From NCBI RefSeq assembly GCF_914271545.1, contig NZ_CAJZAH010000002.1:310001-374000 (forward strand): 64,000 nt of DNA, given 5' to 3'. The DNA comes from Cupriavidus respiraculi (GTDB lineage: Bacteria > Pseudomonadota > Gammaproteobacteria > Burkholderiales > Burkholderiaceae). The translations under genes and the position numbers were made by a program. Of the stretch, positions 1 to 64,000 are shown piece after piece. The notes below the pieces were generated by a model. That model made no database searches, was not told the DNA's origin, and saw nothing but the letters and a program-made list of their open reading frames with translations. Each line of letters opens with the position of its first letter. Position 1 is the first letter of the stretch.

Positions 1-278
1 GGGTGCCGCCGGTGAACAACGCGCCATGCGCACCCTGGCTGATGCAGCAGTTCGCGGCCGTGCTGACCAAGCGCGGACTGCCGGCTTTCGAACTGCCCTC
101 GGGCGCCGGGCACGACGCGATGATGATGCATCGCATCACGGACGTGGCGATGCTCTTCGTGCGCTGCGGCAACGGCGGCATCAGCCACAACCCGCTCGAG
201 ACGATCACGGCGGAGGACGCGCAGCTGGCGGCGGAAGTGTTCGTGGATTTCCTGCGGCATTTCAGGCCAAAGGCCTGA
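1..278 (+). CDS. M20-family amidohydrolase (allantoate amidohydrolase / N-carbamoyl-amino-acid hydrolase type), C-terminal fragment
   Basis: This is the last ~91 codons of a gene cut by the left edge of the window. The visible part contains SGAGHDAMMM, followed by FVRCGNGGISHNPLE. This pairing is typical of the C-terminal metal/substrate-binding end of M20 enzymes that hydrolyse N-carbamoyl amino acids or allantoate. The GTG at base 3 is only the first in-frame start-like codon; the true start lies outside. Family-level assignment is fairly secure, but the substrate cannot be decided from this fragment. Confidence 0.75.
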   Translation, partial: VPPVNNAPCAPWLMQQFAAVLTKRGLPAFELPSGAGHDAMMMHRITDVAMLFVRCGNGGISHNPLETITAEDAQLAAEVFVDFLRHFRPKA

Positions 279-324
279 TAGCGGGGAGGCGCCGGCGCCC
301 CGGACCCGCAAGGCAAGGGCCGGC

Positions 325-732
325 TCAGCCGCCCTTGTACATTTCGCGGCCCAGATCCTGCAGGCTTTGCCGCAGCTTGCGGCGTTCGTCGGGCGACAGC
401 TTGGAGCCATTCGCGGGACGCAGCGCGCGTTCGTTCGCTTCGCGCTGCTCGGCCCGGTGCCTGAGCGCGCGGGCACGCGCTTCACGGTGGGCCTGGCGAT
501 CGCGCTCGGCGCGCGACGGCGCGTCGGCCTTGCGGCCGGCATGGGCGCTCGGCCGGCCGTTGCCCTGCCGCAGGAATTCGATGCCAGGAGATTGCGCGGC
601 CGCCGGGGTGGCGGCCAGGAGCAGCGCGATCGCGCTGCCGATGGTGGCGCCGACCGCGGCGGCGACCGCACCGCGCCGGATGCGCGAACGATGCTGCGAA
701 AATGTCCCCGGGCGGTCGCTTTTGACTTTCAT
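325..732 (-). CDS. small exported or membrane-anchored basic protein of unknown function
   Basis: A 135-residue protein is read from the ATG at 732 (MKVKSDRPG). Residues ~20-48 form an Ala-rich hydrophobic stretch ending in AAAQS, which looks like a signal peptide or single membrane anchor. The rest is Arg/Glu/Ala-rich and probably helical, with many RxxR/RExR runs and a short conserved-looking tail (LSPDERRKLRQSLQDLGREMYKGG region). The frame stays open upstream to 879, but only the MKVK start puts the hydrophobic segment near the N terminus. It converges on the preceding amidohydrolase. I do not recognise a family. Confidence 0.55.
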   Translation of the reverse strand: MKVKSDRPGTFSQHRSRIRRGAVAAAVGATIGSAIALLLAATPAAAQSPGIEFLRQGNGRPSAHAGRKADAPSRAERDRQAHREARARALRHRAEQREANERALRPANGSKLSPDERRKLRQSLQDLGREMYKGG

Positions 733-1034
733 TGATAATGGCGTACTTGGGATGGCGTACCCTGCTTGAATATCCGCGCGCTTAATACCCGCGTCTGCCG
801 GCTGGCCGGGGCGCGGATCCTGGCGGTCCGCCTGCGGCGACGTGGCGAAACCATCGTGCGCCCCCCAACATAACAGCATCGCCGCACTGCCCGAAAGGCC
901 CTGTTTCGTGGCAAAAATCAGCGAGCCCGCAGTGTAAGCGGAGCCTTGCCGTACGCCGCCGCGCGACCAAGGTAAAGTGTGTAATTTTTTGTTAAGCCAT
1001 TTTGAGCGAAAGCGTTAATCGCTAAGATACCGCC
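733..1034. other. intergenic region upstream of ompR
   Basis: About 300 bases between the divergent small exported protein and ompR. The last ~60 bases are clearly more AT-rich than the surroundings and probably carry the ompR promoter. A TAAGAT at 1023-1028 resembles a -10 box but lies too close to the ATG to be convincing. I see no credible gene here. Confidence 0.4.
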
Positions 1035-1757
1035 ATGGAAAATACCAGCCACAAGATCCTCGTCGTAGACGACGATCCCCGTCTGCGCGACCTGCTGCGC
1101 CGCTATCTTGGCGAGCAGGGCTTTACGGTGCTGGTGGCGGAAAACGCCACCGCGATGAACAAGCTCTGGCTGCGCGAGCGCTTCGACCTGCTGGTGCTCG
1201 ACCTGATGATGCCGGGCGAGGATGGACTGTCGATCTGCCGCCGGCTGCGCGGCGCCAACGACCAGACGCCCATCATCATGCTGACCGCCAAGGGCGAGGA
1301 CGTCGACCGCATCGTCGGCCTGGAAATGGGCGCCGACGATTACCTGCCCAAACCCTTCAATCCGCGCGAACTGATCGCGCGCATCCATGCGGTGCTGCGC
1401 CGCAAGGGACCGGCCGAAGTGCCGGGCGCCCCGTCCGAAACGCCCGAGACCTTCGCCTTCGGCGACTTCGTGCTGAATCTGGCCACCCGCACGCTGACCA
1501 AGAACGACGAGGAAATCACGCTGACCACCGGCGAGTTCTCGGTGCTCAAGGTCTTCGCCCGCCACCCCCGCCAGCCGCTGTCGCGGGAGAAGCTGATGGA
1601 AATGGCCCGCGGCCGCGAATACGAGGTGTTCGACCGCAGCCTGGACGTACAGATTTCCCGTCTGCGCAAGCTGATCGAGCCGGACCCGGGCAACCCCCGC
1701 TTCATCCAGACCGTCTGGGGCCTGGGCTACGTCTTCATTCCCGACGGCGTGAAATAA
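1035..1757 (+). CDS. ompR: OmpR-family response regulator
   Basis: A 240-residue response regulator with an N-terminal receiver domain (residues ~6-120) and a C-terminal winged-helix DNA-binding domain (~138-236). The phosphorylation site is complete: acidic pair D12/D13, phospho-acceptor D56 (LLVLDLMMP), T84 and K106 (YLPKPF). The C terminus has the RSLDVQISRLRKLIE recognition-helix region and ends IQTVWGLGYVF, typical of OmpR. It lies 15 bases upstream of an EnvZ-type kinase, so the two form one operon. By family knowledge the pair senses envelope or osmotic conditions and controls porins; the actual targets here are unknown. Confidence 0.93.
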   Translation: MENTSHKILVVDDDPRLRDLLRRYLGEQGFTVLVAENATAMNKLWLRERFDLLVLDLMMPGEDGLSICRRLRGANDQTPIIMLTAKGEDVDRIVGLEMGADDYLPKPFNPRELIARIHAVLRRKGPAEVPGAPSETPETFAFGDFVLNLATRTLTKNDEEITLTTGEFSVLKVFARHPRQPLSREKLMEMARGREYEVFDRSLDVQISRLRKLIEPDPGNPRFIQTVWGLGYVFIPDGVK

Positions 1758-1772
1758 GGCACGGCCGGCATC

Positions 1773-3131
1773 TTGGCGACCGTCATCCGCCGTACGGCGA
1801 CGCGCTTTTTTGGTTCGCTGTTCTGGCGAACCTTCATGCTGATCGCCCTGCTGCTGGCGATCTCGCTCGGTATCTGGTTCCAGAGCTACCGTCTGTTCGA
1901 GCGCGCGCCGCGCGCGCAGCAGATCGCCATGCAGGTGGTGAGCGTGGTCAAGCTCACGCGCGCCGCCCTGCTCTATTCCGACCCCGCGCGCCGGCGCTTC
2001 CTGCTGCTGGACCTCGTGCAGAACGAAGGCATCAAGGTCTATCCGCGCGAGGAGGACGACGAGTTCACCGTGCCCGGTGCCAATCCGTTCCTGACGCCGC
2101 TCGTGCAGCAGGAGATCCGCGGCCGGCTGGGCGACGACACCGTTCTCGCCACCACGGTCAACGATATTCCCGGCGTGTGGGTCAGCTTCGAGATCGAGGG
2201 CGACGACTACTGGGTCGCCATCAGCCCCGAGCGCTTCGAGCGGGTCACCGGCGTGCAATGGCTGTGGTGGACGATCGCCGCACTGCTGCTGTCCATCATC
2301 GGCGCGGCCTTCATCACCTCGCGCGTCAACCGGCCGCTCAAGCGGCTCGCCGACGCAGCGCGCGCCATCGGCTCGGGCGGCGCCCCGCCACCGCTGCCGG
2401 AACACGGCGCCAGCGAAGTCGCGCAGGCCAACCACAGCTTCAATCAGATGGTGCGCGACCTGCGCCAGCTCGACGATGACCGGGCCGTGATGCTGGCCGG
2501 CATCTCGCACGACCTGCGCACCCCCCTGACGCGGCTGCGCCTGGAGACCGAGATGTCGCCGGCCGACGAGACGACGCGCGACGCGATGATCACCGACATC
2601 GAGCAGATGGACGCCATCATCGGCCAGTTCCTGAACTACGCCCGTCCCGCGCAGGAAAGCTTCGAGCCGGTCGACCTCTCCGCGCTGGTCAAGGACGCGG
2701 TGAGCGTCTATGCCGCGCACGACGACGTGCGCGTCAACGTACGCGCGGACGAACCGGTGATGGCGGTGGCCAACCGCATGGAGGTGCAGCGCATCCTGGA
2801 CAACCTGGTGGAGAACGCGCGGCGCTATGCCAAGGGCGCCGAGTCCGGCATCGCCGAAGTCGAGATCACCACGCACAACGCCGACAAGGAAGCCGTGCTG
2901 TGCGTGGCCGACCACGGCGAGGGCGTCCCGGAGGCGCAATTGCCGCTGCTCACGCGTCCCTTCTATCGGCTGGACGATGCGCGCAGCGAGGCCAAGGGCG
3001 CCGGCCTCGGCATGTCGATCGTCAACCGGATCATGCAGCGCAACGGCGGGCGCCTGCTGCTGGCCAACCGCACGCCGCCGGACAGGGGCCTGGTGGTGAA
3101 AGCCTTCTTCCGCGCGCCCAAGAAGGCTTGA
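1773..3131 (+). CDS. envZ: EnvZ-type sensor histidine kinase
   Basis: A 452-residue inner-membrane kinase. It has TM1 at ~19-35, a periplasmic region to ~160, TM2 at ~164-182, then HAMP, a dimerisation/phosphotransfer helix with SHDLRTPLTR (phospho-accepting H246), and an ATPase domain with an N box (DNLVENARRYA, ~340), a DHGEGV G1 box and a GAGLGMSIV G2 box. It follows ompR by 15 bases and is its likely partner. The best start is a TTG at 1773, which places TM1 correctly; no nearby upstream ATG fits. Such a start would give modest translation relative to ompR. Confidence 0.93.
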   Translation: MATVIRRTATRFFGSLFWRTFMLIALLLAISLGIWFQSYRLFERAPRAQQIAMQVVSVVKLTRAALLYSDPARRRFLLLDLVQNEGIKVYPREEDDEFTVPGANPFLTPLVQQEIRGRLGDDTVLATTVNDIPGVWVSFEIEGDDYWVAISPERFERVTGVQWLWWTIAALLLSIIGAAFITSRVNRPLKRLADAARAIGSGGAPPPLPEHGASEVAQANHSFNQMVRDLRQLDDDRAVMLAGISHDLRTPLTRLRLETEMSPADETTRDAMITDIEQMDAIIGQFLNYARPAQESFEPVDLSALVKDAVSVYAAHDDVRVNVRADEPVMAVANRMEVQRILDNLVENARRYAKGAESGIAEVEITTHNADKEAVLCVADHGEGVPEAQLPLLTRPFYRLDDARSEAKGAGLGMSIVNRIMQRNGGRLLLANRTPPDRGLVVKAFFRAPKKA

Positions 3132-3348
3132 AAACGACGCGGTGCGCCGCACCATCATCACAGCGTCATCGGCCCGCTCTATATTGCCGCTGCGCTCGCG
3201 CGGCCGGCGCGCCTATCGGCCTCTTTGAGATTATCAATTAGCCCCGGGCGGCGGCTTGCTGCATACTTCCCCTTCGTTGCGCTGCCGCCTTTGGCGCCGC
3301 CATTGGCGCACCGCTTGCGTCTCTGTTCAACCGTATCAGGAGAAGTCT

Positions 3349-3897
3349 ATGAAGACCGTTGGTGACAAGATCGAAGCCTTCCACGTCGTCGGTGTCAAGC
3401 CGGGTTTCAACAACCACGAAGAGAACGGCCAGTCGGCCTTCGAGGACATCACCGAAAAGTCGTTCGAAGGCAAGTGGAAGGTCATCTACTTCTACCCGAA
3501 GGACTTCACCTTCGTGTGCCCGACCGAAATCGTGGCCTTCGCCAAGCTGAACAACGACTTCGCCGACCGCGACGCGATCGTGCTGGGCGGCTCGTCGGAC
3601 AACGAGTTCGTGAAGCTGGCATGGCGCCGTGAGCACAAGGACCTGGACAAGCTGAACCAGTGGCAATTCGCCGACACGACCGGTTCGCTGATCGACCAGC
3701 TCGGCGTGCGCGAAAAGGCTGCGGGCGTTGCACTGCGCGCCACCTTCATCGTCGATCCGGACAACGTGATCCAGCACGTGTCGGTGAACAACCTGAACGT
3801 CGGCCGCAACCCGGACGAAATCCTGCGCCTGCTGGACGGCCTGCAAACCGACGAGCTGTGCCCGTGCAACCGCGCTGTCGGCGGCGCCACGCTGTAA
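3349..3897 (+). CDS. ahpC: AhpC peroxiredoxin (AhpD-partnered type)
   Basis: A 182-residue peroxiredoxin that reduces hydrogen peroxide, organic peroxides and peroxynitrite in the cytoplasm. The peroxidatic Cys is C57 in FTFVCPTE. The C terminus carries two cysteines, C171 and C173 (ELCPCNR), the arrangement known from mycobacterial AhpC, which is recycled by AhpD rather than AhpF. The start at 3349 follows an AGGAG box at 3338-3342; the frame is open further upstream, but this ATG gives the family N terminus. ahpD follows 130 bases downstream, beyond a terminator-like hairpin. Confidence 0.95.
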   Translation: MKTVGDKIEAFHVVGVKPGFNNHEENGQSAFEDITEKSFEGKWKVIYFYPKDFTFVCPTEIVAFAKLNNDFADRDAIVLGGSSDNEFVKLAWRREHKDLDKLNQWQFADTTGSLIDQLGVREKAAGVALRATFIVDPDNVIQHVSVNNLNVGRNPDEILRLLDGLQTDELCPCNRAVGGATL

Positions 3898-3980
3898 GGA
3901 CTGCATGTCGATGCGCTGTGAGCGACTCCGTCGCGACACCAGCGCCGCGAAATGCGCGGAGGGCCCTGCCCTCCGCATCC

Positions 3981-4002
3981 AACCCGCGAACGCGGGTTTT
4001 TT
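3981..4002 (+). terminator. intrinsic terminator-like hairpin between ahpC and ahpD
   Basis: AACCCGCG (3981-3988) and CGCGGGTT (3991-3998) form a perfect stem directly followed by a run of T (3997-4002). It lies 84 bases after the ahpC stop and 25 bases before the ahpD ATG. It would end or attenuate ahpC transcripts before ahpD. Confidence 0.75.
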
Positions 4003-4027
4003 GAGCCCAACGCGATAGGAGTTTTCG

Positions 4028-4549
4028 ATGGAATTCATCAGCACGATCAAAAATCTTGTTCCCGACTACGCCAAGGACATCCGCCTGAACCTGGACGGCA
4101 CCATCGCCCGCTCCTCGCTCGAAGGCAACGATGCGGTGGGCGTGGCCCTGGCCGCCGCCTTCGCCGCCAAGAGCAAGGTCATCGTCGATGCCATCCGCAA
4201 CGCCGGCGTGCTGACCCCCGAGGAAGTGACCGCCGTGCAGACCGCCGCGGCGCTGATGGGCATGAACAACCTCTGGTACCCGTACGTGGAGATGGCCGGC
4301 GATCCGGATCTCGCGAGCCAGCCGGCCGGGCTGCGCATGAACGCCTACGCCACGCACGGCGGCGTCGACAAGCGCCGTTTCGAGATGTACGCGCTGGCCG
4401 CGTCCATCGTGGGCAAGTGCCACTTCTGCGTGAAGTCGCACTACCAGCTGCTGAAGAACGAGCAAGGCATGACCGCGCAGCAACTGCGCGACGTGGGCCG
4501 TATCGCCGCCGTGATCGGCGCGGCGGCCAATGTGATCGCGGCGGAGTAA
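4028..4549 (+). CDS. ahpD: AhpD alkylhydroperoxidase / AhpC reductase
   Basis: A 173-residue all-helical protein of the carboxymuconolactone-decarboxylase-like fold. The catalytic C131-x-x-C134 with H138 (GKCHFCVKSHY) is the AhpD redox centre that, in mycobacteria, passes electrons from dihydrolipoyl proteins to AhpC. Its position right after an AhpC with the matching double C-terminal Cys supports a working pair. A TAGGAG box precedes the ATG. A hairpin with a T run lies between the two genes, so expression is probably lower than ahpC or partly independent. Confidence 0.94.
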   Translation: MEFISTIKNLVPDYAKDIRLNLDGTIARSSLEGNDAVGVALAAAFAAKSKVIVDAIRNAGVLTPEEVTAVQTAAALMGMNNLWYPYVEMAGDPDLASQPAGLRMNAYATHGGVDKRRFEMYALAASIVGKCHFCVKSHYQLLKNEQGMTAQQLRDVGRIAAVIGAAANVIAAE

Positions 4550-4579
4550 TGGCCGCCGGGTGACGGCCTGACCGTGGTC

Positions 4580-4611
4580 TGCTCCTTCTCCCGCCCGCGG
4601 GAGGGGGAGCA
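4580..4611. repeat. palindromic extragenic element downstream of ahpD
   Basis: TGCTCC (4580-4585) pairs with GGAGCA (4606-4611), and the interior TCTCCCGC/GCGGGAGG-like arms also pair, giving a long hairpin. A T-rich stretch follows at ~4621-4634. It resembles the extragenic CTCTCCCGC...GCGGGAGAG elements common in beta-proteobacteria and may double as the ahpD terminator. Only one clear copy was seen in this window. Confidence 0.55.
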
Positions 4612-4723
4612 GCATGCCCCTGTTGTTATTTTTACCCGCCCACCGCTTCGTCGGCGTTTCACCGACTGTCTTTGTGCACCGTCCGGCCTACAATCGACTC
4701 AGGCCATTGCAAATCGGACGATC

Positions 4724-5308
4724 ATGAGCACGCTGCCCTCGCCGACCTCCCCCCGCTTCCACTACCGTCTCGCGACGGCGTCCGACTGGGGCGACATCGC
4801 GACCGTCACACAGGAAGCCTACGGGCAATACGAGCTGGAAATCGTCGAGGACTGCCGCGCGTCGTTCCAGCGCGGCATGCAGTCCGTGCTGGCGACCAGC
4901 AACGTCAATATGGAATGGTGGGTCGCAGAGACCGGCCACGGCATCAGCGGCGCGGTGCTGTTCTGCCATCCCGGCGCGACGCTGCAGGCGCTGGACGGCA
5001 GCACCGTCACGCTGACGCAGCCGGAAGCGCGGCTGCTGTCGGTCAGCCCGCAGGCCCGCGGTCTGGGCCTGGGGCATACGCTGATGCAGATCTGCATCCA
5101 GCGCGCCCGCGATATCGGCGCCGAAGCGCTGGTCGTGCGGACCATGCCGGAGATGGCGGCGGCGAACCGGCTGTGCGAGCAGATGGGCTTCACCAAGCGC
5201 ACCGTCGCCGGGGCGCGCTCGGGTCCGATGGAGCGCCTGAACGACTACGTCTACGTGATCACGCCCGAGCCCCGCACGGAGAACCCCACGCTGTCGTCCG
5301 TCGTCTAG
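4724..5308 (+). CDS. GNAT-family N-acetyltransferase
   Basis: A 194-residue protein with the GNAT fold. The acetyl-CoA pyrophosphate loop is visible as ARGLGLG (~111-117) after beta-strand ARLLSVSP, followed by helix HTLMQICIQRA, and the C-terminal motif-B region has MAAANRLCEQMGF. No feature identifies the substrate. It starts at the ATG at 4724; an open frame upstream crosses the palindromic element and is unlikely to be coding. It stands alone between ahpD and the convergent ispF. Confidence 0.85.
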   Translation: MSTLPSPTSPRFHYRLATASDWGDIATVTQEAYGQYELEIVEDCRASFQRGMQSVLATSNVNMEWWVAETGHGISGAVLFCHPGATLQALDGSTVTLTQPEARLLSVSPQARGLGLGHTLMQICIQRARDIGAEALVVRTMPEMAAANRLCEQMGFTKRTVAGARSGPMERLNDYVYVITPEPRTENPTLSSVV

Positions 5309-5346
5309 CCGCTCGGGCGTGCGGCAGCCCCCGCCGGCCCGCCGCT

Positions 5347-5856
5347 TCAGTCCTGCGGCGCCACGATCGAGCCGCGCCACAGCAGCACCACGGCCTGCGC
5401 GACGATTCCTTCCTGTCGCCCCTCGAAGCCCAGCTTCTCGTTGGTCTTCGCCTTCACGTTGCAGCGCCTGGCGGGCATGCCCAAGTCCTCGGCCAGGTTG
5501 GCCACCATGGCCGGAATGTGAGGCGCCAGCTTCGGCGCCTGCGCGATCACGGTGGCATCGACATTCGCGACCTCGAAGCCCGCCTCCCGCACGCGCTTGA
5601 CCGCCTCGCGCAGCAGCACCCGGCTGTCCGCGCCCGCGAACTGCGGATCGGTATCCGGGAAATGCCGGCCGATGTCGCCCAGCGCCGCGGCGCCGAACAG
5701 CGCGTCGGTCACCGCGTGCAAGAGCGCATCGGCATCCGAATGGCCGAGCAGTCCCCGGTCATGCGGTATCTCGACGCCGCCCAGCACCAGCTTGCGGCCC
5801 GGAACCAGCGCATGGACATCGTAGCCCTGGCCAACGCGAATATCGAAAGGGGTCAT
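5347..5856 (-). CDS. ispF: 2-C-methyl-D-erythritol 2,4-cyclodiphosphate synthase
   Basis: A 169-residue IspF, fifth step of the non-mevalonate isoprenoid pathway, forming the cyclic diphosphate with release of CMP. The metal ligands are present: D13 and H15 (GYDVHAL) and H47 ([14 protein letters not shown]). The C terminus has the [12 protein letters not shown] motif. The ATG at 5856 overlaps the ispD stop by 4 bases, so translation is coupled. The frame is open upstream through ispD, but IspF proteins begin about here. Trimeric and cytoplasmic by family knowledge. Confidence 0.95.
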
Positions 5857-6614
5857 GGTGCGGTCTCTCCTGAGCGGCCCCGGCCCGCCCCGAGCAGCAC
5901 TTCGGCCAGGGCAAAGTCTTCGGGGTAGGTTACCTTGAAGTTGCGCAGCGACCCGTTGACGAGCCGCGGCCGCAGGCCAAGCCGCTCGATCGCGCTGGCC
6001 TCGTCCGTGACGACGGCGCCGCTGGCGAGCGCGTCTTCCAGCGCCTGGCGCAGGACGCCAAGGCGGAACATCTGCGGCGTCTGGGCCTGCCACAGCCCTT
6101 CGCGCGGCACGGTGGCGCCGATGCGGGCCAGCACCGTGTCGCCGGTGCCATCGGCGCGCTTGAGGGTGTCGGGCACCGGCACGGCGAGAATGCCGCCGAT
6201 GGCCGCTTCGTCGCCATCGCCTTCGACCGCGCGCACCAGCGTGTCGATCATCGATGGGGTCACGCCGGGCCTGGCGGCGTCATGCACCAGCACCCAGTCC
6301 CGGTCCGTCGCGCCGAGCTGCGCCAGGTGATGCAGGCCGTTGAGCACCGAGACATGGCGCGAGTCGCCGCCGACGAAGGCCGTGTCGAAACGCAGGCCGG
6401 CGAAGGACGCGGCGCCGAAGCGCGCTTCCAGCGGCATGTCGTCCGGCGCCAGCACCAGCGCGGTGGCGCTGATGGCCTCGCTCGCGGCGAAGGCGGCCAG
6501 CGCGTACCAGATCATCGGCCGGCCGGCCACGGTCTGGTACTGCTTGGGCAGGGGTCCGCCGGCGCGGCTGCCGGTGCCGGCACAGGGAATCAGGGCAAAG
6601 CGTCGATCGGACAC
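5853..6614 (-). CDS. ispD: 2-C-methyl-D-erythritol 4-phosphate cytidylyltransferase
   Basis: A 253-residue IspD that couples CTP to methylerythritol phosphate, two steps before IspF. It has the nucleotide-binding signature [17 protein letters not shown] near the N terminus, VLVHDAARP in the middle and the VTDEASAIE region near the end. I chose the GTG at 6614 ([10 protein letters not shown]) because it gives the family N terminus. An in-frame ATG at 6707 would add ~31 residues unlike IspD and would lie next to the mfd -10 box. It is co-transcribed with ispF. Confidence 0.92.
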
Positions 6615-6709
6615 GGGCGTGGGGGGGAAGGAAAAAATATCAGGCCGTGAGGCAACGGCGGCGCCGGCGCGCCAGAAGACGGCGGCCGGCCGCAAACTGG
6701 AGCGCATTC

Positions 6710-6715
6710 TATAAT
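6710..6715 (+). promoter_or_regulatory. -10 box upstream of mfd
   Basis: A perfect TATAAT sits in an otherwise GC-rich intergenic region, ~190 bases before the mfd ATG. No good -35 hexamer is seen at the expected distance. It is the best candidate for the mfd promoter. Confidence 0.45.
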
Positions 6716-6903
6716 ACGGCCCTTGCCCGCCGACAGGGCTTCCCGCGGGAAGCCCGCCCGGGCCAGCCGGAAGCCACGCAACCGCAGTGCAAGAACAACA
6801 CGGGGAACCACGCAAGCCGGCATGCCGTCTTCCCGCCGTTCCTCCCAACGATACCCCGCCCGCGCCGCCGGCGGGGCGTCGTCGTTTTACAGACCGCCCT
6901 CTC

Positions 6904-9900
6904 ATGCCCCAAGCACGCAACGACTCGCCGACCGCACCGCTGTCCTCGCTGTCCATCTCCCTGCCGCTGGTCAAGCCGGGCCAGCGCCATCTCGTCACCG
7001 GCCTGCATGGCTCGGCCGATGCGCTGGCGCTCGCGGCCTATGCCCGCGAGCACCGTGCGCGCGTGCCGATGCTGGCGGTGATGTGCGCCAACGCGATGGA
7101 CGCGCAGCGGCTGGCCGAGGAAATTCCGTGGTTCGCGCCCGAACTGCGCGTGCGCGTGCTGCCCGACTGGGAAACGCTGCCCTACGACAGCTTCTCGCCG
7201 CACCAGGACCTGGTGTCGGAACGGCTGGCGACCCTGCACGATATCCACACGGGCCAATGCGACGTGATGCTGGTGCCGGCGCAGACCGCGCTGTACCGGC
7301 TGGCCCCACCGGCGTTCCTGGCGGCCTACACCTTCTTCTTCAAGCAGGGCGAGCGGCTGGACGAGGCCGCGCTGAAGGCGCAGTTCACGCTGGCCGGCTA
7401 CGAGCACGTCAGCGCCGTGATGCGGCCCGGCGAGTACAGCGTGCGCGGCGGCCTGATCGACCTGTATCCGATGGGCTCGGCGCTGCCGTACCGCATCGAC
7501 CTGTTCGGCGACGAGATCGAGACGATCCGCGCCTTCGATCCGGACACGCAGCGCAGCCTCTATCCGGTCAAGGAAGTGCGGCTGCTGCCCGGCCGCGAGT
7601 TTCCGCTGGACGACCCGGCGCGCACCGCCTTCCGCGGCCGCTGGCGCGAGGTCTTCGAGGGCGATCCGACCAAGTCGCCAATCTACAAGGACATCGGCAA
7701 CGGCGTGCCGTCGGCCGGCATCGAGTACTACCTGCCGCTGTTCTTCGAGGCCGCCGCCACGCTGTTCGACTATCTGCCCGCGGACACGCAGCTCGCATAC
7801 GTCGGCGCCGTGGACGAAGCCATCCGCCGCTTCTGGACCGATACGCAGCAGCGCTACAACTTCATGCGCCATGACCGCGAGCGGCCGCTGCTGCCGCCCG
7901 CGGACCTGTTCCTGTCGGAGGAACAGTTCTTCGCCGCCGCCAAGCCGATGGCGCGGCTGGTGCTGCAGCAGGGCCCGGCCAAGGCCGACGATGCGCAGGC
8001 CGCGCCCTTCTCCGCCACCCTGCCCGATGTCTCGGTCAACCGGCGCGCGGAAGATCCGCTGGTCAATCTGGAAGCGCTGCTGCTGCGCAAGGAGCTGCGC
8101 GTGCTGATGTGCGCCGACTCCGCCGGTCGCCGCGAGACTCTGCTGCAGCTGTTCAACGAGAGCGGACTGCGGCCCCATCCGGCCGACAACTTCGCCGCCT
8201 TCGTCGCCGGCGAAGCGCATTTCTCGATCTCGGTGGCGCCGCTGCAGAGCGGCTTCGTGCTGCCCGAGGCGGGCGTCGCCTTCGTGACCGAGGCCGAGCT
8301 GTACGCCGGTACCGCGCGCCGTTCGGGACGCCGCAAGCAGGAGCAGGCAAGCACCGTCGACGCCATGGTGCGCGACCTGGCCGAGCTGAAGATCGGCGAT
8401 CCGGTGGTGCACAGCGAGCACGGCATCGGCCGCTACCAGGGACTGGTGACGCTGGACATGGGCCAGGGCGAGGAAGAATTCCTGCATCTGGACTATGACA
8501 AGGGCAGCAAGCTGTACGTGCCGGTGCACCAGCTGCACGTGATCTCACGCTACTCGGGCGCCGATCCCGAGACCGCGCCGCTGCACCACCTGGGCTCGGG
8601 CCAGTGGGACCGTGCCAAGCGGCGGGCCGCGCAGCAGATCCGCGATACCGCGGCGGAACTGCTGAACCTGTACGCGCGCCGCGCGCTGCGCCAGGGCCAT
8701 GCGTTCGACCTGTCGCCGAAGGACTACGAGACCTTCGCCGAGAGCTTCGGCTTCGACGAAACGCCCGACCAGGCCGCCGCCATCGCCGCGGTGATCGCCG
8801 ACATGACCTCCGGCAAGCCGATGGACCGGCTGGTCTGCGGCGACGTGGGTTTCGGCAAGACCGAGGTGGCGCTGCGCGCGGCCTTCGTCGCGGTGATGGG
8901 CGGCAAGCAGGTCGCCATGCTGGCCCCGACCACCCTGCTGGCCGAACAGCATTTCCAGACCCTGTCCGACCGCTTCGCGGAATGGCCGGTGCGCATCGTG
9001 GAGCTGTCGCGCTTCAAGACGAAGAAGGAAATCGAGGCGGCCATCAAGCAGATCAACGATGGCACGGTCGATATCGTGATCGGCACGCACAAGCTGCTGT
9101 CGGACGACGTCAAGTTCCAGCGCCTGGGGCTGGTCATCATCGACGAGGAGCACCGCTTCGGCGTGCGCCAGAAGGAGGCGCTGAAGACCCTGCGCGCCGA
9201 GGTGGACGTGCTCACGCTGACCGCCACGCCGATTCCCCGCACGCTGGGCATGGCGCTCGAAGGGCTGCGCGACTTCTCGGTGATCGCCACCGCGCCGCAG
9301 AAGCGCCTGGCCATCAAGACCTTCGTGCGGCGCGAGGAAGACGGCGTGCTGCGCGAGGCCATCCTGCGCGAGCTCAAGCGCGGCGGCCAGGTCTACTTCC
9401 TGCACAACGAGGTGGAGACCATCGAGAACAAGCGCGCGCGGCTGGCCGAGCTGGTACCGGAGGCGCGCATCGCGGTTGCCCATGGGCAGATGCACGAGCG
9501 CGAGCTGGAGCGCGTGATGCGCGACTTCGTGGCGCGGCGCGACAATATCCTGCTGTGCACCACGATCATCGAGACCGGCATCGACGTGCCAACCGCCAAC
9601 ACCATCCTGATCCACCGCGCCGACAAGTTCGGCCTCGCGCAGCTGCACCAGCTGCGCGGCCGGGTCGGCCGCTCGCATCACCAGGCCTATGCCTACATGC
9701 TGGTGAACGATGTCGATGGCCTGAGCAAGCAGGCGCAGCGCCGGCTCGAGGCGATCCAGCAGATGGAGGAACTGGGCTCGGGCTTCTACCTGGCCATGCA
9801 CGACCTGGAGATCCGCGGCGCCGGCGAGGTGCTGGGCGACAAGCAGTCCGGCGAGATCCACGAGATCGGCTTCCAGCTCTATACCGACATGCTCAACGCC

Positions 9901-10386
9901 GCCGTCAAGTCGCTGAAGGCGGGCAAGGAGCCCGACCTGATGGCGCCGCTGTCGGTCACCACCGAAATCAACCTCGGCACCCCGGCGCTGCTGCCCAACG
10001 ACTATTGCACCGACGTGCACGAGCGGCTGTCGCTGTACAAGCGGCTCGCGAACTGCGAATCCGCCGAGCGCGTGGACGATATCCAGGAAGAGCTGGTGGA
10101 CCGCTTCGGCCGCCTGCCGGTGCAGGCGCAGGCGCTGATCGAGACGCACCGCCTGCGCATCGCCGCACTGCCGCTGGGCGTGCGCAAGATCGACGCGGGC
10201 GAGGCCACGATCAGCATGCAGTTCGTGCCCAACCCGCCCATCGACGCGATCAAGATCATCGACCTGGTGCAGAAGAACCGGCACATCAAGCTGGCCGGGC
10301 AGGACAAGCTGCGCATCGAGGCCAAGATGCCCGACGTGGCCGTGCGCGCGCAGACCATCAAGCATGCGCTGCGCCAGTTGGCTTGA
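6904..10386 (+). CDS. mfd: transcription-repair coupling factor Mfd
   Basis: A 1160-residue Mfd, close to the E. coli length of 1148. Its domains run in order: a UvrB-homology region (~1-350, with [16 protein letters not shown]), the RNA-polymerase-interaction region (~480-560, [13 protein letters not shown]), and a RecG-like motor with Walker A GDVGFGKT (646-653) and DEEH (747-750). The C-terminal domain follows. It displaces stalled RNA polymerase and recruits UvrA to lesions in the transcribed strand. The start at 6904 fits family N termini; the frame continues upstream to 6787 but without support. Confidence 0.96.
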
Positions 10387-10481
10387 AACTTGCCTCCCGG
10401 GACCGCGATGTCCCGTCCGCCCGCATGCCGCGCCCGCATGGACCGAACCTGCACCGCGGTGTAGCATCGGGCGATCCCGAC

Positions 10482-10502
10482 GCCGGCCTTCGCCGGCTCT
10501 TG
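10482..10502 (+). terminator. weak hairpin between mfd and argE
   Basis: GCCGGC (10482-10487), loop CTTC and GCCGGC (10492-10497) form a short stem followed by TCTTG. It may terminate mfd transcripts before argE, but the T run is poor. Confidence 0.3.
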
Positions 10503-10522
10503 CACCCAACGCGGCCCCCTAG

Positions 10523-11749
10523 ATGCAAGCCCAATCCCTGACCCCACCTCTCGTCAACGATACCGATGGCACCGCCTACGACAAGGGCAGCGCCGTCGAC
10601 TGGACCCGCCGGCTCGTGGAGTACGACACCACCAGCCGCCATTCCAATCTCGGCCTGATCGAGACCGTGCGGGACCATTTCCTCGCCAAGGGTCTGCGTC
10701 CCCACCTGAGCTACAACCCCCAGGGCGACAAGGCCAATCTCTATGTCACCGTGCCGGCCGCCGATGGCGGCACGCAAGGCGGCATCGTGCTGTCCGGCCA
10801 CACCGACGTGGTGCCGGTGGATGGCCAGAACTGGAGCACCGATCCGTTCAAGCCGGTAATCCGCGACGGCCGGCTGTACGGGCGCGGCACCTGCGACATG
10901 AAGGGCTTCATCGGCACCAGCCTCGCGCTGCTGCCCACGCTGCTGCAGGCGAAGCTGCGCGAGCCGGTGCACTACGCGCTGTCGTTCGACGAGGAGATCG
11001 GCTGCATGGGCGCGCCGTACATGCTGGCCGAGCTGCGCGAGCGCGGCGTGCGCCCGTCGGGCTGCATCGTGGGCGAGCCCACCAGCATGCGCGTGATCGT
11101 GGCCCACAAGGGCATCAATGCGTACCGCTGCTGCGTGCAGGGGCATGCCGCGCATTCCTCGCTGACCCCGCATGGCGTCAATGCCATCGAGTATGCGGCG
11201 CGGCTGATCTGCTTCATCCGCGACGTCGCCGACGAGTTCAAGGCCAACGGCCCCTACGACCAGGCCTTCGACGTACCCTTCACCACCGCCTCCACCGGCA
11301 CGATCCAGGGCGGCATCGCGCTGAACACCATCCCGGCGCTGTGCGAGTTCGTCTTCGAATTCCGCAATCTGCCCGGCGTCGATCCCGAGGCCATCTTTTC
11401 CCGCATCCAGGCCTACGCCAACGATGTGCTGCTCCCCCGGATGCGGGCCGAGCACGCCGATGCCTCGCTGAGCCTGAGCAAGATCGCCGCCGCCCCGTCG
11501 CTGGACGCCGCCGAGCAGGATGCCATCACGCAACTGGTGCGAGCGCTGACCGGCGACAGCGCGATCAGCAAGGTGGCCTACGGCACCGAGGCGGGCCTGT
11601 TCCAGCGGGCCGGCATCCCGGCCGTCGTCTGCGGCCCCGGCGATATCCAGAACGCGCACAAGCCGGACGAGTTCGTCGCGCTCGATCAGCTGGCCGCCTG
11701 CGAGGCGTTCCTGCACAAGGTCGTGGACAGCCTGCGCGTCGACGCCTGA
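10523..11749 (+). CDS. argE: acetylornithine deacetylase
   Basis: A 408-residue M20A zinc hydrolase that removes the acetyl group from N2-acetylornithine in arginine synthesis. Metal-binding and catalytic motifs are intact: SGHTDVVP with H93 and D95, the bridging D125 in GRGTCDMKGF, and the catalytic/metal pair E157-E158 in SFDEEIGC. The dimerisation domain occupies roughly 190-300. The start is the ATG at 10523. It is not in an operon with other arg genes here; the next gene is another M20 enzyme of a different subfamily with a signal peptide. Confidence 0.92.
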   Translation: MQAQSLTPPLVNDTDGTAYDKGSAVDWTRRLVEYDTTSRHSNLGLIETVRDHFLAKGLRPHLSYNPQGDKANLYVTVPAADGGTQGGIVLSGHTDVVPVDGQNWSTDPFKPVIRDGRLYGRGTCDMKGFIGTSLALLPTLLQAKLREPVHYALSFDEEIGCMGAPYMLAELRERGVRPSGCIVGEPTSMRVIVAHKGINAYRCCVQGHAAHSSLTPHGVNAIEYAARLICFIRDVADEFKANGPYDQAFDVPFTTASTGTIQGGIALNTIPALCEFVFEFRNLPGVDPEAIFSRIQAYANDVLLPRMRAEHADASLSLSKIAAAPSLDAAEQDAITQLVRALTGDSAISKVAYGTEAGLFQRAGIPAVVCGPGDIQNAHKPDEFVALDQLAACEAFLHKVVDSLRVDA

Positions 11750-11886
11750 TCCCTACAATCGAAATGGCCTGACGGCCGGTCCCGCACGGGGCCGGCCGGC
11801 ATCACAAGGGGCACGCAGAGGCCCCCTGCGGCTTGCCGGCGACCACGGCAACGCCATTCCAAACCACATCCGAAGGAGGAGTCTTC

Positions 11887-13293
11887 ATGGCTGTCAGCCA
11901 TCGCCACATCCGTGCGCGCATCGCACCGTTGCCCGCCGCCATTTCCACGCTCGCGCTTGCCGCGGGCCTGCTGTGCGCGCCCACGCCCTGGTCGCCGGCT
12001 CACGCCCAGGCCCAGCCGCCGCTGCAGACCGGCGATGCCGCGCTGCAGGCGCAGATCGAGACCCGCGCCAAGGCCGCCGAAGCGCGGCTGATCGCCTGGC
12101 GGCGCGATATCCACCAGCATCCCGAGCTGGGCAACTACGAAACGCGCACCGCGAAACTGGTGGCCGACCATCTGAAAAAGCTCGGCATGGAGGTGAAGAC
12201 CGGCGTCGCCAAGACCGGCGTGGTCGGCCTGCTCAAGGGCGGCAAGCCGGGTCCCGTGGTGGCGCTGCGCGCCGACATGGACGCGCTGCCGGTCAAGGAG
12301 CGTGTCGACGTGCCCTTCGCCTCGAAGGCCAAGGGCAAGTACCTGGGCAAGGAAGTCGACGTGATGCACGCCTGCGGGCACGACACCCACGTCGCGATCC
12401 TGATGGCGACCGCCGAGGTGCTGGCCGGCATGAAGGACCAGCTGCCGGGCAGCGTGAAGTTCATCTTCCAGCCGGCCGAGGAAAGCCCGGCCGACTTCGA
12501 GCCGGACGGCACGAACATCTGGGGCGCCAAGCAGATGGTCGCCGAGGGCGTGCTGGACAACCCCAAGGTCGACGCCATCTTCGGCCTGCATGTGAGCAGC
12601 GGCATCGAATCGGGCAAGCTGGCCTGGCGCAGCGGCCCGGCCATGGCGGCGGCGGACCAGTTCTGGATCGACGTCAAGGGCAGGCAAACGCATGGCGCCC
12701 GCCCGTGGGGCGGCATCGATCCCATCGTCGTCTCCTCGCAGATCGTGCTGGGCCTGCAGACCATCCAGAGCCGGCAGGTCAATGCGATGCTGGAGCCCTC
12801 CGTCATCACGGTAGGCACCATCCACGGTGGCAACCGCATGAACATCGTCCCGGAAAAGGTCGAGATGATGGGCACGGTGCGCACCTATGACGAGGGCATG
12901 AAGAAGGACATCCATGCGCGCATGAAGCGCACCACGGAGTCCATCGCCGCCAGCTCGGGGGCCGAGGCGACCTTCCGCGTGGTGGAGCTGTACAACGCCA
13001 CCATCAACCAGCCGGCGCTGACCGAGAAGATGGCACCCACGCTCAAGCGCGTGGCGGGCGACGGCAATTGGATGCTGGCGCCCAAGGCCACCGCCTCGGA
13101 GGACTTCTCGTTCTACCAGGAGAAGGTGCCCGGCCTGTTCTTCAATCTGGGCGTCACCCCCAAGGGCACCGATGTCACCAAGGCCGCCTCGAACCACTCG
13201 CCGGAGTTCTACGTCGACGAGCCGGCGCTGATCAACGGCGTGCGGGCGCTGTCCAACCTGACCGTGGACTACATGACGATGGCGCAGCGCTGA
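11887..13293 (+). CDS. exported M20D amidohydrolase (hippurate hydrolase / aminoacylase type)
   Basis: A 468-residue protein with a signal peptide: basic start, hydrophobic core ~16-30, likely cleavage after AHA at ~40. The mature part is an M20D peptidase with RRDIHQHPELGNYE, ALRADMDALPV and MHACGHDTHVA, all metal- or substrate-site motifs of hippurate/N-acyl-amino-acid hydrolases. Export to the periplasm suggests scavenging of N-acylated amino acids or peptides. GAAGGAGGA just before the ATG at 11887 fixes this start over the frame's earlier openings. The exact substrate is unknown. Confidence 0.88.
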   Translation: MAVSHRHIRARIAPLPAAISTLALAAGLLCAPTPWSPAHAQAQPPLQTGDAALQAQIETRAKAAEARLIAWRRDIHQHPELGNYETRTAKLVADHLKKLGMEVKTGVAKTGVVGLLKGGKPGPVVALRADMDALPVKERVDVPFASKAKGKYLGKEVDVMHACGHDTHVAILMATAEVLAGMKDQLPGSVKFIFQPAEESPADFEPDGTNIWGAKQMVAEGVLDNPKVDAIFGLHVSSGIESGKLAWRSGPAMAAADQFWIDVKGRQTHGARPWGGIDPIVVSSQIVLGLQTIQSRQVNAMLEPSVITVGTIHGGNRMNIVPEKVEMMGTVRTYDEGMKKDIHARMKRTTESIAASSGAEATFRVVELYNATINQPALTEKMAPTLKRVAGDGNWMLAPKATASEDFSFYQEKVPGLFFNLGVTPKGTDVTKAASNHSPEFYVDEPALINGVRALSNLTVDYMTMAQR

Positions 13294-13409
13294 CGCGCCT
13301 GCCGCCGCCGGCGTGGCCCGCGGGGCCGCGGGCGTTTACAATACGGGGCTTTCCGCCCAGCGCGGCTCGTATTGCAGACGTCCGCGCCCCGCCTTCCTGC
13401 CACCACGCC

Positions 13410-14264
13410 ATGCCCCTGATTCTCCAGAGCCCCGACCCGCTTTCCGCCGACGATCTCGCCGCCATCGGCACGCTTGCCCAGGCGGCGGAATTTTCCCGGC
13501 GTGGCGACACGGTCGCCGTTGCCGCGCGCTGCGCTCCGCTCGATGCGGCACTGCGCGAGACGCTGGACGGCTATTGCGGCCCGCGCCGTATCGACTGGGC
13601 CGTCGTGCCGGACGGCTGCAACCTGTCCGATTTCCGGCTGGTGGCGATGGATATGGATTCGACGCTGATCACGATCGAATGCATCGACGAGATCGCCGAC
13701 TTCTGCGGCCTGAAGGCCGAGGTGTCCGCGATCACCGAGGCCGCGATGCGCGGCGAGATCACCGACTTCAACGAAAGCCTGCGCCGCCGCGTGGCCCTGC
13801 TCAAGGGGCTGGACGCCAGCGTGCTGGACCGCGTGTACGAGGAGCGCCTGCGGCTGTCGCCGGGCGCCGAGCGCATGCTGGCGGGCGCGCGCGAACTGGG
13901 CATGAAGACGCTGCTGGTATCCGGTGGCTTCGTGCATTTCACGGAGAAGCTCAAGGCCCGGCTGCAGTTGGACTTTACCCGGGCCAATACACTCGAGATC
14001 GTCGACGGCAAGCTGACCGGCCAGGTGGTCGGCGAGATCGTCAACGCCGACGTGAAGGCGCGCATGGTGCGGGAGACCTGCGAGGCCATCGGTGCCCGGC
14101 CCGACCAGGCCATCGTGATGGGCGACGGCTCCAACGACCTGAAGATGATGGCCATCGCCGGCCTGTCCGTCGCCTTCCGGGCCAAGCCGGTGGTGCGGGC
14201 CCAGGCGAGCGTCGCGTTCAACTTCGTCGGCCTGGACGGGCTGTTCGAACTGTTTCCGCGGTAA
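13410..14264 (+). CDS. serB: phosphoserine phosphatase
   Basis: A 284-residue SerB of the HAD superfamily, last step of serine synthesis. HAD motif I is DMDST with nucleophile D81 and acid D83; motif II is SGGF at S171; K216 supplies the motif III lysine; motif IV is GDGSND (238-243). The ~75-residue N-terminal part precedes the HAD core, as in longer proteobacterial SerB proteins. The ATG at 13410 gives a normal N terminus. A short intergenic region with a TACAAT-like box (near 13336) lies upstream. Confidence 0.93.
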   Translation: MPLILQSPDPLSADDLAAIGTLAQAAEFSRRGDTVAVAARCAPLDAALRETLDGYCGPRRIDWAVVPDGCNLSDFRLVAMDMDSTLITIECIDEIADFCGLKAEVSAITEAAMRGEITDFNESLRRRVALLKGLDASVLDRVYEERLRLSPGAERMLAGARELGMKTLLVSGGFVHFTEKLKARLQLDFTRANTLEIVDGKLTGQVVGEIVNADVKARMVRETCEAIGARPDQAIVMGDGSNDLKMMAIAGLSVAFRAKPVVRAQASVAFNFVGLDGLFELFPR

Positions 14265-14318
14265 GTCGGGCCGATTGCGGAGCGATGTGCCGCCTACGGC
14301 ACTGAATGCCTTGCGGGA

Positions 14319-14337
14319 TAAAATGCGAATCATTATT
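14319..14337 (+). promoter_or_regulatory. Fur box upstream of the iron-linked membrane operon
   Basis: The 19-base stretch TAAAATGCGAATCATTATT matches the classical Fur consensus GATAATGATAATCATTATC at 14 of 19 positions, by hand alignment. The right half (AATCATTAT) is perfect. It lies 33 bases before the first gene of the operon, so iron-replete repression is expected. Confidence 0.7.
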
Positions 14338-14369
14338 ATTATGGCCTTTGCAACCAACCGAAAGCCGCC

Positions 14370-14714
14370 ATGCAAGGATTCGCCGTCGTTCTGGGGCTCG
14401 CGGCAGCCGCCTGCCTCTATCTAGCGGCGCCCAACCAGGTATGGGTGGCGCCCGGCACGGCCGCCCACGCGCGCCTGCAGGCGCTGGGCACCCGCGTGCT
14501 GTGCTGGCTCGCGCTGGGCCTGACCGTCGCCAGCTTCCTGCTGTGGAGCGGGGTCTTCGGCTGGGGTGTCGCCGTCGTCGCGACCCTGATCACTGTCACC
14601 ACGGGCACCAGCCTGTGGCCCTTCGTCGGCACCTACGCCGATGTGCGGCGCCGCCGTGCCGGGCGCAACAAGCGCCACGATGGCGCCGATCGCGCTTCGG
14701 GAGCCCAGGCATGA
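14370..14714 (+). CDS. small membrane protein of an iron-regulated operon (DUF3325-like)
   Basis: A 114-residue protein with about three hydrophobic segments (~3-20, ~42-62, ~65-84) and a basic, charged tail (ADVRRRRAGRNKRH). Its size, order and the LYLAAPNQVW stretch resemble DUF3325 proteins found with PepSY proteins in siderophore gene clusters, but I assign that only tentatively. Its stop overlaps the next ATG (ATGA at 14711-14714), so translation is coupled. A Fur box lies just upstream. Confidence 0.7.
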   Translation: MQGFAVVLGLAAAACLYLAAPNQVWVAPGTAAHARLQALGTRVLCWLALGLTVASFLLWSGVFGWGVAVVATLITVTTGTSLWPFVGTYADVRRRRAGRNKRHDGADRASGAQA

Positions 14715-14998
14715 CCGGCATGGGCACCAAATGGCTCGCCGGCGCCCTGCTCGGCCTTCCGCTCGCGATGGCGGTATGCGCGCTGTCGATCCTGTGGCTG
14801 CCCGGCGGCTGGCAGACCGGCGCCGTGCTCGCGATCGCCGCGTCCCTGCCGCTGTGGGTCGCCATCATCAGCGCCAGCCTGCTGTTCCGCTCCAGCAGCG
14901 CCGCCTGGCTGTGGCTCGCCGCCGCCAACGTGGTCTGCTACCTGGCCCTGTGGGCACTGCGCCTGACCGGCGTGCCCGCCGCCGTGCCGGGCCTGTAA
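14711..14998 (+). CDS. small membrane protein, DUF3649-like
   Basis: A 95-residue protein of almost entirely hydrophobic sequence with three predicted membrane spans (~7-28, ~34-58, ~66-88). The WVAIISASLLFRSSSAAWLWL stretch matches my memory of DUF3649 iron-transporter accessory proteins. It overlaps the upstream gene by 4 bases and is followed after 10 bases by the PepSY protein. The function is unknown; context points to iron or siderophore handling at the inner membrane. Confidence 0.75.
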   Translation: MTGMGTKWLAGALLGLPLAMAVCALSILWLPGGWQTGAVLAIAASLPLWVAIISASLLFRSSSAAWLWLAAANVVCYLALWALRLTGVPAAVPGL

Positions 14999-15008
14999 GG
15001 AGAACGAC

Positions 15009-16634
15009 ATGAAACCCGCAACGTTGCGCCTGTATCAGACCCTGCATACCTGGGTGGGCCTGATGGCCGGCTGGGCCCTGTTCATCGCGTTCTTCGCCGG
15101 CGCGATCACCGTGTTTCACGGCGAACTGCATGCCTGGCAGTCGCACGCACGGATCGAAGGCACCGCGCACGGCGCGCTCGACACGGATCCCGCCGCCATC
15201 GATCGCTTCGTCAGCAAGCTGGTCGCGACGCATCCCACCGCCGCCAACAGTGTCTACGTCGTGCTGCCGACCGAGGGCGAGCCCGACATGTCCGCCTACT
15301 GGCAGGACGCCACCTTCGAATGGCAGGCCATTACCGCGGACAAGCTCGCCGCGGGCGGCCAGCAGGACACGTCGTTCGACCACATCAAGGGCGAACTGGC
15401 CAACTTCATGAACACGCTGCACTACACGCTGGGCATTCCCGGCATGGGCGGCATGTACTTCATGGGGGCGATCTCGATCCTGTACGGGCTTGCGCTGGTA
15501 TCCGGCGTGCTGCTGCACCTGCCGCGCCTGAAGAAGGACCTGTTCGCGGTCCGGCCCGGGCGCAACCTCAAGCGCTTCTGGATGGACGCGCACAACGTCA
15601 TCGGCCTGTTCAGCCTCCCCTTCCACCTGGTCTTCGCGATCACCGGTGCCCTGTTCAGCGTGGCGCTCATCCTCGCCATGGCGTTCAACGTGATGGTGTT
15701 CGACGGCAAGCTCATGGACGCGATGCCGCAGATGACCAGCGCGGTGCCGGAAGTGAAGGCGGCCGGACGCCCGGCCGAGATGCTGCCCGCCGAGAAGCTG
15801 CTGGCCATCGCCCGCCAGGAAACGGACGAGCGCTTCAAGCCCCATTCGATCCGCTATCAGCGCATCGGCGACGCCAACGCCATGGCCGAGGTGCGCGGCA
15901 ACAGCGAGCAGTCGCTGGGCGGCTTCGGCTCGATCGGCATCCATGCCGCGGCGGGCGAGCCCAATGCCGGCAAGGTCGTGGCCGACCAGACGGCGGGCGC
16001 GCGCGATATCAACCACGCGGTGAACTCGGCGCTGTACTCGCTGCACTTCGGCAATTTCGGCGAACTCGGCGTGAAGTTCGTCTACCTGCTGGCGGGCCTC
16101 GCCGGTGCGTTCCTGTTCTACTCGGGCAATCTGCTGTGGATCGAATCGCGCCGCCGCATTCGGCAGACCGAACAGCCGCGCGTGCACCGTCTGCTCGCCC
16201 AGGCCACCGTCGGGGTCTGCATCGGTTGCTGCATCGGCGTGTCGGCGGCCTTTATCGGCGCGCTGCTGTGGCCGGAGCGCTCGTCCGCCTACACGTACTT
16301 CCCGGTGTTCTTCGCGGCGCTCGCCTGGGCGCTGGTGCGCCCGCCGGTGCGCGCTGCCGTCGAGCTGCTGTACACGGCGGCCGTCGTGTCGGTGCTGGTG
16401 CCGGTGATGAATGCCATCGTCACGGGCGATCACCTGTGGCAGACCGTGTCGCAGGGCGAATGGGCGGTGGCGGGCTTCGACATCGGCGCCCTTGCCTTCG
16501 CGGCCGGCTATGTCGCGCTGGCGCGCGCCACGCTGCGCCGCGCGGCCAATGGGCCGGCGGAATCGGTCTGGGCCACGCCCGCCGCCCAGCGCCGTGCCGC
16601 CACGCGGCCGGTGACGGTGGCGGACCCGTCGTGA
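15009..16634 (+). CDS. PepSY-domain transmembrane protein (iron-regulated type)
   Basis: A 541-residue inner-membrane protein. TM1 (~18-38, LMAGWALFIAFFAGAITVFHGE) is followed by a large periplasmic PepSY-type region, then spans near 145-165, 198-225 and 360-380, and a hydrophobic C terminus with about four more segments (~395-510). The HLPRLKKDLF turn and the DAHNVIGLFSLPFHLVFAITG segment are typical of PepSY-TM proteins. Some relatives are thought to act as siderophore reductases. A good AAGGAG box precedes the ATG. It is the last gene of the Fur-box operon; no TonB-dependent receptor is adjacent, which is unusual. Confidence 0.87.
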   Translation: MKPATLRLYQTLHTWVGLMAGWALFIAFFAGAITVFHGELHAWQSHARIEGTAHGALDTDPAAIDRFVSKLVATHPTAANSVYVVLPTEGEPDMSAYWQDATFEWQAITADKLAAGGQQDTSFDHIKGELANFMNTLHYTLGIPGMGGMYFMGAISILYGLALVSGVLLHLPRLKKDLFAVRPGRNLKRFWMDAHNVIGLFSLPFHLVFAITGALFSVALILAMAFNVMVFDGKLMDAMPQMTSAVPEVKAAGRPAEMLPAEKLLAIARQETDERFKPHSIRYQRIGDANAMAEVRGNSEQSLGGFGSIGIHAAAGEPNAGKVVADQTAGARDINHAVNSALYSLHFGNFGELGVKFVYLLAGLAGAFLFYSGNLLWIESRRRIRQTEQPRVHRLLAQATVGVCIGCCIGVSAAFIGALLWPERSSAYTYFPVFFAALAWALVRPPVRAAVELLYTAAVVSVLVPVMNAIVTGDHLWQTVSQGEWAVAGFDIGALAFAAGYVALARATLRRAANGPAESVWATPAAQRRAATRPVTVADPS

Positions 16635-16638
16635 TGGC

Positions 16639-16660
16639 GCGGGGCTGAGGCCCCGCTCTT
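16639..16660 (+). terminator. terminator after the PepSY operon
   Basis: GCGGGGC (16639-16645), loop TGAG and GCCCCGC (16650-16656) form a perfect stem followed by TCTTT. It begins 4 bases after the PepSY stop. Confidence 0.65.
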
Positions 16661-16678
16661 TCCCGCTTCCCCCGACCG

Positions 16679-16705
16679 CGCGCCTCGCCTAACCAGCGAG
16701 GCGCG
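16679..16705. repeat. inverted repeat overlapping the end of the cystathionine beta-lyase gene
   Basis: CGCGCCTCGC (16679-16688) and GCGAGGCGCG (16696-16705) are perfect inverted arms around the lyase stop codon at 16689-16691. Between two convergent genes it may act as a back-up terminator for both strands. Confidence 0.5.
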
Positions 16706-17957
16706 TTTCCATTGCGGCGCGCAGATCGGCGATCAGGTCGCGCGTATCCTCCAGGCCGATATAGAGCCGCACCAGCTCGCCGGCGTGCTGCCAGCCCGCG
16801 GGCGGCCACGTGCCCTGCGGACGCATCGTCTGCACGTGGTACGGCACCGCCAGGCTGCGCGCGCCGCCCCAGGACCAGCCAATGGCGAACAGCCGCAGCG
16901 CCTCGACGAAGGCGTCGACCTGCGCGCGGCTGTAGCGCTCGTGCAGGATGATGGCGAACAGGCCGCTGGCGCCGCTGAAGTCGCGGCGCCAGAACGCATG
17001 GCCCGGGCAGTCGGGCAGCGCGGGGTGCAGCACCCTCGCCACTTCGGGCCGCTGCGCCAGCCATTCGGCGACCTCGCGGGCGGCGCGGTCATGGGCGGCC
17101 AGCCGCACCGGCAGGCTCGGCAGCGAGCGCAGCACCAGGTAGCAGTCGTCGGCGGACACGCCCCAGCCCATCAGCATGCGGGCGCGCTTCAGGCGCGCAT
17201 CGAGCGCGCTGTCGGCGGTCAGCACCGCGCCCATCAGCACGTCGCTGCCGCCGGACTGGTACTTGGTCAGCGCCTGCACCGAGATGTCGATGCCCTTGTC
17301 GAACGGGCGGAAATAGACGCCGGCCGACCAGGTGTTGTCGATGGCGGTCAGCACCCCGCGCGCCTTGGCCGCGGCCACGATGGCCTCGGTGTCGGCCACT
17401 TCCATCGTCACCGAACCGGGCGACTCCATCCAGATCAGCTTCGTGTTCGGATGGATCAGGGCGGCGATGCCGGCGCCGATCATCGGATCGTAGTAGCGCA
17501 CCGTGATGCCGAAATCGCGCGCCAGCCACTCGGCATGGTCGCGGTTGGGACCGTACACGTTGTCGGGCACCAGCACGTCGTCGCCCGCCTTGACCGTGCC
17601 GAAGTACACCAGCGAGATCGCGGCGAGGCCCGAGGGCAGCAGAAGGGTATGGCGGGCGCCTTCGATCTGCGCCAGATGCTGGCACAGCGCCTCGCTGGTC
17701 GGCGTGGCGTGCAGGCCGTAGCGCCAGTAGGTGGTGCTCTTGTCGCCGTGGGCGCGCAGCTCGGCGAGGTTGCGGAACACCACGGTGGAGCCGCGGTGCG
17801 TGGGCGGGGAGAACGATGCGAAGCCGGGCGCGATGTCCAGCGGCGGCTGGACGGCCAGCGTCTGCAGGAAAGCGGGCTGGGCGGTATCGGGCGTGGCGGT
17901 ATCGTCCTGCGCGGACCCGTTATCGCGAGTGGAGTCAGAGTGAGGGTGATCGGACAC
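16689..17957 (-). CDS. metC: cystathionine beta-lyase-like PLP enzyme
   Basis: A 422-residue Cys/Met-metabolism PLP enzyme. The PLP lysine is K232 in ALTKYQSGGSDVLMG. Other hallmarks are YWRYGLHATPTSEAL, LLPSGLAAIS (PLP phosphate loop), AIDNTWSAG and the C-terminal GWSWGGARSLAVP. These fit cystathionine beta-lyase (cystathionine to homocysteine, pyruvate and ammonia). The first ~35 residues are low-complexity Asp/Thr-rich and look disordered, longer than in E. coli MetC. The start is a GTG at 17957 with AAGGAA upstream. Other gamma-family activities cannot be excluded. Confidence 0.85.
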   Translation of the reverse strand: MSDHPHSDSTRDNGSAQDDTATPDTAQPAFLQTLAVQPPLDIAPGFASFSPPTHRGSTVVFRNLAELRAHGDKSTTYWRYGLHATPTSEALCQHLAQIEGARHTLLLPSGLAAISLVYFGTVKAGDDVLVPDNVYGPNRDHAEWLARDFGITVRYYDPMIGAGIAALIHPNTKLIWMESPGSVTMEVADTEAIVAAAKARGVLTAIDNTWSAGVYFRPFDKGIDISVQALTKYQSGGSDVLMGAVLTADSALDARLKRARMLMGWGVSADDCYLVLRSLPSLPVRLAAHDRAAREVAEWLAQRPEVARVLHPALPDCPGHAFWRRDFSGASGLFAIILHERYSRAQVDAFVEALRLFAIGWSWGGARSLAVPYHVQTMRPQGTWPPAGWQHAGELVRLYIGLEDTRDLIADLRAAMETRLAG

Positions 17958-18076
17958 GGCGGATTCCTTGTCTGGCGTCTACGGTGGAATCGTCCGAGCT
18001 TACCAGCAAAGGTGCGCCTCCCGCCATGCCGCGCACGGCGGATGAAGGGGTCAGGCGTGAGCGGCCCTGGCGCGCC

Positions 18077-18739
18077 CTAGCGGCCGATGGAGATCGAGGA
18101 ACGGGGCGCCGGCGGGGCGTAGGTGATGCCGCTGTTGGGCGTCATGTCGAAGGGCGGGATCACCAGCACGCCCAGCGGCCGGATCATGAACGGCAGCACG
18201 ATGGCGGGATTGTACGGATCGGTCCATTGCCCGCGCACGATGCCGGCCGGATCGATATTGCCCTCCCAGTTGCCCGTGACGCGCGTGCCGTCGGCGGACT
18301 CCTCCATCAGGAACGCGCCGTTCTCGTACTCGCCCGCCAGCAGGCGCACGCCGGAGGACGTGCCCAGGCTGTATTCGCCATGCACGCTGTCGCGCTCGTT
18401 GGGCTTCGGGCCGATGCGCAGACGCACCGGCTGGTCGCCCAGCGTGCCCACGTAGACCGGCAGGTTGGCGTATTCCGGATGGGGAGACAGCAGCCGGGCA
18501 CCGGCGGGACCGGTGGACAGCTGCGTGCCGGCGCGTCGCGCCTCGCCCTCGCGGATGGCGCCGTTGATGCCGAACCCTTCGCGCGGCTGCGCTGCCGCCC
18601 CGGCCGCGCCACCGGCGCCCGGCGCGGTCGACAGCACGTTGCCGGACTGCGCGGCGGCTGGCGTTGGCGCCAGCCCCGCCGCGGCCAGCACGGCGACGGC
18701 AGACACGGCGGCAAGCTGGCGAAGGGACGGCGCGGCCAT
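18077..18739 (-). CDS. exported protein of unknown function linked to bktB
   Basis: A 220-residue protein with a clear signal peptide (~1-31, ending PAAAQS). The mature part has a Gly/Ala-rich linker and then a probable beta-rich domain, with YVGTLGDQPVRLRIGPKPNE, YSLGTSSGVRLLAGEYENGAFLMEES and VTGNWEGNIDPAGIVRGQW. It resembles a small beta-barrel or lipocalin-like fold that alternates short strands, but I recognise no family. The ATG at 18739 is 2 bases after the bktB stop, so the two are almost certainly co-transcribed despite very different locations in the cell. Confidence 0.75.
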   Translation of the reverse strand: MAAPSLRQLAAVSAVAVLAAAGLAPTPAAAQSGNVLSTAPGAGGAAGAAAQPREGFGINGAIREGEARRAGTQLSTGPAGARLLSPHPEYANLPVYVGTLGDQPVRLRIGPKPNERDSVHGEYSLGTSSGVRLLAGEYENGAFLMEESADGTRVTGNWEGNIDPAGIVRGQWTDPYNPAIVLPFMIRPLGVLVIPPFDMTPNSGITYAPPAPRSSISIGR

Positions 18740-18741
18740 GG

Positions 18742-19926
18742 TCAGATCCGCTCGAAGATGGCGGCGATGCCCTGCCCGCCACCGATGCACATCGTCACCA
18801 GGGCATAGCGGCCCTGCACGCGCTGCAGTTCGTGCAGCGCCTTGACCGTGATCAGCGCCCCGGTGGCGCCGATCGGGTGGCCGAGCGAAATGCCGGAGCC
18901 GTTGGGATTCACCTTGGCCGGGTCCAGCCCGAGCGACTTGGTGACGGCGCAGGCCTGCGCGGCGAAGGCCTCGTTGGCTTCGATCACGTCCAGGTCCGAC
19001 ACCGACAGCCCGGCACGCTCCAGGGCCTTGCGGGTGGCTGGCACGGGGCCGATGCCCATGGTCTTGGGGTCGACGCCGGCGTGCCCGTAGGACACCAGGC
19101 GCGCCAGCGGCTTCAGGCCGCGCTGCTCGGCCACGCCCTTTTCCATCAGCACCACGGCGGCAGCGGCGTCGTTCAGGCCCGAGGCATTGCCCGCGGTCAC
19201 GGTGCCGTTCTCCTTGACGAAGACCGGCTTGAGCTTGGCCATGTCTTCGAGCGTGGCTTCGTGGCGCACGTGCTCGTCCGTGTCGAACACCACCTCGCCC
19301 TTGCGCGTCTTGAGGGTGACGGGAACGATCTGGTCCTTGAAGTAGCCGGCGCGGATGGCGGCCGACGCGCGGCGATGCGACTCCAGCGCGGTGGCGTCCT
19401 GCTGGGCGCGCGTGATGTCGTATTCGCGGGCCACGTTCTCGGCCGTCACGCCCATATGGATCGCGTGGAAGGGGTCGTGCAGCGCGCCGAGCATCATGTC
19501 GAGCAGCTTGGCGTCGCCCATGCGCGCGCCCCAGCGGGCCGCGGGCGCCAGATACGGCGCGCGGCTCATGCTTTCCGCGCCGCCGCCGATGGCCGCATCG
19601 GCATCGCCCAGCATCACCGTCTGTGCGGCGCTGATGATGGCCTGCAGGCCGGACCCGCACAGGCGGTTGACTGTCATCGCCGGCGCGTCGATGGACACGC
19701 CGCCTTCGATCGCGGCAACACGCGCCAGGTACATGTCGCGCGGCTCGGTCTGGATCACGTTGCCGAAAGCCACGTGGCCGACTTCATCGCCCTTCACCTG
19801 GGCCCGGGCCAGCGCCTCGCGCACGACCAGCGCGCCCATTTCCGTGGGCGACAAATCCTTCAGGCTGCCGCCAAAGGTCCCGATCGCGGTACGAACGCCG
19901 CTCACCACCACCACTTCGCGCGTCAT
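18742..19926 (-). CDS. bktB: beta-ketothiolase BktB
   Basis: A 394-residue thiolase, the same length as C. necator BktB and very similar to it from memory. That enzyme condenses acetyl-CoA with acetyl- or propionyl-CoA and so feeds C4 and C5 monomers to polyhydroxyalkanoate. Catalytic residues are present: C90 (VNRLCGSG), the histidine in SLGHPIGATGA and the cysteine in MCIGGGQG. I moved the start from an ATG four codons upstream to 19926 because GGAGG then sits at proper spacing and the N terminus matches (MTREVVVV). The main pha cluster lies ~3 kb further right. Confidence 0.94.
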   Translation of the reverse strand: MTREVVVVSGVRTAIGTFGGSLKDLSPTEMGALVVREALARAQVKGDEVGHVAFGNVIQTEPRDMYLARVAAIEGGVSIDAPAMTVNRLCGSGLQAIISAAQTVMLGDADAAIGGGAESMSRAPYLAPAARWGARMGDAKLLDMMLGALHDPFHAIHMGVTAENVAREYDITRAQQDATALESHRRASAAIRAGYFKDQIVPVTLKTRKGEVVFDTDEHVRHEATLEDMAKLKPVFVKENGTVTAGNASGLNDAAAAVVLMEKGVAEQRGLKPLARLVSYGHAGVDPKTMGIGPVPATRKALERAGLSVSDLDVIEANEAFAAQACAVTKSLGLDPAKVNPNGSGISLGHPIGATGALITVKALHELQRVQGRYALVTMCIGGGQGIAAIFERI

Positions 19927-20027
19927 GTCTGCCTCCATGAATTTGTGTTGCGGCGCACAGTATAGCGTCGCATCCGGCGCGTCGAACGGTCGTACTTTTA
20001 CCTAATCCGGCGCGCCCGGCACCGCTC

Positions 20028-21443
20028 TCAGACCTCGCCCCACAGGTCGTGGCCGTCCGCGCCGGTGATCCGCACGGAGACGAAGTCGCCGGTGCGATAG
20101 CGCTGCGACGGCTTGGCGGGCGGGGCGATATAGACGAGGCCGTCGATTTCCGGCGCATCGGCGGCCGAGCGTCCGATGCCGCCGTCCTGGTTCACCTCGT
20201 CCACCAGCACCCGCAGGGTCTGGCCGACCTTGCGCTGCAGGCGGCGCGCGGAGACCGCCTCGGCCACCTCCATGAAGCGCGCGCGGCGCTCCTCGCGCAC
20301 CTCGTCCGGCAAGGCGCCCGGCAGGTCGTTGGCGGTCGCGCCGTCCACCGGCGAATAGGCGAAGCAGCCCACGCGGTCGAGCTCGGCCTCGGCGATGAAG
20401 TCCAGCAGCGTCTGGAATTCGGCCTCGGTTTCGCCGGGGAAGCCGGCGATGAAGGTGCTGCGGATGGTCAGGTCCGGGCAGATGGCGCGCCAGGCGCGGA
20501 TCCGCTCCATCGTCTTCTCCGCGTTCGCCGGGCGCTTCATGCGCTTGAGCACGTCCGGATGCGCGTGCTGCAGCGGCACGTCGAGGTACGGCAACACATG
20601 GCCCTGGTTCATCAGCGGGATGATCTCGTCCACGTGCGGATACGGGTAGACGTAGTGCAGGCGGACCCACGCGCCGTACTGGCTGGCCAGTTCGCCCAGC
20701 GCCGCAACCAGCTCGGTCATGCGCGTCTTCAGCGGTCGGCCGTTCCAGAAGCCGGTGCGGTACTTGACGTCCACGCCATAGGCGCTGGTGTCCTGGGAGA
20801 TCACCAGCAGCTCCTTGACGCCGGACTTGAACAGGTTCTCCGCCTCCAGCATGACCTCCGCCACCGGGCGCGACACCAGATCGCCGCGCATCGACGGGAT
20901 GATGCAGAACGAGCAGCGGTGGTTGCAGCCCTCGGAGATCTTCAGGTAGGCGTAGTGCTTGGGCGTGAGCTTGATGCCGGCGGCCGGCACCAGGTCGATG
21001 AAGGGATCGTGCGGCTTGGGCAGATGCGTATGCACGGCCTGCATCACTTCGCCCAGCGCGTGCGGACCGGTTACGGCCAGCACCTTGGGGTGGACCGAAG
21101 TCACGATATCGTTGCCCCCGGCGTCCTTCTTGGCGCCGAGGCAGCCGGTCACGATGACCTTGCCGTTCTCGTTCAGCGCCTCGCCGATGGCATCCAGGCT
21201 TTCCTGCACGGCCTCGTCGATAAAGCCGCAGGTATTGACCACCACGAGGTCCGCGCCGTCATAGGTGCCGCTGATGGCATACCCTTCGGCGCGCAACTGC
21301 GTGATGATCTGCTCCGAATCGACCAGGGCCTTGGGACAGCCCAGCGATACGAAGCCCACGCGCGGGCTTTGGTCTTTTTGAGTGGTGGATTCTGCAGGGT
21401 TTTTCACTGTGCTACCTGAATGTGGGGCGAGCGGGCGGGACAT
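20028..21443 (-). CDS. rimO: ribosomal protein uS12 methylthiotransferase
   Basis: A 471-residue radical-SAM methylthiotransferase that modifies an aspartate of ribosomal protein S12. The N-terminal UPF0004 domain binds one 4Fe-4S cluster through C36, C72 and C101. The radical-SAM cluster uses C173-x3-C177-x2-C180 (GCNHRCSFC). The C-terminal TRAM domain starts near 400. The ATG at 21443 is taken as start; a GTG at 21407 (VKNPAES) is an alternative that loses only 12 disordered residues, and neither has a strong ribosome-binding site. Confidence 0.93.
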
Positions 21444-21589
21444 GGCCGCCCGTCGAAAGGCGAATCGCGTATTTTACCTGTCCGGGGCCGTTTGACGCTC
21501 GGGGTGTCTCATTTTGGGCGGAGTGGCTGCCGGGGCCGGTGAATCGCCTGCCGAAACCCTCGGCCGGCGAGGCACCGTGGACCAACGCC

Positions 21590-22558
21590 CTACCCGGCCG
21601 CCGCGCGTCCGCCCGGCAGTCCTTCCAGCACCCGCTCGATCTCCACGGAATCCTGCATCCGCCGGATCGCCGCATGCAGCTCGCCCGCCTGCGGCCACGT
21701 CCGCTTCAGGTAGCTCAGCCACAGCTTGACGCGCCCATGCTCATGGCAGGACGAGATGCGCGCGTGCAGCTTGGCAAGGTAGTCGGAGATCTGGCGCACC
21801 ACCAGCGGCCATTCCCCGGCCGATGGCGTGGCGTCCATCGTGCCCCGGATACGCTGCGCGAGGAAAGGGTCCGAGACCGCGCCACGGCCGATCATCACAT
21901 CCGCGCAGCCGCTGACCGAGCGGCAGCGCTCCCAGTCCGCGACTGTCCATACCTCGCCGTTGGCGATGACCGGCACATCGACCTCGGCGGCAATGCGCGC
22001 GATCCATTCCCAGTGCGCCGGCGGCCGATAGCCATGGTCGCGGGTGCGCGCATGCACCACCAGCGAGGCGGCGCCGCCCTCGGCCAGCGCGGTCGCGCAG
22101 TCGATGGCCAGCGACGTGTCCGAGACGCCCAGCCGCATCTTGGCGGTCACCGGGATGGGCGCGGGCACGGCCGCGCGCACGGCGGCGACGATGCGGTTCA
22201 GCAGTTCGGGATCGGTCAGCAGCATGGCCCCGCCGCCGTGGCGATTCACCACCTTGGCGGGACAGCCGAAGTTCAGGTCGATACCGTGCGGCGACAGGGC
22301 CGCGGCAAAGGCGGCATTGCGCGCCAGCCATTGCGGATCGCTGCCCAGCAGCTGGATGACCATCGGCGTGCCGCTGCGGGTAAAGCCGCCGTCGAGAACT
22401 TCCGGGGTATCGCGCTCGTAGACCCGCGCCGGCAACAGCGATCCGGTGATGCGGACGAACTCGGACACGCAGCCGTCATAGCCCCCCGTGCTGGTCAGCA
22501 CGTCGCGCAGCACATAGTCCGCCAACCCTTCCATGGGGGCGAGAAACAGGCGGCTCAT
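21590..22558 (-). CDS. dusC: tRNA-dihydrouridine synthase, DusC-like
   Basis: A 322-residue FMN-dependent TIM-barrel enzyme that reduces uridine to dihydrouridine in the tRNA D-loop. It begins MSRLFLAPMEGLADYVLRD, has catalytic C99 in LNFGCPAK, the substrate lysine region VTAKMRLG and the FMN-phosphate loop VIANGEVW/MIGRGAV. YDGCVSEFVRIT near the N terminus points to the DusC (position 16) subfamily. The start is the ATG at 22558; a GTG five codons upstream is open but unsupported. Confidence 0.9.
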   Translation of the reverse strand: MSRLFLAPMEGLADYVLRDVLTSTGGYDGCVSEFVRITGSLLPARVYERDTPEVLDGGFTRSGTPMVIQLLGSDPQWLARNAAFAAALSPHGIDLNFGCPAKVVNRHGGGAMLLTDPELLNRIVAAVRAAVPAPIPVTAKMRLGVSDTSLAIDCATALAEGGAASLVVHARTRDHGYRPPAHWEWIARIAAEVDVPVIANGEVWTVADWERCRSVSGCADVMIGRGAVSDPFLAQRIRGTMDATPSAGEWPLVVRQISDYLAKLHARISSCHEHGRVKLWLSYLKRTWPQAGELHAAIRRMQDSVEIERVLEGLPGGRAAAG

Positions 22559-22760
22559 GGCCGACCCGCGCACGGCGGCGGAAAAACCAACGGCATAGGG
22601 GATGGACGCGGTGAAGGGCGAACGCGAAGCACGCCGGGCCGGCCGGCCCCGACCGGAAACGGCCGGGATCGCCGGAACGACCGCGATTCTACTCTGAAGG
22701 CCCGTGGGGGGCGGACCGATGATACCGGGCCACGGCGGGTGACCCGGCTGGCGCTACGCG

Positions 22761-23315
22761 TTACTTCTTCGTATTGTCCGGATTGAACGGAAACGTCCCG
22801 AACATATTCTTCGCCTGGCTCTGCATCTGTTCCTGCATCTGCACGAACAGGTTCTTGCTCTGCTCGATGTAGTTGCTCATCATGCCCTGCATCATCGGGG
22901 CCTGCATGTTCATGAACTGGGACCACATGTCAGGGCTGAACGCCTCGCCCGAATACAGGCCCTTGGAGTTCTCGGCGAGCTTGTTCTGGATATCGATGAA
23001 GGCCTGGATATTCTTTTCCAGGTAGGTACCCATCATGCCTTGCATGGCATGGCCGTAGAAGCGGATGATCTGCGACAGCATGGCGCTGGAGAACATCGGC
23101 ACGCCGCCGGTTTCTTCTTCCAGAATGATCTGCAACAGGATGCTGCGGGTAAGCTCGTCGCCCGACTTGGCATCGATGACCTTGAATTCCTCCGAATCCA
23201 TCACGAGCTGCTTGACGTCCGCCAGGGTGATATAGGTACTGGTCTGGGTGTCGTAGAGCCGGCGATTCGGATATTTCTTGATCAGTCGCTCAGCGCCTTT
23301 CTTGGTGGTGGCCAT
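22761..23315 (-). CDS. phaR: polyhydroxyalkanoate synthesis repressor PhaR
   Basis: A 184-residue protein whose first ~65 residues (RLIKKYPNRRLYDTQTSTYITL...) are the PHA-accumulation-regulator DNA-binding domain. The rest is Met/Gln-rich and helical, suited to binding hydrophobic PHA granules. By known biology PhaR represses phasin genes and its own gene until it is titrated onto nascent granules. It lies downstream of phaCAB in the same orientation but after a ~424-base gap with a terminator, so it has its own promoter. A candidate PhaR site lies just upstream of its ATG. Confidence 0.95.
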   Translation of the reverse strand: MATTKKGAERLIKKYPNRRLYDTQTSTYITLADVKQLVMDSEEFKVIDAKSGDELTRSILLQIILEEETGGVPMFSSAMLSQIIRFYGHAMQGMMGTYLEKNIQAFIDIQNKLAENSKGLYSGEAFSPDMWSQFMNMQAPMMQGMMSNYIEQSKNLFVQMQEQMQSQAKNMFGTFPFNPDNTKK

Positions 23316-23327
23316 CGGTGCTCTGTC

Positions 23328-23339
23328 CTTATGTGGTGC
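23328..23339 (-). promoter_or_regulatory. candidate PhaR operator in front of phaR
   Basis: On the minus strand this reads GCACCACATAAG. It agrees at 11 of 12 positions with the motif GCAMMAAWTMMD, which I recall being proposed for C. necator PhaR. It lies 12 bases upstream of the phaR ATG, fitting autorepression. The motif itself is from memory. Confidence 0.4.
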
Positions 23340-23649
23340 GGTGACGCACGCTATTGCACTCTGCTGCATCGCACGCTGTGCGGTGCGCAAACCCCCAACG
23401 GCTCGCGTGGAAAGAGCCCCGCCGGCGTGGCAAGGCGGGGTTTCGTCGCGAGGCGTTGTTTCACGATGCGCTGCGATGCAGGCGGCCGTGGATTGACCGC
23501 CGTGGCAGGCTGGTTCGCGTATGCCCGATATTGGTGCCGCTCGGGCCGCTATCCTGATTCTATGCTCAACAAAGCACTGTGAAAAGCCGCGGGCCGCTAA
23601 GGAAAACCCGCAGCAATTTCGCTTCGCGCGGGCATGCCGGCAAAAGATT

Positions 23650-23669
23650 GGCGGGCCCGCAGGCCCGCC
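23650..23669 (-). terminator. terminator-like hairpin after phaB
   Basis: GGCGGGCC (23662-23669 read leftward) and GGCCCGCC (23650-23657 read leftward) form a perfect 8-base stem with a 4-base loop, followed on the minus strand by AATCTTTT. It lies 70 bases after the phaB stop and probably ends the phaCAB transcript. Confidence 0.65.
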
Positions 23670-23739
23670 AGTCAGGGTCATGGCTCGCTTGTGCGACGCG
23701 CCGAACGCGCCGCAGCAAGCGCGGCATGCGCGCCCCGCG

Positions 23740-24486
23740 TCAGCCCATATGCAGGCCGCCGTTGAGCGAGAAGTCCGCGCCGGTCGCGAAGCCCGATTCC
23801 TCCGACGCCAGCCATGCGCAGATCGACGCAATCTCCTCGGGCTGCCCCAGGCGCTTGACCGGAATGGTCCCCACGATCTTGTCCAGCACGTCCTGGCGAA
23901 TCGACTTGACCATGTCCGTGGCGATATAGCCCGGGGACACGGTATTGACCGTGACGTTCTTGGTGGCGACTTCCTGCGCCAGCGCCATGGTGAAGCCGTG
24001 CAGGCCCGCCTTGGCGGTCGAGTAGTTGGTCTGCCCGAACTGGCCCTTCTGGCCGTTGACCGACGAAATATTGACGATGCGGCCGAAGCCACGGTCGACC
24101 ATGCCGTCGATGACCTGCTTGGTGACGTTGAACAGCGACGTCAGGTTGGTGTCGATCACCGCGTCCCAGTCCGCGCGCGTCATCTTGCGGAACACCACGT
24201 CGCGCGTGATGCCGGCATTGTTGATCAGCACGTCGATCTCGCCGACCTCGCTCTTGACCTTGTCGAAGGCCGCCTTGGTCGAATCCCAGTCGGCCACATT
24301 GCCCTCGGAGGCGATGAAGTCGAAGCCCAGGGCCTTCTGCTGCTCCAGCCACTTCTCGCGGCGCGGCGAATTGGGGCCGCAGCCCGCGATCACCGTGTAG
24401 CCTTCCTTGGCCAGGCGCTGGCAGATGGCGGTACCGATGCCGCCCATGCCGCCGGTCACGTATGCAATGCGCTGAGTCTTGGTCAT
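23740..24486 (-). CDS. phaB: acetoacetyl-CoA reductase (NADPH)
   Basis: A 248-residue short-chain dehydrogenase that makes (R)-3-hydroxybutyryl-CoA for PHA synthesis. It has the cofactor loop TGGMGGIGTA (11-20), NNAG at 89-92, and the catalytic S142, Y155 and K159 (YSTAK). The sequence is close to C. necator PhaB with a two-residue longer N terminus. The start is the ATG at 24486, with AGGAG five bases upstream; the GTG two codons earlier is less likely. It follows phaA by 65 bases. Confidence 0.95.
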   Translation of the reverse strand: MTKTQRIAYVTGGMGGIGTAICQRLAKEGYTVIAGCGPNSPRREKWLEQQKALGFDFIASEGNVADWDSTKAAFDKVKSEVGEIDVLINNAGITRDVVFRKMTRADWDAVIDTNLTSLFNVTKQVIDGMVDRGFGRIVNISSVNGQKGQFGQTNYSTAKAGLHGFTMALAQEVATKNVTVNTVSPGYIATDMVKSIRQDVLDKIVGTIPVKRLGQPEEIASICAWLASEESGFATGADFSLNGGLHMG

Positions 24487-24551
24487 ATCCACTCCTTTGA
24501 GTCTTTGTTATAGACGCCGGCGCGGAGCCCCTCCAACGGCCGGCACACCCC

Positions 24552-25733
24552 TCATTGACGCTCGACCGCCAGCGCAACGCCCATGCCGCCGCCGATGCAC
24601 AGCGACGCCAGGCCCTTCTTCGCCTCCCGGCGCTTCATTTCGTGCAGCAGGGTCACCAGAATGCGGCAGCCCGACGCGCCGATCGGGTGGCCAATGGCGA
24701 TGGCCCCGCCGTTGACGTTCACCTTGGAGGTGTCCCAGCCCATCTGCTGGTGCACGGCCAGGGCCTGCGCGGCGAAGGCCTCGTTGATCTCCATCAGGTC
24801 CAGGTCGTCCACGCTCCAGCCCGCGCGCGACAGGCAGCGCTGGGACGCCGGCACGGGTCCCATGCCCATCACCTTCGGGTCCACGCCGGCATTGGCGTAG
24901 GCGCGGATCGTGGCGAGCGGCGTCAGCCCCAGTTCCTTCGCCTTGGCAGCGGACATCACGACCACCGCGGCGGCACCGTCGTTCAGGCCGGACGCGTTGG
25001 CCGCCGTGACGGTGCCCGCCTTGTCGAAGGCGGGCTTCAGGCCGGACATGCTGTCCAGCTTGGCGCCATGGCGCACGAACTCGTCCGTCGCGAATGCCAC
25101 CGGGTCGCCCTTGCGCTGGGGAATCATCACCGGAACGATTTCCTCGTCGAAGCGCCCCGCCTTCTGCGCGGCTTCGGCCTTGTTTTGCGAGCCCACCGCG
25201 AATTCGTCCTGCGCCTCGCGCGTGATGCCGTACTCCTTGGCCACGTTTTCGGCAGTGATGCCCATGTGGTACTGGTTGTAGACGTCCCACAGGCCGTCGA
25301 CGATCATCGTGTCGATCAGCTTGGCGTCCCCCATGCGGAAGCCGTCGCGCGAGCCCGGCAGCACGTGCGGCGCCGCGCTCATGTTCTCCTGGCCGCCGGC
25401 CACCACGATCTCGGCGTCGCCTGCCATGATGGCGTTGGCGGCCAGCATCACGGCCTTCAGGCCCGAGCCGCATACCTTGTTGATGGTCATGGCGGGCACC
25501 ATGTGCGGCAGCCCTGCCTTGATCGAAGCCTGGCGGGCGGGGTTCTGCCCGGAGCCGGCGGTCAGTACCTGGCCCATCAGCACTTCGCTGACCTGTTCCG
25601 GCTTGACCCCGGCGCGCTCCAGCGCGGCCTTGATCACGATGGCGCCCAGCTCGGGCGCGGGAATCTTGGCCAGCGAGCCGCCGAACTTGCCGACCCCGGT
25701 GCGGGCGGCGGAAACGATGACGACGTCAGTCAT
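24552..25733 (-). CDS. phaA: acetyl-CoA acetyltransferase (beta-ketothiolase)
   Basis: A 393-residue biosynthetic thiolase, the C. necator PhaA length. It condenses two acetyl-CoA to acetoacetyl-CoA. The acyl-accepting cysteine is C88 ([11 protein letters not shown]); the histidine in [10 protein letters not shown] and the cysteine in [10 protein letters not shown] complete the site. It is the second gene of phaCAB. The ATG at 25733 has AAAGGA upstream. It is distinct from bktB in the same window, giving two thiolases of different chain-length preference near one PHA locus. Confidence 0.95.
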
Positions 25734-25962
25734 TGCAATGTCCTTTCGAAAGAGTCTGGATGTTCGCTGAAGGTATCGATGCTTGGATCGTTATTCGGAC
25801 GCGTGCCTGGATCAATTGCCCGCGCACCGTGTTTGGTACTGCGTTGCCCCGGTGTCGGCGCGAACGAGGCGGCCCGGAGTGGACAGCGATACGGAGGGCC
25901 GGGTTCCATCCGTCCAGCTCTGTGTGGGCCTGGCCGGAGGCGCGCCGCTCCCCGGCCGCGCC

Positions 25963-27816
25963 CTATGCCTTGGCCTTGACGTACCGTCCCGGCGCCGGCT
26001 CGATGACCGGGTAGCGCTTGCTGCCATATCCGGTCGGCGCGGCCTTCCTTGCACCGCCCTGCTTGCCCAGCCATGCCAGCCAGTCCGGCCACCAGCTGCC
26101 GGGCTGCTCCTGCGCCCCGCCGAACCACTCGTCCGCGGTGGGGGCGATGTCCTCGTTGATCCAGTGCGAGCGCTTGTTCTTTTTCGGGTGGTTGATGACG
26201 CCGGCGATATGGCCCGACGCGCCCAGCACGAAGCGCAGCTTGTTGTTCAACAGCGCGGTGGACGCATAGGCGGCCGTCCACGGCACGATATGGTCCTCGC
26301 GCGAGCCGTACACATAGGTCGGCACGTCGATGGCGCCCAGGTCCACCGGCGCGTCGCACACGGTCAGCTTGCCCGGCACCTTCAGTTCGTCCTGCAGGTA
26401 GGTGTGGCGCAGGTACCAGCAGTACCACGGCCCCGGCAGGTTGGTCGCGTCGCCGTTCCAGAACAGCAGGTCGAACGGCACCGGCGCCTTGCCCTTCAGA
26501 TAGCTGTCGACCACGTAGTTCCACACGAGGTCGTTGGGGCGCAGCGACGAGAAGGTGTTGGCCAGCTCCAGACCGCGCAGCAGGGCCGGCGGAGCACCGG
26601 CGCCGCCGCCGATGGTGGCCTCGCGCAAGGCCACGTGCGCCTCGTCGACGAAGACATCCAGCACGCCGGTGTCCGAATAATCCAGCAGCGTGGTGAGCAG
26701 CGTCAGGCTGGCCACCGGGCGCTCGCCCCGCGCCGCGAGCACGGCGAGCGCCGTGGCCAGGATGGTGCCGCCGACGCAGAAGCCCAGCGCGTTGATCTGG
26801 TCCTGCCCGCTGATCTCGCGCGTGACCTCGATGGCGCGGATGGCGCCCTCGCCCACGTAGTCGTCCCAGGTACGCGCGGCCATCGACATATCCGGATTGC
26901 GCCACGAGATCATGAACACCGTGTGGCCCTGCTCGACGACGTACCGCACCAGCGAGCTCTCGGGCTGCAGGTCGAGGATGTAGTACTTGTTGATGCAGGG
27001 CGGCACCATCAACAGCGGACGGGCATGCACCTTGTCGGTCAGCGGCTTGTACTGTAGCAGTTGGAAGTACTCGTTCTCGTAGACCACCGCACCTTCGGTC
27101 ACCGCCACGTTGCGGCCCACCTCGAAGGCGGACTCGTCGGTCTGCGAGATCTTGCCGCGCCCCATGTCCTCGAGCATATGCATCATGCCCGTGCGCAGCG
27201 ATTCGCCGCCGGACTCGATCAGGCGCTTCTGCGCCTCGGGGTTGGTGGCGAGGAAGTTCGCCGGCGACATGGCCTCGACCCACTGGCTCACCGCGAAGCG
27301 GATGCGCTGGCGCGTCTTGGCATCGGCCTCCACCGCGTTGGCCATATCGTTCATGGCCCGGGCGTTGAGCAGGTAGAAAGCCGCGGCGAAGCGGTACGGC
27401 GCGTTGCTGCGCCAGGCCTCGCCGGCGAAGCGGCGGTCGGCGAGCGGCACGCCCTCGCCATTGCCGCCCTCGGCCATGCTGCGCCACAACTGCGTGAAGT
27501 CGTTCAGATAGCGCTGCTGGATTTCCGCCAGCTGCGCGGGCGCGATCTTGAGCCCTGCCAGCGGCGCGCCGCCAATCCCGTCGAATCCGGGAACGTTCGG
27601 TATGCCGGGGAAATTTGCCATGCTGCCGGGCATCGGCGCGATTGGCGGCATGGGCGGCATGCCGCCTTGCGCGGACGCACCGAAGGCCTGCGCGGCCGCC
27701 TGGGCCTGACGGGTCCATTCCAGCCATGTGGCTGGATCAAGTGGCCCCGGCGGAGTTGAAAACGGTTTGGACTTGTCTTCCCGAGCGGAAGCTGCCGCGC
27801 CTTTGCCGGTCGCCAT
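25963..27816 (-). CDS. phaC: class I polyhydroxyalkanoate synthase with extended N-terminal region
   Basis: A 617-residue class I PHA synthase that polymerises (R)-3-hydroxyacyl-CoA on the granule surface. The catalytic triad is C347 in the modified lipase box GFCVGG, D508 (GSREDH) and H536 (GASGH). These correspond to C319, D480 and H508 of the 589-residue C. necator PhaC1. The offset of 28 shows extra residues in the N-terminal domain, a Pro/Met/Gly-rich stretch at ~50-88. MATGKGAAAS at the start matches the C. necator N terminus and fixes the ATG at 27816. Core sequence and C terminus (PAPGRYVKAKA) are highly conserved. Confidence 0.96.
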   Translation of the reverse strand: MATGKGAAASAREDKSKPFSTPPGPLDPATWLEWTRQAQAAAQAFGASAQGGMPPMPPIAPMPGSMANFPGIPNVPGFDGIGGAPLAGLKIAPAQLAEIQQRYLNDFTQLWRSMAEGGNGEGVPLADRRFAGEAWRSNAPYRFAAAFYLLNARAMNDMANAVEADAKTRQRIRFAVSQWVEAMSPANFLATNPEAQKRLIESGGESLRTGMMHMLEDMGRGKISQTDESAFEVGRNVAVTEGAVVYENEYFQLLQYKPLTDKVHARPLLMVPPCINKYYILDLQPESSLVRYVVEQGHTVFMISWRNPDMSMAARTWDDYVGEGAIRAIEVTREISGQDQINALGFCVGGTILATALAVLAARGERPVASLTLLTTLLDYSDTGVLDVFVDEAHVALREATIGGGAGAPPALLRGLELANTFSSLRPNDLVWNYVVDSYLKGKAPVPFDLLFWNGDATNLPGPWYCWYLRHTYLQDELKVPGKLTVCDAPVDLGAIDVPTYVYGSREDHIVPWTAAYASTALLNNKLRFVLGASGHIAGVINHPKKNKRSHWINEDIAPTADEWFGGAQEQPGSWWPDWLAWLGKQGGARKAAPTGYGSKRYPVIEPAPGRYVKAKA

Positions 27817-28009
27817 GATGTTCGTCTCTCTGCCGTGTGTATATGCGGGCTGCCCATGGACACATTGCGTCGTGACCACGCAACCGTCTCGCCAAGGACA
27901 ACCGGAAAACCCGCCGCGCTGACTCCCTCGGCTGGTGAGGTCATGCGGTATGCTTGCCCAACGCTATCGAATGGCGCCAGACAACGCAGGATTTACAACG
28001 TTCGAGACC

Positions 28010-28039
28010 ATTGTTGCCTCGCTATGTCTGGCCTGTCAA
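28010..28039 (-). promoter_or_regulatory. phaCAB promoter
   Basis: On the minus strand TTGACA (28034-28039) is followed after 18 bases by AACAAT (28010-28015), within GAGGCAACAATGG. This matches the -35/-10 arrangement I recall for the C. necator phaC promoter, including the GGCAACAATGG context. It lies ~195 bases upstream of the phaC ATG, leaving a long leader, as in C. necator. Confidence 0.75.
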
Positions 28040-28133
28040 TGCGGAATCGCGCGCGAGGGGAAATCTGCCGCGAACGCCGCCCGGCGCGGCCCGCGCGCCG
28101 GCGGGCAGCATGCACGACAAGGATGAAACGAAG

Positions 28134-28367
28134 ATGTATATCGTGGCGATCGGCTGGATCTACGTCGCGCTGATGATGGCCATTACCGAGCATACGGTGG
28201 TCGCCGGCGTGGCGACCTTCCTGTTCTACGGCGTGGCGCCCGTCGCCCTGCTGCTCTACATCATGGGCACCCGCGGCCGGCGCCGCCGCCGCGCGCAGCG
28301 CGAACGCGAGGCGGAGCAGGCGCGGGCCGCGGAGGAGGCGCTCGGCCCCGGGCCCGACCCGCGCTAA
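28134..28367 (+). CDS. small two-span membrane protein of unknown function
   Basis: A 77-residue protein (from MYIVAIGWIY) with two hydrophobic segments (~2-21 and ~25-43) and a strongly Arg/Glu-rich cytoplasmic tail (GRRRRRAQREREAEQ). An in-frame ATG at 28110 would add eight charged residues; I prefer 28134 because the hydrophobic helix then starts at once. It is divergent from phaC, so its 5' region overlaps the phaCAB promoter region. I do not recognise a function. Confidence 0.65.
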   Translation: MYIVAIGWIYVALMMAITEHTVVAGVATFLFYGVAPVALLLYIMGTRGRRRRRAQREREAEQARAAEEALGPGPDPR

Positions 28368-28371
28368 GGCC

Positions 28372-29181
28372 CTACGGCTGCAGCCAGATCAGGCTGGCCA
28401 TGCGCCCCGTGGTGCCATCGCGCCGGTACGAATAGAACGATTCGGCCTCGGCCACGGTGCAGCGGTCGCCGCCGAAGACCTGCGTGCAGCCCGCACGGGC
28501 AAGGCGCGTGATGGCCAGCCGATAGATATCGGCGAGGTACTTACCTTTCGCGCCCGCGCGGAAGGCGAGCTCCACGGCCTCGCGTTCGCCTGGCAACGCC
28601 GCTTCGAGAAATGCCGCCCTTACTTCGGCGCCGACTTCGAAGGCGTCGGGACCGATGGCCGGTCCCAGCCAGGCCAGCCACTCACTGCCATTCCCGCCCG
28701 CGGCATGGACGGGCTGGCTCATGCGGTCCAGGGTGGCTTCGATCACGCCGGCGCACAGGCCGCGCCAGCCGGCATGCGCGACGCCGACCACGGTGCCGGC
28801 CCGGTCGCACAGCAAGACAGGCAGGCAGTCGGCCGTCATGACCGCGCAGACCTGCCCCGCCGCGCAGGCGATGCTGGCGTCCGCGCGCGGCGCGTCCCCA
28901 GCGGGAGCCGCACCGCCCGTATCCGCGGTGACCACCGCGCAGCCATGCACCTGCTCCAGCCACCGCGGCGACGATGGCAGCGCCTCGGCAAGCCGTGCAC
29001 GATTGCTCGCCACCGCTTGCGCGTCGTCGCCCACATGCGTGCCGAGATTCAGGCCGCCGGGCCGTCCACCGGCGAGTCCATAGGGGCCGCCGCTGACGCC
29101 GCCCTGCCGCGTGGTCGACAACGCCCGCACCCGTGCGGGCGCCGGCCACGAAGGAACGATCCAGGCCGGATCAGCGTGCAT
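28372..29181 (-). CDS. pgeF: peptidoglycan editing factor / purine nucleoside phosphorylase (YfiH/LACC1 family)
   Basis: A 269-residue multicopper-polyphenol-oxidase-fold protein. The zinc-site residues of the family are visible: H79 (EQVHGC), C119 ([11 protein letters not shown]) and H136 (VAHAGWRG). Homologues have been reported as purine nucleoside phosphorylases/adenosine deaminases and as a factor that corrects mis-incorporated residues in peptidoglycan precursors. The ATG at 29181 overlaps the rluD stop by 11 bases, the standard rluD-pgeF arrangement that continues from the divergent bamD. Confidence 0.88.
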
Positions 29182-30361
29182 CGGCGTCCTCCCCGTCGTC
29201 CCATTCCTCGTCGTCCCAGTCGTCTTCGTCGTCCGGCTCGGGCTCGCGATCGAAGTCGAGCGCGTCGATGAGCGCTTGCAGATCGGCCGGCGGCGGCGCC
29301 TCCCACGACAGGCTCTTGCCGCTGACCGGATGCACCAGGCCCAGCCGATAGGCATGCAGCGCCTGGCGCTCGAACGGCACCGGCAGCGGCGCCTTGATCG
29401 CAGGGCGCTGGCCGCGCCGGGTAGCGCGGTGGTAGACCGGGTCGCCCAGCAGCGGATGGCCGATGGACTCGAAGTGCACGCGGATCTGGTGAGTGCGCCC
29501 GGTCTCGAGCTGGCACATCACCATCGACACGCTGCCGCGCCCGAGCGGCACCACGCCCAGCGTGCGGAAATGCGTGCGCGAGGGCTTGCCGCTGGACGTA
29601 TTGACGATGGCCATGCGCGTGCGCTCGCGCGGGTCGCGGCCGATCGGGGCATCGATGGTGCCTTCGTCCGGCGTCTCGCCCCAGACCAGCGCCAGATAGG
29701 TGCGCTTGACCGTGCGGGCCTGCAGCTGGCGAACCAGGTCGGTCTGCGCGGTCAGCGTGCGGGCCACGACCATCAGCCCCGAGGTCTCCTTGTCCAGCCG
29801 ATGGACGATGCCGGCACGCGGCAGCGCGGCCGCCGCGGGATAGCGGTGCAGCAGCCCGTTGAGCACGGTGCCGCCCCAGTTGCCGGCCGCGGGATGGACG
29901 ACCAGCCCGGCCGGCTTGTCGATCACCAGCAGCGCCGCGTCCTCGTGGATGACTTCCAGCGGCACGGGCTCCGGCGCGAACGCCAGCGATTCGGGCTCGG
30001 CCTGCGGCTGCACCTCGATCCGCTCGCCCATCTGCACCGCATCGCGGGCGCGGCGGACCTCGCCGTCCACGCGTACCGCGCCGCTCTCGATCCACTGCTG
30101 CAGGCGGCTTCGGGAGAATTCGCTCAGGACCCGCGCGAGCAGCTTGTCCAGGCGCTCTCCGTGGGAGGCGCTGTCGACTTCCAGCACCACGGGAACCATG
30201 TCATGGGGAACGGCTGGCGTGGCGACCTCGTCCACGAGCTCGTCGAATTCGTCGATATCCGCCTGAACGGGCGCCTGGCGCGCGGCCTCGCGTGCGATGC
30301 CCCGGGTAGAGGGGTCGGCCGCGGGATTTGGTGGGCTATAATGCTTGACGCTATTTTTCAT
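29171..30361 (-). CDS. rluD: 23S rRNA pseudouridine(1911/1915/1917) synthase
   Basis: A 396-residue RluA-family synthase with an S4 RNA-binding domain (~68-120) and the catalytic domain. The catalytic aspartate is D190 in [12 protein letters not shown]. It isomerises uridines in helix 69 of 23S rRNA. Two oddities are visible: a ~55-residue N-terminal extension before the S4 domain and an extremely acidic C-terminal tail (last ~25 residues mostly D/E/W). I chose the ATG at 30361; other in-frame ATGs upstream at 30379 and 30535 run into or past the bamD 5' end. It is divergent from bamD. Confidence 0.9.
30337..30342 (+). promoter_or_regulatory. -10 box of bamD
   Basis: A perfect TATAAT lies 35 bases before the bamD ATG at 30378. 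No good -35 is seen. If rluD starts at 30361, this promoter lies inside the first codons of rluD on the other strand. Confidence 0.5.
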
Positions 30362-30377
30362 CCGGATTACGTTGCCC

Positions 30378-31208
30378 ATGCAATCGATGAGCATGAAGCG
30401 CGCTGATTGGCGCGCAAGAGTTGGAGCGATTCTGCTCGCGGGCGGCTGCCTCATGCTGTCGGCATGCGGCCTGCTGTCAGAACAACCCGACGAGACCGCG
30501 GGCTGGTCGGCGAACAAATTATATTCGGAAGCCAAGGATGCCCTGGACGGGGGCGACTATACCCGGGCCGTGAAGCTGTACGAAAAGCTCGAGGGCCGCT
30601 ACCCCTTCGGCCGCTTCGCCCAGCAGGCGCAGATCGACAGCGCCTACGCCAGCTACAAGGACGGCGAGACCGCCGCGGCGCTTGCCTCGGTCGACCGCTT
30701 CATCCAGTTGCACCCGAATCACCCCAATGTCGATTACGCCTACTACCTGAAGGGGCTGATCAACTTCAACGACAACCTGGGCTGGCTCGGCCGCTTTTCC
30801 GGCCAGGATCTGAGCGAGCGCGACCCGAAGGCAGCCCGCGCCGCCTACGACGCGTTCAACACGCTGGTGACCCGCTACCCGGACAGCAAGTACACCCCGG
30901 ACGCCACCGCCCGCATGCAGTACATCGTCAACTCGCTGGCCCTGCACGAGGTCCACGCGGCGCGCTACTACTACCGCCGCGGTGCCTACCTGGCCGCGGT
31001 GAACCGCGCACAGCAGGCGCTGAAGGACTATGACGGCGCGCCGGCCAACGAGGAAGCGCTGTACATCATGATCCGCTCGTACGACGCGCTCGGCATGAAG
31101 GACCTGCGCGACGATACCGCCCGCGTGATGGAGAAGAACTTCCCGGACAGCGACTTCGTCAAGTACGGCGCCCGCCGGAAGGAAAAGGCGTGGTGGAACG
31201 TATTCTGA
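30378..31208 (+). CDS. bamD: outer membrane assembly lipoprotein BamD
   Basis: A 276-residue lipoprotein with a lipobox LSAC (C30) after a hydrophobic signal segment, then TPR-like helical repeats covering most of the protein ([30 protein letters not shown] onward). BamD is an essential part of the BAM complex that inserts outer-membrane beta-barrels. The ends of the family are clear (KEKAWWNVF). The start may be 30378, 30387 or 30393, all ATG in frame, differing only in the cytoplasmic n-region. It is divergent from rluD and followed by a strong terminator. Confidence 0.93.
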
Positions 31209-31245
31209 TGTGCGCCGGCTGCCGGATTCTCCCCGGCGCCTGACA

Positions 31246-31277
31246 AGCAAAAAGCCCGACTTCGGTCGGGCTTTTTG
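31246..31277. terminator. strong bidirectional terminator between bamD and the helicase gene
   Basis: GCAAAAAGCCCGAC (31246-31259) pairs perfectly with GTCGGGCTTTTTGC (31264-31277) around a TTCG tetraloop. The stem carries A and T runs on opposite sides, so it can act on both strands between two convergent genes. Confidence 0.9.
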
Positions 31278-31309
31278 CTTCTCGCCTGCGGCCGCATGGC
31301 CTGCGGCGC

Positions 31310-33583
31310 TTATTCCGCCTCGGGCTCCCCTGCGGACGCTGGCGCCGGAGTGGCGCCGCCATTCAACTCCCGCAGGAACGACACCACCGTTTCGGCCTCG
31401 CGCGTCCGCTTGAACGGCGGCAGGCTCTGCCAGATCTGGCGGCCATAAGGCTTTTCCACCAGCCGCGTATCGCAAATCACCAGCACGCCACGGTCCGTCT
31501 CGGAGCGGATCAGGCGCCCCGCGCCCTGCTTCAGCGTGATCACGGCGTGCGGCAGCTGGTGCACGGCGAACGGGCTCAGGCCCTTTTTCTGCAGCACCTC
31601 CATGCGCGCGGCCAGCACGGGGTCGTCGGGCGGGGCGAACGGCAGTTTGTCGATGATGACCAGGGACAGCGCCTCCCCGCGCACGTCCACCCCCTCCCAG
31701 AAGCTCTGGCTGCCCACCAGCACCGCGTTGCCCAACTGGCGGAAGCGGTCCAGCAGCTCGGTGCGGCTGGCCTGCCCCTGCACCAGCAGGGGCAGCTCCA
31801 GAGCCCGCTCGGCGAAGGCGTCATAGAGCATATCCGCCGCGCGCTGCACCGCGCGCAGCGTGGTGCAAAGCACGAACGCGCGGCCGCCCGCCGCCTCGAT
31901 CAGCGGCAGCGCGGTCTCGACCACGGCCTCGGTGAACTGCGGCGACTGCGGGGCCGGCAGATCGCGCGGCACATAGAGCAGGCCTTGGTTCGCATAGTCG
32001 AACGGGCTGGGCAGCGACAGCGAACGGTCCTTGTCCAGCCCGAGCTGCGCGGCGTAGTGCGCGAAATTGCCCTTGACCGACAAGGTGGCCGAGGTGAATA
32101 CCCAGGCGCGCGGGTGGCCGGCGCGCTGGCGCGAGAAGATGGGGGCGATGGAAAGCGGCGTCCTGTGCAGCTGCACGGTATGCGAGAACACCTCGACCCA
32201 GCGCACGGTCTCGGCCACCGCGGGTGCGGCGGCGGCGGCCGTGGCGCTCTGCCCGGCGTCATCGCCGGCCCCGCCATCGGCGCCCACCAGGTCGTCGGGC
32301 ACGGGTTCGGGCGCCGCCGTATCGGTGCGCCAGGCGGCAAGGCGCTGCTCGATCTCGACGGCGCGGCGATGGCACTGCTCCAGCGATTCCGCGCGTTCGG
32401 CCTGCGTTTCGAGCAACGCCACGAAGTCGCCCAGCGCCTTGTCCACGGCTTCGAGCGTCTCGAAGAACGGCTCGCGGATGCGCTTGTCGGCCTCGATCTG
32501 GCTGACGGCGAGCCGCACGTTTTCCTTGCCGAAGGCCAGGCGCAGATCGCGCGCGGCGCGCTCCAGCGGCGCCGCGATGCCGACCCAGTCGGCGGCATCG
32601 CGCGCATGCGACAGGCCTTCGGCGACGGTATCGCGCGCCAGTTCGAGCAACTGGCTGGTGGAGAGGCTGTCGCCGAAGAACAGCGTCGCGGTATCGGGAA
32701 GCTGGTGGGCCTCGTCGAAGATCACGGTGTTGGCGGCCGGCAGCAGTTCCGCCATGCCGGTATCGCGCAGCACCACGTCGGCGAAGAACAGGTGATGGTT
32801 GACCACCACCAGGTCGGCCTGCTGCGCTTCCTTGCGCGCGCGCATCACGAAGCAGTCCTTGTAGTGCGGGCATTCCGCGCCGAGGCAGTTGTCCCGCGTC
32901 GAGGTCACCAGTTGCCAGACCGGCGCGTTTTCCGGCACGGCCGACAGCTCGGCCTTGTCGCCCGACGTGGTGACCTTGGCGAAGCGCTGGATATCGCGCA
33001 GCCACGCCGCGTCCTGGCGCGACGCCAGGCGGGCGTTCACCTGCGCGCGTTCGAGGTGGTAGTGGCAGACGTAGTTGGCGCGGCCCTTGAGCAGCGCCAC
33101 CGAGACCGGCACGTTGAGCGCCTTGCGCACGGTCGGGATGTCGCGCAGATAGAGCTGGTCCTGCAGGTTCTTGGTGCCGGTGGACAGGATCACCTTGCCG
33201 CCCCACAGCATCGCCGGTACCAGGTACGCGAAGGTCTTGCCGGTGCCGGTGCCCGCCTCGACGATCACCGTGTCGTTGTGCTCGATCGCACCGGACACCG
33301 CCTCGGCCATGCGCGCCTGCGCGTCGCGCGGGCGGTAGCCGGGAATGCCCTGCGCCAGCGTGCCGCTCGGGGCGAAGATCTTCGCGAGCTCGGCGGCATG
33401 GGCCGCCACGGTCGCCGCCGCGTCGGCGGATACGGGCGGCCGCACGGGCCCGGCCGCGCCGGCCGTCGGAGCCGCCGGGGCCGGCGCACTGGCGGGTGGC
33501 GCCGCGTCGGCGTCATGGGTGGCGCCGGTCGCGGCGGAAGTGAGTTCGGAGTCGGACAAGGGGGACTTTGTTGCGGACCGCAT
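31310..33583 (-). CDS. ATP-dependent DNA helicase, DinG/YoaA family
   Basis: A 757-residue XPD-like superfamily 2 helicase. Walker A is EAGTGTGKT (K116) and the DEAH box is at 290-293. Four cysteines (C173, C233, C238, C244) sit between them at the spacing of the 4Fe-4S domain found in DinG, YoaA and XPD. The C terminus has the motif V/VI region [18 protein letters not shown]. The first ~60 residues are Ala/Pro-rich and look disordered. The absence of extra nuclease domains and the overall layout fit YoaA slightly better than DinG. Probable role is unwinding of damaged or stalled DNA structures. Confidence 0.88.
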
Positions 33584-33658
33584 CGGGGCGGCCCGGGCGC
33601 TTGCGCGCTAAGGTGTAACGAACGAAGTGGGCGGTCCCGGGGCGGCGGGACGCGCGGC

Positions 33659-33862
33659 TCAGGCCGGCACGTCGGGCTCGACCTGCAGTTGCAGCAGCGT
33701 GATGGCGTCCTTGAGCTTGAGCCGGCGCTTCTTCAGCCGACGCAATTGCAGCTCGTCATGGGTGGGATCGGCCGACATGCGGTCGATCAGATAGTCCATG
33801 TCGCGGTGCTCGATCTGCAGTTCGATGATCTGCCGCTCCAGCGTATTCAAATTGTCATCCAT
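33659..33862 (-). CDS. YdcH/DUF465-family small helical protein
   Basis: A 67-residue, highly charged, helical-hairpin protein ([38 protein letters not shown]). The [15 protein letters not shown] segment is the hallmark of the YdcH/DUF465 family, whose function is unknown. It lies 75 bases upstream of the helicase gene and 39 bases downstream of a hypothetical gene in the same orientation, so the three may be co-transcribed. Confidence 0.8.
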
Positions 33863-33901
33863 AGGCCTTCCTCCATGGCCGTGCGCCCGGCGTTGCGGCG
33901 C

Positions 33902-34732
33902 TCAGAAGCCAAAGGGACGCGGCGACGAAGCCGAACCCTGGTTCTTCTCCTGCGCCTTGGCCTTGCGCTCCTCGACCGCCTTGCGGCGCTCCTCGGCTTC
34001 GCGTTGCTTGGCCTCGAATGCCCTGGCGTTCTCTTCGCGCTGCCGGGCCTGCTGCGCGCCCTGCTCCTGGGCCTGCCGCTTGCGCGCCTCGAACTCCGCC
34101 TGCTTCTGGTCGTATGCCGCCGCGTTCGCGGCGCGCTGCGGGGCGTCTGCCTGGCGCTGCGCATCGCGCAGCTGCTGCTCCTGCTGCTTGCGCTCGAACG
34201 CCTCGCGATTGGCCTGCTCCTCGGCCGCGCGCGTGGGCTGGCTGGCCTCGTACTCAGCGCGGCGGATGGCCTGCTCGCGGTCGCGGGTCTCGGCGCGGAA
34301 CGCCCGTTCGGCATCGCCGACCTCGAGCTCGCGCTTGCGCAGCGTCGCCAGTTCGGCGCGCTGGATTTCCTTGGCGTCGTCGATGCAGCTGGTGACGAAG
34401 AACTTGCTGTAGCACGCGCGCTCGGCCACCGCGAAGCGGTAGTTGGTCCACGCGCGCGAATCCCGGATGGCCTTGCGCTCGGCCTCGAAGTCGCGCCCTT
34501 CGCCGGCGGCAGCGGCCAGGGGCGCGGCGGGCGCATCGCCCGGGGGCGCGGAGGCCTGGGCATGGGCCGGTGGAAGCGCGAGCAGCGCCAGCGCCATGGC
34601 GGCCGCCATCGCTACCACGCCCGCCAGGGCGCGCCGCGGGCGCTGGCCGGAGACCGGCGAAACCACGCCGGACACGGCGCGCGGGGGCGAAAAAGTGGCC
34701 GCGGCGGCGGCCTGGTGGGGCTGGGCGATCAT
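33902..34732 (-). CDS. exported or membrane-anchored coiled-coil protein of unknown function
   Basis: A 276-residue protein. Residues ~36-58 are hydrophobic and end in PAHAQA, which fits a signal peptide with a long n-region or a start at a later in-frame Met (~residue 42). Then comes an Ala-rich linker, a short region with two cysteines ([21 protein letters not shown], split by nine residues, possibly a disulfide) and ~150 residues of Glu/Gln/Arg/Ala-rich sequence that should form a long coiled coil. No family recognised. It is divergent from tex. Confidence 0.7.
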
Positions 34733-34849
34733 GGCGCGATTCTAGCACTCGGGCATGGGCGCCGCCCCGCATGGCCGGCGGATCGTTGCCGATTTGGCGG
34801 GGCTGGCGCTTGTGGCAAAATGCCCCGCTTTCGACCGACCGTTTCCCCG

Positions 34850-37204
<2,355 letters not shown>

Positions 37205-37225
37205 CGCGTCGGCGCCCAATGGCCG

Positions 37226-37260
37226 AAGGGCTGAGTCCTGCTCTCGCAGGCTCAGCCCTT
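37226..37260. terminator. terminator between tex and the convergent hydroxylase gene
   Basis: AAGGGCTGAG (37226-37235) pairs with CTCAGCCCTT (37251-37260), and CCTGC/GCAGG pair inside, giving one long hairpin followed by CTTGCTTT. It can serve both convergent genes. Confidence 0.75.
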
Positions 37261-37281
37261 CTTGCTTTCGGAACGGCGCGC

Positions 37282-38088
37282 TCAGGCCGCCATCGCGCGC
37301 CGCTCGTCGTCGGTCAGTTCCGGGCCATCGAGCGTGACGCGCGAATGGTCGTGGCGGAACTTGTTGATGATGGGCTTGAGCTCGTCCTTGACATGAGCCT
37401 CGCTATAGCCGTTGAACAGATGTCCCAGCAGGCCGCGGCGCAGGTCGCTGGTGCCCATGAACCAGTCCGCGATCGGGAACGTCAGGTTCATGTTGTACTT
37501 CATCATGATGCCCATGTTGTGGTGCGCGGTGTGATGGCGGCGGATGGTGTTGATGAAGGGCACGTTGCGCACGAACCAGTTGTCGTGCACGTGGCAGCAG
37601 TAGTGGAAGGTCTCGTAGACCAGGTACTGCGCCACCATGGTCATGAATACGATATAGCCGGCATTGGCATTGAAGATCACCGAAGCCAGGTAGCCGAGCG
37701 CCCCGCCCCCCACGCCGAGCGTGGCCAGCACGCGCCACGGAAAGAACACGATGCGGAATTCGCGCGTGGTGTCGATGGTCGGTTCCTCGTCGGTGAAGTA
37801 CTGGTGATGCTGGCGCGTATGGCGCTCGTAGATGGCGCGCAGCGCGAACACGTCGACCTTGCGGTGCATCACATACCGGTGCATGAACCACTCGACGAAA
37901 TTGCCGGCGAGGAACACCGGCAGCACCAGCGCCCACTCCCACGTCGGCGCCTGCAGACGGGTAATGGCGTAGTACAGCGCCGCGGCACCGACGCCGTAGA
38001 TCACGACGATATGCAGCAGGCCGTTGTAGAGCGGGCTGATGTCGGCCTTGTACTGTTCCCGGAATTTGCGCTGGCGTTCGGTCATCAT
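37282..38088 (-). CDS. membrane fatty acid hydroxylase / sterol desaturase superfamily protein
   Basis: A 268-residue integral membrane di-iron enzyme. Histidine clusters are complete: H70-RYVM-H75, H90-TRQ-H94-H95, H162/H166 and H185-H186-TA-H189-H190. About four hydrophobic spans (~23-41, 51-69, 117-137, 143-160) carry them. The superfamily hydroxylates or desaturates lipids and sterols; the substrate here is unknown. AGGAG precedes the ATG at 38088. Upstream is a palindrome shared with the MFS and hydrolase promoters, so it is probably part of the GntR-controlled catabolic group to its right. Confidence 0.87.
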   Translation of the reverse strand: MMTERQRKFREQYKADISPLYNGLLHIVVIYGVGAAALYYAITRLQAPTWEWALVLPVFLAGNFVEWFMHRYVMHRKVDVFALRAIYERHTRQHHQYFTDEEPTIDTTREFRIVFFPWRVLATLGVGGGALGYLASVIFNANAGYIVFMTMVAQYLVYETFHYCCHVHDNWFVRNVPFINTIRRHHTAHHNMGIMMKYNMNLTFPIADWFMGTSDLRRGLLGHLFNGYSEAHVKDELKPIINKFRHDHSRVTLDGPELTDDERRAMAA

Positions 38089-38118
38089 GGCGGTCTCCTG
38101 ATTCTTGGTGATACGTAA

Positions 38119-38130
38119 CTAATATATTAG
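38119..38130. promoter_or_regulatory. palindromic operator CTAATATATTAG, site 1
   Basis: A perfect 12-base palindrome, extended to 14 by flanking A and T (38118-38131), 30 bases upstream of the hydroxylase ATG. It has near-identical copies at 39676 and 41860. Likely operator for the GntR regulator at 42002. Confidence 0.75.
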
Positions 38131-38197
38131 TGGGATACAGCATGATGTCAAGGCACGATTTTGCCTTGGCGCGCCGCGCGCGCACCGCACGAAAGAG

Positions 38198-38225
38198 AAA
38201 GGCCCCTGGCAAGCCAGGGGCCTTT
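38198..38225 (-). terminator. terminator after the MFS transporter gene
   Basis: AAAGGCCCCTGGC (38198-38210) and GCCAGGGGCCTTT (38213-38225) are perfect arms with a tiny loop. On the minus strand the hairpin is followed by CTCTTTC. It lies 25 bases after the MFS stop. Confidence 0.8.
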
Positions 38226-38250
38226 CATCGTTGGCGGGGAGCCATGCGGG

Positions 38251-39630
38251 CTAGTGCGAGACCTCTTCCAGCGACTTGCCCTTGGTCTCTACGCCGAGTA
38301 CCAGCACCGCCACCGCCGCCACGCCGAACGACAGCGCGCCGAGCGTGAACACCCCGCCCTGCCCGGTGACCGGCAGCAGCACGCCGACCAGGAACGGCCC
38401 CGCGAGCGACCCGATGCGGCCGATCGACGACGCGAAGCCGGAGCCCGTGGCCCGGGAACGCGTCGGATACAGCTCGGGGGTGTAGGCATACAGCACGGAC
38501 CACATGCCGAACATGAAGAACTGCATGCAGAGCCCCGCCGCGATCAGCTGCTCCACGGGCAGGCGCAGCGCCGCGGCCTGTCCGTAGGCGTAAGCGGCGA
38601 CGGCGCTGCCGATCAGCATCAGCGCGCAGGTCGGCTTGCGCCCCCATTTCTCCAGCAGCCAGGCCGAGAACAGGAAGCCCGGGATGCCGGCCAGCGAGAT
38701 GTAGATGGTGTACAGCACCGACTTGGTGACCTCGTAACCGGCCTGCTGCAGCAGCGCGCCCAGCCATGAGGTCAGGCCGTAGTAGCCCAGCAGCGCGAAG
38801 AACCACACGGCCCACAGCATCACGGTGCGCTTGGCGTACGGCCCGTGCCACAGCTCGGAGAACAGCGCCTTGCGCGGGCGGCGCGCCGACACGGGGAAGT
38901 CGTCGGCCACCGGAGGCAGCGGGCGTCCGCTGGCGCGCTGCACCCGCTTCTCGATGTCCGCCATGATGGCGTCGGCCTCGTTGCGGCGACCCACCTCCTC
39001 GAGCCAGCGCGGGCTTTCGGGAACGCGCTGCCGCACCACGAACACGAAGACCGCGGGCACGGCCAGCGCGATGAACATGCCGCGCCAGCCGATATGCGGC
39101 AACAGCACGTAGGTCAGCGCGCCGGCGGCGATAAAGCCGATGGGCCAGAACCCTTCGAGGATCGCCACATACTTGCCCCGGCTCTTCGCCGGCACGATCT
39201 CGGAAACCATCGACAGGCCGATGGGAAACTCCATGCCCATGCCGAAGCCGAGCAGCACGCGATAGAGCATCAGCGCGGTCACGCTGTCCGCCAGCCCGCA
39301 CATGAGACTGCCCACGCCCCAGAAGATCATGCTGACCTGGAATACCGGCTTGCGTCCGAAGCGGTCGGCCAGCATGCCGGCGGAGGCGGCGCCCAGGAAC
39401 ATGCCGAGAAAGCTGGAACTGGCCAGCAGCCCCGCCTGCGCCGCCGTCAATCCGAACTCCGCCTTGATCGAGCCGAGCACGAACGTCATCAGGCCGAGAT
39501 CCATCGAATCGAAGAACCATGCGGTGGCGATGATGCCGAACAACGTGCGCTGATAGCCCGTCATGGGCAATCGTTCCAGCCGGGCTGCGATCCCGGCGTC
39601 CAGCCTGAGGCTGCCTGCCGACATATCCAT
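38251..39630 (-). CDS. MFS transporter, sugar/aromatic-acid porter type
   Basis: A 459-residue transporter with 12 predicted spans. The conserved loop 2-3 motif ADRFGRKP (88-95), the PESPRWLEE motif after TM6 and PELYPTRSRATG before TM11 place it in the MFS sugar/metabolite porter group that also includes aromatic acid uptake systems. Context with a hydrolase, dehydrogenase and hydroxylase under a shared operator suggests uptake of the compound they degrade. CAGGAGAC precedes the ATG at 39630. Substrate unknown. Confidence 0.9.
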   Translation of the reverse strand: MDMSAGSLRLDAGIAARLERLPMTGYQRTLFGIIATAWFFDSMDLGLMTFVLGSIKAEFGLTAAQAGLLASSSFLGMFLGAASAGMLADRFGRKPVFQVSMIFWGVGSLMCGLADSVTALMLYRVLLGFGMGMEFPIGLSMVSEIVPAKSRGKYVAILEGFWPIGFIAAGALTYVLLPHIGWRGMFIALAVPAVFVFVVRQRVPESPRWLEEVGRRNEADAIMADIEKRVQRASGRPLPPVADDFPVSARRPRKALFSELWHGPYAKRTVMLWAVWFFALLGYYGLTSWLGALLQQAGYEVTKSVLYTIYISLAGIPGFLFSAWLLEKWGRKPTCALMLIGSAVAAYAYGQAAALRLPVEQLIAAGLCMQFFMFGMWSVLYAYTPELYPTRSRATGSGFASSIGRIGSLAGPFLVGVLLPVTGQGGVFTLGALSFGVAAVAVLVLGVETKGKSLEEVSH

Positions 39631-39675
39631 GCTTGTCTCCTGTAAGGGTATGACGGCTTCCCTGTCGGCCGCTTG

Positions 39676-39687
39676 CTAATATGTTAG
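39676..39687. promoter_or_regulatory. palindromic operator CTAATATGTTAG, site 2
   Basis: One-base variant of the CTAATATATTAG palindrome, 45 bases upstream of the MFS transporter ATG. The flank TTG after it also matches site 3 (TTAGTTG). Confidence 0.72.
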
Positions 39688-39787
39688 TTGCATCGCAGAA
39701 GCATTCAAGTGATAAACATTACTCCCCGGGAAAACCCCGAAGATGCGATGCAGGGCCGAAGGCCCTGCCCCCTGCATCGCCTCCGGC

Positions 39788-41053
39788 TCATGCCGCGCGC
39801 CGGCCTTCCCCGCCGGCCCCGGCCAGCGTGCCGCCCCAGGCGTTGCGGATGATGGCGGCGTAGCGCGACGGAACGTCGGCCACAGGAAACGCCTTGGCCA
39901 GCCTCGCCACGCCCAGCGCGTCGGAGGTCAGGCGCGGCAGTTGCGCCTCGCCGATGCCGAATGCGGCCAGATCGCCGGGAATGCCGAGCTCCTCCACCAG
40001 CTCGCGGATCACGACCGGCAGCCGGCGCACGGCCAGCGCCTCGTCGGCGTCCGCGATGCCGAACAGCCGCGCGACGTCGAGCAGTTCGCCGTGGCGCTCA
40101 TGGCGCAGCGCGTCCAGCACATACGGCAGCACCACCGCATTGGTACTGCCGTGGGACTGGTGCGTGATGCCGGCCACGCCGTAGGCGATGCCGTGCACCG
40201 CGTTCAGGCCCGCGCTTCCGTACGACAGGGCCGCATAGAGGCTGGCGTAGGCCATGCCGATGCGGGCCTCGGTATCGGCGCCGTCGCGGTAGACCCGCCG
40301 CAGAAAGGTCGCGCACAGCCGGATCGACTCGCGGGCGAACAGCATGGTCAGGCCATTGCGGCCGCTGTAGCCCGGGTCCGGGTTGCCGGCCCGGTCGCAG
40401 GCCGCTGAATCCTGCGTCAGGTACGACTCGACCGCATGCGTCAGAGCATCGATGCCCGCGTCCGCGGTGACGCGCGGCGGGCAGGTGTAGGTGAATTCCG
40501 GATCGATCACGGCGATCGCCGGGCGCAGCCGGTTGTCCATCACGGCGATCTTGGTGGCATTGGCCGGATCGACCAGAATCGCGCCCGGCGTGGCTTCCGA
40601 TCCCGTGCCCGCCGTGGTGGGCAGCGCGACCAGGGGAAGGACCGGCGTGTCCCGGCCGATGCCCGCCGCGAAATCGCCGATCGGCCTGCCCGCGGGCAAG
40701 GTCAGGCACAGCGCCTTGGCCAGGTCGATATTGCTGCCGCCGCCGAGCGCGATGACATGGTCCGGTGTGCGGCCGCCGAGTTGCGCGCGCACCGCCGCGG
40801 TCGCCGCGTCGCACAGCGTGGTGGTCGGATCGGCCATGCCGCCGTCATGGACCAGCGTATCGATGTCCAGCGCGCGCGCCGCCGCCAGGTACTCGTCCAC
40901 CCAAGGCGTCCGTCCGGTGAAGAAGGTATCGGTCACCAGCACACCCGTGCGGTATCCCAGCCGATGCAGCAGGGCGGGCAGCCCACCCCGCGTACCGGGA
41001 CCGACGACGAGGCGCCCGGGGGCGCAGAAAAAGACCTGATCTTCGATTCTCAT
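39788..41053 (-). CDS. iron-type (group III) alcohol dehydrogenase
   Basis: A 421-residue NAD(P)-dependent dehydrogenase. The nucleotide loop is GGGSNIDLAK (104-113), and the metal ligands are probably D202, H206, H287 and H301 (IDALTHAVE, AVHGIAYG, THQSHG). The gap between H206 and H287 is ~18 residues longer than in classical members, due to an insertion around NPDPGYSGRNG. It could act as an alcohol, hydroxyacid or maleylacetate-type dehydrogenase. Its ATG at 41053 overlaps the stop of the upstream hydrolase (ATGA), so the two are co-translated. Confidence 0.88.
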   Translation of the reverse strand: MRIEDQVFFCAPGRLVVGPGTRGGLPALLHRLGYRTGVLVTDTFFTGRTPWVDEYLAAARALDIDTLVHDGGMADPTTTLCDAATAAVRAQLGGRTPDHVIALGGGSNIDLAKALCLTLPAGRPIGDFAAGIGRDTPVLPLVALPTTAGTGSEATPGAILVDPANATKIAVMDNRLRPAIAVIDPEFTYTCPPRVTADAGIDALTHAVESYLTQDSAACDRAGNPDPGYSGRNGLTMLFARESIRLCATFLRRVYRDGADTEARIGMAYASLYAALSYGSAGLNAVHGIAYGVAGITHQSHGSTNAVVLPYVLDALRHERHGELLDVARLFGIADADEALAVRRLPVVIRELVEELGIPGDLAAFGIGEAQLPRLTSDALGVARLAKAFPVADVPSRYAAIIRNAWGGTLAGAGGEGRRAA

Positions 41054-41811
41054 TGGGACTCCTGGTGGGCAATGGATCCGGCGCGAGCGACGGGGCACAG
41101 ATGGGGAAGACGCGCGGCGAACGCCTCGGCGACCTGCCGGGTGTGGGTCGAAAGAATGCCGTGGCCCGCATCGGGCAGCATCGCCAGCGTCGCGTTGGGC
41201 AGGCCCGCCGCCAGCGTTCGCGCATGCGCGGCCGGGCAATCCTCGTCGCGCTCGCCATGCAGCACGAGCGCCGGCAAGGCAATGCGGGGCAGCAGTCCGC
41301 GCTGGTCGGTGCCGCGCAATGCCTGCCACGTCCATGCCACGGTGGTGTGGTCCGCGGCTTCCGCCAGTCCGAGCCTGCGCTCGCGCTCGGCGATCTCCCG
41401 CAACAGCACGGTCTCGTCGGTGGCACGGAACCACGCCACCGCATCCAGCCGGGGGGTGCCGGACAGCAGCGCAAGACCGCAGGGCGCGTGCAGTCGCGGC
41501 TCGCTCATGCAACGCGCGGCATAGGCGAGCGCGACGGATACGCCCATGCTCCATCCCGCCAGCACGAAGGGACGCCCGCCGGTCTCGGCATCGATCACGT
41601 CGCGGAGCATCCGGGCATAGCTGTCCAGCGTGCAGGCGTCACGCGCCGGCGGCGGCGGCGCGTTGCCCCGCCCCCACAGATTCGGCAGCACGAAGGTGCA
41701 TTGGCTGCCCAAGGCCTGCGCCACCGGCATCCATGACGCGCGCGTGCCCTGGATCCCATGCAGCGCCACCACCATCACGGGCCCCTGCCCGGCACGTACG
41801 ACGTCCATCAT
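41050..41811 (-). CDS. alpha/beta hydrolase of the GntR-linked cluster
   Basis: A 253-residue alpha/beta-fold hydrolase. The nucleophile elbow is GWSMG with S88; HGERDEDCP and DAGHGI near the C terminus supply the Asp and His of the triad; LHGIQGT gives the oxyanion region. Two adjacent ATGs (41811 and 41808) follow AAGGAG; the second has the better spacing. It heads a two-gene unit with the iron-type dehydrogenase. Esterase, lactonase or C-C hydrolase activity are all possible. Confidence 0.87.
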   Translation of the reverse strand: MMDVVRAGQGPVMVVALHGIQGTRASWMPVAQALGSQCTFVLPNLWGRGNAPPPPARDACTLDSYARMLRDVIDAETGGRPFVLAGWSMGVSVALAYAARCMSEPRLHAPCGLALLSGTPRLDAVAWFRATDETVLLREIAERERRLGLAEAADHTTVAWTWQALRGTDQRGLLPRIALPALVLHGERDEDCPAAHARTLAAGLPNATLAMLPDAGHGILSTHTRQVAEAFAARLPHLCPVARAGSIAHQESQ

Positions 41812-41859
41812 TGTCTCCTTGTCGCGCGCCCGCCGGGCGTGAGACGTTGCTGTCGCCTT

Positions 41860-41871
41860 CTGATATATTAG
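41860..41871. promoter_or_regulatory. palindromic operator CTGATATATTAG, site 3
   Basis: One-base variant of the CTAATATATTAG palindrome. It lies between the hydrolase (ATG 48 bases to the left) and the divergent GntR gene, so it could serve both the catabolic unit and autoregulation. Confidence 0.72.
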
Positions 41872-42001
41872 TTGAATAATAGCAGCAGGCGGCACGATGG
41901 CAATCAAGGAATCGGCGATGGTGGATGGGAGGCCGGATGGGCGGCCGGAGGCGGTGATGGCGTCATATACAATCGGTATTCCGCGCACTTCACCGAACGC
42001 A

Positions 42002-42715
42002 ATGACTGGCAAGACGGCAATCCGCAGCAAGGCAGCCCGCGACGACACGGCCGACGAGACGCCCGGCCAGCGCGGACGATTGACCGACCTCGCGTACGAG
42101 CAGATCGAGGAAGCCATCATTACGCTGCGGCTGGCTCCGGGCTCGTCGCTCTCCGAATTGCAGCTGAGCGAGATGACCGGCATCGGCCGCACGCCGATCC
42201 GCGAAGCCATCCAGCGACTCGCCCGCGAACACCTGGTGGTCGTGCTGCCGCAACGCGGCCTGCTGGTGCCGCCGATCGACGTGGCGAAGCAACTGCGCCT
42301 GCTGGAGACGCGGCGTGAAGTCGAACGGCTGATCTGCCGCAGCGCGGCGCGCCGGGCCAATGCGGAGGAACGCGCCCACTTCAAGCGGCTGGCAACGGAA
42401 TTCGCGCAGGCGGGCAAGAGCGGCGACGACGTGTCCTTCGTGCGCGCCGACCGCGAGTTCAACGAGCTATGCCTCGCGACGTGCCGCAACGAATTCGCCG
42501 AGGGCGCGATGCGGCTGATGCACGGGCTGTCGCGGCGCTTCTGGTACCTGCACTACAAGGAGGCGGCGGACCTGCCGCAGATGGCCAAGCTCCACGCCAA
42601 TGTGGCCGCCGCCATCGCCAAAGGCGATATCGACGGTGCCGGCAAGGCGCTGGATGCCCTCCTCGACAATATCGAGGACTTCACCCGCGCCACGGTACTG
42701 GGCGACCGGCGCTGA
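42002..42715 (+). CDS. GntR-family (FCD-domain) transcriptional regulator
   Basis: A 237-residue regulator (from MTGKTAIRS). A winged helix-turn-helix is at ~26-90 with ELQLSEMTGIGRTPIREAIQRL, followed by an all-helical FCD ligand-binding domain (~100-225). The frame begins at an ATG at 41897, but the extra 35 residues are Gly/Arg/Pro-rich and a TATACAAT-like box sits at 41966-41973, so the later start is preferred; this remains uncertain. It is divergent from the hydrolase/dehydrogenase pair and is the obvious candidate for binding the CTAATATATTAG sites. Confidence 0.87.
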   Translation: MTGKTAIRSKAARDDTADETPGQRGRLTDLAYEQIEEAIITLRLAPGSSLSELQLSEMTGIGRTPIREAIQRLAREHLVVVLPQRGLLVPPIDVAKQLRLLETRREVERLICRSAARRANAEERAHFKRLATEFAQAGKSGDDVSFVRADREFNELCLATCRNEFAEGAMRLMHGLSRRFWYLHYKEAADLPQMAKLHANVAAAIAKGDIDGAGKALDALLDNIEDFTRATVLGDRR

Positions 42716-42729
42716 CCCGAGTGCGGGTG

Positions 42730-42753
42730 GGCGGCGCGACCCTGCGCGCCGCC
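42730..42753. repeat. inverted repeat between convergent GntR and kup genes
   Basis: GGCGGCGCG (42730-42738) and CGCGCCGCC (42745-42753) form a perfect 9-base stem with a 6-base loop in the short gap between two convergent genes. There is no T run, so terminator function is only possible. Confidence 0.45.
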
Positions 42754-42760
42754 AGGGAAC

Positions 42761-44659
42761 TCAGATCTCGACCTTGGTGCCCAGCTCGACGACGCGGTTG
42801 GCCGGAATGCGGAAGAAGTCGGACGGCTTGGCGCCGTTCTGATGCATCCACGCGAACAGCGTCTCGCGCCACATCGACATCCCCGGCAGCTTGGACGGAA
42901 TCACCGACTCACGGGCGATGAAGAACGACGTGTCCATCAACTCGAATTCCATGTCGAGCATGCGCTTGGACAACTCCAGCACGCGATGCACGTCCGGCGT
43001 TTCCTTGAAACCGTATTCGGACTTGAGGATAAAGGCCCCGCCGCCGAGATCCTGGCAGCTCAGGCGGTGTTCGTCGTCGACGTAGGGAACGTCGCGCGTG
43101 ACGAAGTTGAGAAAGACCACCCGCTCGTGCAGCACGCGGTTGTGCTTCAGGTTGTGCAGCAGCGACACCGGCACGAACTCGGTGTTGCCCGTCAGGAACA
43201 CCGCGGTGCCCTCCACGCGGTGCGGGGGATGCGACAGCAGGCCCGCCATGAACGGCTCCAGCGGAATGCCCTCCTCCAGGCTGCGCGCGCGCAGCAGCTT
43301 GCGCCCGCCGTGCCACGTCATCAGCAGGAAGAACGCGAAGCTGCCGAGCAGCAGCGGGAACCAGCCGCCCTCGGCGATCTTGAGCAGATTGGCCGAGAAG
43401 AACGCGAAGTCGATCAGCAGGAAGGCGCAGCCGGCGGACACGAAGGCGACCGGATGCCATTTCCAGACATTGCGCATCACCACGATGGCGAGGATGGTCG
43501 TGATGATCATCGTCGTGGTCACCGCGATGCCGTACGCCGCCGCCAGGTTCTCCGACTTGCGGAAGGCCAGCACCACGGCGACCACCATGGCCAGCAGCGC
43601 CCAGTTGATGACCGGCAGGTAGATCTGGCCCATCTCCGCCTCGGACGTGTAGCGGATGCGCATGCGCGGGATGAAGCCGAGCTGGATGGCCTGGCTGGTC
43701 AGCGAGAACGCGCCCGAGATCACCGCCTGGGAGGCGATCACCGCGGCGCAGGTCGCCAGCACCACCATCGGGATCAGCAGCGGCTCGGGCACCATCATGT
43801 AGAAGGGGTTGCGGGTCGCGTCCGGGTTGCCCAGCAGCATCGCGCCCTGGCCGAAGTAGTTCAGCATCAGGCACGGCATCACGATAAAGAACCAGGACAG
43901 GCGGATCGGCTTGGCGCCGAAGTGTCCCATGTCGATATAGAGCGCCTCGGCGCCCGTCAGGACGAGGAAGACCGCGCCCAGCACGATGAAGGCCTGCAGC
44001 GAATGTTCGTACAGGAACAGGATGCCGTAGTGCGGGCTGATCGCGCGCAGTATCTCCGGCGACAGCAGCAGATGGTAGATGCCCAGGCCGCCCAGCGAGA
44101 TGAACCACATCAGCATGATGGGGCCGAACAGCTTGCCGACCGAGGAGGTGCCCCGGCGCTGCAGCAGGAACATCACCAGCAGGATGGTGAGCGTGATCGG
44201 GATCACGAAATGCGACAGCGCGGGCGTGGCGATCTCGATGCCTTCCACCGCCGAGAGTACCGAGATGGCGGGCGTGATCACCGCGTCGCCGTAGAACATG
44301 CACGCGCCGAAGATGCCCAGCATCATCAGCAGCTTGGCCCGGCGCGAGCGGGCCGCGGCGGTGCGCAGGGCCAGGGCCATCAGCGCCAGCACCCCGCCCT
44401 CGCCATCGTTGTCGGCCCGCATCACGAACACCACGTACTTGATGGAGACCACCACGATCATGGCCCAGAACAGCAGCGAGATGATCCCGTAGACCGCGTC
44501 GCTGCTGAACGGAATGCCGTGCTCGGCGCTGAAGCACTCCTTGAGCGCGTAGAGCGGGCTGGTGCCGATGTCGCCGAACACGACCCCGATCGCGCTGAGC
44601 ATCAGCGTGCGCATGGTCGGGCTTTCGACGAAGTAGTGGCTGGTGGTGGGTTGTGTCAT
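42761..44659 (-). CDS. kup: low-affinity potassium uptake protein Kup
   Basis: A 632-residue KUP/HAK-type K+ transporter with about 12 membrane spans in the first ~440 residues and a long cytoplasmic C-terminal domain. Family motifs are clear: [17 protein letters not shown] at the N terminus, [26 protein letters not shown] and DMGHFG. It takes up K+ probably with protons. The start is the ATG at 44659; the frame is open a further 13 codons but those do not match. It stands alone, convergent with the GntR gene. Confidence 0.94.
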
Positions 44660-44924
44660 GGATAGCGCTGAGGGGATGCGGCGGGTTGCCGCATGCATGG
44701 CTTATTGCGATGCACAAACGGCCGCCATTCTAGTGGAAGTTCCGGCACCCAGTCACTCGGAAAGTCCGACACAGGAGGATTTTTGCGCCGTGGCAGCGTC
44801 GGGAAACGCAAAGGATGCGAGCGAAGGCGGCCGCGGTCAAGCCTGCCGTATGGTGTAGCCGGCGGCGCGCAGAGGCCGGACCCGGGGGTGTCGCCGCGCT
44901 GGATGAGTTTTTTGGATCACTTTT

Positions 44925-45635
44925 TCAGAGACCGAGATAGCGATCCAGCGCCGCCGGGCTCTCCCTCAGTTCGGCCGCGGCGCCGGTCATGACCACCAGC
45001 CCCTTTTCCAGCACCACCACGCGGTCCGCGTGCGCCAGCACGGCGCGGGCATTGCGGTCCACCACCACCGAAGCGATGCCGGTATCGCGCACCGCCGCGA
45101 TCACGGCCCAGATCTCCCGCACGATGCGCGGGGCGAGCCCTTCGGTCGCCTCGTCCAGGATCAGGCAGTCCGGGTTCGTCATCAGCGCGCGGCCGATGGA
45201 CAGCATCTGCTGTTCGCCGCCCGACAACTGCTGGCCGCCGTGGGACAACCGCTCCTTCAGGCGCGGAAAGAGATCGAGCACACGCGCCTCGTCCCAGTCG
45301 CGCCGGCCATTGCAGCCCTTGCGCGCCGCCATCAGCAGATTTTCCCGCACCGACAGGCTGGGAAAGATGCCGCGACCCTCCGGCACGTAGGCCACGCCCA
45401 TGCGGGCGACCTCGTGCGGGCGCGCTTTGGACGCGTCGCGGCCGGCGACCGCGATGCGCCCCTCGCGCTGCGTGATATGGCCGAGCAGCGTGCGCAGCAG
45501 CGTGCTCTTGCCCATGCCGTTGCGTCCCAGCAGGCCCACCGTTTCGCCAGTGCCAACGCGGAAATCGACGCCGCGCAGCACATGGCTGGTGCCATACCAG
45601 GCATGGATGCCGGTCGCCTCGATCATGGCCGTCAT
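44925..45635 (-). CDS. livF: branched-chain-type ABC transporter ATP-binding protein LivF
   Basis: A 236-residue ABC ATPase. Walker A is GRNGMGKST (37-45), the signature is LSGGEQQ and Walker B is CLILDEATEGLAP. The usual VEQN segment after the D-loop reads VDRN here. It is the last gene of a five-gene transporter set downstream of benzoate-CoA ligase, so it probably powers uptake of benzoate or a related aromatic acid rather than amino acids. The ATG at 45635 overlaps the livG stop by 4 bases and has AAGGAG at good spacing. Confidence 0.9.
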   Translation of the reverse strand: MTAMIEATGIHAWYGTSHVLRGVDFRVGTGETVGLLGRNGMGKSTLLRTLLGHITQREGRIAVAGRDASKARPHEVARMGVAYVPEGRGIFPSLSVRENLLMAARKGCNGRRDWDEARVLDLFPRLKERLSHGGQQLSGGEQQMLSIGRALMTNPDCLILDEATEGLAPRIVREIWAVIAAVRDTGIASVVVDRNARAVLAHADRVVVLEKGLVVMTGAAAELRESPAALDRYLGL

Positions 45636-46486
45636 GCCGCCCTCTCCTTGCAGGCGCGCGGGCGGGCCTCGCCCGCGCCGCCGGTATTGCCGCCGGTAGT
45701 ACCGCCGGTATTGGCCCCGATGTCGCCCTCGGCCGTGCCGTCGTCCTCCCCCAGATAGGCCTGCTGGACCTCGCTGTTGGTGCGGATCGCGGCGGGATCG
45801 CCGGAGGCGATCACATTGCCGTTGACCATGACCGTGATGCGGTCCGCCACCGCGAAGACCGCCTCCATGTCGTGTTCGACCAGCAGGATGGCGTGCCCGT
45901 CCCGCAACGATTGCAGCAGGGCCAGCATGCGCGCCGATTCCTCGGCGCCCATGCCCGCCAGCGGCTCGTCCAGCAGCAGGGCCACCGGCTGCGTGGCCAG
46001 GCACATGGCGACCTCCAGCTGGCGCTTCTGCCCGTGGGACAGGGCCATGGCGGGCAGCGCCGCGCAGGCGGACAGGCCGGCCCGCTCCAGCGCCTCGTCG
46101 CCCAGCGCGCGGCTGGTGCGGCAGGCCTGGGCGCTCTCCCACAGGCGCCACGCGCGCTGCGCGCGCGATTGCGCGGCGAGGCGGCAGTTCTCGCGCACCG
46201 TCAGCGGCAGGAAGATGTTGTTGCGCTGGTAGCTGCGCCCCACCCCGGCTCGCGCCAGGCGCGGCTGCGACCAGCCGGTGACCTCGTCGCCGTGCAGGAA
46301 CAGCTGGCCCTCGCTCGGTGGCAGTTCGCCGGACAGCATGTTGATCAGGGTGGACTTGCCCGCGCCGTTGGTGCCGATCACGGCGTGGATCTCATGCAGA
46401 TGCAGCGCCAGGTCAACGTCGCCGACCGCCGTCAGTCCGCCGAAGCGGCGCGTGAGCCGGCGCGCGGCCAGTACGGGTTCGCTCAT
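45632..46486 (-). CDS. livG: branched-chain-type ABC transporter ATP-binding protein LivG
   Basis: A 284-residue ABC ATPase with Walker A GTNGAGKST (38-46), signature LSHGQKRQLE and Walker B VALLLDEPLAGM, then LVEHDMEAVFAVADR. The C terminus carries an unusual ~25-residue tail with NTGG/TTGG/NTGG units, encoded by a 12-base tandem repeat, beyond the normal end of LivG near AYLG. It overlaps livM upstream and livF downstream by 4 bases each. Confidence 0.9.
   Translation of the reverse strand: MSEPVLAARRLTRRFGGLTAVGDVDLALHLHEIHAVIGTNGAGKSTLINMLSGELPPSEGQLFLHGDEVTGWSQPRLARAGVGRSYQRNNIFLPLTVRENCRLAAQSRAQRAWRLWESAQACRTSRALGDEALERAGLSACAALPAMALSHGQKRQLEVAMCLATQPVALLLDEPLAGMGAEESARMLALLQSLRDGHAILLVEHDMEAVFAVADRITVMVNGNVIASGDPAAIRTNSEVQQAYLGEDDGTAEGDIGANTGGTTGGNTGGAGEARPRACKERAA
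45677..45712. repeat. 12-base tandem repeat inside the 3' end of livG
   Basis: Three adjacent 12-base units, GCCGCCGGTATT, GCCGCCGGTAGT and ACCGCCGGTATT. On the coding strand they specify NTGG, TTGG and NTGG. Each unit is a multiple of three, so copy-number changes would keep the frame. Confidence 0.8.
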
Positions 46487-47550
46487 CGCAGCTCTCCCCC
46501 GGCATCTCGCGACGGTGCGCCACGATGGCGGCCCGGCGCGCGCATGCCGGCCGTCATGCCCCACAGGCCGACCAGTCCGCGCGGCAGCAGCGCCACCGCG
46601 ACGATGATGAAGCCGCCCATCAGCAGTTGCCAGTGCTTGGTCATGGTGCTGAACCACTCCGCCAGCAGCACGAAGGAAAAGGCGCCGATCACCGCGCCGG
46701 CCAGGCTGCCAACGCCGCCCAGGATGACCATCAGCATCGCGTTGCCCGACTGGTGCCACGACGCGATCTCCGGATTGACGAAGCCGAACTGGATCGCATA
46801 GAAGAAGCCCGCCAGGCCGGCGAATCCGCCGCCAACCACGAACGCGCCGAGCTGGTAGCGGTAGGTGGCATAGCCGGCCGCGCGCATGCGCTGCTCGTTA
46901 TGCTTGATGCCGACCAGCGCATGGCCGAAGCGCGAGCGCAGCACCATCGCGAGCCCGGCCACCGTGAGCGCCAGCGCGCAGAGCACCACCCAGTAGAAGT
47001 GCGTGGGATCGTTGATATCGAGCGGGCGGCCGTCGAAGAAGCCGAACTCGGGCCGGAAATAGATATAGGTGCCGTCGCTGCCGCCCGCGATATCGGTGTC
47101 ATGGAAGATGAAGTACACCATCTGCGCGAACGCCAGCGTGACCATGATGAAGTAGATGCCGCGGGTGCGCAGCACCAGCATGCCCACCAGCAACGCCAGC
47201 AGCGCGGCCGCGCCCACCGCCGCGAGCAGCAGCAGCCAGCCGTTGCCCGGCCCCGCCTCGGGGGCCAGCATCGCGGTGACGTAGGCCGCCATCGCGAAAT
47301 ACGCGGCGTGGCCCAGGCTCACCAGTCCGCTGTAGCCGATCAGCAATTGCAGCGACAGCGCGAAGATCGCCATGATCATCACCTTGCTGAGCAGCTCGAC
47401 ATAGAACTTGTCGCTCTCCCCCGTCAGCAGCAACGGCACCCCGGCCAGCACCGCGAACGCCACCAGCCAGCCGATGGTGACGCCCCAGGCGCGGGTAAAG
47501 CCCGCCACCTCGCCAGTCCCCGCGCCGGCCGCGCGCATGCTCGTTTCCAT
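46483..47550 (-). CDS. livM: branched-chain-type ABC transporter permease LivM
   Basis: A 355-residue inner-membrane permease with about nine hydrophobic segments from residue ~27 to ~325. The LIGYSGLVSLGHAAYFAMAAY motif and the cytoplasmic loop GHALVGIKHNEQRMRAAGY are the LivM signatures. It pairs with LivH as the membrane channel. The start ATG at 47550 is 5 bases after livH, and its stop overlaps livG by 4 bases. Confidence 0.92.
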   Translation of the reverse strand: METSMRAAGAGTGEVAGFTRAWGVTIGWLVAFAVLAGVPLLLTGESDKFYVELLSKVMIMAIFALSLQLLIGYSGLVSLGHAAYFAMAAYVTAMLAPEAGPGNGWLLLLAAVGAAALLALLVGMLVLRTRGIYFIMVTLAFAQMVYFIFHDTDIAGGSDGTYIYFRPEFGFFDGRPLDINDPTHFYWVVLCALALTVAGLAMVLRSRFGHALVGIKHNEQRMRAAGYATYRYQLGAFVVGGGFAGLAGFFYAIQFGFVNPEIASWHQSGNAMLMVILGGVGSLAGAVIGAFSFVLLAEWFSTMTKHWQLLMGGFIIVAVALLPRGLVGLWGMTAGMRAPGRHRGAPSRDAGGELR

Positions 47551-47555
47551 AAGCC

Positions 47556-48422
47556 TCAACCCGCCTTGAACAGACCCTGCGGCTTCCACAGCAGGATCAC
47601 CGCCATCAACAGATAGATCAGCACGCCCGCCGCCTCCTGCCAGAACACCTTGCCGAAGGTATCGACGAAGCCAAGCAGCAGCGCCGCCACCATCGCGCCC
47701 TTGACCGAACCGATGCCGCCGATCACCACCACCACGAAGCAGACGATCAGCACCTGGTTGCCCATGCCCGGATAGACGGAGGACACCGGCGCCGCGATCA
47801 TGCCGGCCAGCACCGCCAGCGCCACGCCGAGCGCGAACACCAGCCGGTACAAGCCAGTGATATTGATGCCAAGCGACTGCACCATCTCGCGATTGGTCGC
47901 GCCCGCGCGGATCATCATGCCAAGCCGCGTGCGGCGGATCACCCAGTACATCGCCGCGGCCACCACCAGGCACACCGCCGAGATGAACAGGCGATAGACC
48001 GGATAGGTCATGTCGTTGCCGATCGGCAGCGCGCCGGCCAGCAGCGCGGGCACCGTCACACCGTGCACGTCGTCGCCCACCAGCAGGCTGCGTGTCTCCT
48101 CGAACACCAGGATCAGCCCATAGGTCATCAGCACCTGCTGCAGGTGGTCGCGCTCGTACAGGTAGCTGAAGAACAGCCACTCCAGCACATAGCCGAACGC
48201 GACCGCCAGCACGATGCCCAGCGGCAGCGCGATCAGCAGATTGCCGGTCATGCCGGCCAGCGTGAAGGCGAGGTAGGCGCCCAGCATGTAGAAGCTGCCA
48301 TGGGCGAGATTGATCACGCCCATGATGCCGAAGATCAGCGTCAGGCCGCTGGCCACGAGAAACAGCAGCAGGCCGTACTGCACGCTGTTCAGGCACTGGA
48401 TCAGGAAGGAAACGATATCCAT
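47556..48422 (-). CDS. livH: branched-chain-type ABC transporter permease LivH
   Basis: A 288-residue permease with about eight spans. FGIMGVINLAHGSFYMLGAY near residue 31 and the loop RRTRLGMMIRAGATNREMVQSLGI are typical LivH motifs. It is encoded 84 bases downstream of the binding-protein gene and 5 bases upstream of livM. Context makes an aromatic-acid transporter more likely than an amino-acid one. Confidence 0.92.
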   Translation of the reverse strand: MDIVSFLIQCLNSVQYGLLLFLVASGLTLIFGIMGVINLAHGSFYMLGAYLAFTLAGMTGNLLIALPLGIVLAVAFGYVLEWLFFSYLYERDHLQQVLMTYGLILVFEETRSLLVGDDVHGVTVPALLAGALPIGNDMTYPVYRLFISAVCLVVAAAMYWVIRRTRLGMMIRAGATNREMVQSLGINITGLYRLVFALGVALAVLAGMIAAPVSSVYPGMGNQVLIVCFVVVVIGGIGSVKGAMVAALLLGFVDTFGKVFWQEAAGVLIYLLMAVILLWKPQGLFKAG

Positions 48423-48506
48423 GCGAAGCGAGGGAAACGGATCGTCGAAGCGCGAATCATCGCGGCGCGGGCACGCCGGCCGGAATGCCGGACCGGCGCG
48501 CCGGCA

Positions 48507-49694
48507 TCACAGCCGGCAGCCGCGCGCCGGGTCGGCCAGCGCCTTCACGGCCACCGAGCTGACCTTGTTCTCGCGGCCCTCCACCTTGCGCAGGTAGAAG
48601 TCCTGCACCGGGTTATGCGCGCGCGACAGGGTGAACACGCCGCGCGGGCTGTCCACGCGGGTCGCCTCGATGGCCTTGATCACCTCGGTCTTCTTGCTCA
48701 TGTCGCCCTTGACCGCGCTGGCGCCGGCCGCCAGCATCTGCGCGGCGTCGTAGCCCTGCACCGCGTACACGTCGGGCTGCAGCTTGAATGCCTTGGCGTA
48801 GGCCGCGCGGAAGTTCCTGTCGCGCGGGGTTTCCAGTCCGTCGGCGTAGTGCAGCGTGGTCTCGAGGCCCTGCGCGGCCGCCCCCTGCGCCTCCAGCGTG
48901 CCGTCGGTCAGGAAGCCCGACGCATAGAGCGGAATCTTGTCCTTCAGGCCGGCGGCGGCCCAGTCCTTGACGAACTTGACCGCCCCGCCGCCCGCGAAGA
49001 ACACGAACACGGCGTCGGGCTTGAGCGATGCCACCTCGGTGATCAGCGCCTGGAATTCGACATTGGGGAACGGCAGCGTCAGTTCCTTCACCACCTTGCC
49101 GCCCTTGGCCTCGAAGGCCTCCTTGAAGCCCTTGACCGACTGCTCGCCGGCGGCGTACTTCCAGGTCAGCGTGACCACCTTCTTCATGCCCCGCCCCGCC
49201 ACCACCTGGCCCATCGCGTAGCCGGGCTGCCAGTTCGAGAACGACGAGCGGAAGATGTTCGGCCCGCACAGCGGCCCGGTCGCCTCGTCGGCGCCCGCAT
49301 TGGGAATGATCACCAGCGTGTTGTTTTCCTTGGCGACCTTGACGATGCCCATCTGCACGCCCGAATGCACCGTGCCGATCACCACGTCGACCTGGTCGCG
49401 CTTGATCAGCTTGGTCGCGTTCTCCGGCGCCTTGGCCGGATCGGACTCGTCGTCTACCTTGAAGAACTCGACCTCGCGCCCGCCCAGCTTGCCGCCCTGC
49501 TCCTGCACGTACATCCGGAAGCCGTTCTCGATGGCATTGCCCAGCGCCGCGTAGGTGCCGGTGTAGGGCAGCATGAAGCCGACCTTGATCTTCTGGGCCG
49601 CGGCGGTCTGGGCGCTGGCGGCGCCGGCCATGGCAAGCGAGGCGGCGGCGGCCAGGCAAACCGGCGCGAGGCTGCGCGGAATGAAGCGGTGCAT
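48507..49694 (-). CDS. livK: periplasmic substrate-binding protein of a branched-chain-type ABC transporter
   Basis: A 395-residue binding protein with a signal peptide (MHRFIPRSL... cleaved after ASA near residue 28). The mature protein begins IKVGFMLPYTGTYAALG and has the type I periplasmic-binding-protein fold with GTVHSGVQMGIVKVAKE and GYDAAQMLAAGA. Binding proteins of this subgroup linked to box or other CoA-dependent aromatic clusters usually bind benzoate or hydroxybenzoates; that is inferred from context only. The gene lies between the hydrolase and livH in the same direction. Confidence 0.88.
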   Translation of the reverse strand: MHRFIPRSLAPVCLAAAASLAMAGAASAQTAAAQKIKVGFMLPYTGTYAALGNAIENGFRMYVQEQGGKLGGREVEFFKVDDESDPAKAPENATKLIKRDQVDVVIGTVHSGVQMGIVKVAKENNTLVIIPNAGADEATGPLCGPNIFRSSFSNWQPGYAMGQVVAGRGMKKVVTLTWKYAAGEQSVKGFKEAFEAKGGKVVKELTLPFPNVEFQALITEVASLKPDAVFVFFAGGGAVKFVKDWAAAGLKDKIPLYASGFLTDGTLEAQGAAAQGLETTLHYADGLETPRDRNFRAAYAKAFKLQPDVYAVQGYDAAQMLAAGASAVKGDMSKKTEVIKAIEATRVDSPRGVFTLSRAHNPVQDFYLRKVEGRENKVSSVAVKALADPARGCRL

Positions 49695-49778
49695 GAGTGT
49701 CTCCTCTGGTGGTCAAGCGTTCTGCATCGTCCCGGCCCCCGCGCGTGGGGCCTGCGTGCGAGGCCGGACGGCGCTTGT

Positions 49779-50630
49779 TTATTGTGTGGCGCCAGTGTGG
49801 GCGGATACAAAGCGCACCACGGCGTCCGTCAACGGCCCGGGCTGGTCGCGATGCGGCGAATGCCCGCATCGCGCGAGTTTAAGCAAGGCCGTTTGGGGCG
49901 CATATCGCTGGATACCCTCGATCTGGGCCATGGTCCCGTACTCGTCGTCCTCGCCCTGCACGGCCAGCACGGGGCATTGCAGGCGCGGCAGCAGCGGCCG
50001 CAGGTCCCACTGCCGGAAGGCGGGATCGAGCCAGATGTCGTTCCAGCCCCAGAAGGCGGAATCGACATCGGCGTGGTAACGCGCCAGCCGGGTGCGCAGG
50101 TCGGTGTCGAGATAGGCGGCGCGGGTGGCTTCGATGCTGCGCACCGACACGTCCTCGACCACGATATGGGGCGCCAGCACCACGATGCCGGCCACCGCTT
50201 CGGGAAATTCGGCCGCATGGATCAGCGCGATGGAGCCGCCGTCGCTATGGCCCAGCAGCCAGGGCGCGCCGTGGCGGCGGCCCGGCCCGATCTCCAGCGC
50301 GTCGAACAGCGCCGGCAGCGCCTCGCCGGCCTGCCGGTGCATGAAATCGACGCCCCACTTTTCCTCGGGCGGCCGGGGCGTGGAGCGGCCATAGCCATAG
50401 CGTGACACCACCAGCCCGCGGAAGTCGCCGGCCTCGCACAGCGCCCGGGGGAAATCCCGCCACATGGCGACCGATCCGAGGCCCTCGTGCAGGAACACGA
50501 GCAGCGGGCGTCCGTCGCGCCGCGGGCGCAACCACTGGATTTCGTTGACGATGCGCCGGCCGTCGAAGGCGATTTCGACGAGCTCGATGGGTTCGGCCGG
50601 ATGCGGCGGCATGGCGGCGGCCGCGCTCAC
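49779..50630 (-). CDS. alpha/beta hydrolase of the benzoate cluster
   Basis: A 283-residue alpha/beta hydrolase. The nucleophile elbow is LGHSDGGS, a FLHEGLGSVAMW oxyanion segment precedes it, and the C-terminal ARCGHSPHRDQPG holds the catalytic His. Similar hydrolases are found beside box genes, but their step is not settled; thioesterase or proof-reading roles have been suggested. The GTG at 50630 overlaps the bclA stop (GTGA), implying coupled translation; an ATG at 50612 is an alternative start. Confidence 0.83.
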   Translation of the reverse strand: MSAAAAMPPHPAEPIELVEIAFDGRRIVNEIQWLRPRRDGRPLLVFLHEGLGSVAMWRDFPRALCEAGDFRGLVVSRYGYGRSTPRPPEEKWGVDFMHRQAGEALPALFDALEIGPGRRHGAPWLLGHSDGGSIALIHAAEFPEAVAGIVVLAPHIVVEDVSVRSIEATRAAYLDTDLRTRLARYHADVDSAFWGWNDIWLDPAFRQWDLRPLLPRLQCPVLAVQGEDDEYGTMAQIEGIQRYAPQTALLKLARCGHSPHRDQPGPLTDAVVRFVSAHTGATQ

Positions 50631-52276
50631 ATGGCCGCCGGTGCGGCCGAGGCGTCGGCCGGCGCTGCCGCGCCAGCCGTGCGCGCCTCCGAGCGGCCCG
50701 CTTCGCGCTGGCGCAGGCGGAACCGCTGGATCTTGCCGGTGGCGGTCTTGGGCAGTTCTGGCACGCATTCGATCTGTCGGGGATATTTATAGGGAGCAAG
50801 ACGCGATTTGACGAAGGCCTGCAGTTCGGCGGCCATGCCCTCGTGCCACCGATGGTCCGGGCGCAGCACCACGAACGCCTTGGGCTTGACCAGTTCGTCG
50901 CCATCCGTCACGCCGATCACCGCGGCCTCCAGCACCGCGGGGTGCTGCGCCAGCGCGGCCTCGACCTCGAACGGCGAGACATAGATGCCGCCCACCTTCA
51001 GCATGTCGTCGCTGCGGCCGGCATAGACGTAGTAGCCGTCGGCGTCCCGCAGGTACTTGTCGCCGCTGCGCGTCCACTCGCCGACGAAGGTGTCGCGGGT
51101 CTTGTCGCGATTGCCCCAGTACATCAGCGCGGCGGACGGCCCCTTGATATAGAGATCGCCGATCTGCCCCGGCGCGCACGGCTGGCCGGTTTCGTCGAGC
51201 AGCTTGACCTCGTAGCCCGGCACCGGCTTGCCCGTGGTGCCGTAGCGCACGTCGCCCGGCCGGTTCGACAGGAAGATATGCAGCATTTCGGTGGAGCCGA
51301 TGCCGTCGAGGATGTCGCAGCCGAAGCGCGCCTGGAAGCGCTCGCCAATATCGCGCGGCAGCGCCTCGCCGGCCGACGTGCAGACGCGCAGCGCCACGGC
51401 GTCCCGCTCGGGCAGATCGGGCGCGGCCAGCATGCCGGCGAACAGCGTCGGCACGCCGCAGAAAACCGTGGGCCGCCGGCCGGTCAGCCGCTGGAACACC
51501 GCCTGCGGCGTGGGACGCTCGGCCATCAGCACCGTGGTGGCGCCGACCGACAGCGGGAAGGTGAGCGCGTTGCCCAGCCCATAGGCGAAGAAGAGCTTGG
51601 CCGCGGAGAACACCACGTCGTCCTCGCGCAGGCCGAGCACCTGGCGGGCGTACAGGTCCGCGGTATGGAAGAGATTGCCGTGGGTGTGGACCGTGCCCTT
51701 GGGCCGGCCGGTGGAACCGGAGGAATAGAGCCAGAACGCCATGTCGTCGGGCCCGGTCGGCGCCACGCGCGCCAGCCTGCCGTCGCCGGCCGCCATCGCG
51801 GCCACGGTGTCGGCCTGTGCCGGCGGCTCGCCCGGCGCGGCCACGATCCAGAGCGGGGAGGCGGCCGCCTTGTCCGCGGCCTCGCGCAGCATCGGCAGCA
51901 GCGGGGCGGATACCACGACGGCCCGCGCGCCGCTGTGGGACAGCATATAGGCGTAGTCGTCGACGGTGAGCAGCGTATTGACGGCCACCGGTACCACGCC
52001 GGCCAGCAGGCAGCCGAGGAAGGCCACGGGGAAATCGACGGTATCGAGCGCGCACAGCAGCAGGCGTTCCTCGGCCCGCAATCCGCGCGCGTGAAGCGCG
52101 GCGGCGAAGCCGCGGCTGCGGGCGTCGAGCTCGGCGTAGCTGAGGCTGCCGGTGTCGTCCAGATAGGCGGGCTTGGCGCCGCGCCCGGCGTGCAGGTTGC
52201 GCGACAGCAGGTCGTCCGCCGCGTTGTAGCGAGCCGGCAGCACGGTAATCGCGCCGGCATCATTGGGGGCCGTCAT
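50627..52276 (-). CDS. bclA: benzoate-CoA ligase
   Basis: A 549-residue acyl-adenylate-forming ligase. It has the P-loop-like SSGSTGRPKGTVHTH, the GIGSTEMLHIF motif typical of benzoate/aryl-CoA ligases, the hinge YAGRSDDMLKVGG and the catalytic lysine in KTATGKIQR. It activates benzoate to benzoyl-CoA, the entry reaction of the box pathway. The start is the ATG at 52276, after a promoter with TGCA sites. It heads a leftward operon with a hydrolase and an ABC transporter, divergent from boxR. Confidence 0.93.
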   Translation of the reverse strand: MTAPNDAGAITVLPARYNAADDLLSRNLHAGRGAKPAYLDDTGSLSYAELDARSRGFAAALHARGLRAEERLLLCALDTVDFPVAFLGCLLAGVVPVAVNTLLTVDDYAYMLSHSGARAVVVSAPLLPMLREAADKAAASPLWIVAAPGEPPAQADTVAAMAAGDGRLARVAPTGPDDMAFWLYSSGSTGRPKGTVHTHGNLFHTADLYARQVLGLREDDVVFSAAKLFFAYGLGNALTFPLSVGATTVLMAERPTPQAVFQRLTGRRPTVFCGVPTLFAGMLAAPDLPERDAVALRVCTSAGEALPRDIGERFQARFGCDILDGIGSTEMLHIFLSNRPGDVRYGTTGKPVPGYEVKLLDETGQPCAPGQIGDLYIKGPSAALMYWGNRDKTRDTFVGEWTRSGDKYLRDADGYYVYAGRSDDMLKVGGIYVSPFEVEAALAQHPAVLEAAVIGVTDGDELVKPKAFVVLRPDHRWHEGMAAELQAFVKSRLAPYKYPRQIECVPELPKTATGKIQRFRLRQREAGRSEARTAGAAAPADASAAPAAM

Positions 52277-52368
52277 GTCTCCACTCCTCGTCGCCGGTCG
52301 GGGCCGCGCGTGGCGCGCTGCGAGCCGGCTGTTATGCGGATGGCGTGTATCTCTTGTTTTGTCGATGC

Positions 52369-52396
52369 ATTTTATTTCATATGACCTAATATGCAA
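52369..52396 (-). promoter_or_regulatory. bclA promoter flanked by TGCA sites
   Basis: On the minus strand TTGCAT (52391-52396) and TAAAAT (52369-52374) are 16 bases apart, ~95 bases before the bclA ATG. TGCA occurs within or at the edge of both boxes (52392-52395 and 52366-52369). TGCA repeats are the elements I recall for BoxR/BzdR binding. Confidence 0.6.
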
Positions 52397-52405
52397 GCAC
52401 CGGAA

Positions 52406-52419
52406 TGCACTATATGACA
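52406..52419. promoter_or_regulatory. BoxR-type half palindrome at the boxR promoter
   Basis: TGCACTATATGACA shares its first nine bases with the ideal palindrome TGCACTATAGTGCA seen at boxC. Its end overlaps the predicted boxR -35 (ATGACA, 52414-52419), so bound BoxR would repress its own gene. Confidence 0.65.
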
Positions 52420-52442
52420 CCACCACGTGGCGACCGTATAAT
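52414..52442 (+). promoter_or_regulatory. boxR promoter
   Basis: ATGACA (52414-52419) and a perfect TATAAT (52437-52442) are separated by 17 bases, 56 bases before the boxR ATG. The -35 overlaps a BoxR-like site. Confidence 0.7.
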
Positions 52443-52497
52443 GCCGCCTTCCTCGCCGCGGCTTGCCGCCTCGCCGCCCTGAAGCCCCACCATCCCC

Positions 52498-53466
52498 ATG
52501 CGCCGCACCCCAGACACGCAGACCGTTCCGCCGACCCATGCCGACGATCCTTCCGCGCAGAGCGGCCCCGGCGCGCGCGCGCCGGCCGAGCGCGAGCCGC
52601 GCGACCCCTATCTGACCCAGCTCGGCGAGCGCATCCGCTCGCTGCGCGCGGCGCGCGGCATGTCGCGCAAGGATCTGGCGCGCGGCGCCGACGTCTCCGA
52701 GCGCTATCTCGCCAATCTGGAAACCGGCACCGGCAACGCCTCGGTGCTTCTGCTGCGGCACGTGGCGACGGCGCTGGACGTGCCGCTGCCCGTGGTGCTG
52801 GCCGAGGTGGACGGGCACAACGGCGCGCGCGCCTCGGAATTCGGCCAGCTCGTGCAGTGGCTCGCCCAGCTGCCACCCGCGGATCTGGCAAAGGTGCGCG
52901 ACGCCTGCCGGCTCGCGCTGGCGCCGGCCGAGCCGCAAGTTGCCCGCCACCAGCGGCTCGCGCTGATCGGACTGCGCGGCGCCGGCAAGTCCACCCTGGG
53001 CCGCGCCTATGCGCAGGCGCACGGCCTGCCCTTCGTCGAACTGAACAGCGCCATCGAGCAGGAAGCCGGCGCCACGCTGTCGGAAATCCATTCGCTGTAC
53101 GGACAGGCCGCTTACCGGCGCTACGAAATGCGCGCGCTCGAGCGCGTGCTGCGCGAGCACGACCGCCTGGTGCTGGCCACGCCGGGCAGCCTGGTGTCCG
53201 AACCGGGCACCTTCAACCTGCTGCTGGCCCATTGCTATACGGTCTGGGTGCGCACATCGCCCGAGGAGCACATGGCGCGCGTGGTGGCCCAGGGCGATAT
53301 GCGGCCAATGCAGGGCAACCGCGAGGCCATGGACGACCTGCGCCGCATCCTGACCGCGCGCACGCCGCTGTATTCGCGCGCGGACGCCACCATCGACACC
53401 AGCGGCCAGGACGAGGCGGCCTCGCTGCAGACGCTGGAATCGCTGCTGGCCCAGCGAACGGCCTGA
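52498..53466 (+). CDS. boxR: benzoyl-CoA-responsive repressor BoxR
   Basis: A 322-residue two-part regulator: an XRE-type helix-turn-helix (~43-100, GERIRSLRAARGMSRKDLARGADVSERYLANLE) fused to a shikimate-kinase-like domain with Walker A GLRGAGKST (158-166). This fusion is diagnostic of BoxR/BzdR, where the kinase-like half binds benzoyl-CoA and releases the repressor. The first ~35 residues are disordered and Pro/Ala-rich. It is divergent from bclA and upstream of boxCBA in the same direction. Confidence 0.95.
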   Translation: MRRTPDTQTVPPTHADDPSAQSGPGARAPAEREPRDPYLTQLGERIRSLRAARGMSRKDLARGADVSERYLANLETGTGNASVLLLRHVATALDVPLPVVLAEVDGHNGARASEFGQLVQWLAQLPPADLAKVRDACRLALAPAEPQVARHQRLALIGLRGAGKSTLGRAYAQAHGLPFVELNSAIEQEAGATLSEIHSLYGQAAYRRYEMRALERVLREHDRLVLATPGSLVSEPGTFNLLLAHCYTVWVRTSPEEHMARVVAQGDMRPMQGNREAMDDLRRILTARTPLYSRADATIDTSGQDEAASLQTLESLLAQRTA

Positions 53467-53503
53467 TCCGCCCCGCGCGTTCCGGACACGCCGAACATCG
53501 GCA

Positions 53504-53532
53504 TTGCACCAGCCGCCTCGCTGCACTATAGT
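53504..53532 (+). promoter_or_regulatory. boxC promoter
   Basis: TTGCAC (53504-53509) and TATAGT (53527-53532) are 17 bases apart. The -10 box lies inside the first BoxR palindrome (53522-53535) and the -35 contains another TGCA. Confidence 0.7.
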
Positions 53533-53564
53533 TCATGTCAAACACCAAGACACACTATAGTGCA
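53522..53564. promoter_or_regulatory. paired BoxR operators before boxC
   Basis: Two 14-base near-palindromes, TGCACTATAGTTCA (53522-53535) and CACACTATAGTGCA (53551-53564), each one or two bases from the ideal TGCACTATAGTGCA. Their centres are 29 bases apart. Together the outer halves (TGCACTATAG and CTATAGTGCA) form a perfect inverted repeat. Confidence 0.75.
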
Positions 53565-53578
53565 GCCAGGAGACCGCG

Positions 53579-55351
53579 ATGCCCCCCACGGCCCAGACCG
53601 ATCCGATCGCTCAACCCGCAGCGACCGCCCAGACCGGCGGCAACCACCCCGCCACCCCCGTCAGCCCTGTCACCCCGCGGCAACCCGCCGCCGCCACGCC
53701 GTCCGCGCGCGTCACGTTCGAGCGCCATCCGGACCAGTACCGTCACTGGCGCCTGAGCTTCGATGGCCCCGTCGCCACGCTGACCATGGACGTCGACGAA
53801 GACGGCGGACTGCGCGAGGGCTATGCGCTCAAGCTCAATTCCTACGACCTCGGCGTCGACATCGAACTGCACGACGCGATCCAGCGCATCCGCTTCGAGC
53901 ATCCCGAAGTGCGCACGGTGGTACTGACCAGCGCCAAGGAGCGCATCTTCTGCTCCGGCGCCAACATCTTCATGCTCGGCAAGTCGTCGCACGCCTGGAA
54001 GGTCAACTTCTGCAAGTTCACCAACGAGACCCGCAACGGCATGGAGGACGCCAGCCGCCATTCGGGCCTGAAGTTCCTGGCCGCCTGCAACGGCACCACG
54101 GCCGGCGGCGGCTATGAGCTGGCGCTCGCCTGCGACGAGATCGTGCTGGTGGACGACCGCTCGTCCGCGGTCAGCCTGCCGGAGGTGCCGCTGCTGGGCG
54201 TGCTGCCCGGCACCGGCGGCCTGACCCGCCTGACCGACAAGCGCCGCGTGCGGCGCGACCATGCCGACATGTTCTGCACTACCACCGAAGGCGTGCGCGG
54301 CACCCGCGCAAAGGACTGGAGGCTGGTGGACGAGGTCGTCAAACCCGCGCGCTTCGCCGACCACGTGCGCGAGCGCGCCGCGGCGCTGGCGGCCGGCAGC
54401 GACCGGCCGGCGAACGAAGCCGGCGTGGCGCTGACGCCGCTGTCGCGCCGCGAAGAAAGCGGCGGCTGGCGCTACGACACGGTGCGCGTCCATCTGGACG
54501 CGGCGGCGCGCAAGGCCACCATCACGGTGTTCGGCCCCGGCAAGCACGAGCCCGGGGATCTGCAGGGCATCGTCGCGGCCGGCGCGCAGTGGTGGCCGCT
54601 GAAGATGGCGCGCGAGCTCGATGACGCCATCCTCGACCTGCGCACGAACCACCTCGACATCGGCATGTGGGTGCTCAAGACCGATGGCGTGCCGGCCCAG
54701 GTGCTCGCTTGCGACGCGGCGCTGCAGCAGCACGCCGACCACTGGTTCGTGCGCGAGACCATCGGCATGCTGCGGCGCACGCTGGCACGGCTGGACGTGT
54801 CCTCCCGCAGCCTGTTCGCGCTGATCGAGCCGGACTCGTGCTTCGCCGGCACGCTGCTGGAACTGGCGCTGGCCGCGGACCGCAGCTACATGCTGCATCT
54901 GCCCGACGCCCCGGACGACGCGCCGCGCGTGTTTGCCTCCGCCGCCAACTTCGGCTGGTATCCGATGCCCAGTGGCCAGACCAGGCTGCAGGCGCGTTTC
55001 TACGGCGAGTCCGCGCCCATCGAGGCCGTGCACGACCATATCGGCGCGCCGCTCGATGCGCTCACCGCCGACTCGCTCGGCCTGATCACCGCCGCGCCCG
55101 ACGACATCGACTGGGAAGACGAGATCCGTCTCGCGCTGGAGGAGCGCGCCAGCCTGTCGCCCGACGCCCTCACCGGCATGGAGGCCAACTTGCGCTTCGG
55201 TCCCGGCGAAAGCATGGAGACCCGCATCTTCGGCCGCCTGTCGGCGTGGCAGAACTGGATTTTCTACCGGCCCAACGCGACCGGCGAGCACGGCGCGCTG
55301 AAGGTGTTCGGCACCGGCAACAAGGCGCGCTTCGACTGGGACCGCGTCTGA
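53579..55351 (+). CDS. boxC: 2,3-epoxybenzoyl-CoA dihydrolase BoxC
   Basis: A 590-residue crotonase-superfamily protein that opens and hydrolyses 2,3-epoxybenzoyl-CoA, releasing formate. The first enoyl-CoA-hydratase-like half includes RTVVLTSAKERIFCSGANIFMLG and AACNGTTAGGGYELALACDEIVLVDD; the second half (~from 300) is a divergent crotonase-like repeat. The first ~45 residues are Pro/Ala/Thr-rich and disordered, making it longer than the ~555-residue A. evansii protein. CAGGAGACC precedes the ATG, a ribosome-binding site repeated before boxB and boxA. Confidence 0.94.
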   Translation: MPPTAQTDPIAQPAATAQTGGNHPATPVSPVTPRQPAAATPSARVTFERHPDQYRHWRLSFDGPVATLTMDVDEDGGLREGYALKLNSYDLGVDIELHDAIQRIRFEHPEVRTVVLTSAKERIFCSGANIFMLGKSSHAWKVNFCKFTNETRNGMEDASRHSGLKFLAACNGTTAGGGYELALACDEIVLVDDRSSAVSLPEVPLLGVLPGTGGLTRLTDKRRVRRDHADMFCTTTEGVRGTRAKDWRLVDEVVKPARFADHVRERAAALAAGSDRPANEAGVALTPLSRREESGGWRYDTVRVHLDAAARKATITVFGPGKHEPGDLQGIVAAGAQWWPLKMARELDDAILDLRTNHLDIGMWVLKTDGVPAQVLACDAALQQHADHWFVRETIGMLRRTLARLDVSSRSLFALIEPDSCFAGTLLELALAADRSYMLHLPDAPDDAPRVFASAANFGWYPMPSGQTRLQARFYGESAPIEAVHDHIGAPLDALTADSLGLITAAPDDIDWEDEIRLALEERASLSPDALTGMEANLRFGPGESMETRIFGRLSAWQNWIFYRPNATGEHGALKVFGTGNKARFDWDRV

Positions 55352-55397
55352 GCGCCCGGCACGGACAGCGCAGCACAGAACAGCACAGGAGACCAAC

Positions 55398-56822
<1,425 letters not shown>

Positions 56823-56898
56823 CATCGACGCATCACGAGACCGGCCGGCACAGAACGGCCATGCCCGCGCCAACGGCACGAACACAGGAGACCGCGAG

Positions 56899-58143
56899 AT
56901 GGGCGCCCCCGACATCATCAAGCAGCATCTGATCGACCCGGAAATCTGCATCCGCTGCAACACGTGCGAGGACACGTGCCCGATCGATGCGATCACGCAC
57001 GACGATCGCAACTACGTCGTCAAGGCAGACGTCTGCAATGCCTGCGGCGCCTGCCTGTCGCCCTGCCCCACCGGGGCCATCGACAACTGGCGCACCGTGC
57101 TGCGCGGCCAGGCCTATCCCATCGACGAGCAGCTGCTGTGGGACGAGCTGCCCGGCGAACTGCCGCTGCCCGACGCGGGCGCGCTGGCGGCCGACGCCGA
57201 GGCTGCGGACGGCGCTGCTGGCGCCAACGACACCGCGGCGCCGATCCAGCAGGTGCAGACCAGCACCCATACCTCTGCCAGGGCCCCGTGGTCCGCCGCC
57301 CATCCCTACCTGAACCTGCACACGGTGCGCGAGCCGCTGAGCGCCACCGTGGCCGGCAACTACCGGCTGACGGCGGAGGATGCGTCGAGCGACGTCCATC
57401 ACATCGTGCTGGATTTCGGCAACCACTTCTTTCCGGTGCTGGAGGGCCAGTCCATCGGCATCCTGCCTCCGGGCACCGACGCCGCCGGCAAGCCGCACTA
57501 CGTGCGCCTGTACTCGATCGCCAGCCCGCGCGACGGCGAGCGCCCCGGCTACAACAATCTCGCGCTGACGGTAAAGCGCGTCACCGCCGATCACGACGGC
57601 AAGCCGGTGCGCGGCGTCGCGTCCAATTTCCTGTGCGACCTGGCCAAGGGCGACACCGTGCAGGTGGTGGGCCCCTTCGGCAGCACGTTCCTGATGCCCA
57701 ACCACGCGGCAGCCAGCGTGATGATGGTCTGCACCGGCACGGGGTCCGCACCCATGCGCGCCATGACGGAGCGCATGCGCCGCAACCTCGACCACTTTAC
57801 GGGCCGCCGCCTGCTGTTCTTCGGCGCCCGCAACGCGCGCGAGTTGCCCTACTTCGGCCCGCTGATGAAGCTGCCCAAGTCGTTCCTCGACATCCACTTC
57901 GCCTTCTCGCGCGACCCCGGACAGCCACGGCGCTACGTGCAGGACGCCATTCGCGAGGCCGGTCCCGCGGTGCTCGCCTTGCTCGACGATCCCGACGCGC
58001 ACATCTATGTCTGCGGCCTGAAGGGAATGGAAGACGGCGTGCTGGCCGCCTTCGCGGCCCTGTGCGAGGGCAGCGCCCGGCCATGGGCGGAGCGCGAGGC
58101 CGCGTTGAAGGCGGAAGGCCGCCTGCATATCGAAACTTATTAG
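56899..58143 (+). CDS. boxA: benzoyl-CoA 2,3-epoxidase, reductase component BoxA
   Basis: A 414-residue iron-sulfur flavoprotein that transfers electrons from NADPH to BoxB. Two 4Fe-4S motifs lie at the N terminus (C17, C20, C23, C27 and C46, C49, C52, C56). An Ala/Asp-rich linker (~88-125) leads to a ferredoxin-NADP+ reductase module with the FAD motif YVRLYSIAS and NADP motif [18 protein letters not shown] precedes the ATG at 56899. Last gene of boxCBA; I see no strong terminator before the next gene. Confidence 0.95.
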
Positions 58144-58192
58144 CGGCGCCGCTGCCCCACTGGGCAGGTAAGCATCGTTTATTTCCCCTTGC

Positions 58193-58225
58193 GAAACGTG
58201 CGGCCTATAATGTTTCCCGAGAAAC
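58193..58225 (+). promoter_or_regulatory. promoter and GTTTC/GAAAC dyads before the antitoxin gene
   Basis: A perfect TATAAT (58206-58211) is followed immediately by the dyad GTTTCccgaGAAAC (58212-58225), and another GAAAC lies upstream at 58193-58197. The -35 is poor. The dyads flank the -10 and fit an operator for autoregulation by the antitoxin. Confidence 0.6.
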
Positions 58226-58231
58226 CGGAGT

Positions 58232-58627
58232 ATGACGATGCAGATGAGTCAGGTTCCCGAACAGATCCCGGCCGGCAGCCCGGATCCTGGCGTCACGCTG
58301 ACCAAGGCGGTCATGCGCGCCGCGGGGTTTCTGGGCATCAGCCAGGCGGCCGTCGCCAGCGTGCTGGGCATCAGCACGGCGTCCGTCTCGCGCATGGCCT
58401 CGGGGCACTATGTACTCGACGCCCACCGCAAGGAATGGGAGTTCGGCGTGCTGTTCGTGCGCCTGTTCCGCTCGCTGGATGCGATTCTTGGCCACGGCGA
58501 GCAGGCGCGCCTGTGGCTCTCCAATGACAATCTCGCGCTGGGCGGCAAGCCGCTCGAACTGATCCGCAGCACGGAAGGCTTGGTACGTGTCGTTCACTAC
58601 CTGGACGCCACCCGCGGTCGCGTCTGA
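58232..58627 (+). CDS. MbcA/ParS/Xre-type antitoxin
   Basis: A 131-residue protein with an Xre-like helix-turn-helix (AVMRAAGFLGISQAAVASVLGISTASVSRM, ~26-55) and a C-terminal toxin-binding DUF2384 part (LFVRLFRSLDAILGHGEQARLWLSNDNLALGGKPLELI). This architecture pairs with RES-domain toxins. The toxin gene overlaps its 3' end by ~40 bases. The ATG at 58232 is the first of three closely spaced in-frame ATGs (58232, 58238, 58244), so the exact start may be a few codons later. Confidence 0.87.
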   Translation: MTMQMSQVPEQIPAGSPDPGVTLTKAVMRAAGFLGISQAAVASVLGISTASVSRMASGHYVLDAHRKEWEFGVLFVRLFRSLDAILGHGEQARLWLSNDNLALGGKPLELIRSTEGLVRVVHYLDATRGRV

Positions 58628-59339
58628 GCGCAGGCACTTCGCGCAAACGCTGTGGCGGGCCATCGAGGCCCAGCACGTCGTATCGACCATGCCCCTGGTC
58701 GATGGCCTGGAGGAACAGGCCGTGCTGGAAGCCGTGCTCGATGCCGGCAAGCCCGCGGTGCCTCCCGAAGCGCGCCACCTGCACTATCTGCTGTTCACCC
58801 CTTTTCGCTATCCGCCCTCGCCTTGGGGGTCGCGCTTCCGCGGCCCGCAGGACCCCGGCGTGTTCTATGGCGCCGACGAGATCCGCACGGCGTGCGCCGA
58901 ACTGGGCTACTGGCGCTGGCGCTTTCTCGCCGACAGCCCTGCGCTGCCGCGCATCGACGCGCGTCCGCAGACGTTGTTCCAGGTAGATATCCGCACGGAG
59001 GGCGTAGCCCTCGACGCCGCGCCCTTCGCCGACGACGCGGCACACTGGACCCACCCGCACGACTACGAGGCTTGCCAGGCCTTCGCCCGGGTGGCGCGCG
59101 CCGCCGGCCTGGGCATGATCCGCTACCAGTCGGTGCGCGACCCGCTGCATGGGCCGTGTGCCGCCATCCTGTCGCCGCGTGCCTTCGTCCATCCGCGGCC
59201 GCTGGTCACCACGACCTGGATGCTGACGGTGCGTCCCGACCGCGTCATCTGGCAGCGCGACGATCTGCTGCAACGCGACAGCTTCGAATTCGACGCCGCG
59301 CCCTGGCGCGCCATGTCGTCCGCGCCAGGCGGCTCGTGA
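58587..59339 (+). CDS. RES-domain toxin
   Basis: A 250-residue protein with a RES domain. The core PWGSRFRGPQDPGVFYGADEIRTACAELGYWRW (~79-111) supplies the conserved Arg (R83/R85), Tyr (Y94) and Glu (E98 or E105) of NAD+-degrading RES toxins such as MbcT. The best start is the GTG at 58587 inside the antitoxin gene, giving translational coupling. The toxin would deplete NAD+ if the antitoxin is lost. RES proteins near ~250 residues are somewhat longer than the core domain. Confidence 0.85.
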   Translation: MSFTTWTPPAVASERRHFAQTLWRAIEAQHVVSTMPLVDGLEEQAVLEAVLDAGKPAVPPEARHLHYLLFTPFRYPPSPWGSRFRGPQDPGVFYGADEIRTACAELGYWRWRFLADSPALPRIDARPQTLFQVDIRTEGVALDAAPFADDAAHWTHPHDYEACQAFARVARAAGLGMIRYQSVRDPLHGPCAAILSPRAFVHPRPLVTTTWMLTVRPDRVIWQRDDLLQRDSFEFDAAPWRAMSSAPGGS

Positions 59340-59367
59340 GGCAGTTGCCATCTTCCGCAGATAAGTG

Positions 59368-59396
59368 TTGCATTGCGAAAACACCTGCCCTATAAT
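59368..59396 (+). promoter_or_regulatory. promoter of the initiator tRNA gene
   Basis: TTGCAT (59368-59373) and a perfect TATAAT (59391-59396) are 17 bases apart, 15 bases before the first tRNA base. This is the best sigma-70 promoter in the window. Confidence 0.82.
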
Positions 59397-59411
59397 CACC
59401 TCTTCGACGGA

Positions 59412-59489
<78 letters not shown>

Positions 59490-59506
59490 CCGATCGATCG
59501 AAACAC

Positions 59507-59536
59507 AAGCCCGCACTCGCGGGCTTTGTTTTTTTT
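59507..59536 (+). terminator. terminator of the initiator tRNA gene
   Basis: AAGCCCGC (59507-59514), loop ACTC and GCGGGCTT (59519-59526) form a perfect stem followed by GTTTTTTTT. It begins 19 bases after the tRNA end. Confidence 0.88.
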
Positions 59537-59655
59537 GGCGCGGCCGTTCCCGCCCCGCCGACCTCCTCCTTCCGTAGCATCCCTTCCGCGCCCATCCACG
59601 CCGGTATCCCGCAAGCGCGGTGATAAACTCGCGCTATTCTCCCCGGACGGCCTCC

Positions 59656-60240
59656 ATGAAATTCTGCTCGAACTGCGGCCAAGCGGTCGTGCTGCGCGTA
59701 CCCGCCGGCGACAACCGCCCGCGTCATATGTGCGATCACTGCGGCACCATCCATTACGTCAATCCGCGCAACGTGGTCGGCACCATCCCGGTCTGGGAAG
59801 ACAAGATCCTGCTGTGCAAGCGTGCCATCGAACCGCGCTACGGTTTCTGGACGCTGCCGGCCGGCTTCATGGAGATCGGCGAGACGACGGCGCAGGGCGC
59901 GGCGCGCGAGACGCTGGAGGAAGCCGGTGCCCGGGTCCGGATGGGCGAGCTGTACTCGATCCTCAACGTCCCGCACGTGCATCAGGTCCACCTGTTCTAT
60001 CTCGCCACGCTGGAGGACATCGATTTCGCTCCCGGCGAGGAAAGCCTCGAAGTCAGGCTGGTGGAAGAAGCCGACGTGCCGTGGGACGAACTGGCCTTCC
60101 CCACCGTCATCCACACGCTGCGCTGCTTCTTCGCCGATCGTGCCGCTGGCCGGATCGCGGCGGGAGACTTCCGGCTGCATACGCTGGATATCGACAGGCC
60201 GATGCGGCCGCTGGAAGCCCGGGCCACCGTGGCCCCCTGA
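59656..60240 (+). CDS. Nudix hydrolase with N-terminal zinc ribbon
   Basis: A 194-residue protein. A zinc ribbon is formed by C4, C7, C26 and C29, and the Nudix box is exact: G70-x5-E76-x7-R84-E85-x2-E88-E89-x-G91. The combination recalls NudC-like NADH/NAD-RNA pyrophosphatases, but the protein is shorter and lacks the NudC N-terminal domain; many such beta-proteobacterial proteins act on other nucleoside diphosphates. The start is the ATG at 59656, which places the first Cys at residue 4. It is followed after 36 bases by aat. Confidence 0.88.
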   Translation: MKFCSNCGQAVVLRVPAGDNRPRHMCDHCGTIHYVNPRNVVGTIPVWEDKILLCKRAIEPRYGFWTLPAGFMEIGETTAQGAARETLEEAGARVRMGELYSILNVPHVHQVHLFYLATLEDIDFAPGEESLEVRLVEEADVPWDELAFPTVIHTLRCFFADRAAGRIAAGDFRLHTLDIDRPMRPLEARATVAP

Positions 60241-60276
60241 CGCACTGACGCCGGACATGTCCCAGGCGCCGCGCGC

Positions 60277-61020
60277 ATGATCACCTGGCTGGATCCGCAC
60301 GATCCGTTTCCGCCCGTGGACCAGGCGCTCGGCAGCGACTCCGATGCGCCCGGCCTGCTGGCGGCAAGCCGCGAGCTGTCGCCCCAACGCCTGCTGCTGG
60401 CCTACCGCCAGGGCATCTTCCCCTGGTACGCCGAGGGCCAGCCCGTGCTGTGGTGGAGCACCGATCCCCGCATGGTGCTGGTGCCGGACGCACTGAAGGT
60501 CTCCACCACCTTCCGCAAGACCCTGAAGCGCGTGCTGCGCGACGACGACTGGGAAATCCGCGTGGACGACGATTTCGTCGAAGTGATGGAGACCTGCGCG
60601 GCGGCGCCGCGCGAGGGACAGCACGGCACCTGGATCACCGCCGACATCGTCGACGCCTATGCGGCCCTGCACCGCGGCGGCATGGCCCACTCCGTCGAGA
60701 GCTGGTATCGCGGCGAACGCGTGGGCGGCCTGTACGGGGTCGCGCTGGGCACGATGTTCTACGGCGAGTCGATGTTTGCCCAGCGCACCGACGCCTCCAA
60801 GATCGCGCTCGCGGCGCTCTGTGCATTCCTCGCCGGCCACGGCGTCGCGATGATAGACTGCCAGCAAGAAACCGATCACCTGGCTTCCCTGGGCGCGTCC
60901 CCCATCCCGCGCGCAGAGTTCGTCGGCCACGTGCGGGTCGCCGCGGCGCAGCCAGCCATCGTGCCGTGGCGGTTCGACAAATCGGTGCTGGAATGGTGGA
61001 CGCGACCCCCCGCAACCTGA
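60277..61020 (+). CDS. aat: leucyl/phenylalanyl-tRNA-protein transferase
   Basis: A 247-residue Aat that adds Leu or Phe to proteins with N-terminal Arg or Lys, marking them for ClpAP. Motifs include [10 protein letters not shown] (~42-51), [10 protein letters not shown], the GTWIT region and the C-terminal [15 protein letters not shown]. It sits next to bpt, the other N-degron transferase, a common arrangement. The ATG at 60277 is the normal start. Confidence 0.94.
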
Positions 61021-61110
61021 GCGCCGGTCGTGGCCCGCCCGGGCGCGGCGCAGCGCTGGCGCCCCCCGGGCCGGTGCGCGGCGCTTGCTTGACCTGGCAG
61101 CAGCAAACCC

Positions 61111-61968
61111 ATGAGCAAGCTCAAGGAATTGCCCCTCTCAGCGCTGCAGTTCTATGCTACGGCGCCCTACGCTTGCAGCTATCTGGAAGGCCGCATGGCC
61201 CGCTCCCAGGTAGCCACTCCCGCTCACCTGATCAACGCCGACGTCTATTCGCGGCTGGTGCGCGCCGGCTTCCGGCGCAGCGGCATCTTCACCTACCGAC
61301 CCTATTGCGACGAGTGCCACGCCTGCACGCCGTGCCGGCTGGCGGTCGACCTGTTCGAGCCGGACCGCAGCCAGCGCCGCGCCTGGAACAGGCACAGCCG
61401 GCTCCAGGCGCTGGTGGCGCCGCTGACGTACGTGGAGGAGCACTACGCGCTGTACCTGCGCTACCAGTCGATGCGACATGCCGGCGGCGGCATGGATCAG
61501 GACAGCCGCGATCAGTACGAGCAGTTCCTGCTGCAGAGCCGGGTCAATTCGCGGCTGGTGGAATTCCGCGAACCGCCGGGCTCGCCCGAGGCCGGACGGC
61601 TGCGCATGGTCAGCATGATCGACGTGCTCGATGACGGGCTGTCATCGGTCTACACGTTCTACGATCCCGAGGATCAGAAAGCCAGCTACGGCACCTACAA
61701 CATCCTCTGGCAGATCGCCCAGACCCGGGAACTCGGGCTGCCCCATCTCTATCTCGGCTACTGGATCGCCCAGAGCCGCAAGATGGCCTACAAGGCGCGC
61801 TTCCAGCCGCTGCAGGTGCTCGTCGGCAATCAGTGGCGCCCCTTCAGCGCCGCGCTCGACGATGCCGCGCAGGCGCAGCCGTGCGGCAGCCGCCCCGAGT
61901 CAGCCACTGCCGTGCCGGTCGCGCCGGCCATGCCCGCCATCCCGCCCGCCGGCAAGCTCGAGACCTAG
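61111..61968 (+). CDS. bpt: aspartate/glutamate leucyltransferase
   Basis: A 285-residue Bpt that adds Leu to N-terminal Asp or Glu. The N-terminal Cys motifs are visible: [11 protein letters not shown] (C22) and [12 protein letters not shown] (C66, C69, C72, C75). The transferase core includes [21 protein letters not shown] and [19 protein letters not shown]. The last ~35 residues are Ala/Pro-rich and variable. It is 90 bases downstream of aat and convergent with a GntR regulator. Confidence 0.93.
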
Positions 61969-61986
61969 CCGCTTCGCGGCGCGTGC

Positions 61987-62724
61987 TCAGGCGTTCTGCG
62001 CCGGCTTGTCGTCGATCGGGTCGGGGTGGATCTGCAGCACCGTATCGCGCTTCTCCAGCAGGTGGCGCCGCAGGATGGCGCCCAGCGCCTTGCCGTCGCG
62101 GGCTTCCAGCGCACGGACCATTTCCTCGTGATCGTGCACCGCGCGATCCCACTTCTCCGTCTGGTGGTTGGAGCGAAAGCGCAGCGCCTTCAGGCGCCGG
62201 TTGATCGCCTGGTAAGTCTGGCGCAGCACCGTGTTGCGCGCGGCCGCGTTGATGCGGTCGTGGATCTCCTGGTTGCGGCTGTAGTAGCCCGGCAGATCGT
62301 TCTGCACGCGGCAGGCCAGCATCGCGTAATGCAGCGCCTTGATCTCGGCCAGCTCGGCCGGGGTGATGCGCTCGCAGGCCAGCTCCCCTGAGAAGGCTTC
62401 CAGGCCGCTCATCAGCTCGAAGGTTTCCCAGATCTCGGCCTCCGTCATGCGCGAGACGCTGGCGCCCCGGTTCGGGGAGATCTCGATCAGCCCCTCCGCG
62501 GCCAGCACCTTGAACGCCTCGCGCAGCGGGGTGCGCGAGATGCCCAGCTTTTCGCACAGCTCGCGCTCGTTGAGCTTGACGCCCTGCGCCAGCACGCCCT
62601 CCACGATGAACTTGCGCAGGTGCTCGACCACGGTGTCGTGCAGTCGCTGGCGCTCGACGCGCGGCAGCACCGCCGCCCCGGCGGCGACGGGCGGAACCAC
62701 GCCGCCATCGAATGAATTTTGCAT
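61987..62724 (-). CDS. GntR-family (FCD-domain) regulator divergent from the aminotransferase
   Basis: A 245-residue regulator. A winged helix-turn-helix (~27-92, LNERELCEKLGISRTPLREAFKVLAAEGLIE) is followed by an FCD domain with metal-ligand-type histidines. Divergent transcription from the PLP aminotransferase, with two similar palindromes between them, makes that gene its likely target. The ATG at 62724 lies inside one of the palindromes. Ligand unknown. Confidence 0.88.
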   Translation of the reverse strand: MQNSFDGGVVPPVAAGAAVLPRVERQRLHDTVVEHLRKFIVEGVLAQGVKLNERELCEKLGISRTPLREAFKVLAAEGLIEISPNRGASVSRMTEAEIWETFELMSGLEAFSGELACERITPAELAEIKALHYAMLACRVQNDLPGYYSRNQEIHDRINAAARNTVLRQTYQAINRRLKALRFRSNHQTEKWDRAVHDHEEMVRALEARDGKALGAILRRHLLEKRDTVLQIHPDPIDDKPAQNA

Positions 62725-62728
62725 GCAA
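62717..62728. promoter_or_regulatory. operator TTTTGCATGCAA at the GntR start
   Basis: The core TTTGCATGCAAA (62718-62729) is a perfect palindrome spanning the GntR start codon. A near copy is at 62864. It would suit autorepression. Confidence 0.62.
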
Positions 62729-62863
62729 ACGTCCTCAACCCTGGGATTGACCTTATTCTACTTCACGCCCGCGAGCTCGCGTGTGGCCGCTCGCTGCCCG
62801 GGTAAACACTGGCGTCCGCGGTGCAATTTCGCCTTTTTCGCATGCTCTCCCTCTGCTACAGTA

Positions 62864-62875
62864 TTTTGCATTCAA
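62864..62875. promoter_or_regulatory. operator TTTTGCATTCAA before the aminotransferase
   Basis: Differs from the site at 62717-62728 by one base (T for G). It lies 55 bases before the aminotransferase ATG, in an AT-rich stretch likely to be its promoter. Confidence 0.62.
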
Positions 62876-62930
62876 TATCCAAACGACCAAACGAGCGTCG
62901 TTTGCCGACCACAACGAGAGGGGACACTGC

Positions 62931-64000
62931 ATGCTCACTTTGGACTTCCACCCTGCCGGCCGCCACTTCCTCCAGATTCCGGGGCCGAGCCCGGTGCCCG
63001 ACCGCATCCTGCGCGCGATGAGCTATCCGACCATCGACCACCGCGGCCGCGAGTTCGGCGCGCTGGGCCGCAAGGTGCTGGCCGATATCAAGAAGATCTT
63101 CAAGACCGAGCATCCCGTCATCATCTATCCGGCCTCGGGCACCGGCGCCTGGGAAGCGGCGCTGAGCAACACGCTGAGCCCCGGCGACGCCGTGCTGATG
63201 TTCGAGACCGGCCACTTCGCCACGCTGTGGAAGAAGATGGCGGAATCGCTGGGCCTGAAGCCCGAGTTCCTCGGCCTGCCCGGCATCGAAGGCTGGCGCC
63301 GCGGCGTGCAGCCCGACATGATCGAAGCACGGCTGCGCGAAGACACCGGCCATGCGATCAAGGCCGTGTGCGTGGTCCATAACGAAACGTCGACCGGCGT
63401 CACCTCCAATATCGCGGCCGTGCGCCGCGCCATCGATGCCGCCGGCCATCCGGCGCTGCTGCTGGTCGACAGCATCTCCGGGCTGGGTTCGGCCGACTAC
63501 CGCCACGATGAGTGGGGCGTGGACGTGACGGTCTCTGGCTCGCAGAAGGGCCTGATGCTGCCGCCGGGCATCAGCTTCAACGCGATCTCGCCCAAGGCCA
63601 TCGCCGCCAGCAAGCAGGCGAAGCTGCCGCGCGCCTTCTGGGGCTGGGACGAGATCATCGAATCGAACAAGAACGGCTACTGGCCCTATACGCCCAGCAC
63701 CAACCTGCTCTACGGCCTGTCCGAGGCGCTCGACATGATCCTCGGGGAAGGGCTCGACAACGTGTTCGCGCGGCACCAGCGCCTGGCCGAAGCCACCCGC
63801 CGCGCGGTCCGCGCCTGGGGCCTGGAGATCCAGTGCGCCGATCCCGCGGTGTACAGCCCGGTGCTGACGGGCGTGATGATGCCGGAGGGCGTCGACGCCG
63901 ACGCGGTGCGCCAGCGCATCTACGAGCGCTTCGACATGTCGCTGGGCCAGGCGCTGGGCAAGATGCGCGGCAAGATGTTCCGCATCGGCCATCTCGGCGA
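62931..64000 (+). CDS. PLP aminotransferase, serine-glyoxylate / alanine-glyoxylate class (3' end outside window)
   Basis: The first ~356 codons of a class V aminotransferase; the gene continues past the right edge. It begins MLTLDFHPAGRHFLQIPGPSPVPDRILRAM, with the RGREFG motif, the PLP phosphate segment YPASGTGAWEAAL, D180 in LLLVDSISGLG and the PLP lysine K206 in SGSQKGLMLPPG. These fit serine-glyoxylate aminotransferases, which make glycine and hydroxypyruvate. A GAGAGGGGA box precedes the ATG. Expected family length is ~400 residues, so about 50 are missing. Confidence 0.9.
   Translation, partial: MLTLDFHPAGRHFLQIPGPSPVPDRILRAMSYPTIDHRGREFGALGRKVLADIKKIFKTEHPVIIYPASGTGAWEAALSNTLSPGDAVLMFETGHFATLWKKMAESLGLKPEFLGLPGIEGWRRGVQPDMIEARLREDTGHAIKAVCVVHNETSTGVTSNIAAVRRAIDAAGHPALLLVDSISGLGSADYRHDEWGVDVTVSGSQKGLMLPPGISFNAISPKAIAASKQAKLPRAFWGWDEIIESNKNGYWPYTPSTNLLYGLSEALDMILGEGLDNVFARHQRLAEATRRAVRAWGLEIQCADPAVYSPVLTGVMMPEGVDADAVRQRIYERFDMSLGQALGKMRGKMFRIGHLG

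Follow-up and report, generated by a model that had tools for sequence, protein, structure and literature searches.

Three 12-bp palindromes in a 64,000-nucleotide stretch of Cupriavidus respiraculi DNA (the window, meaning the whole stretch analysed) are best explained as operators of one local catabolic regulon repressed by the adjacent FCD/VanR-type GntR regulator P0001, a reading to which a probability of roughly 0.86 may be given. The interpretation as a GntR regulon is largely supported by comparative evidence from sequences, namely the observed position of the palindromes, their genome-wide rarity, their conservation and their co-occurrence with P0001. The features concerned are as follows, with the promoter elements predicted from the sequence.

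37282..38088, minus strand: P0002, membrane protein of the fatty-acid-hydroxylase/sterol-desaturase family, 268 aa (Pfam PF04116, 34.6 bits, cut-off 31)
38119..38130: putative operator 1, CTAATATATTAG, a perfect 12-bp palindrome, 30 bases 5' of the hydroxylase ATG (38088, minus strand)
38124-38129, minus strand: candidate -10 of the hydroxylase gene, TAATAT, within operator 1
38146..38151, minus strand: candidate -35 of the hydroxylase gene, TTGACA, 16-bp spacer to TAATAT
38251..39630, minus strand: P0003, MFS transporter, 459 aa (PF07690)
39676..39687: putative operator 2, CTAATATGTTAG, 45 bases 5' of the MFS transporter ATG (39630, minus strand)
39681-39686, minus strand: candidate -10 of the MFS gene, TAACAT, within operator 2
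39703..39708, minus strand: candidate -35 of the MFS gene, TTGAAT, 16-bp spacer to TAACAT
39788..41053, minus strand: P0004, iron-containing alcohol dehydrogenase (Fe-ADH), 421 aa (PF00465 and PF25137)
41050..41811, minus strand: P0005, alpha/beta hydrolase (ABH), 253 aa (PF00561, PF12697)
41860..41871: putative operator 3, CTGATATATTAG, 48 bases 5' of the alpha/beta hydrolase ATG (41811, minus strand)
41876..41903, minus strand: candidate promoter of the hydrolase-dehydrogenase unit
41897..42715, plus strand: P0001, FCD-type GntR regulator (PF00392, 58.6 bits, cut-off 27; PF07729, 76.6 bits, cut-off 24.3)

The window sequence bears out the preliminary description in the three palindromes, in the gaps of 30, 45 and 48 bases to the ATGs, and in their character as AT-rich islands (55, 51 and 46% A+T in 91-bp stretches around the sites vs 32% in the window). 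On its other side, operator 3 is separated by 46 bases from the likely GntR start, which the sequence places at 41918 (M8), with AAGGA 7 bases ahead. The window was also said to hold no comparable copy, and indeed all other matches to CTRATATRTTAG carry at least two mismatches; at up to three mismatches, 20 matches were counted vs 18.5 by chance, so that the exact class alone stands out. When the motif scan that had been suggested was extended to the whole genome (5.59 Mb), exact CTNATATNTTAG was found at the three window places only, against 0.24 (first-order) to 0.51 (base composition) matches expected genome-wide from the window composition; for exact CTAATATATTAG the expectation falls to 0.001-0.007. 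No excess was present in this genome among CTNATATNTTAG matches with one mismatch (12 in total vs 16 for a reversed-pattern control). The looser pattern STRAYATRTYAS occurs at three additional places, which were set aside as regulon sites because they lie elsewhere in the genome and have a longer word, GTATGTGATATATCA, in common; judged by this word, they look like sites of another regulator.

In the hydroxylase, eleven histidines (H70, H75, H90, H94, H95, H162, H166, H185, H186, H189 and H190) are invariant among 47 aligned sequences, and the nearest fold is that of the Scs7p hydroxylase (4zr1, E 7.6e-3, TM 0.51). The MFS transporter comes nearest to the aromatic acid/H+ symport subfamily, below threshold (TIGR00895, 292 bits vs a cut-off of 418.55), and the end of the hydrolase gene shares 4 bases with the start of the dehydrogenase gene. 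Genes for PhyH, DctP/DctM, PanB-like, DUF6166, ABH and dehydrogenase proteins recur in the clusters of relatives. Neither neighbourhoods, protein families nor structures allowed a pathway substrate to be named, and a literature search on the combined cluster gene names found no paper naming one.

Conservation in relatives, which the preliminary description had put forward as a check, turned out to be strong both within the genus (26/26) and at GntR-positive loci outside it (23/25). Orthologues of P0001 and of the hydroxylase are held together by the same 26 of 60 Cupriavidus genomes, and in all 26 the palindrome (up to two mismatches) stands 22-60 bases 5' of the hydroxylase gene. Among 14 named genus loci, at the same tolerance, a site precedes the hydroxylase in 13 of 13 (in the fourteenth the position falls outside the fetched stretch), the MFS gene in 12 and ABH or Fe-ADH in all 14; these counts and those for the 26 genomes are not independent, because the two sets overlap (G041 and L040, for example). 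The two loci without an MFS site (L047 and L050) are devoid of the hydrolase, and their MFS gene lies about 0.1 kb behind Fe-ADH. No further sites with up to two mismatches were found in the 14 stretches of about 12.7 kb each. In the genus alignment, operator columns carry a mean of 1.85 bits vs 0.75 for their surroundings.

Outside the genus, a site was counted when it lay within one mismatch of CTRAYATATYAG in the 200 bp upstream of the hydroxylase gene, a definition to which shuffled upstream sequences answered in 0.15% of cases. Such sites occur at 23 of 25 GntR-positive and at 0 of 15 GntR-negative loci (Fisher 3.4e-9), in a sample of 40 of 43 hydroxylase loci. The three loci left out (G108, G322 and G708) are short stretches (L155, L158 and L156) with neither site nor GntR within about 1.5 kb; G108 seems to belong to the same plasmid system as L069, and counting it there would make the GntR-positive figure 23/26. 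Six supported independent tree contrasts ran in the agreeing direction in six or five of six cases (p 0.031-0.063). L198 was included in the 200-bp site counts and left out of the tree. The alignments used for judging residue conservation took 41 GntR and 46 hydroxylase sequences from reference lists of 43 and 50, from which short, low-identity and stop-bearing rows had already been dropped. A P0001-like protein was sought at E 1e-30 in the 15 GntR-negative genomes (one of them 68% complete) and found in none; this search included no positive genome, and in the genus search the query recovers orthologues as well as distant homologues.

Exceptions do occur: at several of the GntR-positive loci that are more distant, the hydroxylase lacks a site. 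In the whole set, 7 of 49 GntR-positive loci are devoid of a site within 200 bp of it (L056, L057, L060, L065, L066, L159 and L161); a near-match stands ahead of an upstream gene in L056 and L060 and at 200 bp in L161. The plasmid relatives L067 and L071 carry GntR (55 and 51%) and hydroxylase genes with no site within two mismatches, whereas in L069 GntR (72%) lies 9 kb away and the only near-match is far upstream, before an ABC-transporter gene. In Herminiimonas L054 and L064, a site is found at the hydroxylase and none (up to two mismatches) at the hydrolase. Apart from the seven loci and the plasmid loci, the site follows the presence and absence of P0001, as would be expected of a co-regulated regulon.

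It could be argued that no regulator is involved and that the AT-rich palindromes are mere -10 promoter elements within GC-rich DNA, since TAATAT within operator 1 makes a plausible -10. This is hardly credible in view of the three exact genome copies only, the retained 12-bp symmetry (mean 1.85 bits), the location of site 3 downstream of its own predicted -10 and the missing site at all 15 GntR-negative hydroxylase loci examined. The candidate promoter of the hydrolase-dehydrogenase unit would consist of TTGCCA (-35, 41898-41903), a 16-bp spacer and TATTAT (-10, 41876-41881), and operator 3 starts 4 bases downstream of TATTAT, covering the expected start point. At the hydroxylase, TTGAC is found at an equal distance from operator 1 in 10 of 26 genus orthologues and missing in 16.

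The regulator meets the Pfam cut-offs for both the GntR and FCD domains, placing it in the FCD subfamily of the GntR superfamily. Its AlphaFold model (mean pLDDT 79.9) comprises a winged helix and six C-terminal helices (129-153, 156-175, 178-196, 199-223, 226-241 and 245-270), with residues 1-54 unordered. Six helices in the effector domain are described as typical of the VanR group (PMC12042122), to which the model would assign P0001, its top solved fold match being the VanR-group protein AlkR (9isw). P0001 stays under the NCBIfam cut-offs for the named regulators PhnR, NanR, LldR, CsiR, FadR and PdhR (best TIGR03338, 73 vs 271.5 bits). The FCD metal site of Asp/Asn and three His is incomplete in P0001: D185 and H233 are invariant, the first-His position is N189 in 41 of 42 sequences, and the last is L255 by alignment with an IlvD-linked paralogue, ligand positions that we partly presume. 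The invariant H219 and D257 might replace the missing ligands.

The overlap of the sites with predicted -10 elements or start points speaks most for a repressor of the VanR-type FCD kind. In the mechanism we infer, a P0001 dimer, or dimer of dimers, would bind CTRATATRTTAG, covering the predicted -10 of the hydroxylase and MFS promoters; at the hydrolase-dehydrogenase promoter it would sit on the start point, immediately 3' of the -10. RNA polymerase would thus be blocked simultaneously at the three units. Autoregulation may come in addition through site 3, which is flanked by the divergent hydrolase and GntR genes, and release of the repressor could be brought about by a pathway substrate or breakdown product, perhaps carboxylate-like. 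Some GntR proteins, FadR included, are able to activate, and P0001 might act on the same sites as an activator; this is very unlikely, as the operators lie over predicted -10 elements or start points like those described for the repressors AlkR and Atu1419 (PMC12042122, PMC7797058).

These two proteins, acting on alkB2 and on hydroxycinnamate genes, respectively, offer precedents of like geometry for repression by P0001. AlkR is reported as a GntR/VanR repressor of the membrane alkane monooxygenase gene alkB2 in Pseudomonas aeruginosa, with a palindrome that spans -27 to -40 relative to the ATG and covers the -10, and with regulator-enzyme couples kept across species; its operator ATTGTCAGACAAT, unlike the sites here, retains GT/AC and has an odd centre, and its effectors are given as long-chain acyl-CoAs (PMC12042122). 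AlkR and P0001 share 19% identity in alignment. AlkB2 belongs to a different enzyme family from the membrane hydroxylase here. Atu1419, a VanR regulator of Agrobacterium fabrum, is described as binding short, even palindrome copies (ATGTATACAT) at the -10 elements of catabolic promoters and in its own region (PMC7797058); its recognition helix has the corresponding Arg, Thr and Arg, while two positions of its three-His Zn site are not His in P0001.

The operators of the FadR subfamily are described as A/T-rich palindromes, some of them even-centred (GntR, HpxS, UxuR and others), with GT/AC boxes of the form TKGT...ACMA (PMC4494728). The cross-genus consensus CTRAYATATYAG is alike in composition and is without these boxes; BioR (TTATMKATAA) and NanR are given as other exceptions (PMC4494728). 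A further difference concerns position 3, where Atu1419 is reported to need a G read by Arg45, an A/T pair at that base abolishing binding (PMC7797058); the palindrome here has A/T at the matching base, although Arg98 of P0001, the counterpart of Arg45, is kept in 42 of 42 sequences. A conserved Arg facing A-T instead of the contacted G-C pair, with the identical word beside diverged paralogues, amounts to a natural test of GntR specificity.

The preliminary description held that the palindrome defines a GntR regulon, which stands as regards rarity, conservation and co-occurrence. However, in other Cupriavidus genomes the same 12-mer adjoins two further GntR genes, beside IlvD-like and GudD-like dehydratases, and thus the word alone neither defines the regulon nor identifies its binder. 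The three regulators are only 27-31% identical. In our own tally for the genus (complete site lists exist for narrower patterns only), STAATATATTAS has 68 sites in 25 genomes, with 56 in the hydroxylase cluster, 10 beside the IlvD-linked GntR and 2 elsewhere, at the GudD-like locus (G012:C2) and at G056:C110. Tentatively, CTAATATATTAG, a GT-less 12-bp palindrome, might be an operator shared by at least three GntR regulators beside unrelated pathways. If so, cross-talk would be built into the ten genus genomes in which the IlvD-linked regulator occurs together with P0001, and P0001 would tolerate an A at the base where Atu1419 requires G despite an identical Arg.

Sharing of the word also lends something to the view that the palindromes serve a different, unlinked regulator, such as another FCD/GntR protein, P0001 being a bystander or reading other DNA. 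The A in place of the G read by the Arg of Atu1419 (PMC7797058) points the same way, as does the Gln of the IlvD-linked paralogue at the Arg position, which would be better suited to A, since Asn and Gln in FadR-subfamily regulators are reported to prefer A (PMC4494728); a cluster gained and lost as a whole would by itself be compatible with this view as well. It is nevertheless improbable, because, of the two further regulators, the one searched for in this genome (the IlvD-linked one) has no orthologue here at E 1e-60, the sites are also present in the 16 of 26 P0001-bearing genus genomes from which that regulator is missing, and outside the genus the site follows the P0001-type GntR (23/25 vs 0/15). 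The earlier choice of the adjacent FCD GntR as likely binder is upheld by this presence and absence and by the agreeing independent tree contrasts, as far as sequences can tell.

With P0001 as repressor, a widespread catabolic cluster gains a probable regulator together with an operator and a rule for membership; in relatives this cluster often also includes genes for PhyH-like dioxygenase, PanB-like and alcohol-dehydrogenase proteins and for TRAP, ABC or MFS transporters. A literature search for the motif (TAATATATTA and AATATATT together with GntR, and TGATATATCA) found no recognisable earlier description among the papers listed; an earlier prediction is possible, RegPrecise and supplements lying outside the search. 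The operator could be used for finding further regulon members in genomes with a P0001-type GntR, and in GntR-positive relatives sites also stand before PanB-like (3), PhyH2, DctP, two corrinoid-protein, ABH and Fe-ADH genes.

The preliminary description proposed that one palindrome ahead of three transcription units defines a GntR regulon, and this reading is well supported on comparative evidence. In the window sequence the palindromes lie where they had been placed, with gaps of 30, 45 and 48 bases to the ATGs of the hydroxylase, the MFS transporter and the alpha/beta hydrolase, respectively. The genes of the hydrolase and of an iron-containing alcohol dehydrogenase (Fe-ADH) overlap, and the divergent gene of the FCD-type GntR protein P0001 comes next after site 3. 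The genes flanking the cluster look, by eye, like tex and kup. The closest named relatives of the window belong to Cupriavidus, and it is therefore treated as part of that genus.

38119..38130, operator 1, before the hydroxylase gene; candidate promoter on the minus strand, TTGACA-16-TAATAT, -10 element within the palindrome
39676..39687, operator 2, before the MFS gene; candidate promoter on the minus strand, TTGAAT-16-TAACAT, -10 element within the palindrome
41860..41871, operator 3, before the hydrolase gene; candidate promoter on the minus strand, TTGCCA-16-TATTAT, palindrome directly downstream of the -10 element
41897..42715, plus strand, P0001 as listed

The hydrolase's candidate promoter overlies the listed start of P0001 (41897), and the ATG at 41918, with AAGGA ahead of it, appears to be the likelier start. 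Covering or directly following predicted -10 elements, the operators would suit a repressor; the promoter assignment is moderate because TTGAC stands at the -35 distance in the hydroxylase promoters of 10 of the 26 genus orthologues.

Across the 5,594,073 bases (18 contigs) of its own genome, exact CTNATATNTTAG was found only at these three places, which span at most 3.8 kb and each stand directly ahead of a gene, against 0.24–0.51 matches expected anywhere. Within the window, at up to three mismatches 20 matches were observed versus 18.5 expected, and the exact class alone stands out.

Orthologues of P0001 (at least 76% identity) and of the hydroxylase (at least 84%) occur in the identical 26 of 60 genus genomes, and in all 26 an operator (≤2 mismatches) lies 22–60 nt ahead of the hydroxylase. 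At the same threshold in 14 named genus loci (L040–L052, L055), comparison of the same intergenic regions revealed a site ahead of the hydroxylase in 13/13 (that gene region is outside the fetched stretch of L049), ahead of the MFS gene in 12/14 and ahead of the hydrolase or Fe-ADH in 14/14, with no site elsewhere in these stretches. The two loci lacking an MFS site are L047 and L050, where no hydrolase gene was found and the MFS gene follows Fe-ADH by about 0.1 kb, which suggests that the two form a single transcription unit. In the operator-anchored genus alignment, operator columns average 1.85 bits versus 0.75 around them. An ATAT stretch 4–7 bases upstream is also nearly invariant before the hydroxylase, and may be an additional half-site of the kind that PMC4494728 places 7–12 nt from the operator centre.

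Outside the genus, 43 hydroxylase loci came from order and phylum draws, of which 40 (36–79% identical) were fetched at length; 25 of the 40 carry a P0001-type GntR at ≥45% identity within the stretch. CTRAYATATYAG, at one mismatch or fewer, was present ≤200 bp upstream of the hydroxylase in 23/25 GntR-positive versus 0/15 GntR-negative loci (Fisher 3.4e-9), and composition-shuffled upstreams match at 0.15%. With 24 named loci added, all GntR-positive, the counts become 42/49 versus 0/15, the seven without a site within 200 bp being L056, L057, L060, L065, L066, L159 and L161. At 250 bp, 46 rows comprised 31 with GntR and site, 14 with neither and one with GntR alone. On the tree, all or all but one of six supported independent contrasts were concordant (median p 0.031). 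No P0001-like protein was detected at E 1e-30 in the 15 GntR-negative genomes. GntR-positive stretches had 36 sites in 404 kb and GntR-negative ones 3 in 253 kb, the consensus being partly derived from these loci; further sites in the former precede PanB-like, PhyH-like, DctP, corrinoid-protein, hydrolase and Fe-ADH genes. Among alphaproteobacterial-type named loci, L056 and L058–L061 have near-matches ahead of the hydroxylase or another gene, and L057, L062, L063 and L065 have no site at ≤2 mismatches. Among plasmid relatives at this threshold, a site precedes the hydroxylase in L068 and L072 and a transporter gene in L069 and L070; L067 and L071 have the GntR, yet no site.

A cluster around the hydroxylase and GntR genes is widespread (L172, L174, L180–L182, L196 and plasmid loci L067–L072), with contents that differ by locus: PhyH-like dioxygenase, TRAP, ABC or MFS transporters, PanB-like enzyme, DUF6166 protein, alpha/beta hydrolase and alcohol dehydrogenases, and in L182 also corrinoid and methyltransferase-like genes.

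The proposed regulon is ordinary in kind, with an operator that is a GT-less variant. PMC4494728 gives TKGT/ACMA as common to FadR-subfamily operators, whereas those of the P0001 cluster have TAAT/ATTA or TGAT/ATCA. In Atu1419, binding was abolished when G3 of ATGTATACAT, the base read by Arg45, was replaced by A and the paired base by T (PMC7797058). This very A/T pair stands in the central ten bases of the present palindrome, TAATATATTA, yet the equivalent Arg98 of P0001 is kept in 42/42 family members. The FCD metal site is altered, the first His being N189 in 41/42 and the last position not His, with H219, H233 and D257 invariant within residues 185–257; effector binding may differ from the zinc-dependent kind. 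The P0001 model shows the VanR layout, in which a winged helix is joined by six helices in the C-terminal part, and its best solved fold matches include AlkR, McbR, PmiR and a Brucella regulator. AlkR, which represses a membrane monooxygenase gene via a palindrome 27–40 bases ahead of the ATG (PMC12042122), is the best precedent for how the system would work.

The same 12-mer occurs beside other regulators. Among the 34 genus genomes that lack P0001, exact CTAATATATTAG was found in 17/18 with an IlvD-linked FCD GntR versus 0/16 without it; a reversed-pattern control gave 0/34. This GntR adjoins an IlvD-like dehydratase gene, is 28.5% identical to P0001 and carries Gln where P0001 has the recognition Arg. 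Of 21 such sites, 20 were examined: 15 lie at the IlvD-like locus and five at a GudD-like/GntR locus. TAATATATTA is present in 24/27 stretches in which the IlvD-like gene and its GntR occur together. Among L075–L081, L083, L085–L089 and L216–L244, exact CTAATATATTAG lies between the IlvD/Edd-like dehydratase gene and the divergent FCD GntR in 24/27 such stretches, and TTGAC...TTTAAT is often conserved in the flanks. Six genomes (L082/L207, L084/L206, L208, L212, L213, L245) have the exact palindrome at the GudD-like locus, next to a third GntR gene and a gene resembling glucarate dehydratase; all six also carry the IlvD-linked GntR. Therefore, the palindrome accompanies several GntR genes outside the own genome. 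P0001 and the IlvD-linked paralogue are co-resident in ten genus genomes; a search of the own genome at E 1e-60 found the paralogue absent.

Among the matches listed, GTGATATATTAC and CTGATATATTAC occur in many genus genomes (e.g. G013:C1:981908, G016, G058), including some with neither P0001 nor the IlvD-linked GntR. In the own genome, three places, G000:C1:1179558, G000:C1:1179747 (L252, L253) and G000:C2:119271 (L254), have GTATGTGATATATCA in common and are probably the operator of another regulator; the first two stand 189 bp apart, by eye between thiamine-diphosphate-enzyme-like and succinyl-CoA-ligase-like genes.
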